A DNA stretch of 31,968 nucleotides from the IMG/VR virus record IMGVR_UViG_3300021440_000088, positions 1 through 31,968 of that record; one strand, given 5' to 3'. Source of the DNA: a virus. The notes beneath the pieces were generated by a model. It was not told where the DNA came from, did no database searches, and saw only the letters and a program-made list of their open reading frames with translations. Made by a program: the position numbers and the translations under genes. Of the stretch, positions 1 to 31,968 are shown piece by piece. How positions within the stretch are numbered: the stretch's first letter is position 1; each line of letters begins with the position of its first letter.

Positions 1-43
1 CCTCCGTTTGCAGAACCGCGAAATCAACAGGGGGAGTCGGTCC

Positions 44-763
44 ATGGTTGACGGCATCGATGTCGCCGGACTGGACCTGGCCGACCTCGCCGCCGACGAC
101 TTCGCCGACATGGCCGACTTCGAAACGCTCGGCGAGCCGCCCGCACGCCGCCGCAAGCAGCGCTTGTCCGAAGCCCGCGCCGTGCGCACGCGCAACCGCA
201 TCAGCGTGCGCCGCGCCAAGAGCGAGGCCCAGCTGCTCGACCTGCTGCCGCCGTTTGTCGAGGACGGCGACACCTGGCACGTCGTCAGCGGCGGCGACGT
301 GGACAGCCTGAGCTTCCTGCAGCACCTGATGGCCTGCGAGCCGTGGCAGTACCTGATGGTGAGCACCTGGTGCATGGCCATGCAGGACGTGGAGCAGATC
401 GCCTCCTGGCTGGCCGCCGGCCGCCTGTGCTGGGTCGACGCCTACACCGGCGAGATCCTGCCGAGCCAGTACCCGACCGTGCACGAAGCGCTGTGCACCG
501 CGGTGCGCCGCCATCAGGGCCGCGTCGCGACCTTCCGCAACCACTCCAAGGTGATGCTGCTGGGCAACCGCGACACCGGCCGCTTCGTCGTGGTCGAGTC
601 CAGCGCCAACCTCAACACCAACCCGCGCACCGAGCAGACGGCGGTGACGGCCGACGCGGGCCTGTTCCACTTCTACGCCGACTTCTTCGACGGCATCCAG
701 TCGTTCAACGCCAACTTCAGCAGCTGGGCGCCCTGGCGTGCGGCTGCCGTGCAGGTGCAGTGA
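44..763 (+). CDS. PLD-like (HxK half-motif) phage protein upstream of terminase
   Basis: A 239-residue protein. The ATG at 44 is chosen because a GGGGGAG ribosome-binding site lies just upstream; the frame itself stays open to the window edge. The N-terminal 60 residues are acidic then Arg-rich. The C-terminal half carries H167-S-K169 followed about 20 residues later by S-S-A-N (187-190), which resembles half of the HxK...GSxN active site of phospholipase D-superfamily enzymes, but the usual Asp is not obvious. The stop overlaps the terminase small subunit start (TGATG), so it belongs to the packaging operon. Such proteins could act on DNA ends or membranes. Function is not established and the PLD assignment is by motif only. 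Confidence 0.6.
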   Translation: MVDGIDVAGLDLADLAADDFADMADFETLGEPPARRRKQRLSEARAVRTRNRISVRRAKSEAQLLDLLPPFVEDGDTWHVVSGGDVDSLSFLQHLMACEPWQYLMVSTWCMAMQDVEQIASWLAAGRLCWVDAYTGEILPSQYPTVHEALCTAVRRHQGRVATFRNHSKVMLLGNRDTGRFVVVESSANLNTNPRTEQTAVTADAGLFHFYADFFDGIQSFNANFSSWAPWRAAAVQVQ

Positions 764-1236
764 TGGGCCGCCCGGCAAAACCCACCGCGCTGAAGCTGGT
801 CAACGGCAACCCCGGCAAGCGGGCGTTGAACGGCAAAGAGCCCGAGCCCGACCTGCTGCAGGACCTGGCGCCGCCGCCGCACCTGGCCGCACCCGTGGCC
901 GCCGTCTGGAACCAGCTCGCACCCCAGCTGCGCAAGGCGCAGATCCTGACCGCCATCGACACGCCAGCCCTGGAAATCGCCTGCGACGCCATCGCCGTCT
1001 TCCGCCTGGCCATGGAGAAGACCGCCGACGGCAAGGTGCTGGTGAAGAACGCCGAGACCGGCAACGTCAGCCTGTCGCCGTGGGAGATGGTCAAGAGCAT
1101 GTCGGCCAAGCGCGCCCTGGCCGTGCTGCGCGAGTTCGGCGCCACGCCCGCGGCCCGCAGCAAGGTGATGGTCGACCCGCAGGGCGACATGTTCGGCGGC
1201 GCCCAGGCCAACGGGCCGGATCGGTTCTTCCGGTGA
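763..1236 (+). CDS. terS: Terminase small subunit (P27 family)
   Basis: A 157-residue protein beginning MGRPAKPTALK, the typical N-terminus of P27-family small terminase subunits, followed by the PTALKLVNGNPGKR block and an alpha-helical body. It binds phage DNA at the packaging site and recruits the large subunit. Its ATG overlaps the previous stop by one base (TGATG), and its own stop overlaps the large-subunit GTG (GTGA), so translation is coupled on both sides. Position and size are exactly as expected for an HK97-like packaging module. Confidence 0.92.
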   Translation: MGRPAKPTALKLVNGNPGKRALNGKEPEPDLLQDLAPPPHLAAPVAAVWNQLAPQLRKAQILTAIDTPALEIACDAIAVFRLAMEKTADGKVLVKNAETGNVSLSPWEMVKSMSAKRALAVLREFGATPAARSKVMVDPQGDMFGGAQANGPDRFFR

Positions 1237-3002
1237 CGAACGTCGACGCACCCGTCAAGCGCGCCCGCAAGCGTGCCAACGACAAGCCGCCCACGGTCGA
1301 CCGCGCCACGCAGTACGCGCACCGCGTGCTGCTGGGCGAGATCATCGCCGGCCCGCACGTGCGCGACGCCGCCGCGCGCCACTTGCGCGATCTGACCGAA
1401 GCACCAGCGCGCAATCTGCGCTGGAACATCGAGGCCGCGACGTGGGCCATCGCCTTCTTCGAAGAGACGCTGTGCCTGAACGGCGGTGCCTACGAAGGCC
1501 AGCCATTCCTGCTCGACGACTGGCAAGCCTTCATCGTCGGCAGCATCTACGGCTGGCAGCGCTTCGACGCGCAGCTGAACGGCTGGGTACGGCGCTTCCG
1601 CGTGGCCTACGTCGAGACCGCCAAGGGCAGCGGCAAGAGCCCGCTGGCCGCCGGCGTCGGCATGTACGGGCTGACCGCCGACGGCGAAGCCCGCGCCGAG
1701 ATCTACGCCGCCGCCACCAAGCGTGACCAGGCCATGATCCTGTTCCGCGATGCTGTGGCCATGCGCCAGCACAGTCCGGCGCTGCAGCAGCGGCTGATGA
1801 CCAGCGGCACCGGTGAAAACGTCTGGAACCTCGCCTACACCGCCACCGGCAGCTTCTTCCGCCCGATCAGCGCCGACGACGGCGCCAGCGGCCCGCGGCC
1901 GCACGTGGCCTTGCTCGACGAAGTGCACGAGCACAAGACCGCCCAGGTGGTCGAGATGCTGCGCGCCGGCACCAAGAGCCGCCGCCAGGCGCTGATCTTC
2001 ATGATCACCAACAGCGGCGCCGGCAAGACCACACCCTGCGGCATCTACCACGACTACGGCTGCGAAGTGGCCGCTGGCAAGCGCGTCGACGATGCCTTCT
2101 TTGCGTTCGTGTGCGGCATCGACGAAGGCGACGACCCGCTGCTCGATGAAAGCTGCTGGCCGAAAGCCAACCCCAGCCTGCAGCACCGCAACCTGCCGGG
2201 CCTGCAGTACCTGCGCGAACAGGTGACCGAGGCGCGCGGCATGCCGGCCAAGGAGGCGCTGGTCCGGCGCCTAAACTTCTGCCAGTGGACGGCCGCCCTG
2301 AACCCCTGGCTCAGTGGTCACGTCTGGGATCCGTGCCAGCAGGACTTCATGCTGGAGCAGCTGCGCGGCCGCCGCGCCTACGCCGGCCTGGACCTGTCCA
2401 GCACCACCGACCTGACCGCCCTGGTGCTGCTTGTTGAGCCCGACAACAGCGGCGACCCGTGGCTGATCCTGCCCTGGTGCTGGCTGCCGACCGAGGGCCT
2501 GGAAGACCGAATCAAGCGCGACCGCGTCGACTACCGCGCCTGGGCCGACGCCGGCCACCTGGAGCTGACGCCCGGCCGCGCCATCAGCAAGCGCCACGTG
2601 CTGCAACGCCTCGTTCAGATCGCCGGCCAGTTCGAGATCGTGTCCGTGGCCTACGACCGCTGGCGCATGGCCGACCTAGTGCAGATGGCCAGCGACGAAG
2701 GGCTGACGCTGCCGCCGCTGGTCGAGTTCGGCCAGGGCTACAAGGACATGAGCCCGGCCATCGAAGCCTTCGAGACCGCCATCCTGAACCGCACCGTGGC
2801 GCACAACGCCCACCCGGTGCTGACCTGGTGCGCGGCCAACGCGGTCACCACCAGCGACCCCGCGGGCAATCGCAAACTCGACAAGGTCAAGGCTACCGGC
2901 CGCATCGACCTGATCGTGGCCGCCGTCATGGCCTACGGCTGCGTCGTGCGCGCCGACGAGATGCCGGTGCTTGACTCGACTTGGGAACCGCTGATCGTAT
3001 GA
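1233..3002 (+). CDS. terL: Terminase large subunit
   Basis: A 589-residue DNA-packaging motor. The GTG at 1233 overlaps the small-subunit stop (GTGA); the open frame upstream is a shadow of terS. The ATPase domain shows Walker A ETAKGSGKS (about 128-136) and Walker B ALLDE (about 226-230). A C-terminal nuclease domain begins near AGLDLSSTTDLTAL, whose first Asp is a likely metal ligand. Length and motifs fit the Terminase_1 (HK97/P27 type) family. It pumps DNA through the portal and cuts concatemers. The stop overlaps the next small gene (ATGA). Confidence 0.95.
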   Translation: MTNVDAPVKRARKRANDKPPTVDRATQYAHRVLLGEIIAGPHVRDAAARHLRDLTEAPARNLRWNIEAATWAIAFFEETLCLNGGAYEGQPFLLDDWQAFIVGSIYGWQRFDAQLNGWVRRFRVAYVETAKGSGKSPLAAGVGMYGLTADGEARAEIYAAATKRDQAMILFRDAVAMRQHSPALQQRLMTSGTGENVWNLAYTATGSFFRPISADDGASGPRPHVALLDEVHEHKTAQVVEMLRAGTKSRRQALIFMITNSGAGKTTPCGIYHDYGCEVAAGKRVDDAFFAFVCGIDEGDDPLLDESCWPKANPSLQHRNLPGLQYLREQVTEARGMPAKEALVRRLNFCQWTAALNPWLSGHVWDPCQQDFMLEQLRGRRAYAGLDLSSTTDLTALVLLVEPDNSGDPWLILPWCWLPTEGLEDRIKRDRVDYRAWADAGHLELTPGRAISKRHVLQRLVQIAGQFEIVSVAYDRWRMADLVQMASDEGLTLPPLVEFGQGYKDMSPAIEAFETAILNRTVAHNAHPVLTWCAANAVTTSDPAGNRKLDKVKATGRIDLIVAAVMAYGCVVRADEMPVLDSTWEPLIV

Positions 3003-3157
3003 ACCGCAAGACCTACGACATCGCGATGGCCACGGGCCTGCTGAGCCTGACCGCCGGCATCGCCGCACTGGCCGGCCCGGCCTGGGCCGCCGTCGGCTTC
3101 GGCTGCGGGCTGATCACATTGACCATCGCCGGCACGCTGCTCGGCGGCAAGGGCTGA
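2999..3157 (+). CDS. Small membrane protein between terminase and portal
   Basis: A 52-residue frame starting MNRKTYDIAMA, overlapping the terL stop by ATGA and ending 3 bases before the portal ATG. Codon third positions are GC-rich like the neighbours. Two hydrophobic stretches (about residues 10-33 and 34-50) separated by a Gly/Pro turn suggest a hairpin membrane protein. Small membrane proteins at this position are common in HK97-like phages. No function can be assigned. Confidence 0.75.
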   Translation: MNRKTYDIAMATGLLSLTAGIAALAGPAWAAVGFGCGLITLTIAGTLLGGKG

Positions 3158-3160
3158 CGC

Positions 3161-4636
3161 ATGTTCCTGTCGCTGTTCCGCGCTGGCGCTGACCGATCGC
3201 CCTGGGGCGACTTCTGGTTCGAGCCCGTCAGCCGCTCGACCGGCTCCGGCATGCGCGTCAGTCCCGACACCGCGCTCTCGCTGACCGCCGTCTACGCCTG
3301 CGTGCGCGTGCGTGCCGAAAGCTTCGCGCTGCTGCCGTTCCGCATGTACCGCCGCGGCATCGACGGCCAGCGCAAGGCCGTCACCGACCACTGGCTGTAC
3401 CGCCTGATGGCCAAGCGGCCCAACCGCTGGCAGACGCCCTTCGAGTTCCGCGAGATGCTGCAGGGCCACCTGGACCTGCGCGGCAATGCCTTCTGCCAGA
3501 TCATCGACGACGGCGCCGGCGGTATCGCCGAGCTTCTGCCGATGCACCCTGACCGCATCACCGTCGAGATGGTCGACGGCCAGGACTACCGCTACCGCTA
3601 CACCCGGGCCGACGGCAGCCGCCAGGTGTTCCGCCGCGACCAGGTGTGGCACCTGCGCGGCCTGAGCGGCGACGGAGTCGTCGGCTTCAACCCGATCGAG
3701 CTTGCCCGCGAGTCCATCGGCGAAGCGCTGCAGTACCAGGCTTACAGCAGCCGCTTCTTCGCCAACAACGCCACCCCGCCAATCTGGATCAAGTACCCCG
3801 GCAAGATGGCCGACAAAGCGACCCGCGAAAGCGTGCGCGAGACCCTGCAGGCCGGCCAGACCGGCATGAACCGCGGCAAGCTCATGGTGCTGGACCAGGG
3901 TATGGAGCTGCAGGCCGTGTCGGTGAACCTGAAAGACCTGCAGTTCCTCGAAGCGCGCCAGATGAAGGTGCCCGAGATCGCGCGCCTCTTCCGCGTACCG
4001 CCGCACAAGATCGGCGACCTGAGCAAGGCGACATTCAGCAACATCGAGCAGCAAAGCATCGAGTTCTGGCAGGACGCCATGCAGCCGACGGCCGAGCGCT
4101 GGGAAGCCAGCATCGAATGCCAGCTGCTGGGTGACGACAGCATCGATGTCGAGTTCGACATGCGTGCCCAGATGCGCGGCGACAGCGCGGCCCGCGCGCA
4201 GTACCTGCACAACCTGGTGCTGGACGGCATCCTGACCCGCAACGAGGCCCGCGAGATCGAAGGCTTCGACCGCATCGAAGGCCTGGACGAGCCGCTGGTG
4301 CCGACCAACGAGCGCGAGCTAAGCGACCCGGACCCGAACGGTGAGGCCGGTGCCGGTGAGACGCTGCCCGACGCCACGCCGCCGGCAAATGACGAAGACG
4401 CAGCTGCCCAGCAGAACCGCTTGCGCGCCGTCCTGATCGGCAACGCCGATCGCATGGCGCGCCGCATCGCCGCGGGCGACTGGCCAGCCGACCAGGTGTT
4501 GTCCGACGCGCTGGCCCTGCCGCTGGCGGACGCCGGCCGCCTGCAGGCGCTGGCGCAGGCCCAGGGCTGGGCCGGCGCCGAGCGGCACATCGTGGCTACG
4601 CACCTGCTGGGCATCGCACTGAAAGGCACCGCATGA
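3161..4636 (+). CDS. Portal protein (HK97 family)
   Basis: A 491-residue protein with the HK97-family portal features: VSPDTALSLTAVYACVRVRAES near the start, the WHLRGLSGDGVVGFNPIE segment in the middle, and ARLFRVPPHKIGDL around residue 285. The dodecameric portal forms the DNA channel at one capsid vertex and is the docking site for terminase and head-tail connector. The C-terminal about 100 residues are acidic and low in complexity. An AAGGG ribosome-binding site precedes the ATG. The stop overlaps the protease gene start (ATGA). Confidence 0.95.
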   Translation: MFLSLFRAGADRSPWGDFWFEPVSRSTGSGMRVSPDTALSLTAVYACVRVRAESFALLPFRMYRRGIDGQRKAVTDHWLYRLMAKRPNRWQTPFEFREMLQGHLDLRGNAFCQIIDDGAGGIAELLPMHPDRITVEMVDGQDYRYRYTRADGSRQVFRRDQVWHLRGLSGDGVVGFNPIELARESIGEALQYQAYSSRFFANNATPPIWIKYPGKMADKATRESVRETLQAGQTGMNRGKLMVLDQGMELQAVSVNLKDLQFLEARQMKVPEIARLFRVPPHKIGDLSKATFSNIEQQSIEFWQDAMQPTAERWEASIECQLLGDDSIDVEFDMRAQMRGDSAARAQYLHNLVLDGILTRNEAREIEGFDRIEGLDEPLVPTNERELSDPDPNGEAGAGETLPDATPPANDEDAAAQQNRLRAVLIGNADRMARRIAAGDWPADQVLSDALALPLADAGRLQALAQAQGWAGAERHIVATHLLGIALKGTA

Positions 4637-5556
4637 CCACCCACCACTTCCTGGCCGAATGCCTGACCACACCCTGGGCGCTGCAGCGCGAGCGCCTGTC
4701 GGCCTACGCCGCCATCCTGGCCCGCCGCTACGCCGGCCAGGTCAAGGCCGGCGAAGACGCCACCACGCACCCGGAGAACCGCGGCGCCGATGTCCAGGCC
4801 GCCACCCAACGCACCGGCAACGCCCGCACCGGCAGCATCGCCGTTGTACCGGTGCTGGGCCCGATCACGCAGCGCGCGTCGATGATGAGCCTGTGCGACG
4901 GCGGCACCAGCACCCAGGCCATCAGCAAGGCGCTGCGCGAAGCCAACGCCGATGAATCCATCGGCGCCATCCTGCTCGACATCGACAGCCCAGGTGGCAG
5001 CGTCTACGGCGTGGCCGAGCTGGCCGCCGAGATCCGCGCCAGCGCCAAGCCGGTGACGGCCATCGCCAACAGCCTGGCCGCCAGCGCGGCCTACTGGATC
5101 GGCACGGCCGCCGCCGAGTTCTACGTCACCCCGGGCGGTGAGGTCGGCAGCATCGGCGTCTGGATGGCGCACGAGGACTGGAGCAAGGCGCTGGCAGAGC
5201 AGGGCGTCGGCGTCACGCTGATCAGCGCCGGCAAATTCAAGGTCGAGGGCAACCCCTACGGCCCGCTGGACGCCGACGCGCAGGCCTTCATGCAGTCCCG
5301 CGTCGACGACTACTACGGTGCCTTCACGCGCGACGTGGCCAAGGGCCGCAGGGTCAGCGTCGACGCCGTGCGCGGCGGCATGGGCCAGGGCCGGGTGCTC
5401 GGCGCCACCCAGGCCGTCGACGAGAAGATGGTCGACGGCGTGATGACCTTCGACGCTGTGATCAGCCAGATGCAGCGCGCCATGCGCGCCCGCAGCCAGC
5501 CCGCCAGCCGCGCCGCGCAGCGGCAGGCCACCCTGCAACTGCTCGAACTGGAGTAG
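4633..5556 (+). CDS. S49/SppA-like capsid maturation protease
   Basis: A 307-residue protein of the peptidase S49 (SppA/ClpP-fold) type used as prohead protease. Visible motifs are DIDSPGGSV (about 116-124), the nucleophile segment NSLAASAAYW with Ser151, and the general-base region SAGKFK with Lys203, i.e. the Ser/Lys dyad of SppA-type enzymes. It overlaps the portal by ATGA and precedes the major capsid gene, the usual order of portal, protease and capsid. It probably cleaves the scaffolding (delta) N-terminus of the capsid protein. The C-terminal about 50 residues are Arg/Ala/Gln-rich. Confidence 0.93.
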   Translation: MTTHHFLAECLTTPWALQRERLSAYAAILARRYAGQVKAGEDATTHPENRGADVQAATQRTGNARTGSIAVVPVLGPITQRASMMSLCDGGTSTQAISKALREANADESIGAILLDIDSPGGSVYGVAELAAEIRASAKPVTAIANSLAASAAYWIGTAAAEFYVTPGGEVGSIGVWMAHEDWSKALAEQGVGVTLISAGKFKVEGNPYGPLDADAQAFMQSRVDDYYGAFTRDVAKGRRVSVDAVRGGMGQGRVLGATQAVDEKMVDGVMTFDAVISQMQRAMRARSQPASRAAQRQATLQLLELE

Positions 5557-5645
5557 CACCACCATCCCCGGGCCCAGCACAGCCCAGCCGCCGCCGGTCC
5601 GTCGACCGACAGCGGCCGGCCCGACGGCCGATGTGCACCGCAACC

Positions 5646-5668
5646 AGCCCGCTCCGGCGGGCTTTTTC
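5646..5668 (+). terminator. Rho-independent terminator between protease and capsid genes
   Basis: AGCCCGC (5646-5652) pairs perfectly with GCGGGCT across a TCCG loop and is followed by five T residues. It lies in the 138-base gap between the protease and capsid genes. The gap otherwise holds no gene. It probably attenuates read-through, so the capsid gene may have its own promoter, although none was recognised. Confidence 0.75.
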
Positions 5669-5694
5669 ACGTCCAACCCCTGGAGATTTCAACC

Positions 5695-7155
5695 ATGAAG
5701 ACCCGTTCCCTGTTTGCCCTGGCGGCTGTCGCTGCCCTGGCGCTCTGCGGTGCCGCGTTCGCTGCGGCGCCCGATGTGACCACCGGCCACCTGATGCTGG
5801 CTCTGTTCCAGCACGCCGATGTCGGCCAGCTGCTGCTGGCCGTCGCCCCGGTGGCCCTGCCGGCGACTGCCATTCGTGCGCTGAAGGCGCGCAAGGCCGA
5901 AGCGCTGAAGGCTGCCACCGAGCTGGCCGCCATCACCGACCGCGACCTGACCGACGACGAACGCAAGGCGCTCGACGGCCACATGGCCAGCATCAAGAGC
6001 CTGAACGCGCAGATCGAGACCGCCGAAGCGCTGGCCAACGAAGCCGCGGGCCTGGGCGATGTGGAGATCGCCGCGGCCGCCACCATCACGGTGACCGAGA
6101 ACCTGGCCAACGACCCGCAGCGCGGCTTCAAGTCGTTCGGCGAGTTCGCCCAGCAGGTCGCCGCCTCGGCGCGCGAAGGCCGCGCCGTTGACCGCCGCCT
6201 CACCATCGGCGCCGCAGCGCCTGGCACGGCCGGCAACGAGGGCGTCGGTGCCGACGGTGGCTTCGCCGTGCCGCCGCAGTACAGCTCCGACATCTTCAAG
6301 CTGTCGCTGGGCGAGGGCTCGCTGATCCCGCTGACCGACAACACGGAGGTGACGGGCAACAGCATGGTCTTCCCGAAGACCGAACAGACCCCGTGGGGCA
6401 CCAACGGCGTGCGCGCCTACTGGCAGAGCGAAGCCGCCGCGGCCAACGCGACCAAGCCGGCCTTGGGCACCCAGACGCTGCGTCTGCACAAGCTGATGGC
6501 CCTGGTGCCGCTGACCGACGAACTGGTGGCCGACACCAACGCGCTCGACAGCCTGATCCCGGCCCTGGTGGGCGACAGCATCCGCTGGAAGACCAACGAA
6601 GCGATCCTCTTCGGCAACGGCAACGGCCAACCGCTGGGCATCTTCAACTCGCCCGCGGCGATCTCGCAGGCGAAGGAAACGGGCCAGGCCACGCTGACGC
6701 TGGACCGGATGAACATCGCCAAGATGACTGCGCGCATGCCGTTCACCGACACGCTGTCGAAGCAGATCTGGATCATGAACAACGACGCCATGCCGTACCT
6801 GTGGACGCTGAACAGCAACAACCAGATCCTGTACCTGCCGTACGGCGGCGCCAACGGTGCGTTCCAGAACGCGCCGAACGGCACGCTGCTGGGCCGCAAC
6901 GTGCTGACCTCGCAGCACGCGCCGACGTTCACCAGCGCAAACGACGTGATGCTGGCCGACATGAGTTACTACCGGACCATCACCAAGGCCGGCGGCATGC
7001 AGACCGCGACCTCACTGCACCTGTACTTCGATGCCGACGCACTGGCCTTCCGGGTCACGTTCCGCATCGACGGCTCGCCGAAGATCGCCGCGCCGATCAG
7101 CCCCGCCAAGGGCAGCACCCAGCTGTCGCCGTTCGTCGGCCTGCAGGCGCGCTGA
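5695..7155 (+). CDS. Major capsid protein (HK97 fold) with signal-peptide-like N-terminus
   Basis: A 486-residue HK97-family capsid protein. The ATG at 5695 has GGAG 8 bases upstream. Residues 1-24 look like a secretion signal (MKTRS, a run of Leu/Ala, then AFA-A). A helical Ala/Glu/Lys-rich segment (about 60-125) follows and resembles a scaffolding delta domain. The shell domain begins around NLANDPQRGFKSFGEF, with GGFAVPPQYSSDIF and MALVPLTDELVAD typical of the family. The N-terminal region is probably removed by the adjacent S49 protease (family knowledge). The signal-like start is odd for a cytoplasmic shell protein. Confidence 0.93.
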   Translation: MKTRSLFALAAVAALALCGAAFAAAPDVTTGHLMLALFQHADVGQLLLAVAPVALPATAIRALKARKAEALKAATELAAITDRDLTDDERKALDGHMASIKSLNAQIETAEALANEAAGLGDVEIAAAATITVTENLANDPQRGFKSFGEFAQQVAASAREGRAVDRRLTIGAAAPGTAGNEGVGADGGFAVPPQYSSDIFKLSLGEGSLIPLTDNTEVTGNSMVFPKTEQTPWGTNGVRAYWQSEAAAANATKPALGTQTLRLHKLMALVPLTDELVADTNALDSLIPALVGDSIRWKTNEAILFGNGNGQPLGIFNSPAAISQAKETGQATLTLDRMNIAKMTARMPFTDTLSKQIWIMNNDAMPYLWTLNSNNQILYLPYGGANGAFQNAPNGTLLGRNVLTSQHAPTFTSANDVMLADMSYYRTITKAGGMQTATSLHLYFDADALAFRVTFRIDGSPKIAAPISPAKGSTQLSPFVGLQAR

Positions 7156-7217
7156 TCTCGCGCTGACCGCGCCCGCTCGCCGGGCGCATTCGCTTCAACA
7201 CACCATCGGAGAACCGC

Positions 7218-7658
7218 ATGTTCACCAATCAGAAGCCTTCCGAGGCGCTCGGCCTGCTGGCCACCATCGACCCGGTGTCGCAAGGCGCCGGCACCGTCAC
7301 CACCGGCTGGGTCGACCAGTCGATGTACTTCGCCGTCATGGCCGTCATCCAGACCGGCGTGCTGGGCGCATCGGCCACGGTCGACGCCAAGATCCAGCAG
7401 GCGACCGACAACAGCGGCACCGGCGTCAAGGACGTGACCGGCAAGGCGATCACCCAGATCGTGAAAGCCAGCGGCGACAACAAGCAGGCGATCATCAACA
7501 TGAAGGAGGCCGACCTCGATACCGAAGGCGGCTTCCGCTACGTGCGTCTGTCGATCACGGTCGGCACCGCCGCGTCGCTCGTCGCCGCGCAGCTGTACGG
7601 CGCGATCCCGCGCTTCATGCCGGCCAGCAACCAGGCCGGCACCGTCCAGGTGATTTGA
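7218..7658 (+). CDS. Capsid-associated protein, function unknown
   Basis: A 146-residue protein starting MFTNQKPSEALGLLATIDPVSQ, with a GGAG ribosome-binding site shortly upstream of the ATG. It directly follows the major capsid gene, where head decoration or cement proteins are often encoded. Sequence shows alternating beta-type stretches (FAVMAVIQTGVLGASATVDAK, GFRYVRLSITVGTA) and no catalytic motif. A decoration or minor capsid role is inferred from position only. Confidence 0.75.
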   Translation: MFTNQKPSEALGLLATIDPVSQGAGTVTTGWVDQSMYFAVMAVIQTGVLGASATVDAKIQQATDNSGTGVKDVTGKAITQIVKASGDNKQAIINMKEADLDTEGGFRYVRLSITVGTAASLVAAQLYGAIPRFMPASNQAGTVQVI

Positions 7659-7675
7659 TCGCCCTGAGCGACAAC

Positions 7676-7701
7676 GGCGCCGCGGCATCCGCTGCGGCGC
7701 C
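7676..7701 (+). terminator. Perfect hairpin without T-tract after the capsid-associated gene
   Basis: GGCGCCGC (7676-7683) and GCGGCGCC (7694-7701) form an 8-bp perfect stem with a 10-base loop in the short gap before the connector gene. There is no following T run, so it would be a weak attenuator or mRNA-stabilising structure rather than a full terminator. Confidence 0.4.
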
Positions 7702-7726
7702 CATCTCATCCGTGAGCTGACCCACC

Positions 7727-8359
7727 ATGCCGCTGCAGCAACTCGTCGCGCCCTCCGTCGAGCCGGTGACGCTGGCCGAAGCCAAGAACCACCTGCGCGT
7801 CGACGCCGACCTGACGGCCGACGATGCCCTGATCACAATGCTGATCGCGGCCGCCCGAGCCTACGCCGAGACCTACACCGGCCGCAGCTTCATCACGCAG
7901 CAGTGGCGCCTGGTGCTCGACAGCTTCCCCGGGCCGTCGCTGCTCGGCGTGCCGTTCGGCGTGCCGTACACGCTGCCAGGGCATGCCATCCTGCTGGAGC
8001 GCGCGCCGGTGGCCAGCGTCGACGGCATCACCTACCTGGCGATGGAGGGCAGCACACAGACGCTAGCGCCGTCGCAGTACGTGGCCGACCTGACCGGTCC
8101 GATCCCTCGCATCACGCCGATCTTCGGCGCCATCTGGCCGATCCCGCTGCCGCAGATCGGCGCCGTGCGCGTCGACTTCACAGCCGGCTTCGGCGCAACG
8201 CCAGCTGACGTGCCCGAAGGCATCTGCCAGTGGATCCTGATGCGCGTGTCGACGCTCTACGGCAACCGCGAAGAGGTCGCCATCCTCGGCCGCGGCAAGG
8301 TCGACCCGCTGCCCTATGTCGACAGCCTGCTCGATCCGTACCGCATCGTGATGGTCTGA
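7727..8359 (+). CDS. Head-tail connector protein (gp6-like)
   Basis: A 210-residue protein opening with VEPVTLAEAKNHLRVDADLTADDALITMLI, the characteristic N-terminal helical block of HK97 gp6-type connector proteins. It then continues AARAYAETYTGRSFITQQW and a C-terminal beta-rich half ending in a helix (GICQWILMRVSTLYGNREEV). The oligomeric ring sits below the portal and bridges to the head-closure protein. It lies three bases upstream of the closure gene. Confidence 0.88.
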   Translation: MPLQQLVAPSVEPVTLAEAKNHLRVDADLTADDALITMLIAAARAYAETYTGRSFITQQWRLVLDSFPGPSLLGVPFGVPYTLPGHAILLERAPVASVDGITYLAMEGSTQTLAPSQYVADLTGPIPRITPIFGAIWPIPLPQIGAVRVDFTAGFGATPADVPEGICQWILMRVSTLYGNREEVAILGRGKVDPLPYVDSLLDPYRIVMV

Positions 8360-8362
8360 GCG

Positions 8363-8701
8363 ATGGCACACGCCCTGCGCAGCGGCGAGCTGAACCGCCG
8401 CATCACCATCCAGCAACGCGACAGCGAGCAGAACACGTTCGGCCAGCAGCTGCTGACCTGGAGCGATGTTCTGATCTGCTGGGCCGGCATCGAGCAGATG
8501 CAGGGCCGCGAACTGGAGATGGCGCAGGCCATCAATGCCGAAACCACACACCGCGTGACGATCCGCTACCGCGCGGGCATCACACCCGCCATGCGCGTGC
8601 TGTACCAGGGCCGCGTGCTGAACGTGCTGTCCGTGCTCGACATCGACACCGCCCACGTCGCGCTGCACCTCATGTGCAGCGGGGGCCTAAACCAGGGCTG
8701 A
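8363..8701 (+). CDS. Head closure / head-tail adaptor protein
   Basis: A 112-residue protein with the ELNRRITIQQ start and an all-beta pattern (RVTIRYRAGITPAMRVLYQGRVLNVLSV) typical of the SPP1 gp16 / phage head-tail joining family. It plugs the connector after DNA packaging and provides the tail docking surface. Order (connector then closure protein) is canonical. The two genes are separated by three bases. Confidence 0.88.
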   Translation: MAHALRSGELNRRITIQQRDSEQNTFGQQLLTWSDVLICWAGIEQMQGRELEMAQAINAETTHRVTIRYRAGITPAMRVLYQGRVLNVLSVLDIDTAHVALHLMCSGGLNQG

Positions 8702-8703
8702 CC

Positions 8704-9072
8704 ATGACGCTTTCCGCCACTGCACTGGCCGCAATCTCCGCGGCCGCCGCCACTGCTTCCGCCGTCGGGCTGTCGGGTGGAACTCTCGAGCTGCTCGACG
8801 CTGGCGGATCTGTCCTCGCTTCAGCCAGCCTCGGCGTGCCGACCGCCGCGGGCGCAGTCGTGACCATGAGCGGCTACCCGCGCACGGTCATCGCCACCGG
8901 CGGCACCATCGCCAGCGCCCGCTACCGCACCAGCGCAGCCGCGGACTGGAAGACGGGCATGTCCGTCGGCCTTCCGGGCAGCGGCGCGCAGGTGATTGTT
9001 TCCTCGCTGACCGTGACCGGCGGCCAGCCCGTGACGATCGCCAGCGCCACCCTGACGCACGCTGCGTCCTGA
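8704..9072 (+). CDS. Hypothetical beta-rich structural protein
   Basis: A 122-residue protein starting at the ATG two bases after the closure gene stop. The N-terminus is Ala-rich. The remainder alternates short beta-like segments (GTLELLDAGGSVLAS, RTVIATGGTIASARY). No known motif. It opens the Fn3/Ig cassette and ends one base before the hydrolase gene. A virion structural role is inferred only from position. Confidence 0.65.
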   Translation: MTLSATALAAISAAAATASAVGLSGGTLELLDAGGSVLASASLGVPTAAGAVVTMSGYPRTVIATGGTIASARYRTSAAADWKTGMSVGLPGSGAQVIVSSLTVTGGQPVTIASATLTHAAS

Positions 9073-9073
9073 C

Positions 9074-10543
9074 ATGCCCATCCCCACCACTGACAGCTAC
9101 GCCGCCGCCAGCGGCACCTCGGTGTATGCCGGACGAGCTGCGCCAGCGACTCCGCCGGTGCTCACGGGCGCGATCTCCGTGACGGCCATCACCTCGTCGG
9201 GGTACACCTTCAGCTGGCCGACGGCAACCGGAGCGACGAGCTACCAGACGAGCATCGACGGTGGCGCCTCCTGGACTGCCACTACCAGCACCGCGCGCAT
9301 CGTCACCGGGCGAACTGCCGGCGTGACAGACCAGTTGCGCGTGCGTGCCACCAACAGCGACGGCACCAGCGCCACACTGTCCGCCAACGCCACGCCGCAA
9401 GCCTCTGGGCCCTTCGCCTCGGTGACCTTCGACGGCGAAGCAGGCAGCGGCGCCGCGCCGCAAACCACCGCCGGACAGATCGTCGAATTCGCGCTGCACG
9501 GTAGCGGCGGGAACCCGCTTTACCAGGGCCTGAACTACACCGGCGTGCTGAATACCGACGAGGCATACCTCGGCAAAACCGGCTTCCGCTGGAACCTGAT
9601 GACGGGCTACAACGAGCCGGCGTACCCCGGCGGCCCGACAACCCGCGCGGTCGTGGTGCAAGCTGAAGACAGCCTGACCGGCCTCTGGGGGACCGGTCGA
9701 ATCGAAACGTTGTGGCTGGGCTGGATTGGAGGCGCGCACCCCGGCCTGATGGACCTCTGCACCGAACGGTGGCTCGACGGCGTGTATGCCTGGATGGATG
9801 CCAACCAGCCGAACTTCTCGACGACGCGTCGCATCCTGACCGGGGCCAGCATGGGCGGATGGGGCGGCATGACCTACGGTGCGCGCCGCCCCAACAAATT
9901 CGCCGCGCTGTACCTGCGCATGCCACGGTGGCAGTACTGCGAGCCGGCCGGCAACATCCAGCTCTTGACCTGGGGCGGTGGCATCCCGGCCATTCCCATC
10001 GGCTCTGCGCCGACGCTGACCAGCACCAGCGGTGGCGGCAGTTCAGCTGATCACCTGAACCTCATCACCTACGTGCAGGACACCAGCAAGCGCTTGCCGT
10101 GGATCGGTTGGACCATCGGTCGGCAAGACGGCTATGCCCCGTTCGCCGACCACGTTGCCGCGGTGGCTGCCATGCGAGCGGCCAAGCGCGGCTTCTGCTT
10201 CGCCTGGAACAACGGCATCCACGGCTCCGACCCGAGCATCAACGACATCTATGCCAGCTACCCGAAGGGCTTGTTCGAGTTGGGCCGGGGCTACCCGCTG
10301 TTCACCGACCACAGCCTCGATGCGGATCCGGCCGTCGATCTGGTGGGCGGCATCAACATCGGCCTGTCGTTCCGCAACGTGGTCGAGTCTTCGACGGGCT
10401 GGTCATGCCAGGTCACCAACATCAACGCGGCCTGCACCGTCAAGGTAGAGCCGATCAGCCAAGTGTTCACGACGCCCGTGGCAAAGCAGACCGTCTCCAT
10501 CCCATCCGCCGGCACCTGGGTGTCGGTCTCGTTCAGCGCCTAA
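9074..10543 (+). CDS. Fn3-alpha/beta-hydrolase virion-associated esterase-like protein
   Basis: A 489-residue two-part protein. Residues about 24-112 form a fibronectin type III-like domain (PPVLTGAISVTAI, YTFSWP, DQLRVRATNSDGTS). Residues about 120-420 resemble an alpha/beta-hydrolase: nucleophile elbow GASMGG with Ser259, an acidic residue in GRQDG (Asp352) and a His in GIHGSD (His383), in the canonical Ser-Asp-His order and spacing. A further beta domain closes the protein. No signal peptide is seen. Within a virion cassette it could de-acylate host surface polysaccharide or lipid during adsorption (inference). Substrate cannot be told from sequence. Confidence 0.72.
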   Translation: MPIPTTDSYAAASGTSVYAGRAAPATPPVLTGAISVTAITSSGYTFSWPTATGATSYQTSIDGGASWTATTSTARIVTGRTAGVTDQLRVRATNSDGTSATLSANATPQASGPFASVTFDGEAGSGAAPQTTAGQIVEFALHGSGGNPLYQGLNYTGVLNTDEAYLGKTGFRWNLMTGYNEPAYPGGPTTRAVVVQAEDSLTGLWGTGRIETLWLGWIGGAHPGLMDLCTERWLDGVYAWMDANQPNFSTTRRILTGASMGGWGGMTYGARRPNKFAALYLRMPRWQYCEPAGNIQLLTWGGGIPAIPIGSAPTLTSTSGGGSSADHLNLITYVQDTSKRLPWIGWTIGRQDGYAPFADHVAAVAAMRAAKRGFCFAWNNGIHGSDPSINDIYASYPKGLFELGRGYPLFTDHSLDADPAVDLVGGINIGLSFRNVVESSTGWSCQVTNINAACTVKVEPISQVFTTPVAKQTVSIPSAGTWVSVSFSA

Positions 10544-10555
10544 CAAGACACAAGC

Positions 10556-11989
10556 ATGGCCGTTCCATCACTCACCGGTTCGATCACGATCACGGGCCTG
10601 TCTTCCACGGGCTTCACGATGTCATGGCCGGCGGCGACCATCTCCAGTGGTTCGGTTCGCTACGACCTGTCGTTCAACGACGGCTTCAGCTATCCCGTCA
10701 CGAACCTGAATGCAACGACGTTCGTCTTTCCCAGCGGCACGCCGGGCGCCACCTACAACCTGATCGTCAAAGCCAAGGACTCATCGACGGGCGAATTCGC
10801 GGATCCTGGGTCGATGCTGCGGCTGTCGCAGACCCTGCCTGCCGCCGACACCACCCCGCCCACCCTGAGCAGCCCGACCGGCACCAGCACGGGCGCGACC
10901 ACCGCAACCGGCACCGTCAGCACCAATGAGGCGAACGGCACGCTGTACCGCCTGGTCTCGACCAACGCGACCGAGACCGCAGCGACGGTGAAAGCGGCCG
11001 CGCTGACGACAACGGTGACGGCGACTGGCACGCAATCGGTGAGCTTCAGCGGGCTGACCCCGAGCACCACCTACTACGCTCACTACGTCCACACCGATGC
11101 GGCGGGCAACGACTCCACGCGAGTGAGCAGCGCCAGCTTCACGACCAGCTCCAGCGCCGACACCACGCCACCGGTTCTGACCGGCGCCATCGCGGTCACC
11201 AACCTTGGCGGCAACAGCTTCACCGCCACGGTTCCGGTCGCCACCGATGCTGGTGGCGGCATCACCTACGACTACAGCACCGACGGGGGCACCACCTGGA
11301 GCGTGACAGGCTGGCCCACGCCGACCTACAACTTCACGGGCTTCGCGACAGGCGCCCTCGTGCAGCTGCGCGTGCGCGCCAAGGATGCGGCCGGCAACTA
11401 CAGCACGCCGGTGCTGTCGTCGGCAGTCCAACTGTCGACCAGCCCGGACGCGCCTGCCACCATCACGACGCATCCGCAGTCGGCCAGTGTTGCGCCCGGC
11501 GCCACGGTCACGCTGACCTACGGCGCCTCCGGCTCGCCGGTGCCAACGCGAACCCTGCAGCGCAGCACCAACGGTGGGGTGACCTGGACCACGGTGAGCG
11601 GTGCCGGCACCACGAGCTACACGACACCGGCGCTGGCCAGCGGTGACAGCGGCACTCGATACCGCCTGGTGGCGACGAACGAAATCGCCAGCACCCTCTA
11701 CACCGCCACATCAAACGAAGCAGTCATCACCGTGTCGGCTGGCACGGGCACGGCAACGGTCAACAACGTCAAGAATGGCAGTGGCACGCTGCTGACGACG
11801 ACGCTGCCAAACGTTGTCGTGCTGCGGCGCAGCGACCGGGCCGTGCTTCTCGCGCTGACCAACCAGGCGGTGACAGCGGGCGTGCTGACGCTGAACAACG
11901 CGGCGCTGCCGCCTGGTGCGGCATGCGTCGTGGTGGCCTTCAGCGACGACGGCACCTCCACCGGCGCGTGGCCTGCCACTGTGGTGTGA
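10556..11989 (+). CDS. Multi-domain Fn3/Ig-like virion protein
   Basis: A 477-residue Thr/Ser/Ala/Gly-rich protein made of about four Ig/Fn3-type beta sandwiches. These start near PSLTGSITITGL, DTTPPTLSSPTG, DTTPPVLTGAIAVT and APATITTHPQSASVAPG, followed by a small C-terminal beta domain (TVNNVKNGSGTLL). Strand signatures such as TYYAHYVHTDAAGN and VQLRVRAKDAAGNYS are typical. Such repeats decorate tailed-phage virions and are thought to bind cell-surface carbohydrate. The PPVLTGAI module is related to the Fn3 domain of the preceding gene, suggesting local domain duplication. No enzyme motif. Confidence 0.75.
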   Translation: MAVPSLTGSITITGLSSTGFTMSWPAATISSGSVRYDLSFNDGFSYPVTNLNATTFVFPSGTPGATYNLIVKAKDSSTGEFADPGSMLRLSQTLPAADTTPPTLSSPTGTSTGATTATGTVSTNEANGTLYRLVSTNATETAATVKAAALTTTVTATGTQSVSFSGLTPSTTYYAHYVHTDAAGNDSTRVSSASFTTSSSADTTPPVLTGAIAVTNLGGNSFTATVPVATDAGGGITYDYSTDGGTTWSVTGWPTPTYNFTGFATGALVQLRVRAKDAAGNYSTPVLSSAVQLSTSPDAPATITTHPQSASVAPGATVTLTYGASGSPVPTRTLQRSTNGGVTWTTVSGAGTTSYTTPALASGDSGTRYRLVATNEIASTLYTATSNEAVITVSAGTGTATVNNVKNGSGTLLTTTLPNVVVLRRSDRAVLLALTNQAVTAGVLTLNNAALPPGAACVVVAFSDDGTSTGAWPATVV

Positions 11990-11997
11990 CCTGACAC

Positions 11998-12774
11998 ATG
12001 AGCATGCTCTACGGCCCGCTGCCGGGCATCTCCAACCACTACGGCTCGCCGGGCTTGGGCATGCTCGGGTCGGTGATCCGTGGCACGACAGGCCCCGGCG
12101 CCGGGCCGAACGGCGCTGGCTACCTCTACAACGACTGGGAGCCCGGAGACGACGCCAAGGAATTTCGCGGGCTGATCGTCACGCCCCCGACCTCGGGAAC
12201 CTTCACGGCATACGAAGACGGCAGCTTCAGCTTCGTCGGCGCGCCGGATGGGGCATACAGCTTCACGTATCGCCTCTACGTCGATGGCAGCGATCTGGGC
12301 CTGACGACGGCGACCATCACCATCGGCGCCGGCAACCCTGTGCTGGCGGTCGCCATCGCGGGCGTGGCCGCGTTTACCGTCGCCGCCACGGGCAGCGTCG
12401 CTGCATCGAGCACCGCCGTCGGCTCCGTCCTCATCGAAGACCTGCAGTCGATCCTGGCCACGCTCAGCACAGGTGGGGCGTGGTACGGCGTGTGCACCGC
12501 CTCGCCTGTGCCAACGGAATACATCGTCTGGCTGCGCGTCGCCAGCTCGCCGAACGTCAGCCTGCTCGGGCAAAGCACCCTCCAAAACACCCGCGTCCAG
12601 ATCGACATCTACGCGTCCACCGTGGCTCGCGCGACGGCCATCGAACAGACCCTTGAAACGGCCATGGCCTACAGCGGCATCACCAACGTGCCGCTGAGCA
12701 GCCAGGACGGGTACGAGCCCGACACCCGGCTCTTCCGCGTGATCAAGGACTACAGCCTCTGGGCGAAGAACTGA
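11998..12774 (+). CDS. Ig-like domain fused to tail-terminator (DUF3168-like) protein
   Basis: A 258-residue protein. Residues 1-115 include an Ig-like module (FRGLIVTPPTSGTFTAYEDGSFSF, YSFTYRLYVDGSDLG). Residues about 140-258 match the general pattern of DUF3168 tail-completion proteins: a first helix (EDLQSILATL), EYIVWLRVASSP, TRVQIDIYASTVARATAIEQTLETAM, and a final RLFRVIKDYSLW strand. DUF3168 proteins are normally free-standing and about 120 residues, so the N-terminal domain is an addition. It probably caps the tail tube at the head end. The stop overlaps the next gene (TGATG). The tail-terminator call is by fold pattern. Confidence 0.68.
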   Translation: MSMLYGPLPGISNHYGSPGLGMLGSVIRGTTGPGAGPNGAGYLYNDWEPGDDAKEFRGLIVTPPTSGTFTAYEDGSFSFVGAPDGAYSFTYRLYVDGSDLGLTTATITIGAGNPVLAVAIAGVAAFTVAATGSVAASSTAVGSVLIEDLQSILATLSTGGAWYGVCTASPVPTEYIVWLRVASSPNVSLLGQSTLQNTRVQIDIYASTVARATAIEQTLETAMAYSGITNVPLSSQDGYEPDTRLFRVIKDYSLWAKN

Positions 12775-13271
12775 TGGCCGACAACGACTGGGGCAGCACC
12801 CGCATCGACGGGCTGCGCGAGCTGAACGAGGCGCTGAAGCAGCTGCCGGCCAACGTGGCGAAGAACGTGCTGCGCGGCGCCACGAATGCCGGCGCCGCGG
12901 TGATCCGCGCCGAAGCGAAGCAGCGCGCCCCGGTCTACACCGGCTCGCTGATCTCGACCGACCACCCGCCGCCGGGCACGCTCAAGAAGTCGATCGTGCA
13001 GCGCCAGGTGCGCGAGCTGTCGAGCCAGGTGCAGCAAACCATCCACATCGGCGTGCGCAGCGGCAAGGCGCTGAAGGACAAGGCCGGCCGCAGCCTGGAC
13101 GCCTACTACTGGCGCTTCGTCGAGTTCGGTACCAGCAAGATGGCCGCCCGCCCCTTCCTGCGCCCCGCCTTCGAGGCCAAGAAGCTGGCCGCCATCGAGG
13201 CGATCAAGAAATACATGGCCGAGCGCATCCCGCGCGAGGTCGAGAAGCTTCCCAAGGGCCCGCGCAAGTAG
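12774..13271 (+). CDS. HK97 gp10-like neck/tail-completion protein
   Basis: A 165-residue protein of the HK97-gp10 family: IDGLRELNEALKQLPANVAKNVLRGATNAGAAVIRAEAKQRAPVYTG is the characteristic N-terminal helix followed by the AP..TG turn, and YWRFVEFGTSKMAARPFLRPAFE is the conserved C-terminal block. It takes part in head-tail joining. It overlaps the preceding gene by one base. In many phages the gp10 gene precedes the DUF3168 gene; here the order is reversed. Confidence 0.9.
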   Translation: MADNDWGSTRIDGLRELNEALKQLPANVAKNVLRGATNAGAAVIRAEAKQRAPVYTGSLISTDHPPPGTLKKSIVQRQVRELSSQVQQTIHIGVRSGKALKDKAGRSLDAYYWRFVEFGTSKMAARPFLRPAFEAKKLAAIEAIKKYMAERIPREVEKLPKGPRK

Positions 13272-13296
13272 CGCAGGCCAACCCTTTCCGCAACCC

Positions 13297-13327
13297 GGCC
13301 CGCCACGTGCGGGCCTTCTTCTTTCTG
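13297..13327 (+). terminator. Rho-independent terminator before the tail tube gene
   Basis: GGCCCGC (13297-13303) pairs with GCGGGCC (13309-13315) across a 5-base loop, followed by the T-rich tract TTCTTCTTTCT. It sits in the 66-base gap between the gp10-like gene and the tail tube gene and contains no gene. It may separate connector and tail transcription units or tune tail-tube expression. Confidence 0.65.
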
Positions 13328-13337
13328 GAGCATCACC

Positions 13338-13994
13338 ATGCCCTCTTCCGCAATCTCGGCCCAGGGCGCAGTCCTGAGCATCGGCACCGGCTCTGGTGGT
13401 GCCAAGACCATCACCGGCGTGCAGGTCGGGTTTCCGACCATCTTCACGTGCTCGGCCCACGGCTTCGCCAACGGCGACAACCTGAACTTCAACAGCGGCT
13501 TCACCGGCGCCAACGCCAGCGCGCTGAACGGCCAGACCAACCTGGTGGTGACCAACAAGACCACCAACACCTTCGCCATCGACATCGACACCACCGGCCT
13601 GACCATCACCGCCGGCACCGCCACCGCCACGCCGACCACGTGGACGACGGTCAACAACGTCAAGAGCTACACCGGCTTCGACGGCGCGGCCAGCGAGCTG
13701 GACAAGTCCAACCTGTCAAGCACCGCCAAGGAATACCTGCTGGGCCTGGTCGACCCCGGCCAGTTCAGCATCGAGGTCGACACCGACCTGAACGACGCCG
13801 GACAGGCCGCCCTGCGCGCCAAGCAGCAGAGCGGCGCCATCAGCAGCTTCAGGCTGGTGCTGCCCGGCGCGGTCTCCAACCTGACCTACACCTTCACCGG
13901 CTACGTCAAGAAGTTCACGCAGACCGGCGGCGTCGACCAGATCGTCAAGAGCAGCATCGACATCCGCATCAGCGGCACCGTCACGCTGGCCTGA
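13338..13994 (+). CDS. Major tail tube protein with inserted FCCH-like domain
   Basis: A 218-residue tail tube protein with GGAG upstream. The N-terminus (ISAQGAVLSIGTG) and C-terminal half (DPGQFSIEVDTDLNDAGQAALRA, LTYTFTGYVKKFTQ, DISGTV-like ending) match the tube-protein beta-sandwich family. Between them, about residues 25-95, lies a segment with the pattern FTCSAHGFANGDNLNF...NTFAIDIDTTG, which resembles the small FCCH-type beta module seen in many phage structural proteins. The module would project from the tube surface (inference). Confidence 0.85.
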   Translation: MPSSAISAQGAVLSIGTGSGGAKTITGVQVGFPTIFTCSAHGFANGDNLNFNSGFTGANASALNGQTNLVVTNKTTNTFAIDIDTTGLTITAGTATATPTTWTTVNNVKSYTGFDGAASELDKSNLSSTAKEYLLGLVDPGQFSIEVDTDLNDAGQAALRAKQQSGAISSFRLVLPGAVSNLTYTFTGYVKKFTQTGGVDQIVKSSIDIRISGTVTLA

Positions 13995-13997
13995 CCG

Positions 13998-14402
13998 ATG
14001 AGCCGCACCCTGACCCGGGCCGACATCGAATCGGCCAACGACATCCGCACCGAAAGCGTCGACGTGCCCGAGTGGGGCGGCGCGGTGGCGGTGCGCCAGC
14101 TCACCGGTGCCGAGCGCGACGCCTTCGAGGCCGGCCTCGTGCGCACCACGCCCGACGGCAAACGCGAGGCCGACCTGACCAGCATGACCGCCAAGCTGGT
14201 GGCCGCCTGCCTGGTCGACGGCGTGACCGGCGACCGGCTGTTCTGCGACGCCGACGTCGAGCGCCTGGCCAACAAGAGCGCCACCGCGCTGCGCCGGGTG
14301 TTCGAGGCGGCGCAGCGGCTCAACGGCATGGGCGCCAAGGCTGTGGAGGACGTGGAAAAAAACTCCGCGACCGGCCAGAGCGGCAGTTCTACCTGCGCCT
14401 GA
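13998..14402 (+). CDS. Tail assembly chaperone (lambda gpG analogue)
   Basis: A 134-residue protein beginning MSRTLTRADIESANDIRTESVDVPEWGGAVAVRQLTGAERDAFE, the typical start of tail assembly chaperones in GC-rich siphoviruses. It binds the tape measure protein during tail assembly. Near its 3' end the codons GAA AAA AAC create a slippery A AAA AAC site (14357-14363), giving a longer -1 frameshift product. Without frameshifting translation ends at 14402. It is located between tube and tape measure genes as in lambda. Confidence 0.88.
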   Translation: MSRTLTRADIESANDIRTESVDVPEWGGAVAVRQLTGAERDAFEAGLVRTTPDGKREADLTSMTAKLVAACLVDGVTGDRLFCDADVERLANKSATALRRVFEAAQRLNGMGAKAVEDVEKNSATGQSGSSTCA

Positions 14403-14716
14403 GCCTGGTGCTGGGCGTGCCGGTGGGTCGGATGCTGCGCGAGATGACGGCGCTGGAAGTGGCGGAGTACATGGCGCTGGAGCGCATCGACGGCCCGATC
14501 GGTGAAGCCCGCGCCGACTTGCGCGCGGGCATCGTCGCCAGCGCCGTCGCCAACCACGGCATGAGCCCGCCGAAGACGCCGGCCCGGCCGCTGGACTTCA
14601 TGCCGTTCCAGCGCCGGGTGACCACCATCAAGCTGGCCAACGCGGTCGAGCACGGCAAGCTTCTGGCGCGCTCGCTGTTCGGCGGCTTGCTGGGCAACAA
14701 CAAGGACAAGCCATGA
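13998..14716 (+). CDS. Tail assembly chaperone -1 frameshift product (gpGT analogue)
   Basis: A programmed -1 slip at A AAA AAC joins codons 1-122 of the chaperone to the overlapping frame that runs from 14363 to 14716, giving about 239 residues. The downstream frame reads LRDRPERQFYLRLSLVLG..MLREMTALEVAEYMALERIDGPIGEARAD, a conserved T-domain sequence with no good start of its own. Its stop overlaps the tape measure ATG (ATGA). In lambda the GT form bridges the tape measure and tail tube proteins. The conservation of the architecture strongly supports the frameshift. Confidence 0.85.
14357..14363 (+). promoter_or_regulatory. Programmed -1 ribosomal frameshift site A AAA AAC
   Basis: In the frame of the tail chaperone the heptamer reads xxA AAA AAC, a canonical strong -1 slippery sequence. 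Slippage enters the open frame that ends at 14716. The downstream CGCGACCGGCCAG stretch is GC-rich and could form a stimulatory structure, but no clear stem was assigned. Confidence 0.85.
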
Positions 14717-16953
14717 GCGGAGCACTCGGCTCGCTGGTCGTCGAGGTCGCGGCCAACGTCGCGCGGTTCCAGAGCGACATGGGCAAGATCGCCCAGATCG
14801 CCGAGAACCGCGCCCGGCAGATCGACAACGCGATGAACATCGTGTCCAACTCGCTCAAGGCCCTGGGCGCCGCGGCGGTGGTGGGGCTGACCTTCGAGAA
14901 GATGCGCAGCCAGGTGCAGGGCGCCATCGACTCGGCCGCCGGCCTGAAGGACCTGGCCGAACGCACCGGCGGCACGGTCGAGAAGCTGTCGGGCCTGGCC
15001 GGCGTGGCCAGGCTGACCGGCACATCCACCGATGAACTGGCCGGAGGCATCCAGAAGCTGGCGAAGGCCATGAACGAGGCTGAGAACGGCGGCAAGACGC
15101 AAACCGCCGCATTCCAGGCGATCGGCATCAGCACCAAAGAACTGCGCGGCCTGCGGCCCGACGAGGTCTTCGAGAAGATCGCCCGCAAGCAAATCGAATA
15201 CGCGGACGGCGCCGGCAAGGTGGCCGTGATGCAGGCGCTGCTGGGCAAGAGCGGCGCCAACCTCATCCCGGTGATGAACGACCTGGCTGAAGCGGGCGAC
15301 CTGCAAGTGAAGGTGACGGCCGAACAGGCCGAGATGGCCGACCACTACCAGAAGACGCTGACCAAGTTGGAGGCTGCGCAGGGAGCGGCATACAAGCGGG
15401 TGGCGATGGAATTGCTGCCGACCATGACGGCGTTTGCCGAAACGATGCTCGACAGCGCCAAGCAGAGCAATGTGCTTGTGGCCGGCGTCAACGCATTGGC
15501 ACAAGACAACGGTCTGCGCACCTGGGCAGAAAACACGGCGCTGGCCATCGGCACCACCTATGAGGCGTTGATGGCGCTGGTGAAAACGGCGCGTGCGGTC
15601 GGTGGAAGCTTTCAGGCGGTGGCCGCCGACATTGCGCTGCCATTCCAAGTGGCTGCGGCGGCAGCCAGCTCGGGCAGCCTGTCGGAGCGATTGACCAACA
15701 TCGGCAAGGCGGTGGTCGAGCGCAACAAGATCGTTCAGGATGCCAACGCGCGATACGAGGAGCTGTGGAGCGGCGACAAGACGGCCTTTACACGCGGGCT
15801 GCGCGAGCGCTTTGCCATGCAGCGTGCGGCCGAGATGGCGGCGGCAAACGGCCGCTTCCCCGGCATGCCTGGAGCCGACCCTCGCAAAGCGGTTGGCTAC
15901 AACCCAAACGCCGGCACCGACTCGAAATCGCCGGGCGACCGCTTCGTCGAGCAACTGCAGCGCCAGGTGATGCAGCTGGAGCGCGGCCGCGGCGAGATGC
16001 TGCGGCTCGAAGCGGCACAGAAAGGCGTCAGCAAGGAAGCCGCTCCGTACATCCTGCAGCTGGAAGAGATCGAGCGCCGACAGGCCAACATCCGCCGCGT
16101 GGTCGAGCAGACCGCCCGCGACGAGGAACAGCGCGCCAAGGTGACCGGCTTCGTCGACGCCGGCAACGACATGGCCAAGTCGCTGATCCAGCAAACCGAG
16201 GCGATCGGCATGACGGCGCGTGAGCAACGCCGGCTGACCGAGATGCGCAAGATCGACGAAGCGGTGCAGCGCGCCGCCGTGGGCGCCACGATCGAGACCC
16301 GGCAGAAACTGGAGCACATCGCCGAGGTGATGCGCAACAACGTCGCCCGCGCACTCGACGACCTCGACACGAAAGAGCGCGCCTGGTCGACCGGCGCTGG
16401 CAAGGCGTTTGCCGACTACGCCGACACCGCGGGCGATGCCGCGAAGACCGCCGAGAACCTGGTGAGCGGCGCGCTGCAGCGCACCGAGGATGCGCTGGTG
16501 AACTTCGCCAAGACCGGCAAGCTGAGCTTCCGCGACCTGTTCGCCTTCATGGCCGAGGAATACATCCGCCAGCAGGCGCGCATGGCCATCGCCGGCATGA
16601 CCTCCGGCGGCCTCGGCGGGCTGCTCAGCGGCATCGCGGGCGTCTTCAACCTGGGCATGGGCGCAGGCTTCAGCTACAACGACCTGGGCAACCCTGCGCA
16701 CCTGGCCAACGGCCTGTCCTACGTGCCATATGACGGCTTCCCGGCCGTGCTGCACGAGGGCGAGCGCGTGATGACCCGGGCCGAGAACGCAGGGCAGGCC
16801 GGCGCCGCAACGACCATCGACATGAGCGGCGCGGTCTACAACATCGGGCAGGGCGTCAGCCGCTCCGAGGTAGTGACCGGCGTGCGCCAGGCCAACGCCG
16901 AGACCGAAGCGCGCATCCTGCGCCGCCTGCGCCAGCAGGGGGTGGCGGCATGA
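14713..16953 (+). CDS. Tape measure protein
   Basis: A 746-residue, mostly alpha-helical protein whose length sets tail length. The N-terminus (LGSLVVEVAANVARFQSDMGKIAQIAENRARQID) is the usual tape-measure start. A central Ala-rich hydrophobic region and helical Arg/Glu-rich segments follow. The C-terminal FRDLFAFMAEEYIRQQARMAIA is typical of the lambda-type TMP tail. A Gly-rich segment with LLSGIAGVFNLGMG may insert into membranes during ejection. It overlaps the chaperone frameshift product by ATGA and the next gene by ATGA. Confidence 0.93.
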   Translation: MSGALGSLVVEVAANVARFQSDMGKIAQIAENRARQIDNAMNIVSNSLKALGAAAVVGLTFEKMRSQVQGAIDSAAGLKDLAERTGGTVEKLSGLAGVARLTGTSTDELAGGIQKLAKAMNEAENGGKTQTAAFQAIGISTKELRGLRPDEVFEKIARKQIEYADGAGKVAVMQALLGKSGANLIPVMNDLAEAGDLQVKVTAEQAEMADHYQKTLTKLEAAQGAAYKRVAMELLPTMTAFAETMLDSAKQSNVLVAGVNALAQDNGLRTWAENTALAIGTTYEALMALVKTARAVGGSFQAVAADIALPFQVAAAAASSGSLSERLTNIGKAVVERNKIVQDANARYEELWSGDKTAFTRGLRERFAMQRAAEMAAANGRFPGMPGADPRKAVGYNPNAGTDSKSPGDRFVEQLQRQVMQLERGRGEMLRLEAAQKGVSKEAAPYILQLEEIERRQANIRRVVEQTARDEEQRAKVTGFVDAGNDMAKSLIQQTEAIGMTAREQRRLTEMRKIDEAVQRAAVGATIETRQKLEHIAEVMRNNVARALDDLDTKERAWSTGAGKAFADYADTAGDAAKTAENLVSGALQRTEDALVNFAKTGKLSFRDLFAFMAEEYIRQQARMAIAGMTSGGLGGLLSGIAGVFNLGMGAGFSYNDLGNPAHLANGLSYVPYDGFPAVLHEGERVMTRAENAGQAGAATTIDMSGAVYNIGQGVSRSEVVTGVRQANAETEARILRRLRQQGVAA

Positions 16954-18059
16954 CGGTCTACGCATGGCCCAGCACCTGGGTGCCGTCAGCCTTCGAGCTG
17001 CGCATCCTGCCCAACACCCGCACCTTCGTCGGCGCCTACACCCCGGTGGTGCAGGTGATCGACCTGCTGGGCGAGCGCTGGCAGGGCCGCATCGACCTGC
17101 CGCCGACGAACAGTCTGGACGAGGCCGGCGCCCGTGAAGCATGGTTCGACAGGCTGAAGGGCCAGGCCAACCAGTTCAGCCTCTGGAACTTCCGCCGCCC
17201 GGTCCCCCGGGGCACGGCGCGCGGCACGCTGACGCTGGCAGCTTCGGCGCTGCAGGGCACCAACAGCATCAGCGTAGCCGGTTGCCGACCCGCGAACAAC
17301 CTGCTGCTGGGTGGCGGGTTCGAGGTTGACAGCAACACCGACGGCCTGGCCGATGGCTGGGCGCTCTACACGTCGGGCACGACAGGCACCACGTCCAAGG
17401 CATTGGCTGCCGGGCCGTTGATGGCCGGCGCTGTCGGCGCGCTGTATCAGGTGGTGCAGAGCGCAGCGCTGAACGGCGCTGTTGGCATCACCAGCGGCGC
17501 GTCCATCGCAGTCACGGCGGGGCTGCCCTATGCGCTCTCGGCCGACCTGTCGGGAACACCGGGAACGACGGTCAGCCTGTCGATCAACTGGCTGAATTCC
17601 TCGTCGGCCTACATCAGCGACGCAACCGCGACGGCCAGCCCGACGCTGGGCCGTCGTTCCGTCGTCGGCACGGCGCCTGTCGGCGCGACCTACGCGCTGA
17701 TCTACTGCTTTATCCAGAGCAGCGCCGGCACGGGCGCACTCATCAACATCGACAACCTGCAGTTCGAGCAGGCGGCGGCGGCCTCGCCGAACGCCGGCCC
17801 CGCGACGCTGAACGCCGGCGACATGATCGGCGTGAACGGGCAACTGGTGCGTGTGATGGTCGACGCCACAGCCTCGGACATGGGGGTGGCCGCCCTTGAA
17901 ATCCAGCCCAGGCTGCGCGCCGCGCAATCGTCAGGCGCGGCGGTGACCTGGAACCAGCCGACCTGCAACGTGATGCTGAAAACCGCCGACGGCGTGCCGA
18001 CGACCTACCGGCCAGGCTTCGTCGAGGGCCTGAGCCTTGAATTCGTCGAGGTGCCCTGA
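16950..18059 (+). CDS. Distal tail (Dit-like) protein with inserted carbohydrate-binding-type domain
   Basis: A 369-residue protein. Residues 1-110 (WPSTWVPSAFELRILPNTRTFVG, ERWQGRIDLPPT, REAWFDRLKGQANQFSLWNF) and about 280-369 (ATLNAGDMIGVNGQLVRVM, TTYRPGFVEGLSLEFVEV) form the two halves of a tail-tip ring protein. Between them, about 115-275, is a jelly-roll-like module starting NLLLGGGFEVDSNTDGLADGW, the signature of CBM-type sandwiches often inserted in Dit proteins. It follows the tape measure gene, matching the gene-transfer-agent gp12 position. Carbohydrate binding is inferred. Confidence 0.75.
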   Translation: MTVYAWPSTWVPSAFELRILPNTRTFVGAYTPVVQVIDLLGERWQGRIDLPPTNSLDEAGAREAWFDRLKGQANQFSLWNFRRPVPRGTARGTLTLAASALQGTNSISVAGCRPANNLLLGGGFEVDSNTDGLADGWALYTSGTTGTTSKALAAGPLMAGAVGALYQVVQSAALNGAVGITSGASIAVTAGLPYALSADLSGTPGTTVSLSINWLNSSSAYISDATATASPTLGRRSVVGTAPVGATYALIYCFIQSSAGTGALINIDNLQFEQAAAASPNAGPATLNAGDMIGVNGQLVRVMVDATASDMGVAALEIQPRLRAAQSSGAAVTWNQPTCNVMLKTADGVPTTYRPGFVEGLSLEFVEVP

Positions 18060-18625
18060 TGCGCACGCTGTCCGCGGGCGAGATCGCCGCCCTCTCGTCC
18101 ACCGTTCTGCCGCTGATGATCCTGGTCGAGATGGACCTGACCAGCCCGCTGTACCTCTGCACCGGCGGCATCAACATCACGGTCGGCGGCAACAGCTACA
18201 CCGGCGTCGGCCCGCTGGGCCGCGTGGATGCCGTGCAAGACAGCCCAGCCGAAATCAAGCCGCTCTCGTTCCAGCTGTCCGGCGTGCCGTCGTCGATGAT
18301 CTCGCTCGCCCTGACCGAGCCGCTGCAGGGCAAGGCGATCCGCGTGAAGTCGCTGCTGCTGGACCCGGCGACCTACCAGCCTTTCACGCCTCGCCTGCGC
18401 TGGCAAGGGCGTGGCGACATCATGACCATCGCCGACGGCCCCGACACCGCCACCGTCAGCGTGAACGCCGAACACGGCGCCATCGACCTGCTGCGCGGCA
18501 TGCCCTCCTACTGGTCAGACAGCGAGCAGCGACGCCTCTTCAGCGGCGACCCCAGCCTGCAGTACCTGGTCGACCAGGTCGAGCAACGCGTCGTGTGGCC
18601 AGCCGCCAGCTTCTTCAGAAAATGA
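18059..18625 (+). CDS. Tail tip protein, DUF2163-like (hub component)
   Basis: A 188-residue protein whose ATG overlaps the preceding stop (TGATG). The pattern PLMILVEMDLTSPLYLCTGGINITVGGNSYTGVGPLG is the start of DUF2163-type tail proteins (GTA gp13-like), and IKPLSFQLSGVPSSMISLAL continues the beta-rich fold. The C-terminal PSYWSDSEQRRLFSGDPSLQYL occurs in the same family. It is probably part of the tip ring between Dit and the J-like hub. The stop overlaps the next gene (ATGA). Confidence 0.8.
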   Translation: MRTLSAGEIAALSSTVLPLMILVEMDLTSPLYLCTGGINITVGGNSYTGVGPLGRVDAVQDSPAEIKPLSFQLSGVPSSMISLALTEPLQGKAIRVKSLLLDPATYQPFTPRLRWQGRGDIMTIADGPDTATVSVNAEHGAIDLLRGMPSYWSDSEQRRLFSGDPSLQYLVDQVEQRVVWPAASFFRK

Positions 18626-19050
18626 CCGAGCACGACCCGACCCAAGTCCAAACCACCGCCTGGCGCGTGAGCCTGCATGCGCTCATTGCCCAGCGCCTGC
18701 GCGCGCCGTTCGCCTGGGGCTCGCAAGACTGCTGCCTATGGGCCGCTGATGCGGTACTCGCCACCACCGGCACCGACCACGCTGCCGACTGCCGCGGCGC
18801 GTACAGCACGGCGACCGAGGCGCTGCGGCTGCTGGTCGGCCTGGGCGGCCTGCCCGCGGTGGGCGCACGCGCTGGCGATGCGATCCAGCCGCTCATGGCA
18901 GCCGAGGGCGACATCGGACTGCTGGTCGTCGACGGCCGCGAAAGCCTGGCTGTGTGCATGGGTCCCGGCTGGCTGGCGCCGACAGCAAACGGCCTGGCAC
19001 TGCTGCCACTCGATGCGGCGCACCTGGCCTGGCGGGTGGCGCATGCCTGA
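18622..19050 (+). CDS. NlpC/P60-like tail tip peptidase (lambda gpK / GTA gp14 position)
   Basis: A 142-residue protein. The ATG at 18622 is chosen because it overlaps the previous stop (ATGA); the open frame upstream is a shadow. PFAWGSQDCCLWAADAV places a Cys pair (37/38) where NlpC/P60-like phage tail peptidases have their nucleophile, and ADCRGAY follows. The protein is short and a catalytic His is not certain. It sits between DUF2163-like and J-like genes, exactly where the cell-wall peptidase of gene-transfer-agent-type tails is encoded. Probable role: local peptidoglycan opening during DNA entry. Confidence 0.75.
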   Translation: MTEHDPTQVQTTAWRVSLHALIAQRLRAPFAWGSQDCCLWAADAVLATTGTDHAADCRGAYSTATEALRLLVGLGGLPAVGARAGDAIQPLMAAEGDIGLLVVDGRESLAVCMGPGWLAPTANGLALLPLDAAHLAWRVAHA

Positions 19051-21685
19051 AGTCGTCGCCGCCGCGATTGAATGGGCCTCGGCAGCCATCGGCACCGAGA
19101 TGACGTGGACCGCGGGCGAGATCGCGCTGGCGTCGCAGGCCGTCGTGGCCGGCACATCGGTCTACGTCCTGCGCAGCCAGCAGCTCAGGGCCCAACAGGC
19201 CGCCCGTGATGCGTACAACGCCGGCCTGCGCGACCGCTACGTGATGACGCGCGGCACCGCCGAGGCCCGCCAGCTGGTGCTCGGCCGGCAGCGCGTGTCG
19301 GGACCGATCGCCTTCATGCAGAGCTACGGCGCCGACCGCAAAAGCCTGGTGATGGTGATCCTGCTGGCCGCGCACGAGATCGACGCCGTCGAGGCGATCT
19401 ACATCAACGACGAACGGGCCATCCTCGACGGCAGCGGCAACGTGACCGGTGTGCAACGCCGCGACCGCTTCACGATGAGCGGCGCCACCGGCAGCTTCGA
19501 CCTGAGCAGCGACCCGACCGGCGGCTCGGTGACCGCCAGCGTCGCCTACGGCACCACCGCGGTGACGCTGACGGTCGGCACCATCACCGGCCGCACCGTG
19601 GCATTGAGCGGCGGCACTGTCGGGCAGACCGGCACGGTGACCATCACCTACCAGCCGACGCCAAGCCCCTTTGCGGCAACTGCCGCAGGCGCCGAACTGC
19701 AAGCCGCGATCACACTCAACAGCAGCGGAAACGGCAGTGTCACGCTGCCATCCGCTCCGATCGCTGGCAGCGTGGTGGTGGTCTACAGCGTCGGCGGCAA
19801 CCAGTTCAACGGCGTCAGCGACGTTGACATGACGTCTCTGTCGAGCGTCACAAGCTCGACGGTCACCGTCACTGGCGGCACGCCAGCTGCAACTGCCACG
19901 GTGAGCTACCGCACAGCGCAGTCGCCCAGCCGCCTGCGCATCCGCAGCTACCTCGGTGTATCGGGCCAAGCTGCTGACGCAGCCATCATCAGCGCCCTGC
20001 CAACCATGTGGACCAGCGCGCACGCCGTGCAGGGGCAGGCTTACCTGGTGGTCGAGGCCGACTACGACAGCGACGCCTTCTCGGGCGGCCTGCCGAACAT
20101 CAGCGCGCTGGTGCGCGCCGCCAAGGTGTACGACCCCCGCACAGGCACCACCGCCTGGAGCGAGAACCCGGCGCTGCTTCTGCGCCACGCCGCGACCAGC
20201 AGCCTCTGCGGCCGGCTCGACACCTCGCTGATCAACGACGCCACCATCAGCGCCGCGGCCAACGTCTGCGACACCTCCGCCAGCTATGTGGTGAACGGTC
20301 AGACCTACGTGCGCAAGCTCTACACGGCCGGCACCGTCTGCAAGAGCGGCAGCCGGCCGAAGGATCTGATCGACGATCTGTGCCTCGCCATGGCCGGCCG
20401 CTGGTGTTTCGTGGACGGCCAGCTGCGCGTGCGCGCCGGCGCCTACGTGACCCCGCTGCAGACGCTGGACGAAACCTGGCTGACCGGTGCCGGCGTGCAG
20501 GTGCAGGCCCGCCCAGCCCGGCAGGATGTCTTCAACGTCGCCGCCGGCAAGTTCGTCGACGAGCGGGCCGACTACCAGCAGGTCGATTACCCCCGTGTCG
20601 CCGCGTCCACGTACATCACCGAAGACGGCGCCGAGCTTCCTCTGGAGCTTTCCTTCGGCTGTGTGACGTTCAGCGGCCAGGTGCAGCAGGTCGCCGCCGC
20701 CATGATGCGTGACGCCCGCCAGGGCCTGCGCGTCACCCTTGTGTGCAACATGCGCGCCTTCGCCGTCGAGCCCTTCGACGTGCTGAACGTGACCCTGGCG
20801 CGTTTCGGCTGGAGCAGCAAGCCCTTCGAGGTGCTGGATGTGTCGTGGACTCTGGACGGGGGCATCCAGCTGCAGCTGAAGGAGACCAGCAGCACCACCT
20901 GGGCCCTGGGCACCAGCTTCGCCGCATTCGACCCGGCGCCGAACACCCGGCTGCCGAACCCCTGGGCAGTGCCGGCCGTCGCCGGCCTGGCTTGCGCCAG
21001 CGGCACCAGCGAGCTGCAGATGATGGCCGACGGCACGATCCGCTCGACCATGAAGACGACGTGGACCGCCATCACCGACCAGTACGTCATCGACAGCGGC
21101 GGTGGTGTGGAGGTGCGCTACGGCCTGGCCAGCACGCCCGAGGCGCAGTGGAAAACCGTCGACGCGCCGCAGGCGACTGGCCTGGTGCGATTGGTCGACG
21201 TGCAGGACGGCCGCATCTACCTCGTGAAGGCCCGGGCCTACACCGCGCTCGCGCACGGCGCATGGTCCGCCGTGGTGTTGCACAAGGTCGTCGGCAAGGC
21301 CGCGGCGCCTGCCAACGTCAGCGGTTTGTCGGCGGCGGCAGCGCCCGGCGGCGTGCTGATCACGGTGACGCCCAGCACCGACCTCGACGTGCGCGCCGGC
21401 GGCAACCTGGAGCTGCGCACCGGTGCATCCTGGGCAGCTGGCACGCGCATCTTCCGCGGACCTGTGGACCGCTGGGTGTGGACCTGGCCGACCGCCGGCA
21501 GCTACACCATCCGCGCCAAGTGGATCGACAGCAGCGGCAACGAGTCGACGAGCGACGCCAACGTGTCGGTGACAGTGGGATCGGGCAACCTGATCAGCAC
21601 CAGCAACATCGCCAGCGGTGCCGCAACCACGGTGTACGACTTCACCATCGTTGCCGGCCCCATCACCCGCACCAACATCGGCTGA
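19043..21685 (+). CDS. Tail tip hub / host-specificity protein (J-like)
   Basis: An 880-residue protein starting MPEVVAAAIEWASAAIG, overlapping the previous gene by 8 bases. The N-terminal portion (RGTAEARQLVLGRQRVSGPIAFMQSYG, LVMVILLAAHEIDAVEAIYIND) and middle (NPALLLRHA, KDLIDDLCLAMAGRWCFVDGQLRVRAG, FDVLNVTLARFGW) match the lambda J / phage-tail-component family. Beta modules rich in Thr/Val (about residues 150-320) are inserted in the hub domain, and Fn3-like domains make up the C-terminal 200 residues. It likely recognises the host receptor. It does not carry the DGR variable repeat. Confidence 0.88.
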   Translation: MPEVVAAAIEWASAAIGTEMTWTAGEIALASQAVVAGTSVYVLRSQQLRAQQAARDAYNAGLRDRYVMTRGTAEARQLVLGRQRVSGPIAFMQSYGADRKSLVMVILLAAHEIDAVEAIYINDERAILDGSGNVTGVQRRDRFTMSGATGSFDLSSDPTGGSVTASVAYGTTAVTLTVGTITGRTVALSGGTVGQTGTVTITYQPTPSPFAATAAGAELQAAITLNSSGNGSVTLPSAPIAGSVVVVYSVGGNQFNGVSDVDMTSLSSVTSSTVTVTGGTPAATATVSYRTAQSPSRLRIRSYLGVSGQAADAAIISALPTMWTSAHAVQGQAYLVVEADYDSDAFSGGLPNISALVRAAKVYDPRTGTTAWSENPALLLRHAATSSLCGRLDTSLINDATISAAANVCDTSASYVVNGQTYVRKLYTAGTVCKSGSRPKDLIDDLCLAMAGRWCFVDGQLRVRAGAYVTPLQTLDETWLTGAGVQVQARPARQDVFNVAAGKFVDERADYQQVDYPRVAASTYITEDGAELPLELSFGCVTFSGQVQQVAAAMMRDARQGLRVTLVCNMRAFAVEPFDVLNVTLARFGWSSKPFEVLDVSWTLDGGIQLQLKETSSTTWALGTSFAAFDPAPNTRLPNPWAVPAVAGLACASGTSELQMMADGTIRSTMKTTWTAITDQYVIDSGGGVEVRYGLASTPEAQWKTVDAPQATGLVRLVDVQDGRIYLVKARAYTALAHGAWSAVVLHKVVGKAAAPANVSGLSAAAAPGGVLITVTPSTDLDVRAGGNLELRTGASWAAGTRIFRGPVDRWVWTWPTAGSYTIRAKWIDSSGNESTSDANVSVTVGSGNLISTSNIASGAATTVYDFTIVAGPITRTNIG

Positions 21686-21691
21686 CCGACC

Positions 21692-22024
21692 ATGCCCGCA
21701 GGATCTGGAATCGTCGCATCGGCGACGCTGACCCCCGACGCCGCTGGCCAGTTGGTGGCGACCATCACTTTCGAGTGCGCGGGCCGCAGTGGCAGCGACT
21801 GGGGTGCTGCCTTCACATCGACGCCGTACTGCACGCAGAACGGAACGACCAACTACGGAAACGCCAAGCCGATGAGCACCACGCGCGGCGCCCAAACGTT
21901 GCGCGGCGTCTTCAGCGTGACTGCCGGCACCGCCGTAGAAGTCGGCCTGTACGGCACGATCAGTGGCGCCGTCGCCGCCGACTGGTGGGACATCCACATC
22001 ACGGCCGAGCTGATCAAACTCTGA
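21692..22024 (+). CDS. Small beta-rich tail-associated protein
   Basis: A 110-residue protein directly after the J-like gene. Short beta stretches (QLVATITFECAGRSGSDWGAAF, LRGVFSVTAGTAVEVGLYG, DWWDIHITAELIKL) suggest a single sandwich domain. Proteins of this size after J are often receptor-binding or tail-tip accessories. No family is recognised. Confidence 0.7.
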   Translation: MPAGSGIVASATLTPDAAGQLVATITFECAGRSGSDWGAAFTSTPYCTQNGTTNYGNAKPMSTTRGAQTLRGVFSVTAGTAVEVGLYGTISGAVAADWWDIHITAELIKL

Positions 22025-22035
22025 AAGGACCACCC

Positions 22036-22155
22036 ATGCAAGCCCTGCAGACCCTTCTGGCCCGCGCGCTGCTGCGCCTGGCCATCGCCACTGCGCCGAC
22101 CGAGCAAGCCGACAAGCTGCGCGAGGTCACGCGGCCGATCTGGAGGCCGACGTGA
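22036..22155 (+). CDS. 39-residue hypothetical peptide
   Basis: ATG at 22036 with AAAGGA upstream, the frame ending in a stop that overlaps the following GTG start (GTGA). The sequence is a helical peptide (LQTLLARALLRLAIATA) that may be amphipathic or membrane-associated. The ribosome-binding site and the overlap support translation. Function unknown; it may belong to the lysis cassette or simply couple translation. Confidence 0.55.
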   Translation: MQALQTLLARALLRLAIATAPTEQADKLREVTRPIWRPT

Positions 22156-22511
22156 CCGCTCGTCGCGACCTGGCCCAGGCCGCGCTGCTGCTGGCTGCCA
22201 CGGTGGCTGCATCCATCGGCTGGCAGTGGGCACCCGACAAGCCGCAGGCCGGCGCTGGCCTGGCCTACGCGCTGGCGCTGGTGCTGACCGCCATGCTGCG
22301 CGGCCATGTCGGCAGGCTCACGGGCTACGTTTGCACCTACGGCCTGGGCTATCAGGCCAGCGGGCTGGCCTGCGTGCTGTGGTACCCGCGCCTGTCGTCC
22401 CGTGAGCTGGGCGTGTGCGACGAGGGTACCGGCCTGCCGGTGGGCCTGCTGTACTGCATCGGCGCGCTGCTGGTGGCGGCCGAGCTGCTGGCAGGAAGGG
22501 GCAGGCCATGA
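22152..22511 (+). CDS. Membrane protein, candidate lysis-cassette member
   Basis: A 119-residue protein starting GTG, overlapping the previous stop (GTGA) and the next start (ATGA). Hydrophobic segments around residues 9-25, 35-50 and 98-113 suggest about three membrane spans. The loop contains several Cys residues. Gene position at the end of the late operon suggests holin or accessory lysis function, but there is no diagnostic motif. Confidence 0.65.
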   Translation: MTARRDLAQAALLLAATVAASIGWQWAPDKPQAGAGLAYALALVLTAMLRGHVGRLTGYVCTYGLGYQASGLACVLWYPRLSSRELGVCDEGTGLPVGLLYCIGALLVAAELLAGRGRP

Positions 22512-22888
22512 CGGACCACGCCGCAATCGTGCAGGGCATGGCGGCCGGCGTCGGCGGGGCGGTGCTGGCGCTGTTGGGAGTGGATGCCCCGACGCTGACG
22601 GCAGCACTTTTCGGCTGCGCCCTCGGTGCGCTGTTCGCGCCGCCGACGACCAGACTCAAAGCCGTGCTGCTGTTCTTCGCTGCGGTGGCGGCCTCGGCCA
22701 TCGTCGCGTCGGTCGGCGGCCCGCTGTTGGCCGCATGGATGCCGGGCCTGCCCGCGGCAGCCTGGGCGAAGGGGCTCGCGCTCGCCGTCGGGATCTTCCT
22801 GCATCCGGTCATCCAGGCCGGCAGTGCCACCGTGCCGCGTGTCGTCGGCGCGGCTGCTTCATGGATCGAGCGAAAGGGCACCCAATGA
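22508..22888 (+). CDS. Putative holin
   Basis: A 126-residue protein with MTDHAAIVQGMAAGVGGAVLALLGVDAPTLTAALFGCALGALF, then LKAVLLFFAAVAASAIVASVGGPLLAAW and WAKGLALAVGIFLHPVI: three or four hydrophobic helices with a charged C-terminus (IERKGTQ). Size, topology and location at the end of the structural operon fit a phage holin that forms pores in the inner membrane. It overlaps both neighbours by ATGA. Confidence 0.65.
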   Translation: MTDHAAIVQGMAAGVGGAVLALLGVDAPTLTAALFGCALGALFAPPTTRLKAVLLFFAAVAASAIVASVGGPLLAAWMPGLPAAAWAKGLALAVGIFLHPVIQAGSATVPRVVGAAASWIERKGTQ

Positions 22889-23226
22889 GCTGGGCCGATA
22901 TCCTGACGATGACCGTCGCCGCCCTGGCGGCCCTGGAGTGCGTCACGGGCCGGCTCGCCGCGCTGCACTGGCGTGAGCATCGGCACTCGCTGCTGCTGGG
23001 CTACCTGGCCGCCGCGGTGGTGTGCATCCTGGCCGCCTCGCTGGTCTGGCAGCGCGTGGATGCGCGCTGGCTCGATGTCGCGGCCTGGGTGATCGCCGCG
23101 CACCTGGCCGTCACCCTGGGCGACTGGCGCACCGGCCCGCCGCTGACGGCCTACAGGCCACGGCCGCTGCGGTACGGGCCGGGCGACCTGGCGCCAAGCA
23201 GCCAGTTCGACGACGGCAGGCGGTGA
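22885..23226 (+). CDS. Small membrane protein (phage holin-like region)
   Basis: A 113-residue protein starting at the ATG that overlaps the previous stop. Three hydrophobic stretches (about 2-20, 36-55, 66-82) are followed by a polar Pro/Arg-rich tail (YRPRPLRYGPGDLAPSS). Together with the two preceding genes it makes a trio of overlapping small membrane proteins, so it may be a second holin, antiholin or spanin-like protein. No lipobox was seen. Confidence 0.6.
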   Translation: MSWADILTMTVAALAALECVTGRLAALHWREHRHSLLLGYLAAAVVCILAASLVWQRVDARWLDVAAWVIAAHLAVTLGDWRTGPPLTAYRPRPLRYGPGDLAPSSQFDDGRR

Positions 23227-23432
23227 TGCTCCAGCCCTCGGCCCACGTCCCCGCCTCCCTGGCGGCCGAAGTTCCCTGCGACGGCGGCCGGCTGATCCTG
23301 GCGCTGTCCGAGCCCGGCGACAGGCTGGTTATGCTGCTGTCTGCTGATCGGCCGGTGGCGGTGCTGGATGCGGCGGCAGTGGATGCGCTGCTGCAGGCGC
23401 TGGGCGAGGTGGCGGGGCGGATGGCGGAGTAG
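23226..23432 (+). CDS. Hypothetical 68-residue protein ending the late operon
   Basis: The ATG overlaps the previous stop (TGATG). The sequence contains DGGRLILALSEPGDRLVMLLSADRPVAVLDAAAVDALLQALGEVAGRM, a short beta hairpin followed by a helix. No known function. It is the last rightward gene before the attachment-site region. Confidence 0.6.
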   Translation: MLQPSAHVPASLAAEVPCDGGRLILALSEPGDRLVMLLSADRPVAVLDAAAVDALLQALGEVAGRMAE

Positions 23433-23497
23433 GCCGGCGCGATCACGCCCTCGCATCGCTGCGCGTGTCCCGTGGTCGCCCACGACTGCGCCGGCCT
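23431..23497. repeat. Long-loop inverted repeat after the late operon
   Basis: AGGCCGGCGC (23431-23440) is perfectly complementary to GCGCCGGCCT (23488-23497), with a 47-base interior that contains a smaller GTGG/CCAC hairpin (23472-23484). The structure lies between the end of the rightward late genes and the convergent small gene. There is no T run, so an intrinsic terminator is unlikely, but a Rho-independent pause, structured 3' UTR or small RNA is possible. Confidence 0.4.
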
Positions 23498-23530
23498 GGT
23501 CGACACTTTGCTGGGTGCGGGCGGCCGGCG

Positions 23531-23758
23531 CTATCCCCCTTCGGCGGGCCCCTGATCCGGTGGAGGCTTGTCGCCGGCCCGGTGATGCCCCGGGTACTCG
23601 CCCAGCGGGTGGACCCGTCGCGCCTCCTCTGTGCCCGGGATGCGCTCGGCCGCTGGGTCGGCCTGCAGCGCCTCGGCCTCGGTCATGCGGTAGCGCGTGG
23701 CCACGCGCCGGCCCATGTCGTCGGTGATGCGCCAGCGCCAAAGGGTGATCGTGAGCAT
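23531..23758 (-). CDS. Small conserved phage-type protein next to attP
   Basis: A 75-residue protein starting MLTITLWRWRITDDMGRRVATRYRMTEAEAL. The LWRW.ITD..GRR..TR..MTEA.AL pattern is common in short hypothetical proteins of Burkholderiales prophages (recalled, not searched). The ATG at 23758 is preferred over the open frame further upstream because family members begin here. It is convergent with the late operon and faces the same way as int. Function unknown. Confidence 0.65.
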   Translation of the reverse strand: MLTITLWRWRITDDMGRRVATRYRMTEAEALQADPAAERIPGTEEARRVHPLGEYPGHHRAGDKPPPDQGPAEGG

Positions 23759-23796
23759 GGCGCCAGGGTAGGGCGGCGGTGGCTCAGAAACTGCGC

Positions 23797-23819
23797 CAGG
23801 GTGATTCCTGGGGTAATTG
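23797..23819. repeat. Candidate integrase arm-type sites, left pair
   Basis: Two direct copies of a C(A/T)GGGtRATT element lie head to tail: CAGGGTGATTC (23797-23807) and CTGGGGTAATTG (23808-23819). Related copies lie on the other side of the att core at 24005-24027 and inverted at 23882-23893. Clustered short repeats flanking an att core are what lambda-type integrases bind with their N-terminal arm-binding domain. Confidence 0.45.
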
Positions 23820-23881
23820 ATGGGCAATGCCAGGCGCTTGCAGGGCATCGCTACCTATGAAGCCCCAGGTATTCAGCGCCC

Positions 23882-23893
23882 CTTATTACCCTG
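23882..23893 (-). repeat. Candidate arm-type site, inverted copy
   Basis: On the minus strand this reads CAGGGTAATAAG, closely matching the CAGGGTAATTC element at 24017-24027. It lies 17 bases left of the tRNA-like core. Confidence 0.4.
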
Positions 23894-23910
23894 CCTGACC
23901 CATGAAAATA

Positions 23911-23935
23911 GGTTCGAGTCCAATCGCGCCTACCA
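23911..23935 (+). other. attP core: 3' end of a tRNA gene (probably tRNA-Val)
   Basis: The bases run GGTTCGAGTCC, AAT, CGCGCCT, A, CCA: the T-loop, 3' T-stem, 3' acceptor strand, discriminator and CCA of a tRNA. No anticodon or D-arm precedes it, so it is not a functional tRNA gene. The acceptor end fits a Burkholderiales tRNA-Val starting (T)AGGCGCG (recalled). Phage integrases commonly recombine at such 3' ends, restoring the host tRNA on integration. The int gene begins its 3' end 55 bases away. Phage genes on both sides imply attP rather than attL or attR. Confidence 0.75.
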
Positions 23936-23940
23936 AATGC

Positions 23941-23976
23941 AAAGCCCCGTAGGTTATTGAATCTACGGGGCTTTTT
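23941..23976 (+). terminator. Strong terminator following the tRNA 3' end
   Basis: AAAGCCCCGTAG (23941-23952) pairs perfectly over 12 bp with CTACGGGGCTTT (23963-23974), with a 10-base loop and a T5 tract. It lies 5 bases after the tRNA CCA, so it probably belongs to the captured tRNA transcription unit and replaces the host terminator after integration. It can also insulate int from the late operon. Confidence 0.85.
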
Positions 23977-23989
23977 CTATTTCGGCGGG

Positions 23990-25186
23990 TTACTTGTTGG
24001 CGACCTGGGGAGATTCCAGGGTAATTCCAGTCATCGCCTTGGCCAGCAGGCGCTTCTGGCTACCGCCGTCGGCGCCGGGTATCCAGCGGGCGTAGACCTG
24101 CAGCAGCATCTGCATCGAGTGCCCGGCCTGGGCCGCGATGTAGGCCGGGTTCACGCCGGCCATCAGCGCCACGGTGCACCAGGTGTGCCGAGTGCAGTAG
24201 GCCCGGCGCTGCCGGATGCCCAGGCGCTTGAGCGACGGCTTCCAGTAGTGGTCCCGCTGGCTGCGCTCGTCGTGCCAGGGCCTGCCGGTCACCGGGTTCT
24301 CGAACAGGTCGATCTCGTGGCCGTCGTCGTCGCGCTTCAGCTCGGTGAAGGGGCGCATGGCGCGCAGCGCCTCGATGGCCTGCGGCACCAGGTCGACATC
24401 GCGCACGGTGTGCGTCTTGGTGCCGGCGCGCTCGCTGCCCTTGAAGGTGCGCACGCGCTGCACGCGCAGCTGCTGCCGGCGCCAGTCGACATCCTCCCAG
24501 CGCAGGGCGATCAGCTCCTCCGGCCGCATGCCGGTGAAGAAGGCGGCGGCGAAGTAGGCCCAGATCCGCACGTCGTGCCGCTTCTTCAGGTCGGCCAGGA
24601 TCAGGTCGCGTTCTTCGGCCGTCAGCGGGTCCGGCGGGCGCTTCACGACGCGCCGGTTCTCGACGCCGATCATCGGGTCCAGCGTGGCCAGCGCGCCGCG
24701 GTAGTGCAGGCCCAGGATGCCGCGAAGCGGGATCAGGTAGTTGTTCAGCAGCTTCGGGCTGGCCCACGGGTGGCCGCCGATCTTCGTGGCGATCACCTCG
24801 TGCGTCAGGCACTCGACCGGCGCCTCGGCGCCCAGCAGGCCCTTCCAGACCTCGACCGCGTTCTCGTACTGGCCCCGGGTGGCTGCGGTGAGCTCGCCCT
24901 TGGTGGCCAGCCAGGCGGTGGCCAGCTTGCTGAAGGTGCGGACCTCGGCCGGCTGCTGCTGGGCCCGCGGCGAATCGGGAAAGTGGCGCGCCAGCTCAAA
25001 GGTGCCGGCGCGGATCTCGGCGCGGATCTGTGCGATCACCCGGTGTGCGTGCTTGATGTTCGCCGCGGTTGGCGCGATGGGCTTGCCGCCGCTGGTCAAG
25101 GTCTCGCGGTGCGCCCGACCGCCGATGCTGAAGGCCAGGCGGATGCTGGCCTCGCGGATCTCTACCCCGCTGCCGTTGCGACCCAT
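23990..25186 (-). CDS. int: Tyrosine-family site-specific integrase
   Basis: A 398-residue integrase; the ATG at 25186 (MGRNGSGVEIRE) is chosen because it gives the usual arm-binding N-terminus and overlaps xis by only 25 bases. An arm-type DNA-binding domain (1-75), a core-binding SAM-like domain (about 83-165) and a catalytic domain follow. Catalytic residues visible are Arg221 (FFTGMRPEEL), a Lys near 249-257, Arg333 (YCTRHTW; the usual box II His is Tyr330), His356 (AGHS) and the nucleophile Tyr365 (VYARW). It recombines attP with the host tRNA 3' end. Last gene of the leftward operon. Confidence 0.95.
   Translation of the reverse strand: MGRNGSGVEIREASIRLAFSIGGRAHRETLTSGGKPIAPTAANIKHAHRVIAQIRAEIRAGTFELARHFPDSPRAQQQPAEVRTFSKLATAWLATKGELTAATRGQYENAVEVWKGLLGAEAPVECLTHEVIATKIGGHPWASPKLLNNYLIPLRGILGLHYRGALATLDPMIGVENRRVVKRPPDPLTAEERDLILADLKKRHDVRIWAYFAAAFFTGMRPEELIALRWEDVDWRRQQLRVQRVRTFKGSERAGTKTHTVRDVDLVPQAIEALRAMRPFTELKRDDDGHEIDLFENPVTGRPWHDERSQRDHYWKPSLKRLGIRQRRAYCTRHTWCTVALMAGVNPAYIAAQAGHSMQMLLQVYARWIPGADGGSQKRLLAKAMTGITLESPQVANK
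24005..24027. repeat. Candidate integrase arm-type sites, right pair
   Basis: CTGGGGAGATTC (24005-24016) is followed directly by CAGGGTAATTC (24017-24027 with a shared C), the same two element types as the left pair but in the opposite order. The pair lies inside the 3' end of int, which is common for phage arm sites. Confidence 0.4.
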
Positions 25187-25431
25187 TCGGTGTACCCCTT
25201 GATGCTGATCAGGATCGAGCCGTCGGGCGCCTTGCGCCAGACCGCGCCTTCGCGCCACACGCCGTCAGCGATCTTCCGACGGATGGCCTTCTCGGTGTAG
25301 CCGGTGATCACCGCGGCGAGGGAGATGCGGACGAAGGGGGCGGGGGCCACCATCATGGCGCTGGCCTCGTTGGCAGCCAGCTCGCCGCGGCGGTGGATGG
25401 GCTGCTCGGATGGCATCGATAGTGCGCTCAA
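25162..25431 (-). CDS. Putative excisionase / DNA-binding protein
   Basis: An 89-residue protein. The TTG at 25431 is taken as start because GGAG lies 8 bases upstream and the codon overlaps the HNH-gene stop (TTGA); an ATG at 25416 is the alternative. The segment FVRISLAAVITGYTEKAIRRKIADGVWREGAVWRKAPDGSILISIKGYTEWV is a winged-helix (MerR/Xis-like) pattern, seen in recombination directionality factors encoded just upstream of int. It would bind attR/attP and favour excision. Overlaps int. Confidence 0.8.
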   Translation of the reverse strand: MSALSMPSEQPIHRRGELAANEASAMMVAPAPFVRISLAAVITGYTEKAIRRKIADGVWREGAVWRKAPDGSILISIKGYTEWVATAAG

Positions 25432-25865
25432 GGAAACATCTCCAGCGTTCCCGCCTTCGTCCGGCGCGTGGCCTGGGCGTTGGCGCGGTGATGGTCATGG
25501 TCATAGGCCAAGTGGTGCCGCTGGCACATGGCGGCCAGGTTCTCCGGCGCGCAGTTCTCGGGCTGGTGGTCAAGGTGAGCCACGGTCAGCACGATGACGA
25601 GGATCTTGTAGTCGCCATCCTCGTCGCCGAAGCGGGCGAAGTGTTCATCAGCCGCACGCTGGCGGCCTTCGCCGAACGTCTCACACGGGCCGTAGATGCG
25701 CACCCAGCGCGGGCCGCTGTCAGCAAGGCGCCACCAACCAACGTCGTACTGCTTCGCGCGGCACCCTGCGTGCTGGCAGCCCCAAGCGGCACGCTCCTTC
25801 GCTTCCAGGCTGATCGCTTTCCAGTCTGCCGGGTAGCGTCTCAGGTTCTCTGGCTTGATCGGCAT
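25428..25865 (-). CDS. HNH-type endonuclease-like protein coupled to DGR RT
   Basis: A 145-residue protein. Its ATG shares one base with the RT stop (TGATG) and GGAG lies 6 bases upstream. A Cys pair (C30, C35) precedes the ILVIVLTVAHLDHQPENCAPENLAAMCQRHHLAYD segment, which has the HNH-type His-rich core (H97, H100, Asn103/109, C114, H117/H118) and a beta-beta-alpha metal layout. HNH proteins nick or cut DNA. Tight coupling to RT on one side and xis/int on the other is notable; whether it helps mutagenic homing, recombination or simply phage DNA metabolism is unknown. Confidence 0.75.
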   Translation of the reverse strand: MPIKPENLRRYPADWKAISLEAKERAAWGCQHAGCRAKQYDVGWWRLADSGPRWVRIYGPCETFGEGRQRAADEHFARFGDEDGDYKILVIVLTVAHLDHQPENCAPENLAAMCQRHHLAYDHDHHRANAQATRRTKAGTLEMFP

Positions 25866-27220
25866 CAGTAGCTCCGGAAAGTCTTGGTCAGATCGGCGCT
25901 GACGGCCTTGCCGCGGCGCCGAATCATGTTGGCCAATCGGGCACGGTCGGCGTGGCTGGCCGGCGCCTGGCGCAACAGGCCGAAATAGCTGTTGCCCGAC
26001 TGATGCAGTTCGGCGCGGGGCATCACCTGTAGGCGCTCGATCGCACTGGCCACGGTGCGCGGCCGGGTGCGACGGCACCACGGCTTGATGACCTGGCCGA
26101 CGAAGTCGACGCCGCGATCGACCGGCTGCAGGATGGTTTTGGCCGGCTGCAGGCGCACGTGCAGCTGCTCGGGCAGCCAGTGCGTCAGCGTGGCCAGCGT
26201 CTGGCTCAGCCACGCCGATGAAGGGTGCACCAGCACGAAATCATCGACGTAGCGGACGTAGTGCGGGGCGCGCAACCGGTGCTTGGCGAACTGGTCAAGA
26301 TCGTCCAGCAGCACGTTGGCGACGAACTGTGACGACAGGTTGCCGATGGGCAGGCCGTGTGCCGCCGGGGCGTTGAACAGGCTCTTGTGCGGGGGCACCA
26401 GCTGCAGCAACTCGCGGCGGCCGCGTACCTCCACGTCGCCGCGCGGGTCGTGCATCAGCACCGTGCTGGCCAGAGCCATCCACCACGGCTCGTGGATGCG
26501 GCGGGCCAGCTGGCGCAGCAGCACCAGCTTGTCGATCGACACGAAGAAGTTGGCCAGGTCGCACTTGAGGTAGTGCGCCGGCTGCGACCAGTTCTGCGTG
26601 GCGCTGCGAATCTGGTGCTCGAGCCGGCGAGCGGCGTACAGCGTGCCGCGGCCAGGGATGCAGGCGCAACTGTCGGCGGTGAACGCCGCGTGGAAGCGTG
26701 GCGCCACGTGGTTGTAGAGCAGGTGGTGGACGATGCGGTCGCGAAACTCGGCCGCCCACACCTCGCGCGGCCTGGGCCGCGTGACGACGAAGCAGATCGA
26801 GCGGCCGGGCTGGTAGTGGCCGCCGATCAGCTCGTCGTGAAGGTCGCACAGGTTTGCTTCGAGGCGGGCCTCGAAGGCCAGTGCGCTGGCGCTGTTGCGC
26901 TTGGTGCGTCGGCAGTCGATGTAGGCGACCACCAACGCTTCGAACAGGTCTGGATCTGCGGACGGCGCGGGCACGCGCCTCGAAGCTCTTGTCGTTGTTG
27001 TTCTGGTTGCCGTTGTTGAAGTTCTGGTTCCAGGCATACGAGCTGTCGTCGTGCTATCTACGTCGCCCTGCCGAAGGCCGTGGCCGATCAGTGGGGAAAC
27101 TGCGCCGGGCCTGGCCTGCACGCTGGCAGCGGTCTCCGTGGTGCGCATGGCGGTGGCCTCGTGGGCCAGCGGCACGACCAGATTCAGATTGCGCACGGGC
27201 ATGAGGGCCTTGACCGTCAT
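25865..27220 (-). CDS. Diversity-generating retroelement reverse transcriptase
   Basis: Reverse transcriptase of a DGR. Visible are the N-terminal RT-0/1 region (ICFVVTRPRPREVWAAEFRDRIVHHLL), YLKCDLANFFVSID with the first catalytic Asp, the DGR hallmark motif 4 variant LPIGNLSSQ (instead of QGxxxSP), and the active site YVDD. It copies the template RNA with adenine-directed errors. The RT domain begins near 26950. The start is uncertain: the frame is open upstream through the TR to an ATG at 27220 that overlaps the avd stop (ATGA) and has strongly GC-biased codons, giving 451 residues. A shorter start at 27037 (inside TR) gives 390 residues. Confidence 0.93.
   Translation of the reverse strand: MTVKALMPVRNLNLVVPLAHEATAMRTTETAASVQARPGAVSPLIGHGLRQGDVDSTTTARMPGTRTSTTATRTTTTRASRRVPAPSADPDLFEALVVAYIDCRRTKRNSASALAFEARLEANLCDLHDELIGGHYQPGRSICFVVTRPRPREVWAAEFRDRIVHHLLYNHVAPRFHAAFTADSCACIPGRGTLYAARRLEHQIRSATQNWSQPAHYLKCDLANFFVSIDKLVLLRQLARRIHEPWWMALASTVLMHDPRGDVEVRGRRELLQLVPPHKSLFNAPAAHGLPIGNLSSQFVANVLLDDLDQFAKHRLRAPHYVRYVDDFVLVHPSSAWLSQTLATLTHWLPEQLHVRLQPAKTILQPVDRGVDFVGQVIKPWCRRTRPRTVASAIERLQVMPRAELHQSGNSYFGLLRQAPASHADRARLANMIRRRGKAVSADLTKTFRSY
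26954..27048 (-). repeat. DGR template repeat (TR)
   Basis: A 95-base template lying between avd and the RT domain. On the coding (minus) strand it holds 28 adenines, including eight AAC codons in the target reading frame (reading W-N-Q-N-F-N-N-G-N-Q-N-N-N-D), the typical adenine-placed design that lets A-to-N errors reach many amino acids without stops. The 3' part is A-free and GC-rich and is identical in both variable repeats. A stop (TAG) precedes it in that frame, so it is not a target gene. It also lies inside the extended RT frame. Confidence 0.95.
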
Positions 27221-27582
27221 GCTGCAGGCGCCCGGTTCGCTGCGGACTTGAGCCATCCGCCACCCTGCTTGCCGATGCTGTCGAGCAGCGTCACCGACTC
27301 GGCCCACAGCTTGTGCGACACATACCGACTGTCGTGGCTGACCCGCAGCAGCACAGTGGCGGCGCGCAGGTGCTTCATCAGCTCGCCGATGTTGGCCGCT
27401 CGCTCGGCGTGCTTGGTGGCATTGGCCAGTGCCATCAGGTCGAGCATCTCGACGCAGTGCTGGCTGATCTTGTCGCCCAGCGAGCGCTTCACGCCGCGCG
27501 GCATCTGCTGCTGCACCTTGACGGCGAGAGCGAGCAGCTGGACGCCAGTGCGGTAGATCGGCAGATCGGTGTGCAGGGCCAT
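27217..27582 (-). CDS. avd: DGR accessory variability determinant (Avd)
   Basis: A 121-residue all-helical, basic protein with the Avd four-helix-bundle pattern: LPIYRTGVQLLALAVKVQQQMPRGVKRSLGDKI, CVEMLDLMALANATKH, NIGELMKHLRAATVLLRVSHDSRYVS, WAESVTLLDSIGKQGGGWLK. Avd forms a pentameric barrel that binds the RT and template RNA and is required for mutagenic homing (known from the Bordetella phage BPP-1 system). It sits between the target genes and TR, the same order as in BPP-1. The stop overlaps the 27220 ATG of the RT frame. Confidence 0.9.
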   Translation of the reverse strand: MALHTDLPIYRTGVQLLALAVKVQQQMPRGVKRSLGDKISQHCVEMLDLMALANATKHAERAANIGELMKHLRAATVLLRVSHDSRYVSHKLWAESVTLLDSIGKQGGGWLKSAANRAPAA

Positions 27583-27594
27583 GGCTCAGGTCAA

Positions 27595-27615
27595 AAGGAC
27601 TGAAGGATCAAGCGG
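27595..27615 (-). repeat. Shared 3' flank motif of VR1 gene
   Basis: On the plus strand reads AAGGACTGAAGGATCAAGCGG, identical except for one base to 28085-28105 after VR2. It covers the stop codon of the VR1 target. It is absent next to TR. It may be a remnant of target-gene duplication or a cis element acting on VR but not TR. Confidence 0.7.
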
Positions 27616-28063
27616 GGAATCTGCGGACGGCGCGGGCACGCGCCTCGAAGCTCTTGGCGTCGTAGTCCTGGTAGCCGTTGAGGAAGCTCTGGTTCCAGGC
27701 AAACGAGCTGTCGCTTTCATGCTCCTGGCCGGACCAGTACCACCGGGGCTGGAACTCGCTCTTCAGGTTGGCGTAGAGCAGGGCCTGCTCCTGCCGCGTC
27801 GGCAGCTCGCCACCGGCCTTCTCGGCCCATGCCTTCGCGTCGGTCCAGCCGATGTCCTCTGCTTCGCCGGGCAGCAGGATCAGGTGATGGCTGGCCAGGC
27901 CGTCAGCGTCCAGCACCAGGCCGGCATAGCGCTCGCCGGTGCGCATCTCGATCTGCGCCTCGCGCAGGATCAGCAGCTTGGGCGCTGCTGCCTCCAGCGC
28001 CGCGATCATGGCGCCCAGCTTGGTGTGTTCGGCCTTGACGGCCTCCAAGGTGATCATCGTCAC
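27608..28063 (-). CDS. DGR target protein 1 (C-type-lectin-like, VR1)
   Basis: A 151-residue protein; GTG start at 28063 with GGGAG 7 bases upstream (an in-frame ATG follows two codons later). An N-terminal helix (EAVKAEHTKLGAMIAALEAA) is followed by a lectin-fold/DUF1566-type domain: GERYAGLVLDADGLASHHLILLPGEAE, GWTDAKAWAEKAGGELPTRQEQALLYANLKSEFQPRWYW. The C-terminus is the variable repeat (DSSFAWNQSFLNGYQDYDAKSFEARARAVRR). No signal peptide or membrane segment is seen. The diversified surface should bind a changing ligand; virion or cytoplasmic location is unknown. Confidence 0.92.
   Translation of the reverse strand: MTMITLEAVKAEHTKLGAMIAALEAAAPKLLILREAQIEMRTGERYAGLVLDADGLASHHLILLPGEAEDIGWTDAKAWAEKAGGELPTRQEQALLYANLKSEFQPRWYWSGQEHESDSSFAWNQSFLNGYQDYDAKSFEARARAVRRFPA
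27619..27713 (-). repeat. DGR variable repeat VR1
   Basis: 95 bases collinear with TR at the 3' end of target gene 1. I count 9 differences from TR, all at adenines of the coding strand (e.g. TAT to TTT, AAC to AGC, CTC, TAC, GAC, GAC to GCC) and none at C, G or T. The 3' GC-rich part and the flanking AGAT match TR exactly. This is direct evidence of adenine-specific mutagenic homing. Confidence 0.95.
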
Positions 28064-28084
28064 AGTGAGTCTCCCGTGAGGTTG

Positions 28085-28105
28085 AAGGATTGAAGGATCA
28101 AGCGG
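28085..28105 (-). repeat. Shared 3' flank motif of VR2 gene
   Basis: AAGGATTGAAGGATCAAGCGG on the plus strand, matching 27595-27615 at 20 of 21 bases, at about the same distance from the VR end. It spans the stop codon of target 2 and the bases leading to target 1. Confidence 0.7.
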
Positions 28106-28469
28106 TGAGCTGAATCAAGCGGACGGCGCGGGCACGCGCCTCGAACCACTTGACGCTGAAGCCCTGGAGGCCGTCGCTGAAGCCCTGGCCCCAGGCACAC
28201 GAGCTGTCGAGATCCTCGCAGGTCCAGTGCCACCGCGGCTCGAATTCGCCTTTCAGGGTGGCGAACAGCTGCGCCGACACCGGGCGCGCTGGCAGCTCGG
28301 CGCCCAGCTTCTTGGCCCAGGCTATCGCTTGCTTCCACGTCATGTCCTTGGCCGGCTTGTCGGCCAGCAGGACAACGGCGCAGTGCGTGCCGTCGGGCTT
28401 GGTGGTGATGCCGGCGAAGATGCCAGCATCCAGGGGTTGGCCAATGGCCGGGAGGTCGGAGAGGTTCAA
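28098..28469 (-). CDS. DGR target protein 2 (C-type-lectin-like, VR2)
   Basis: A 123-residue protein. The TTG at 28469 is chosen because AGGAG lies 6 bases upstream and the domain begins soon after; an alternative TTG at 28532 overlaps the upstream gene stop. It is a paralogue of target 1: GIFAGITTKPDGTHCAVVLLADK, MTWKQAIAWAKKLGAELPARPVSAQLFATLKGEFEPRWHW, then the variable repeat (DSSCAWGQGFSDGLQGFSVKWFEARARAVR) and a short LIQLTA tail. It lacks the N-terminal helix of target 1. No secretion signal. Probably diversified by the same RT. Confidence 0.9.
   Translation of the reverse strand: MNLSDLPAIGQPLDAGIFAGITTKPDGTHCAVVLLADKPAKDMTWKQAIAWAKKLGAELPARPVSAQLFATLKGEFEPRWHWTCEDLDSSCAWGQGFSDGLQGFSVKWFEARARAVRLIQLTA
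28119..28209 (-). repeat. DGR variable repeat VR2
   Basis: 91 bases aligned to TR without gaps. I count 17 differences: 16 at template adenines and one C-to-G in the AGC to TGG codon (Ser to Trp). All eight AAC codons of TR are changed. The shared GC-rich 3' end (ending GCCGTCCGC) is identical to TR and VR1, as expected for the homing-initiation region. It is much more diverged than VR1. Confidence 0.95.
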
Positions 28470-28528
28470 GGATTGCTCCTGGGGTTGTGCCGGCTTGCCG
28501 GCGGGATTGATTCGGGTGGGGCTGAAGA

Positions 28529-28858
28529 TCAAGGCTTGCCCCAGAGTTCATCTATCTGCGCGCGCCGCTCGGCCAGGAAGGCCAGGCGTGCTTCGTAGTC
28601 CTGTCTGTCGGTCGGGTCGATCACCAGCTCGCGGTAGTCCACGCGCTCGAAGACGATGTCCTGGCAGCCGTAGCGGCCGCACATGGGCTGGTAGCCGAAG
28701 TGCGGGCCGAAGAGCGGCCGGAACAAGATCGAATTGCGCGTGGCCCGGTACCGCCAGTCGATGCCCTGGCGCGTCAACACGGCGCGCAGGCGTTCGATGG
28801 CCGGCTGCTGGCGCGCAGGTACGCGGCGCGGTGCCAGGGGCAGGGCAAGCTGGTTCAT
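28529..28858 (-). CDS. Hypothetical phage protein upstream of DGR targets
   Basis: A 109-residue protein starting MNQLALPLAPRR; its ATG overlaps the methyltransferase stop (ATGA). It contains IERLRAVLTRQGIDWRYRATRNSILFRPLFGPHFGYQPMCGRYGCQDIVFERV and an acidic helical C-terminus (YEARLAFLAERRAQIDELWGKP). Two Cys residues flank a Gly-Arg-Tyr turn. No family is recognised. It is in the same operon as the methyltransferase and DGR. Confidence 0.7.
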   Translation of the reverse strand: MNQLALPLAPRRVPARQQPAIERLRAVLTRQGIDWRYRATRNSILFRPLFGPHFGYQPMCGRYGCQDIVFERVDYRELVIDPTDRQDYEARLAFLAERRAQIDELWGKP

Positions 28859-30426
28859 GCGGCCTCGCGCAGCGCCTGGCGCTCGCTGTAGTTCGCCCGC
28901 ACGATGGCCTCGGCCAGCGGCGGGCACACGCTGTTGCCGCACATGCGGACCTGGGCGGCCTTGCTCAGCGGCCGGCCGTCGGCGCCGCGGTCGATCACGT
29001 AGCTGGCAGGGAAGCCCTGCGCGGTGTACAGCTCGCGCGGCTGCAGCATGCGCATGCCGATGTCGGCGATGGCGTGCGGCACGCCGTCGACCATCACCAG
29101 CGCGAAGCGGGGCTTGGTGGTGACGGTGTGCAGCGGGTCATCCAGCGGCGTGTCCTGGTCGCTGCCGTAGTAGGCGGTCAGGAACGCGGCCACCAGGGCG
29201 TGGTGCGTGCCGCCAGCGCTCACGGTGCTGAGCGGCTGCTGCACGCTGTGGGCCGACCGATGCGCCGGGCTGGTGCCGCGCAGCGGGGCGATGGTGGCGC
29301 CGACCAGGCTGTGGTGGTCGCTGGTCGTCACCGTGCCCAGCGGCTGCATCACGCCGTGGCCGGTGACGCCGCCGTAATGCTTGGCCAGGAACGCGGCCAC
29401 CAGCGCATGCTTCTGGCCGCCCACCACCGTGCCCAGCGGCTTGTCAATGCCGGGCACCCGCGGTGCCTGGCCGGGGCGCTCGCCGTAGCCGGTCTGCACC
29501 AGCGTCGGCACGGCCAGCATGTGCTCGGCCTTGGTGGTGACGGTGGTCAGTGGCGTGTCGACGCTGTTGCTGTAGCTGCCGTTGCCGCCGGTCTGCCCGA
29601 TGCGCACGATGAACGGGTTCGCCGCCTCGACCACGTAGCGCATCACCCCGCGCGCCACCCGGCGCAGCGTGGCTTCGACCAGCGGCCGCTCGCGCTCGAA
29701 GATCGAAGGGCACGGCAAGCCCCAGTCGATGCAGTCGGCTGCGGTGCGCCAGGGCTGTAGGCCGCTGCCCTTGGCCGGCTTCGCCGCGTGCGTCGGTGCA
29801 GGCCAGACGATGGGCTGGCCGTCGCAGCGGGCGACCAGGAACAGCCGCTTGCGGATCGTCGGCGCGCCGTAGTCGCAGGCGCGCAGCTCGCGCCACTCGA
29901 CCGCGTAGCCCAGGTTGCGCAGCTCGGCCACCCAGCGGGCAAAGCTGCGGCCGCGACGGTCAGGGCAGGGCGTGCCGTCGGCCAGCAGCGGGCCCCAGTG
30001 CTGGAACTCTTCGACGTTCTCCAGGCTGATGACGCGCGGGTGCTGGCCGGTGGGCTTGAGCAGCCGCACCCACTTGACCACCACGCTGGCCAGGCCGCGC
30101 CGGCGGCGGGCCTTGTCGCGGTCGCGGTGCGGCTTGCCGCCCCTGGCCTTGCTGTGGAAGGTGCAGTCGGGGCTGGCCCACAGCAGGCCGATGCGGCGGC
30201 CGGCGGTGACCACGCGAGGGTCGACCTCCCACACGTTGCTGACGTGGTGCTCGGTCTGCGGGTGGTTGGCCTGGTGCAGGCTGACCGCCTCGGGGTCGTG
30301 GTTGACGGCGATGTCGACGTGCCGGCCGATCGCGGCCTCAATGCCGGTGCTGGCGCCGCCGCCACCGGCGAACAGGTCGACCACCAGCTCGTCGGACAGC
30401 GGCAGGATGAATTGCGGCTTCAGCAT
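28855..30426 (-). CDS. C5-cytosine DNA methyltransferase
   Basis: A 523-residue enzyme; ATG at 30426 gives MLKPQFILPLSDELVVDLFAGGGG. Motif I DLFAGGGGASTG (17-28) binds AdoMet. Motif IV is ASPDCTFHS with catalytic Cys88 (PDC in place of the common PPC). Motif VI is ENV (136-138), and motif X GNSVCPPLAEAI is at the end. The target-recognition region holds five imperfect repeats of the type PL.TVTT....HALV.AFL. No restriction partner is seen, so it is an orphan phage enzyme, likely protecting phage DNA from host restriction. Confidence 0.92.
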   Translation of the reverse strand: MLKPQFILPLSDELVVDLFAGGGGASTGIEAAIGRHVDIAVNHDPEAVSLHQANHPQTEHHVSNVWEVDPRVVTAGRRIGLLWASPDCTFHSKARGGKPHRDRDKARRRRGLASVVVKWVRLLKPTGQHPRVISLENVEEFQHWGPLLADGTPCPDRRGRSFARWVAELRNLGYAVEWRELRACDYGAPTIRKRLFLVARCDGQPIVWPAPTHAAKPAKGSGLQPWRTAADCIDWGLPCPSIFERERPLVEATLRRVARGVMRYVVEAANPFIVRIGQTGGNGSYSNSVDTPLTTVTTKAEHMLAVPTLVQTGYGERPGQAPRVPGIDKPLGTVVGGQKHALVAAFLAKHYGGVTGHGVMQPLGTVTTSDHHSLVGATIAPLRGTSPAHRSAHSVQQPLSTVSAGGTHHALVAAFLTAYYGSDQDTPLDDPLHTVTTKPRFALVMVDGVPHAIADIGMRMLQPRELYTAQGFPASYVIDRGADGRPLSKAAQVRMCGNSVCPPLAEAIVRANYSERQALREAA

Positions 30427-30439
30427 GCGATCACCGCCC

Positions 30440-30802
30440 TCAAGCCAGCCGCCACACGCCATGCTTGCCGTCCGGCAGCACGCGGGTGGTGACCTTGACG
30501 CCCAGCTTGCGGGCGCGGGCCAGCAGGCTCTTGGCCTGCTTCTCCGTCAGCTCGGCGCAGTAGCCGGGCTCCATGCGCTTGAGCAGGGCGCCATAGCGGT
30601 CCAGGCCCGCCGCGCCGCGGCTGGCGGGCGGCAGCGGCACGCCCTTCTTGATGACCACCGCAGCAGGGTCCAGCACGGTGTAGGTGCGGCTGGCCTGGGC
30701 GGCCTGCTTCGCCTGCCGGCCGGCGTCGAACACGCTGGCCGCGGCGCCGGCGGGCTTCTCGATCGTGGTGGCCGGCACGCGGCGCTGGATGGCGGTTTCC
30801 AT
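30440..30802 (-). CDS. Hypothetical protein (helical DNA-metabolism operon)
   Basis: A 120-residue protein. The ATG at 30802 has GGAG upstream; the longer open frame further upstream overlaps the previous gene in another frame. It is Ala/Lys-rich: METAIQRRVPATTIEK, YTVLDPAAVVIKKGVPLPPASRG, then YGALLKRMEPGYCAELTEKQAKSLLARARKLGVKVTTRVLPDGKHGVWRL, resembling a small alpha/beta nucleic-acid-binding domain. No family is certain. It lies 13 bases upstream of the methyltransferase. Confidence 0.65.
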   Translation of the reverse strand: METAIQRRVPATTIEKPAGAAASVFDAGRQAKQAAQASRTYTVLDPAAVVIKKGVPLPPASRGAAGLDRYGALLKRMEPGYCAELTEKQAKSLLARARKLGVKVTTRVLPDGKHGVWRLA

Positions 30803-30819
30803 GGCGGTCTCCGTTGGGG

Positions 30820-31071
30820 TCAGTGGGTGGCGGCCTGGCCGCTGGGCATATCCGCCCAGCCGGTGACGCGGCAACCGCCGGTGCCATCCGACTCGGGCGT
30901 GCGCTCCATGCGGTCCCCGGTGCTGGCATCGATCCAGTGCGAGCCGCTCCACCAGCCCGGCCACGTGTCGCTGTGGCCGTCGCTACTGGTGAAGCGGACC
31001 AGCACCGCGATCTCGGCGTCGGGCATGCCGTCGTCCGGCAGGTCGTGCCAGGTGATGGTCTCGGTCTGCAC
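30820..31071 (-). CDS. DUF551-like small protein
   Basis: An 83-residue protein with a GTG start at 31071 and AAGG 7 bases upstream, 10 bases after the preceding stop. TWHDLPDDGMPDAEIAVLVRF, DTWPGWWSG.HW and VTGWADMPSG follow the pattern of DUF551 phage proteins (W.DLPD...VLV......  GW..D....V.HW..MP). Biological role of the family is unknown. Confidence 0.7.
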   Translation of the reverse strand: MQTETITWHDLPDDGMPDAEIAVLVRFTSSDGHSDTWPGWWSGSHWIDASTGDRMERTPESDGTGGCRVTGWADMPSGQAATH

Positions 31072-31081
31072 GCTGCGGCCT

Positions 31082-31945
31082 TCAGCTGGCGGTGGCGCCG
31101 CCCATCAGCAGGGGCGTGCCCGCCGGCAGGCCCAGCTGCACCTTCTCGATCAGCTCCTTCGCCGCAGCCTCGTGCACGCGGTCGGCCCGGATCAGTTCGT
31201 ACCAGAAGCCCACCTTGCCGCTGGCCTGGCGGTACTTCAGCCGTGCGTCGATGCGGTAGCCCGGGCCAGCCCAGAACACGGGGATGCCGATCGCGAACTT
31301 CTCGAACAGCTGCATCCGGGCCTCGGTGTCGGCATCGTTGTCGTCGATGAAGTCCAGCCGCGTGCCGCCGCCCTGCAGCTTGACCACGCTCTTGATGCGC
31401 TTCTCGCTGTTGGCCTCGAAGGCGGTGGCCATGGCCATCATCTGCAGGCTGTTGGGCATGCCGTCGACGTTGGCGATGTCGGTCTCGTGGCGCTCCAGGA
31501 AGCTGGCGAAGTCCAGCTGCGCCATCGCGTTCTTGCTGCCGTTGGCGGCCGTCCAGGCCTTCCATTCGGCGCTGGGCTCGGGCGTGTAGGTTGCGCGGTG
31601 GCCGCGCCAGCCCGGCATCGCCTGGGCGCCGAAGTCGTCGAACACGGCCTGGAAGCTCAGCGCGAAGCTCTGCGGGTTGAACGTGCACCAGATGACGGTG
31701 GCGTCGCTGCGGTGCCGGGCGATGTAGGTCAGGAAGCTGTCGACATCGGCCATGGCCACCTGCAGCTTGGCGCGGCGCGGCGCGGGCAGCAGGCGCTCCA
31801 GGTCGACCTCCTTCAGGTCGGTGCCCTTGGGCACGGCATAGAGCTTCACGCCGTCGGCATTGCTCTTGTCCAGGGCGCCGACCAGGCTGGCCTTGGGGAG
31901 CACTTCGGCAAGGGTTGCGGCGATGTTGGTCACGGGTTCGGTCAT
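31082..31945 (-). CDS. DUF2303-like phage protein
   Basis: A 287-residue protein starting MTEPVTNIAATLAEVLPKASL. VDSFLTYIARHRSDATVIWCTFN and FQAVFDDFGAQAMPGWRGHRATYTPEPSAEWKAWTAANG match the DUF2303 (YfdQ-like) phage family in length and order, ending with the ELIEKVQLGLPAGTPLLMG segment. The family is found in early or replication-recombination operons of temperate phages; its function is unknown. It is the first gene of the leftward operon visible here; the promoter lies outside the window or in the last 23 bases. Confidence 0.85.
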   Translation of the reverse strand: MTEPVTNIAATLAEVLPKASLVGALDKSNADGVKLYAVPKGTDLKEVDLERLLPAPRRAKLQVAMADVDSFLTYIARHRSDATVIWCTFNPQSFALSFQAVFDDFGAQAMPGWRGHRATYTPEPSAEWKAWTAANGSKNAMAQLDFASFLERHETDIANVDGMPNSLQMMAMATAFEANSEKRIKSVVKLQGGGTRLDFIDDNDADTEARMQLFEKFAIGIPVFWAGPGYRIDARLKYRQASGKVGFWYELIRADRVHEAAAKELIEKVQLGLPAGTPLLMGGATAS

Positions 31946-31968
31946 GCGCGGCTTACGGGGTTGCGGAA

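Follow-up and report, generated by a model that had tools for sequence, protein, structure and literature searches.

The window analysed here, the whole 31,968-base stretch of IMG/VR virus record IMGVR_UViG_3300021440_000088 (GC 0.687), carries virion genes for an HK97-type head and a lambda-type tail, as identified by Pfam and PHROG matches. Terminase, portal, S49 protease, capsid, adaptor and head-closure (Hc1) genes are followed by a set of cassette genes and then by gp10/Neck1, tape measure and J-like tip protein genes. A first-pass annotation, made from the sequence alone, had singled out one open reading frame in this block as an Fn3 domain fused to a predicted serine esterase, encoded between head-closure and tail genes. 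The frame is present as described (9074-10543, plus strand, ATG start, 489 aa; denoted P0001), and both Pfam and PHROG confirm its location between Hc1 and the tail terminator. The features of the region are as follows:

8363..8701, plus strand: head-closure protein Hc1, bordering the cassette on its left (Pfam Phage_HCP, 1.1e-26; phrog_25, 8.9e-27)
8704..9072, plus strand: element A, 122 aa, with a predicted helix-plus-beta, whisker/garland-like fold (AF2, VIA-align, held-out HMM, phrog_3758)
8710..12426, plus strand: inserted cassette, 3717 bp (alignment to the cassette-free locus L038)
9074..10543, plus strand: element B, P0001, predicted 489-aa alpha/beta-hydrolase (fold and triad conservation)
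9092..9148, plus strand: N-terminal motif of slot-B proteins, residues 7-25 (held-out HMM)
9149..9394, plus strand: likely Fn3-like domain, residues about 26-107, within a variable linker (phmmer; identity to a P0002 domain)
9407..10288, plus strand: predicted catalytic alpha/beta-hydrolase domain, residues 112-405 (fold match)
9848..9850, plus strand: codon of the predicted nucleophile Ser259 (S in 37/37)
10127..10129, plus strand: codon of Asp352 (D in 37/37)
10220..10222, plus strand: codon of His383 (H in 36/37)
10292..10540, plus strand: conserved C-terminal beta domain, residues 407-489 (strands with mostly high pLDDT; densest run of invariant columns)
10556..11989, plus strand: element C, P0002, Fn3/Ig-rich, with a C-terminal domain common to element C of other cassettes (held-out HMM)
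11998..12340, plus strand: element D domain, N-terminal part of P0003 (held-out HMM, E 1.6e-33)
12424..12771, plus strand: tail terminator, C-terminal part of P0003 in the same ORF as D (Pfam gp17, 1.1e-8, covering residues 162-255; phrog_78, 9.4e-12)
12774..13271, plus strand: HK97 gp10-like/Neck1 protein, right neighbour of the cassette (profile matches)

The extent of the cassette was defined by DNA alignment with L038, a locus that lacks it. L038 6584-7003 matches window positions 8283-8709, and L038 7004-7190 matches 12427-12613. The terminator region of L038 begins at the very next base after its Hc1 region, and this contiguity indicates that a 3,717-bp insert parted Hc1 from the terminator in the window phage. 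The ends of the insert are ambiguous by about 6 nt, as ATGACG occurs at both. The original start region of the terminator (ATGACG) now opens element A, while the terminator itself forms the C-terminal half of P0003. For element A we prefer the ATG at 8704 over the TTG at 8698, because it is this ATG that lines up with the start of the L038 terminator. Halomonas phage H4907, which ranked best by terminase, has Hc1, gp10 and terminator genes with no cassette between them. The enzyme gene belongs to a mobile cassette composed of A (a small beta protein), B (the enzyme), C (an Fn3/Ig or beta-helix protein) and D.

Element D is found in one ORF with the tail terminator both in the window and in L030, and in L016 it is fused to a head-tail adaptor (phrog_442, residues 146-346, E 1.7e-11). 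There is no start codon at the D/terminator domain boundary in the window, and an internal GTG upstream of this boundary may serve as a start. The boundary in L030 does contain an ATG, from which an independent terminator may be translated.

A predicted structure of P0001 with a fold search bore out the proposed serine hydrolase, as did residue conservation. The AlphaFold model was built from eight sequences (pLDDT 58.6 overall, pTM 0.66), the core being better defined than the Fn3 part. Ser259 of the GASMGG motif is placed between strand 248-258 and helix 260-271, Asp352 (GRQDG) after strand 343-349 and His383 (GIHGSD) after strand 374-379, the canonical order of a catalytic triad in a hydrolase fold. 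Residues 112-405 superpose on 6jzl_B with a VIA-align Z of 13.8 (rmsd 4.0 Å over 219 residues). All VIA-align rows listed for P0001 are alpha/beta-hydrolases, including esterase D/S-formylglutathione hydrolase, antigen 85 and ferulic-acid esterase folds at Z of about 13-14, and Foldseek concurs. The three residues named by the first-pass annotation are conserved in an alignment of 37 relatives, the single exception being a gap at His383 in L029, a contig that ends at that point. An HGS motif is also retained, with H142 and S144 present in 35/37 sequences and gaps in the remaining two. H413, considered as a catalytic residue since it is invariant in the first three sequences, was rejected because it is histidine in only 13/37. 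P0001 is almost certainly a serine alpha/beta-hydrolase on the strength of the modelled fold and the triad.

Pfam scores for P0001 were 16.2 bits for Esterase (PF00756, cut-off 22) and 16.2 bits for Hydrolase_4 (PF12146, cut-off 27), there was no PHROG match, and neither the S-formylglutathione hydrolase model TIGR02821 nor the PHA depolymerase model NF050058 matched. The best relative tested on NF050058, L049, scored 36.8 bits against a cut-off of 150, and no Pfam or NCBIfam model reached its cut-off with any of the family members tested. Esterase D/S-formylglutathione hydrolase and ferulic-acid esterase share the fold and triad order of P0001. Their sequence identity to it is about 11-18%, and P0001 differs in having an additional C-terminal beta domain.

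Relatives of the enzyme were sought in viral contigs, in annotated phage records and in genomes. Successive viral-contig scans returned 2, 8 and then 14 loci, the last set including the earlier phages again with longer flanks. Among 50,697 annotated phage records, tblastn with the esterase as query found none that matched. A first genome scan yielded no relatives and a second yielded 23 loci: two close relatives with cassette elements (Massilia soli and Pelomonas sp. V22) and 21 distant ones in MAGs at 27-33% identity, mostly from Planctomycetota and Myxococcota/Deltaproteobacteria. The tree built from 37 rows has one branch, with 100/100 support, that splits 15 phage from 22 cellular rows, two of the latter coming from a single locus, L053. 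For the comparisons below we counted 17 phage/prophage esterase loci (the window, L016-L029, L048 and L069). L019 and L027 are near-copies that represent the same phage, and L017 is 99.5% identical to L029 over 1,072 bases; these near-duplicates leave about 15 independent cases among the 17. The distant proteins of L049-L068 and L070 are secreted-looking Planctomycetota/Myxococcota proteins that have the triad and the C-terminal region in common with the phage enzyme, and those tested gave sub-threshold NCBIfam matches only.

The region preceding the hydrolase domain is more variable. Residues of about 26-107 are likely to form an Fn3 domain, as the first-pass annotation proposed: this part of P0001 matches the designed FN3con protein 4u3h (phmmer E 4.5e-4) and is 45% identical to a domain of its neighbour P0002, itself just below the cut-off for Pfam fn3 (E 3.9e-5). 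The assignment is likely rather than proven because Pfam fn3 gives no row for P0001 itself and most of the Fn3-like part has a pLDDT below 50 in the AlphaFold model. As a defining feature of the enzyme, the Fn3 domain did not stand, since it is absent from the other phage and prophage copies compared; 141 residues separate the start from the HGSG motif in the window protein, compared with 34-96 in 13 other copies. A short N-terminal motif is common to the slot-B proteins instead. An HMM built from 13 other N-termini, with the window and L073 held out, matches the window protein with an E of 8.6e-8 and the non-esterase slot-B protein of L073 with an E of 2e-6, and shows weak resemblance to the slot-B proteins of L077 (E 0.021) and L030 (E 0.48). 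It is possible that this motif acts as a docking peptide.

The esterase is followed by D in 16 of the 17 loci, the exception being L029, whose contig ends inside the esterase. Element C proteins have a C-terminal domain in common, and a profile constructed without the window matches P0002 at an E of 7.4e-7. Element A could be confirmed upstream of the esterase in 6/17 loci (the window, L016, L020, L021, L024 and L069). A profile of A built without the window recovers the window protein at an E of 0.0016, and window A matches phrog_3758 at an E of 7e-4. A 127-aa gene preceding the esterase in L004/L005 (L022/L023) was rejected as element A, with a held-out HMM E of 0.26 to 1. Three small genes lie between the esterase and element C in L018 (9164-10348), one of them P-loop kinase-like, one sulfotransferase-like by eye and the third without assignment; these are possibly cargo or a modification module inside the cassette. 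Element A of L030 (512-1207) has an N-terminal stretch that by eye resembles a signal peptide, which is unexpected for a structural phage protein. Rheinheimera phage Barba19A (L013 9734-13191) has C-, D- and A-like genes, annotated as hypothetical, after its fibre genes and without an esterase. D-like matches occur in 115 Rheinheimera phage records, and no virion proteomics for the Barba phages was found in the accessible part of the publication checked.

Comparison between loci reveals both transfer of the cassette and exchange within it. L022 and L023 are 96% identical over 6.3 kb spanning the cassette, whereas their downstream genes are unlike, with Terminase_3 and an SU10-type portal in one case and a P22-type portal and coat in the other. 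The matching cassette ahead of unlike genes indicates movement between unrelated phages. In L073 elements A, C and D and the neck genes are all retained, its A and neck genes being 66-77% identical to those of L020 at the DNA level, and yet it encodes a different B protein with the same N-terminal motif. Slot B is therefore exchangeable. The slot-B protein of L077 carries a GHSLVAGE stretch that suggested an SGNH hydrolase by eye; this candidate was rejected, as PF13472 gave no match and PDB sequences did not confirm it.

A PcRGLX/PL26-like domain is fused to or located beside the esterase in L019, L026, L020 and L048, exceeding the Pfam cut-off in 3/4. In L019 (the same as L006) and L026 it precedes the motif and esterase in one continuous ORF; for L020 and L048 a neighbouring gene encodes it. 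This polysaccharide-lyase-like partner provides the best hint of an esterified polysaccharide as the substrate. Judging from these sequence associations, a glycan ester is a reasonably probable substrate for P0001, and we infer that deacetylation would help the lyase.

Two alternatives to an active virion enzyme carry little weight. A catalytically inactive hydrolase fold serving as a lectin would be in keeping with virion proteins that sometimes retain an enzyme fold for binding only, and is very unlikely indeed given that Ser, Asp and His, together with the HGS motif, are kept throughout 37 divergent sequences. The hydrolase might also be a cargo (moron) product that stays out of the virion and acts in the host cell during infection or lysogeny, for instance to modify that cell's own surface. 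Its distant cellular relatives look secreted, with signal-like N-terminal stretches by eye. Such a role is distinctly improbable: the phage protein has no signal-like N-terminus by eye, it is constantly linked to D (16/17 loci) and to a C protein with a common C-terminal domain, and lyase-like modules are fused to the esterase. P0001 is likely a virion protein.

Gene order alone does not establish a position in the virion. Element A was modelled with an AF2 pLDDT of 76. It superposes on 9c39_K with a Z of 9.4 (2.4 Å, 100 of 108 residues, 8% sequence identity), on 9mt4_K with a Z of 9.1 and on 9rkv_A with a Z of 8.4, compared with a Z of 4.2 for the best unrelated row. The two best matches come from neck/connector maps. 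Chain 9c39_K corresponds by sequence to Sf14 gp31, described as a neck whisker protein detected by mass spectrometry (PMC11821841). PDB sequence searches with window A alone, and likewise with element D, gave only chance matches; element A of Vibrio phage CKB-S1 does match 9rkv_A by sequence (E 5e-7), and 44nx_B is a second PDB relative of element A. With regard to gene position, in 10/17 loci the cassette has a capsid, adaptor, Hc1, Neck1 or terminator gene no more than two genes away on one or both sides (the window, L016, L017, L018, L020, L025, L026, L029, L048 and L069), and these loci fall into two slots, one between capsid and adaptor and the other between Hc1 and terminator. In L022/L023 the cassette lies upstream of the terminase or portal, in L019 (as in L027) between tail-fibre J-like and endolysin genes, and the remaining 3/17 (L021, L024 and L028) have no assigned position. 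The D fusions, the ten loci beside head/neck genes and the fold of A together point to the neck, which we moderately favour over the tail tip or capsid.

The main competing explanation is that the same cassette forms an accessory fibre or garland mounted on the tail tip or baseplate, its place among neck genes reflecting only the tolerance of that part of the late operon to insertions. Chain 9rkv_A, matched by A of CKB-S1 in sequence and by A of the window in fold, belongs to the tail-fibre map of Agrobacterium phage 7-7-1, in which garland proteins are reported to contact the fibres (PMC12796354). In the Vibrio phages CKB-S1 and VP16T, element A has baseplate genes as its neighbours, the L019 cassette sits in a fibre/lysis region, and the C-, D- and A-like genes of Barba19A follow fibre genes. 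We nevertheless consider a tail-tip location rather unlikely, as D is joined to a tail terminator in two loci and to a head-tail adaptor in another, the ten loci beside head/neck genes occupy two different slots, and the best two fold matches of A are to neck/connector maps. Since the A fold occurs in a neck whisker as well as in a tail-fibre map, and A genes also occur near baseplate genes, A is best seen as an appendage holder that some phages use at the neck and others at the baseplate.

Decoration of the capsid, with the cassette products coating or projecting from it in the manner of Hoc-type Ig proteins, is improbable. The cassette follows the major capsid gene and precedes any adaptor gene in L016, L048 and L069, it follows the capsid gene in L029, and Ig-like domains are found on capsids (PMC11821841). 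However, each of the three covalent fusions of D involves a neck ring protein and none a capsid protein. The first-pass suspicion of a neck or capsid enzyme is sustained in part: it gains independent support from the D fusions and the whisker fold of A, and it is weakened by the L019 locus and by the A homologues near baseplate genes and in a tail-fibre map.

Returning to the neck, A, with its whisker/garland fold, and D, which in some loci is covalently continuous with a neck ring protein, would fix the structure to the junction of head and tail. Slot B would carry an exchangeable effector, in this case the alpha/beta-hydrolase joined to the N-terminal motif via the Fn3 spacer, and element C would contribute Ig/Fn3 or beta-helix adhesive modules. 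On contact with the host, C could hold the surface polysaccharide while B strips ester-linked groups, acetyl most likely, so as to loosen the coat or expose it to the lyase, and final binding would be left to the ordinary tail tip. The cassette probably builds side arms that help the virus through the host surface coat. Whether P0001 is a virion-borne serine carboxyl esterase carried on a phage neck appendage is, taken as a whole, an evenly balanced question. A more general proposal, which we advance tentatively and with some doubt, is that of a mobile neck-arm system, in which a four-gene cassette inserts between head/neck genes of unrelated tailed phages, anchors on the downstream neck ring protein by fusion or docking, and presents one interchangeable effector, catalytic or adhesive, behind a common docking peptide. 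The D fusions may instead have arisen by chance, through insertion or loss of a stop codon, and be tolerated by the virion.

One close parallel is provided by the neck passage structures (NPS) of lactococcal siphophages, neck appendages with swappable C-terminal carbohydrate modules that include beta-helix and carbohydrate-esterase-type CBM folds (PMC6669499). A neck location for the cassette products, as in NPS, would agree with gene position and the D fusions. According to the accessible text, NPS is a single protein with a BppU-like N-terminus and coiled coil, whereas the cassette encodes four separate proteins; it also differs in its complete catalytic triad and in having close relatives in Pseudomonadota. 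The Shigella phage Sf14 whiskers (gp30/gp31; PMC11821841) share the element A fold through gp31. Sf14 has a contractile tail, and the accessible text mentions no enzyme on its whiskers. In phage 7-7-1 the garland (9RKV; PMC12796354) includes a sequence and fold relative of element A in 9rkv_A, which we infer to be the garland protein from its length and copy number, and it surrounds the baseplate fibres, unlike the neck mounting proposed here.

Virion deacetylases and esterases with proposed or demonstrated activity on surface polysaccharides are described for phages Possum (PMC9569702) and Moo19/B2 (PMC11654681). Those enzymes are tail fibres or spikes, in contrast to a cassette encoded among neck genes. 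A virion GDSL esterase, not resolved in the maps, is reported in the accessible part of the Peru-2 preprint, which makes no mention of a neck. Within the accessible text of the literature searched, we found no description of an alpha/beta-hydrolase at a phage neck.

Virion enzymes attacking bacterial surface polymers have mostly been studied at the tail tip. What is new here is a full catalytic triad within a transferable, multi-gene cassette that resides among neck genes and has an interchangeable slot. If the enzyme is carried at the neck, this would give phages a second site for enzymes that attack the host coat; these would be gained and traded as a single package, separately from the receptor-binding proteins that determine host range. 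Should the mobile neck-arm proposal hold, such enzymes would be swapped at the neck independently of the receptor-binding proteins of the tail tip. The analysis further defines a family of enzymes whose triad is invariant and whose members occur both in phages and among secreted-looking Planctomycetota/Myxococcota proteins.

Further downstream in the window, positions 13998-14402 encode tail assembly chaperone G, with a slippery heptamer AAAAAAC at 14357. The -1 frame runs to 14716 and contains a Minor tail protein T-like domain, and the combination of this heptamer with a T-like domain in the -1 frame indicates a classic programmed frameshift.

Follow-up and report, generated by a model that had tools for sequence, protein, structure and literature searches.

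The DNA analyzed here (31,968 nucleotides, positions 1 to 31,968 of the IMG/VR virus record IMGVR_UViG_3300021440_000088; hereafter, the window) carries on its minus strand a complete diversity-generating retroelement (DGR) in the order target 2, target 1, avd, template repeat (TR), and reverse transcriptase (RT), with an integrase gene adjoining. We consider it very probable that the element is a DGR of functional type, carried by a temperate phage, with a permuted template RNA whose scaffold lies 5′ of the TR. More tentatively, and with chances that we judge to be slightly short of even, we propose that the DGR clade represented here, found in phages and prophages of Proteobacteria and with a sister group in Bacteroides phages, primes cDNA synthesis from RNA on the upstream side of the template, with the invariant unpaired G at position 27178 as the probable site. 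If true, this would amount to retron-like, 5′-primed synthesis in a DGR, a priming solution unlike the 3′ spacer of BPP-1.

The RT, avd, TR, 2 VRs, targets, and integrase were all found (Table 1), in keeping with an earlier note on this DNA, which had described a complete DGR in a temperate phage with one 95-base TR, 2 VRs at the 3′ ends of lectin-like genes and the order targets-avd-TR-RT. The span of 25865–28469 given there is right except that target 2 extends to 28532. The RT, likewise assigned to the DGR type from its IGNLSSQ and YVDD motifs, matches phrog_1423 (E = 1.5e-106), and both motifs are intact (at 26347–26327 and 26251–26240, respectively); a GTG at 26974, a possible RT start, falls within the TR. 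The gene previously called Avd-like scores 40.5 bits against the Pfam bAvd model (cut-off 40) and also belongs to phrog_3206. On the 3′ side of the RT gene lie an HNH gene and then the tyrosine integrase, and the integrase, together with the similar character of annotated relatives, supports the prediction that the host element is a temperate-type phage. The HNH gene was considered as a DGR nuclease and rejected, a similar HNH being present in only 2 loci of the clade, the window included.

Table 1. Features of the DGR locus, with positions in the window.
Feature	Position	Strand	Description
Target gene 2	28098..28532	−	144 aa; phrog_4245; VR2 at 3′ end
VR2	28119..28209	−	17/18 differences from TR at template A, 1 at C
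Tandem 8-mer motif after VR2	28079..28101	−	CTTGATCC TTCAATCC TTCAACC; candidate target-site element; absent after TR
Target gene 1	27608..28063	−	151 aa; Lcl_C/DUF1566-like C-type-lectin fold; VR1 at 3′ end
VR1	27619..27713	−	9/9 differences from TR at template A
Tandem 8-mer motif after VR1	27589..27611	−	CTTGATCC TTCAGTCC TTTTGACC
avd (accessory variability determinant)	27217..27582	−	121 aa; Pfam bAvd; phrog_3206 "Avd protein of DGR"
RT-15 structured RNA (Rfam RF03018)	27042..27233	−	Proposed template-RNA scaffold
Helix B, 5′ strand	27179..27188	−	UCUGAAUCUG; unpaired in Rfam RT-15 model
Unpaired G between helices B and A	27178	−	Invariant in 88 sequences; candidate priming nucleotide
Helix A (closing helix of RT-15 domain), 5′ strand	27172..27177	−	Pairs with 27054–27049
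Helix A, 3′ strand	27049..27054	−	Last nucleotide directly before TR
TR (template repeat)	26954..27048	−	95 nt
Helix B, 3′ strand	26949..26958	−	CAGAUCCAGA; at TR 3′ edge, where TR/VR homology ends
Reverse transcriptase	25865..26974	−	Conserved core begins at 26944; start codon uncertain
Integrase	23990..25258	−	Tyrosine integrase

From the last avd codons to the start of the TR, the window encodes the structured RNA RT-15, matched over its full length of 192 nt (model positions 1–192 of 192) at 169.1 bits, compared with a gathering threshold of 82. This RNA between avd and TR had been overlooked in the earlier note. RT-15 is present in every one of the 34 loci scanned (the window, 29 relatives, and 4 annotated phages), and its 3′ end meets the start of the TR wherever a TR was located (in one locus, L030, RT-15 is present and no TR/VR pair was found). 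In an alignment of 88 sequences, compensatory changes occur at 34 of the 46 predicted RT-15 pairs, and RNAalifold applied to the whole region recovers the RT-15 fold. Substitutions within RT-15 have nearly no codon phase (31/28/41%), a noncoding pattern. The Rfam model stops at the TR and lacks the helix that we call helix B, and its title makes no mention of DGRs. A search for RT-15 on plasmids gave no match, and in the open literature we found no paper on RT-15, RF03018, or RF03022; the tie between RT-15 and DGR templates suggested here is drawn from the loci and not from the original description of the RNA.

Helix B joins the 2 ends of this arrangement: a 14-nt stretch of RT-15 directly preceding helix A, "unpaired" in the model, finds its complement at the TR 3′ edge and its flank. 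It was first spotted by eye in the same sequences that later served for its tests. In these, covariation over the whole helix was 0.237, compared with 0.092 for shuffled alignments (0 of 500 shuffles as high) and 0.03–0.11 for slid registers. All 87 sequences that have a nucleotide at both positions of pair 108–418 form a standard pair there, as GC (39), UA (24), CG (18), AU (3), or UG (3), and on the RT tree the 15 changes of this pair comprise 13 double compensatory changes and 2 of CG to UG, with none breaking the pair. At the same position of the helix, the locus's own partner pairs in 89 of 89 cases, as opposed to 42% with swapped partners. Many loci, including the window, have an A.C mismatch at pair 6, and pairing is weak past position 9. 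RNAalifold over the whole region did not choose helix B, nor did single-sequence folding produce it (z = +1.07, an uninformative result), and the case for this predicted helix rests on covariation. In the Bacteroides phage F2 group, a helix of 8–10 bp with unrelated sequence occupies the equivalent place (strands GUUAUCUG/CAGAUAAC in one subgroup and UUUCCGUAA/UUACGGAAG in the other), which, coming from a group of only 3–4 loci, would be support for helix B rather than proof.

The limits of TR/VR homology coincide with these helices. Identity at non-A positions is 98% up to nucleotide 0 of helix B and falls to chance by about +6, while the 5′ border lies approximately 6 nt past helix A. Because the borders of homology match those of the helices, the copied stretch is the loop bounded by helices A and B, a pattern that priming at helix B and a stop at helix A would give. 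From 5′ to 3′, the template RNA has a hairpin, the first strand of helix B, the unpaired G, the RT-15 domain with helix A as its closing helix, the TR, the second strand of helix B, and then the RT gene, an arrangement circularly permuted relative to that of BPP-1. Helix B folds the TR at its 3′ edge back to the RT-15 scaffold upstream, to which the RT-Avd complex most likely binds, and cDNA synthesis would most likely begin at the junction of helix B and the TR. Helix B would serve in priming, and the primer would reside within the upstream RNA, with the invariant G as the candidate nucleotide. The TR would be copied with adenine misincorporation until helix A is met, and the cDNA would then take the place of a VR in a target gene; in this way, a single TR would diversify adenine-encoded residues of 2 neighboring C-type-lectin-fold proteins.

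Helix B and RT-15 might instead serve mainly to control RT translation, through shut-off or coupling near the 3′ edge of the TR, rather than to prime cDNA. Translation of the RT starts at or within the TR, beside the 3′ strand of helix B, and annotators differ in the start sites that they assign to the RT, both of which would fit such control. It fails, however, to predict copy borders at the first pair of helix B and at helix A, and we regard it as unlikely as the main role; a dual role of helix B and RT-15, in both translation and priming, is possible.

We give still less weight to the reading of this locus as an ordinary BPP-1-type DGR, in which the 3′ spacer scaffold overlaps the RT start and RT-15 is an unrelated leader or regulatory RNA. 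In BPP-1, scaffold and primer are located 3′ of the TR, where the spacer RNA recruits bRT-Avd and primes (PMC12875486), and 3′ priming is the only proven mode. Yet the distance from the TR end to the RT core, 10 nt in the window, 4–69 nt in the RT-15 clade, and 41–47 nt in the F2 group, compares with 141–342 nt in approximately 80 other DGRs of several groups, and no Rfam match to a structured spacer 3′ of the TR (RF03022 or equivalent) was found in the window. The first 45 RT codons show no suppression at synonymous sites (ratio of about 1.0, in a test without a separate positive control). Because synonymous sites at the 5′ end of the RT gene evolve freely, nothing points to a concealed 3′ scaffold, and a scaffold inside the RT gene was rejected on this ground. 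RT-15, for its part, always ends at the TR and is bound to the TR 3′ edge by helix B, which argues against an unrelated RNA. In an RT tree built from DGR RTs only, with no non-DGR outgroup and with long branches, the RT of the window clusters with DGR RTs that are accompanied by TR/VR pairs of their own, upholding its earlier placement among DGR enzymes, and all sampled 5′-scaffold DGRs fall to the same side of a branch supported at 100/100.

The element shows clear adenine specificity. Pooled over both VRs, 26 of the 27 differences in the repeat core are at template A; because template A makes up only about 29% of TR bases, this bias is far beyond chance. The adenine specificity reported in the earlier note stands, although its count (25 of 26) differs from ours and depends on where the 3′ edge is drawn. 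A search for remote VRs across the whole 31,968-base virus record found none beyond VR1 and VR2.

A scan with the RT recovered 80 viral and 35 genome loci, mostly from phages and prophages of Burkholderiales, Rhodocyclales, Pseudomonas, and others, and 9 phage records match the RT at 60–67% identity. In most of these relatives, a mechanical TR/VR finder placed the TR directly before the RT core and the VRs approximately 780 and 1270 nt upstream, with a third VR in some. Among 183 TR/VR pairs, 2,199 of 2,246 mismatches are at template A, contrary to a scatter over all template bases, named earlier as what would speak against a DGR. The finder penalizes non-A mismatches, and so the counts were repeated with fixed extents, whereupon template A was changed in 42% of cases versus 3–5% for the other bases.

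Pairs of close relatives capture the change itself. In 7,384 bp, loci L049 and L050 differ at 14 sites, every one a template-A position within a single VR, and Cupriavidus pauculus strains UM1 and 19C6 have identical TRs and VRs whose differences are at template A in 12 of 12 and 13 of 13 cases. Because the VRs of both pairs differ at template A, the RT-15 DGR family is active in nature, and the signature of mutagenic retrohoming is seen by sequence in the relative pairs L049/L050 and L093/L094. The earlier suggestion that the element is or recently was active thus applies to the family through L049/L050; for the window's own copy, intact genes and the clean A pattern suggest it. It is very improbable that this copy is a degraded remnant: ongoing change is seen in relatives and not in this copy, but the reading frames of the RT, Avd, and both targets are uninterrupted, the YVDD and IGNLSSQ motifs are preserved, both helices are maintained, and the VR changes are at A.

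Least credible of all is translation of the RT from an ATG overlapping the avd stop (ATGA), through RT-15 and the TR, with the conserved block as the N-terminus of the protein: the frame is open across the TR and most of RT-15 in approximately 100 of 112 relatives, but codon phase is 31/28/41% in RT-15 compared with 19/14/67% in the RT core, the TR changes in another frame (24/52/24%), in-frame stops interrupt the TR or RT-15 of about ten loci, and such translation was rejected for want of codon phase.

Both targets are small C-type-lectin-fold proteins, 38% identical to each other. The predicted structure of target 1 is a C-type-lectin domain (pLDDT 96.4), with the C-terminal domain of Legionella Lcl (8q4e) as its top structural match; DGRs with DUF1566 targets have been described before (PMC6642488). 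The neighbors of the cassette, in the window as in the 4 annotated relatives, are integrase, recombination, repressor, or cytosine-methyltransferase genes rather than genes for tail proteins. Because the cassette lies away from tail genes, a role at the tail-fiber tip should not be assumed, and any ligands of the target proteins are putative. BPP-1 and its kin need a hairpin after the VR (PMC3240598). No GC-rich hairpin was found within about 60 nt after VR1 or VR2, and hairpins follow 26 of 182 VRs in the clade versus 65 of 83 in 3′-scaffold DGRs; a BPP-1-type hairpin, absent from the window and rare in the clade, was rejected as the target-site element. Tandem 8-mers (TTYRRYMM-like) follow 112 of 182 clade VRs, compared with 0 of 95 after the TR, 0 of 95 after the RT, and 2 of 83 in other DGRs. 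They offer a lead as a candidate target-site element, the motif having been derived from the same data.

The identity of the element as a DGR is in itself ordinary. Its permuted template RNA with an upstream scaffold seems to be new as far as the open literature and Rfam show, earlier notice of parts of it being possible. To our knowledge, the positioning of template and primer by a DGR RNA is understood in detail only for BPP-1. A 5′-scaffold solution in this clade would give the orphan Rfam RNA RT-15 a function, would link the RNA architectures of DGRs and retrons, and would indicate, for the design of targeted-mutagenesis tools, at which points the template and the scaffold can be cut. The precise nucleotides at which swaps should remove and then restore cDNA synthesis are marked, making the start of copying in RT-15-clade DGRs testable.

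Among annotated phages, Burkholderia phage Magia, Pseudomonas phages Haboob and LPPA56, and Shewanella phage vB_Sb_QDWS belong to the same clade (RTs 60–66% identical) and carry DGRs with RT-15, a TR adjoining the RT, and 2 VRs in the early/integrase region. Of their records, only that of Magia identifies avd by name, together with a possible DGR target; in the other 3, RT and avd carry generic names. The group of Bacteroides phage F2, nearest on the RT tree (RT about 36% identical), shares the 5′-scaffold layout and the equivalent helix at the TR 3′ edge; it differs in having no RT-15 match, in the unrelated sequence of the helix, and in keeping a GAAA-loop hairpin after the VR. The BPP-1 DGR (mtd-avd-TR-brt) has in common with the window the gene set, the order target-avd-TR-RT, A-specific TR/VR divergence, and a C-type-lectin target, and the earlier note had taken this set to be sufficient, as in BPP-1. 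The gene sets are indeed alike, but BPP-1 also uses a 3′ spacer RNA and a post-VR hairpin (PMC12875486, PMC3240598), neither of which is present here in that form, the scaffold lying 5′ of the TR instead. In BPP-1, avd abuts the TR, a 144-nt spacer corresponding to Rfam Phage_DGR separates the TR from brt, and a hairpin follows the VR in a tail-fiber target (PMC3240598), whereas the window has approximately 170 nt of RT-15 5′ of the TR, neither 3′ spacer nor hairpin after the VR, and 2 small targets beside an integrase. BalMu-1 resembles BPP-1 in that its Rfam RNA, RT-14, is located 3′ of the TR, as is Phage_DGR. The element is not itself a retron: its RT scores 35.7 bits against the retron RT model, far under the cut-off of 235, and RT, Avd, and TR/VR pairs are of the DGR type. 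Retron ncRNAs have the layout a1, branch G, msr, msd, and a2, and the proposed template RNA has the same order of 5′ strand, unpaired G, structured domain, template, and 3′ strand.

Two near-isogenic phages among the relatives of this DGR, contigs IMGVR_UViG_3300047317_000979 (L049) and IMGVR_UViG_3300046535_001640 (L050), differ solely at 14 adenine-templated sites in one VR, and the pair is a snapshot of retrohoming caught in nature. Two other related loci, L022 and L086, each possess a remote third target, the VR of which is located ~3.2 kb upstream of the RT. These targets carry a coiled-coil-like extension, which is N-terminal in L022 and C-terminal, following the VR, in L086, and, therefore, the VR does not necessarily occupy the extreme end of its gene. 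In a further relative, L030, the structured RNA RT-15 (Rfam RF03018) is found at positions 3158-3352 and the RT core at 4001, with a gap of about 650 nt; the TR region of this locus possibly contains an insertion, and a search of the locus for VRs found none.

Additional features of the window DGR and its surroundings (window coordinates)
Feature	Position	Strand	Remark
RT start candidates	26974 and 27037	-	both inside TR
Cytosine-5 DNA methyltransferase	28855-30462	-	adjoins DGR
Tandem 8-mer motif	27611-27589 and 28101-28079	-	after VRs

The RT starts chosen by the annotators of related phages (L120, L121, and L122) differ by up to about 275 nt. Genes similar to that for the window methyltransferase are found near the DGR in 17 loci of the RT-15 clade, and in L117 the RT core is followed, at a distance of ~2.7 kb, by 2 tRNA genes on the opposite strand. 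The tandem 8-mers of the window overlap the stop codons of the targets and stand where the usual BPP-1-type hairpin would be.

Follow-up and report, generated by a model that had tools for sequence, protein, structure and literature searches.

Translation of the RT probably passes through the RT-15 RNA and the template repeat in a phage DGR

INTRODUCTION

In the BPP-1 DGR, a structured spacer located 3' of the template repeat (TR) recruits bRT-Avd (PMC12875486). A survey from 2021 found the TR to be intergenic in most cases (PMC8144416), and a TR that overlaps the end of the RT ORF defines structural group 3 of DiGReF, published in 2012 (PMC3521204); in the section consulted here, group 3 is an annotation-level class, set up without a frame-conservation test, avd coupling or an RNA family. 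RT-15 (RF03018) is a known RNA family that is catalogued as an sRNA gene and that is functionally undescribed as far as our literature search went. In the literature covered by this search, we found neither a frame-conservation test nor a link between RT-15 and a translated leader.

Here, we describe a phage DGR that shares with BPP-1 the order of avd, TR and RT on one strand, a homologous RT (8ub7) and a template RNA flanked by avd coding sequence, but in which the BPP-1-type organisation, with a structured spacer between TR and RT, was not found. Whereas the TR of BPP-1 ends 144 nt before brt, this locus has no spacer and its RT-domain codons lie within a few bases of the TR; moreover, the structured RNA is located 5' of the TR instead of 3'. 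This RNA is RT-15, most copies of which in our collection lie within an open RT frame and directly against the TR, in contrast to the catalogued sRNA gene.

RESULTS

The stretch of DNA analysed (31,968 nucleotides, hereafter the window) is the IMG/VR phage record IMGVR_UViG_3300021440_000088, whose minus strand carries two target genes with variable repeats (VRs), avd, the TR and the RT gene (Table 1). We identified it as a DGR by its DGR-type RT (phrog_1423, E 1e-106; top structural match BPP-1 bRT, 8ubd/8ub7), a TR/VR pair with adenine mismatches and the accessory Avd. Read directly, the differences between the TR and VR1 or VR2 fall mostly at TR adenines, with a few elsewhere in VR2. As to the surroundings, a 144-aa ORF without a Pfam match (25431-25862) has an ATG that overlaps the RT stop (TGATG), and a C-5 cytosine methylase gene (28855-30462) adjoins the DGR; a DNA methylase near the DGR is also present in some related phages.

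Table 1. Features of the DGR locus in window coordinates.
Feature	Coordinates	Strand	Remarks
RT ORF as proposed	25865..27220	-	451 aa; start is the ATG overlapping the avd stop; RVT_1, phrog_1423
N-terminal extension	26951..27220	-	~90 codons, from RT-15 RNA and TR; predicted disordered
Conserved TR 3' end	26954..26966	-	GCCGTCCGCAGAT, IMH-like
TR	26954..27048	-	RT frame reads it one base off the target-gene frame; Thr/Arg-rich product
In-frame ATG inside TR	27035..27037	-	Alternative RT start
RT-15 RNA (Rfam RF03018)	27042..27233	-	avd 3' end to TR edge; full-length match
Third in-frame ATG	27146..27148	-	Mid RT-15; also retained in frame-broken loci
Second in-frame ATG	27200..27202	-	Homologous to the second subclade's ATG 5 nt before the avd stop
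ATGA	27217..27220	-	avd stop (TGA 27219-27217) and proposed RT start; conserved in relatives
avd	27217..27582	-	Pfam bAvd, phrog_3206
Target gene 1	27608..28063	-	VR1 at 27619-27713, 91% vs TR
Target gene 2	28098..28532	-	VR2 at 28115-28209, 78% vs TR

The RT domain starts at about residue 91 (nt 26950) of the proposed ORF, with DLFEAL as its first conserved residues, and residue 15 of BPP-1 bRT (8ub7) aligns with residue 93, which leaves an extension of nearly 80 residues. The TR thus overlaps the end of the RT ORF, as in DiGReF group 3. Since the TR ends about one codon ahead of the first conserved RT residues, a start codon fits nowhere between the TR and the RT domain, and translation must therefore either reach the TR from an upstream start or initiate within it. 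An earlier note on this DNA had proposed the former, namely an RT frame that begins at ATG 27220, overlaps the avd stop as ATGA and remains open through the TR, adding about 90 residues encoded in part by the TR off the target frame and rich in Thr and Arg. These descriptions hold: the ATG shares bases with the avd TGA, no stop occurs from 27220 through the TR to the RT stop at 25865, and the sequence confirms the length and composition of the extension. Nevertheless, openness in the window's single sequence proves little. Upstream of the RT domain, the RT frame lacks a stop for 219 codons, a stretch that crosses avd, and base shuffling gives a chance of 0.13 for an open frame in the window sequence alone. 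We saw no strong Shine-Dalgarno sequence at 27220, and an in-frame GTG at 26974 is a further alternative start. In BPP-1 (1559-2259 of locus L125, brt strand), the brt frame is likewise open for 233 codons upstream, through spacer and TR, without an in-frame ATG, and the 93 codons after avd are open with a base-shuffle chance of 0.04.

The note's coding argument, a GC bias at third codon positions, fared less well. The bias itself is present: GC at codon positions 1/2/3 is 0.68/0.53/0.90 in the first 40 codons of the extension and 0.71/0.50/0.84 over the 56 codons from avd to the TR, as compared with 0.69/0.43/0.88 in avd and 0.68/0.45/0.90 in the RT domain. However, a Pseudomonas clade with mostly broken frames shows a comparable pattern across phases in the homologous RNA (0.62/0.57/0.69), which rules out the bias as proof of coding. 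A mild coding sign is that across loci, phase-3 GC of RT-15 tracks the GC3 of the RT (slope 0.46; phase 1, 0.18; phase 2, 0.17).

What the earlier reading lacked was the identity of the stretch between avd and the TR, which matches RT-15 over the entire model (positions 1-192) with 169.1 bits and E 3.1e-42, at a gathering threshold of 82. RT-15 was found in 18 of 18 relatives tested, and an alignment of 40 frame-intact relatives contains 45 consensus pairs, in 30 of which both partners vary (covariation). Its first hairpin (P1) holds the avd stop and both upstream ATGs. Membership in this family provides an RNA explanation for the conservation of the stretch, and the open frame alone is thus no evidence of coding. 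We found no codon-position bias of substitutions in RT-15 (0.209/0.228/0.262, p 0.12), in contrast to the strong bias in the RT domain (0.167/0.156/0.439), and thus detected no selection on the extension at the protein level.

To examine the frame among relatives, we collected 80 viral and 35 genome loci together with 6 phage records; 117 loci, window included, were anchored, and the loci that misfit the anchors (L030, L063, L119, L121, L124) were read by hand. An in-frame start near the avd end, followed by a frame open to the RT, was present at 97 of the 117 loci; 9 were open only from the mid-RT-15 start and 11 were closed before the TR. Frame conservation, as implied by the proposed read-through, therefore holds for most relatives and entirely in the window's own clade on the RT tree, where in 34 of 34 loci no stop interrupts the frame between the avd end and the RT, across RT-15 and TR; stops or frameshifts, which the note had named as refuting its proposal, affect a minority (11 + 9). 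The broken-frame loci belong mostly to the Pseudomonas clade, the remainder being scattered on the tree. Under a column-independent null, which ignores relatedness, the absence of stops from RT-15 has a probability of 0.015 in the window's clade and of 4e-5 in the other loci (1 of 50 with a stop).

Locus counts are not phylogenetically independent; length changes were counted on the RT tree. Between the TR end and the RT domain (spacing 40-67 nt), 25 of 25 changes were multiples of 3. Outside the Pseudomonas clade, this was true of 23 of 25 changes within RT-15 (anchors A-B, 105-142 nt), and in the two exceptions, L017 (-1) and L103 (+1), opposite upstream offsets keep the avd-end ATG in frame. 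In contrast, only 4 of 9 RT-15 changes in the Pseudomonas clade were multiples of 3, approximately the chance level, indicating that the RNA itself tolerates other lengths. Elsewhere, then, the frame appears to be kept by something besides the RNA, for which translation is the obvious candidate. The phase between the RT-15 end and the TR core (B-C) was set aside as evidence, as the target gene's own frame constrains TR length.

The distribution of start codons points in the same direction. An avd was detectable in 115 loci, and 91 of these carry an in-frame start between -30 and +12 nt of the avd stop, i.e., a conserved start overlapping or near the upstream stop as in coupled gene pairs; the commonest are an ATG at -1 (56 loci) and at -5 (22 loci). 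The P1 ATG occurs in 92 of the 97 intact loci and is absent from both usual positions in the Pseudomonas clade. Conversely, ATG, GTG and TTG are all missing between the TR start and the RT domain in 22 intact loci (only 2 of which also lack CTG, ATT, ATC and ATA), and 25 more have only GTG or TTG there. In the TR-to-RT interval, an ATG is present at each of the 21 loci that were scored as lacking a strict upstream frame; this group was defined slightly more strictly than the 20 above and includes L017 and L103, which are actually open. An ATG in the TR core is associated with loss of the upstream frame (Fisher p 5e-9, with loci not independent). The TR-internal ATG usually lies in AATGGC, which for the target gene amounts to a synonymous change from AAC to AAT. 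In every locus closed before the TR, an in-frame ATG lies within the TR or its end, and the RT N terminus would thus be TR-encoded even there. RT start annotation in public records of the group is inconsistent.

As to the extension itself, AlphaFold assigned a pLDDT of ~28 to residues 1-84 and of ~90 to the RT domain (alignment of only 43 rows), and a search of the 56-aa leader against PHROG gave no match. The best reading of the sequence data is that the extension would be a translated but sequence-tolerant leader, kept for its RNA function and its open frame, and we read this tail of the RT as tolerated rather than functional. That it is instead a conserved functional domain of the RT is very improbable: the peptide RSGAVSxLIGxxLRxGDVDS recurs across relatives, but its conservation follows the RNA without third-position excess, the predicted fold has the low confidence given above, and the extension is missing from the RT of L030, of L121/L124 and of the frame-broken loci.

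Several loci depart from the common layout. In L030, TR and RT are separated by a DNA methyltransferase ORF (2186-2980; phrog_954, E 9e-70) that forms an in-frame fusion with leader and TR; the methyltransferase domain starts at residue 99, directly after the TR. No start codon was seen between the TR and this domain; the methyltransferase could instead start at a TR-internal ATG. The RT of L030 restarts at an ATGA overlap with GGAGG upstream. In L119 (Limnobacter; positions ~2641-2995, upstream of the RT), the RT frame coincides with the target-gene frame across the TR, the shifts at its two edges cancelling out, and the RT leader would thus contain the template peptide itself. In the more distant L121 and L124, the ATG of the RT immediately follows the TR, suggesting that the read-through layout is derived. 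In L127 (Bacteroides phage F2), a small ORF annotated at 1247-1492 extends across the TR and overlaps the RT start with its end, possibly another way of translating through the TR.

DISCUSSION

Taken together, the data make it likely that, in this phage DGR, RT translation enters upstream and reads RT-15 and the TR into the RT domain as a disordered tail of about 90 residues. The proposal of the earlier note is thus supported for the most part, by relatives that keep the frame open, by length changes that preserve it and by the 22 loci without a standard start from TR to RT, and not by the GC3 argument offered for it. Open frame, RNA family, frame-keeping length changes and start-codon distribution are read from the sequences directly; from them we infer that the leader is translated and which upstream ATG serves. 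In the window's clade, avd translation would open the first RT-15 hairpin, and the ribosome would most likely restart at ATG 27220, or at 27202 just after it, coupled to avd. It would then read RT-15, followed by the TR one frame off the target gene, into the RT domain, with selection preserving the TR, the fold of the RNA and the continuity of the frame while the amino acids of the tail are barely constrained. With such read-through, one RNA segment would be mRNA, structured RNA and mutagenesis template.

An RT start that also lies upstream of the TR, but at ATG 27148 in mid RT-15 rather than at the avd overlap, is unlikely but has specific points in its favor: annotators chose this ATG as the RT start in Burkholderia phage Magia, where a ribosome binding site is annotated just upstream, its equivalent is widely kept, and L061, L084 and L085 have no in-frame ATG further upstream. 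However, loci in which this ATG is out of frame or unused retain it just as often, which makes its conservation at least partly RNA-driven; L023, L029 and L091 have no ATG from the mid-RT-15 position to the RT domain; and it is the ATG in P1 that tracks the open frame.

More improbable still is that RT-15 and TR function as RNA only, with the RT starting at ATG 27037 or GTG 26974 and the upstream openness being accidental in a GC-rich conserved RNA. Such a view would accommodate a curated RNA family with covariation and no codon-position bias, the single-sequence chance of 0.13, and the 20 of 117 relatives that lack a complete upstream frame, among which the loci closed before the TR carry an ATG in the TR or its end. 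It does not account for length changes that keep the frame in 23 of 25 cases, against 4 of 9 where the frame is mostly broken, for the 22 relatives without a standard start from the TR onward, for the compensating offsets in L017 and L103, or for the in-frame methyltransferase fusion in L030.

Given translation from upstream through RT-15 and TR, the RNA may have a further role. We looked in the first RT codons for an RNA element replacing the BPP-1 spacer and detected no synonymous constraint there; because of this, and because a spacer 3' of the TR is absent, we propose that RT-15 may take over RT-Avd recognition from 5' of the TR. A more tentative possibility is a switch, in which RT-Avd bound to RT-15 would block translation of its own RT, whose start codon would sit in the first RT-15 hairpin, and commit the transcript to templating; a ribosome translating this RNA would, conversely, unfold it and prevent templating.

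RT-15 gains a context from these findings, namely a DGR layout with the RNA element 5' of the template instead of 3'. The locus would also exemplify selection for an open reading frame with hardly any constraint on the amino acids that it encodes. Constructs truncated at the RT domain or at the TR may lack the natural start of the RT.
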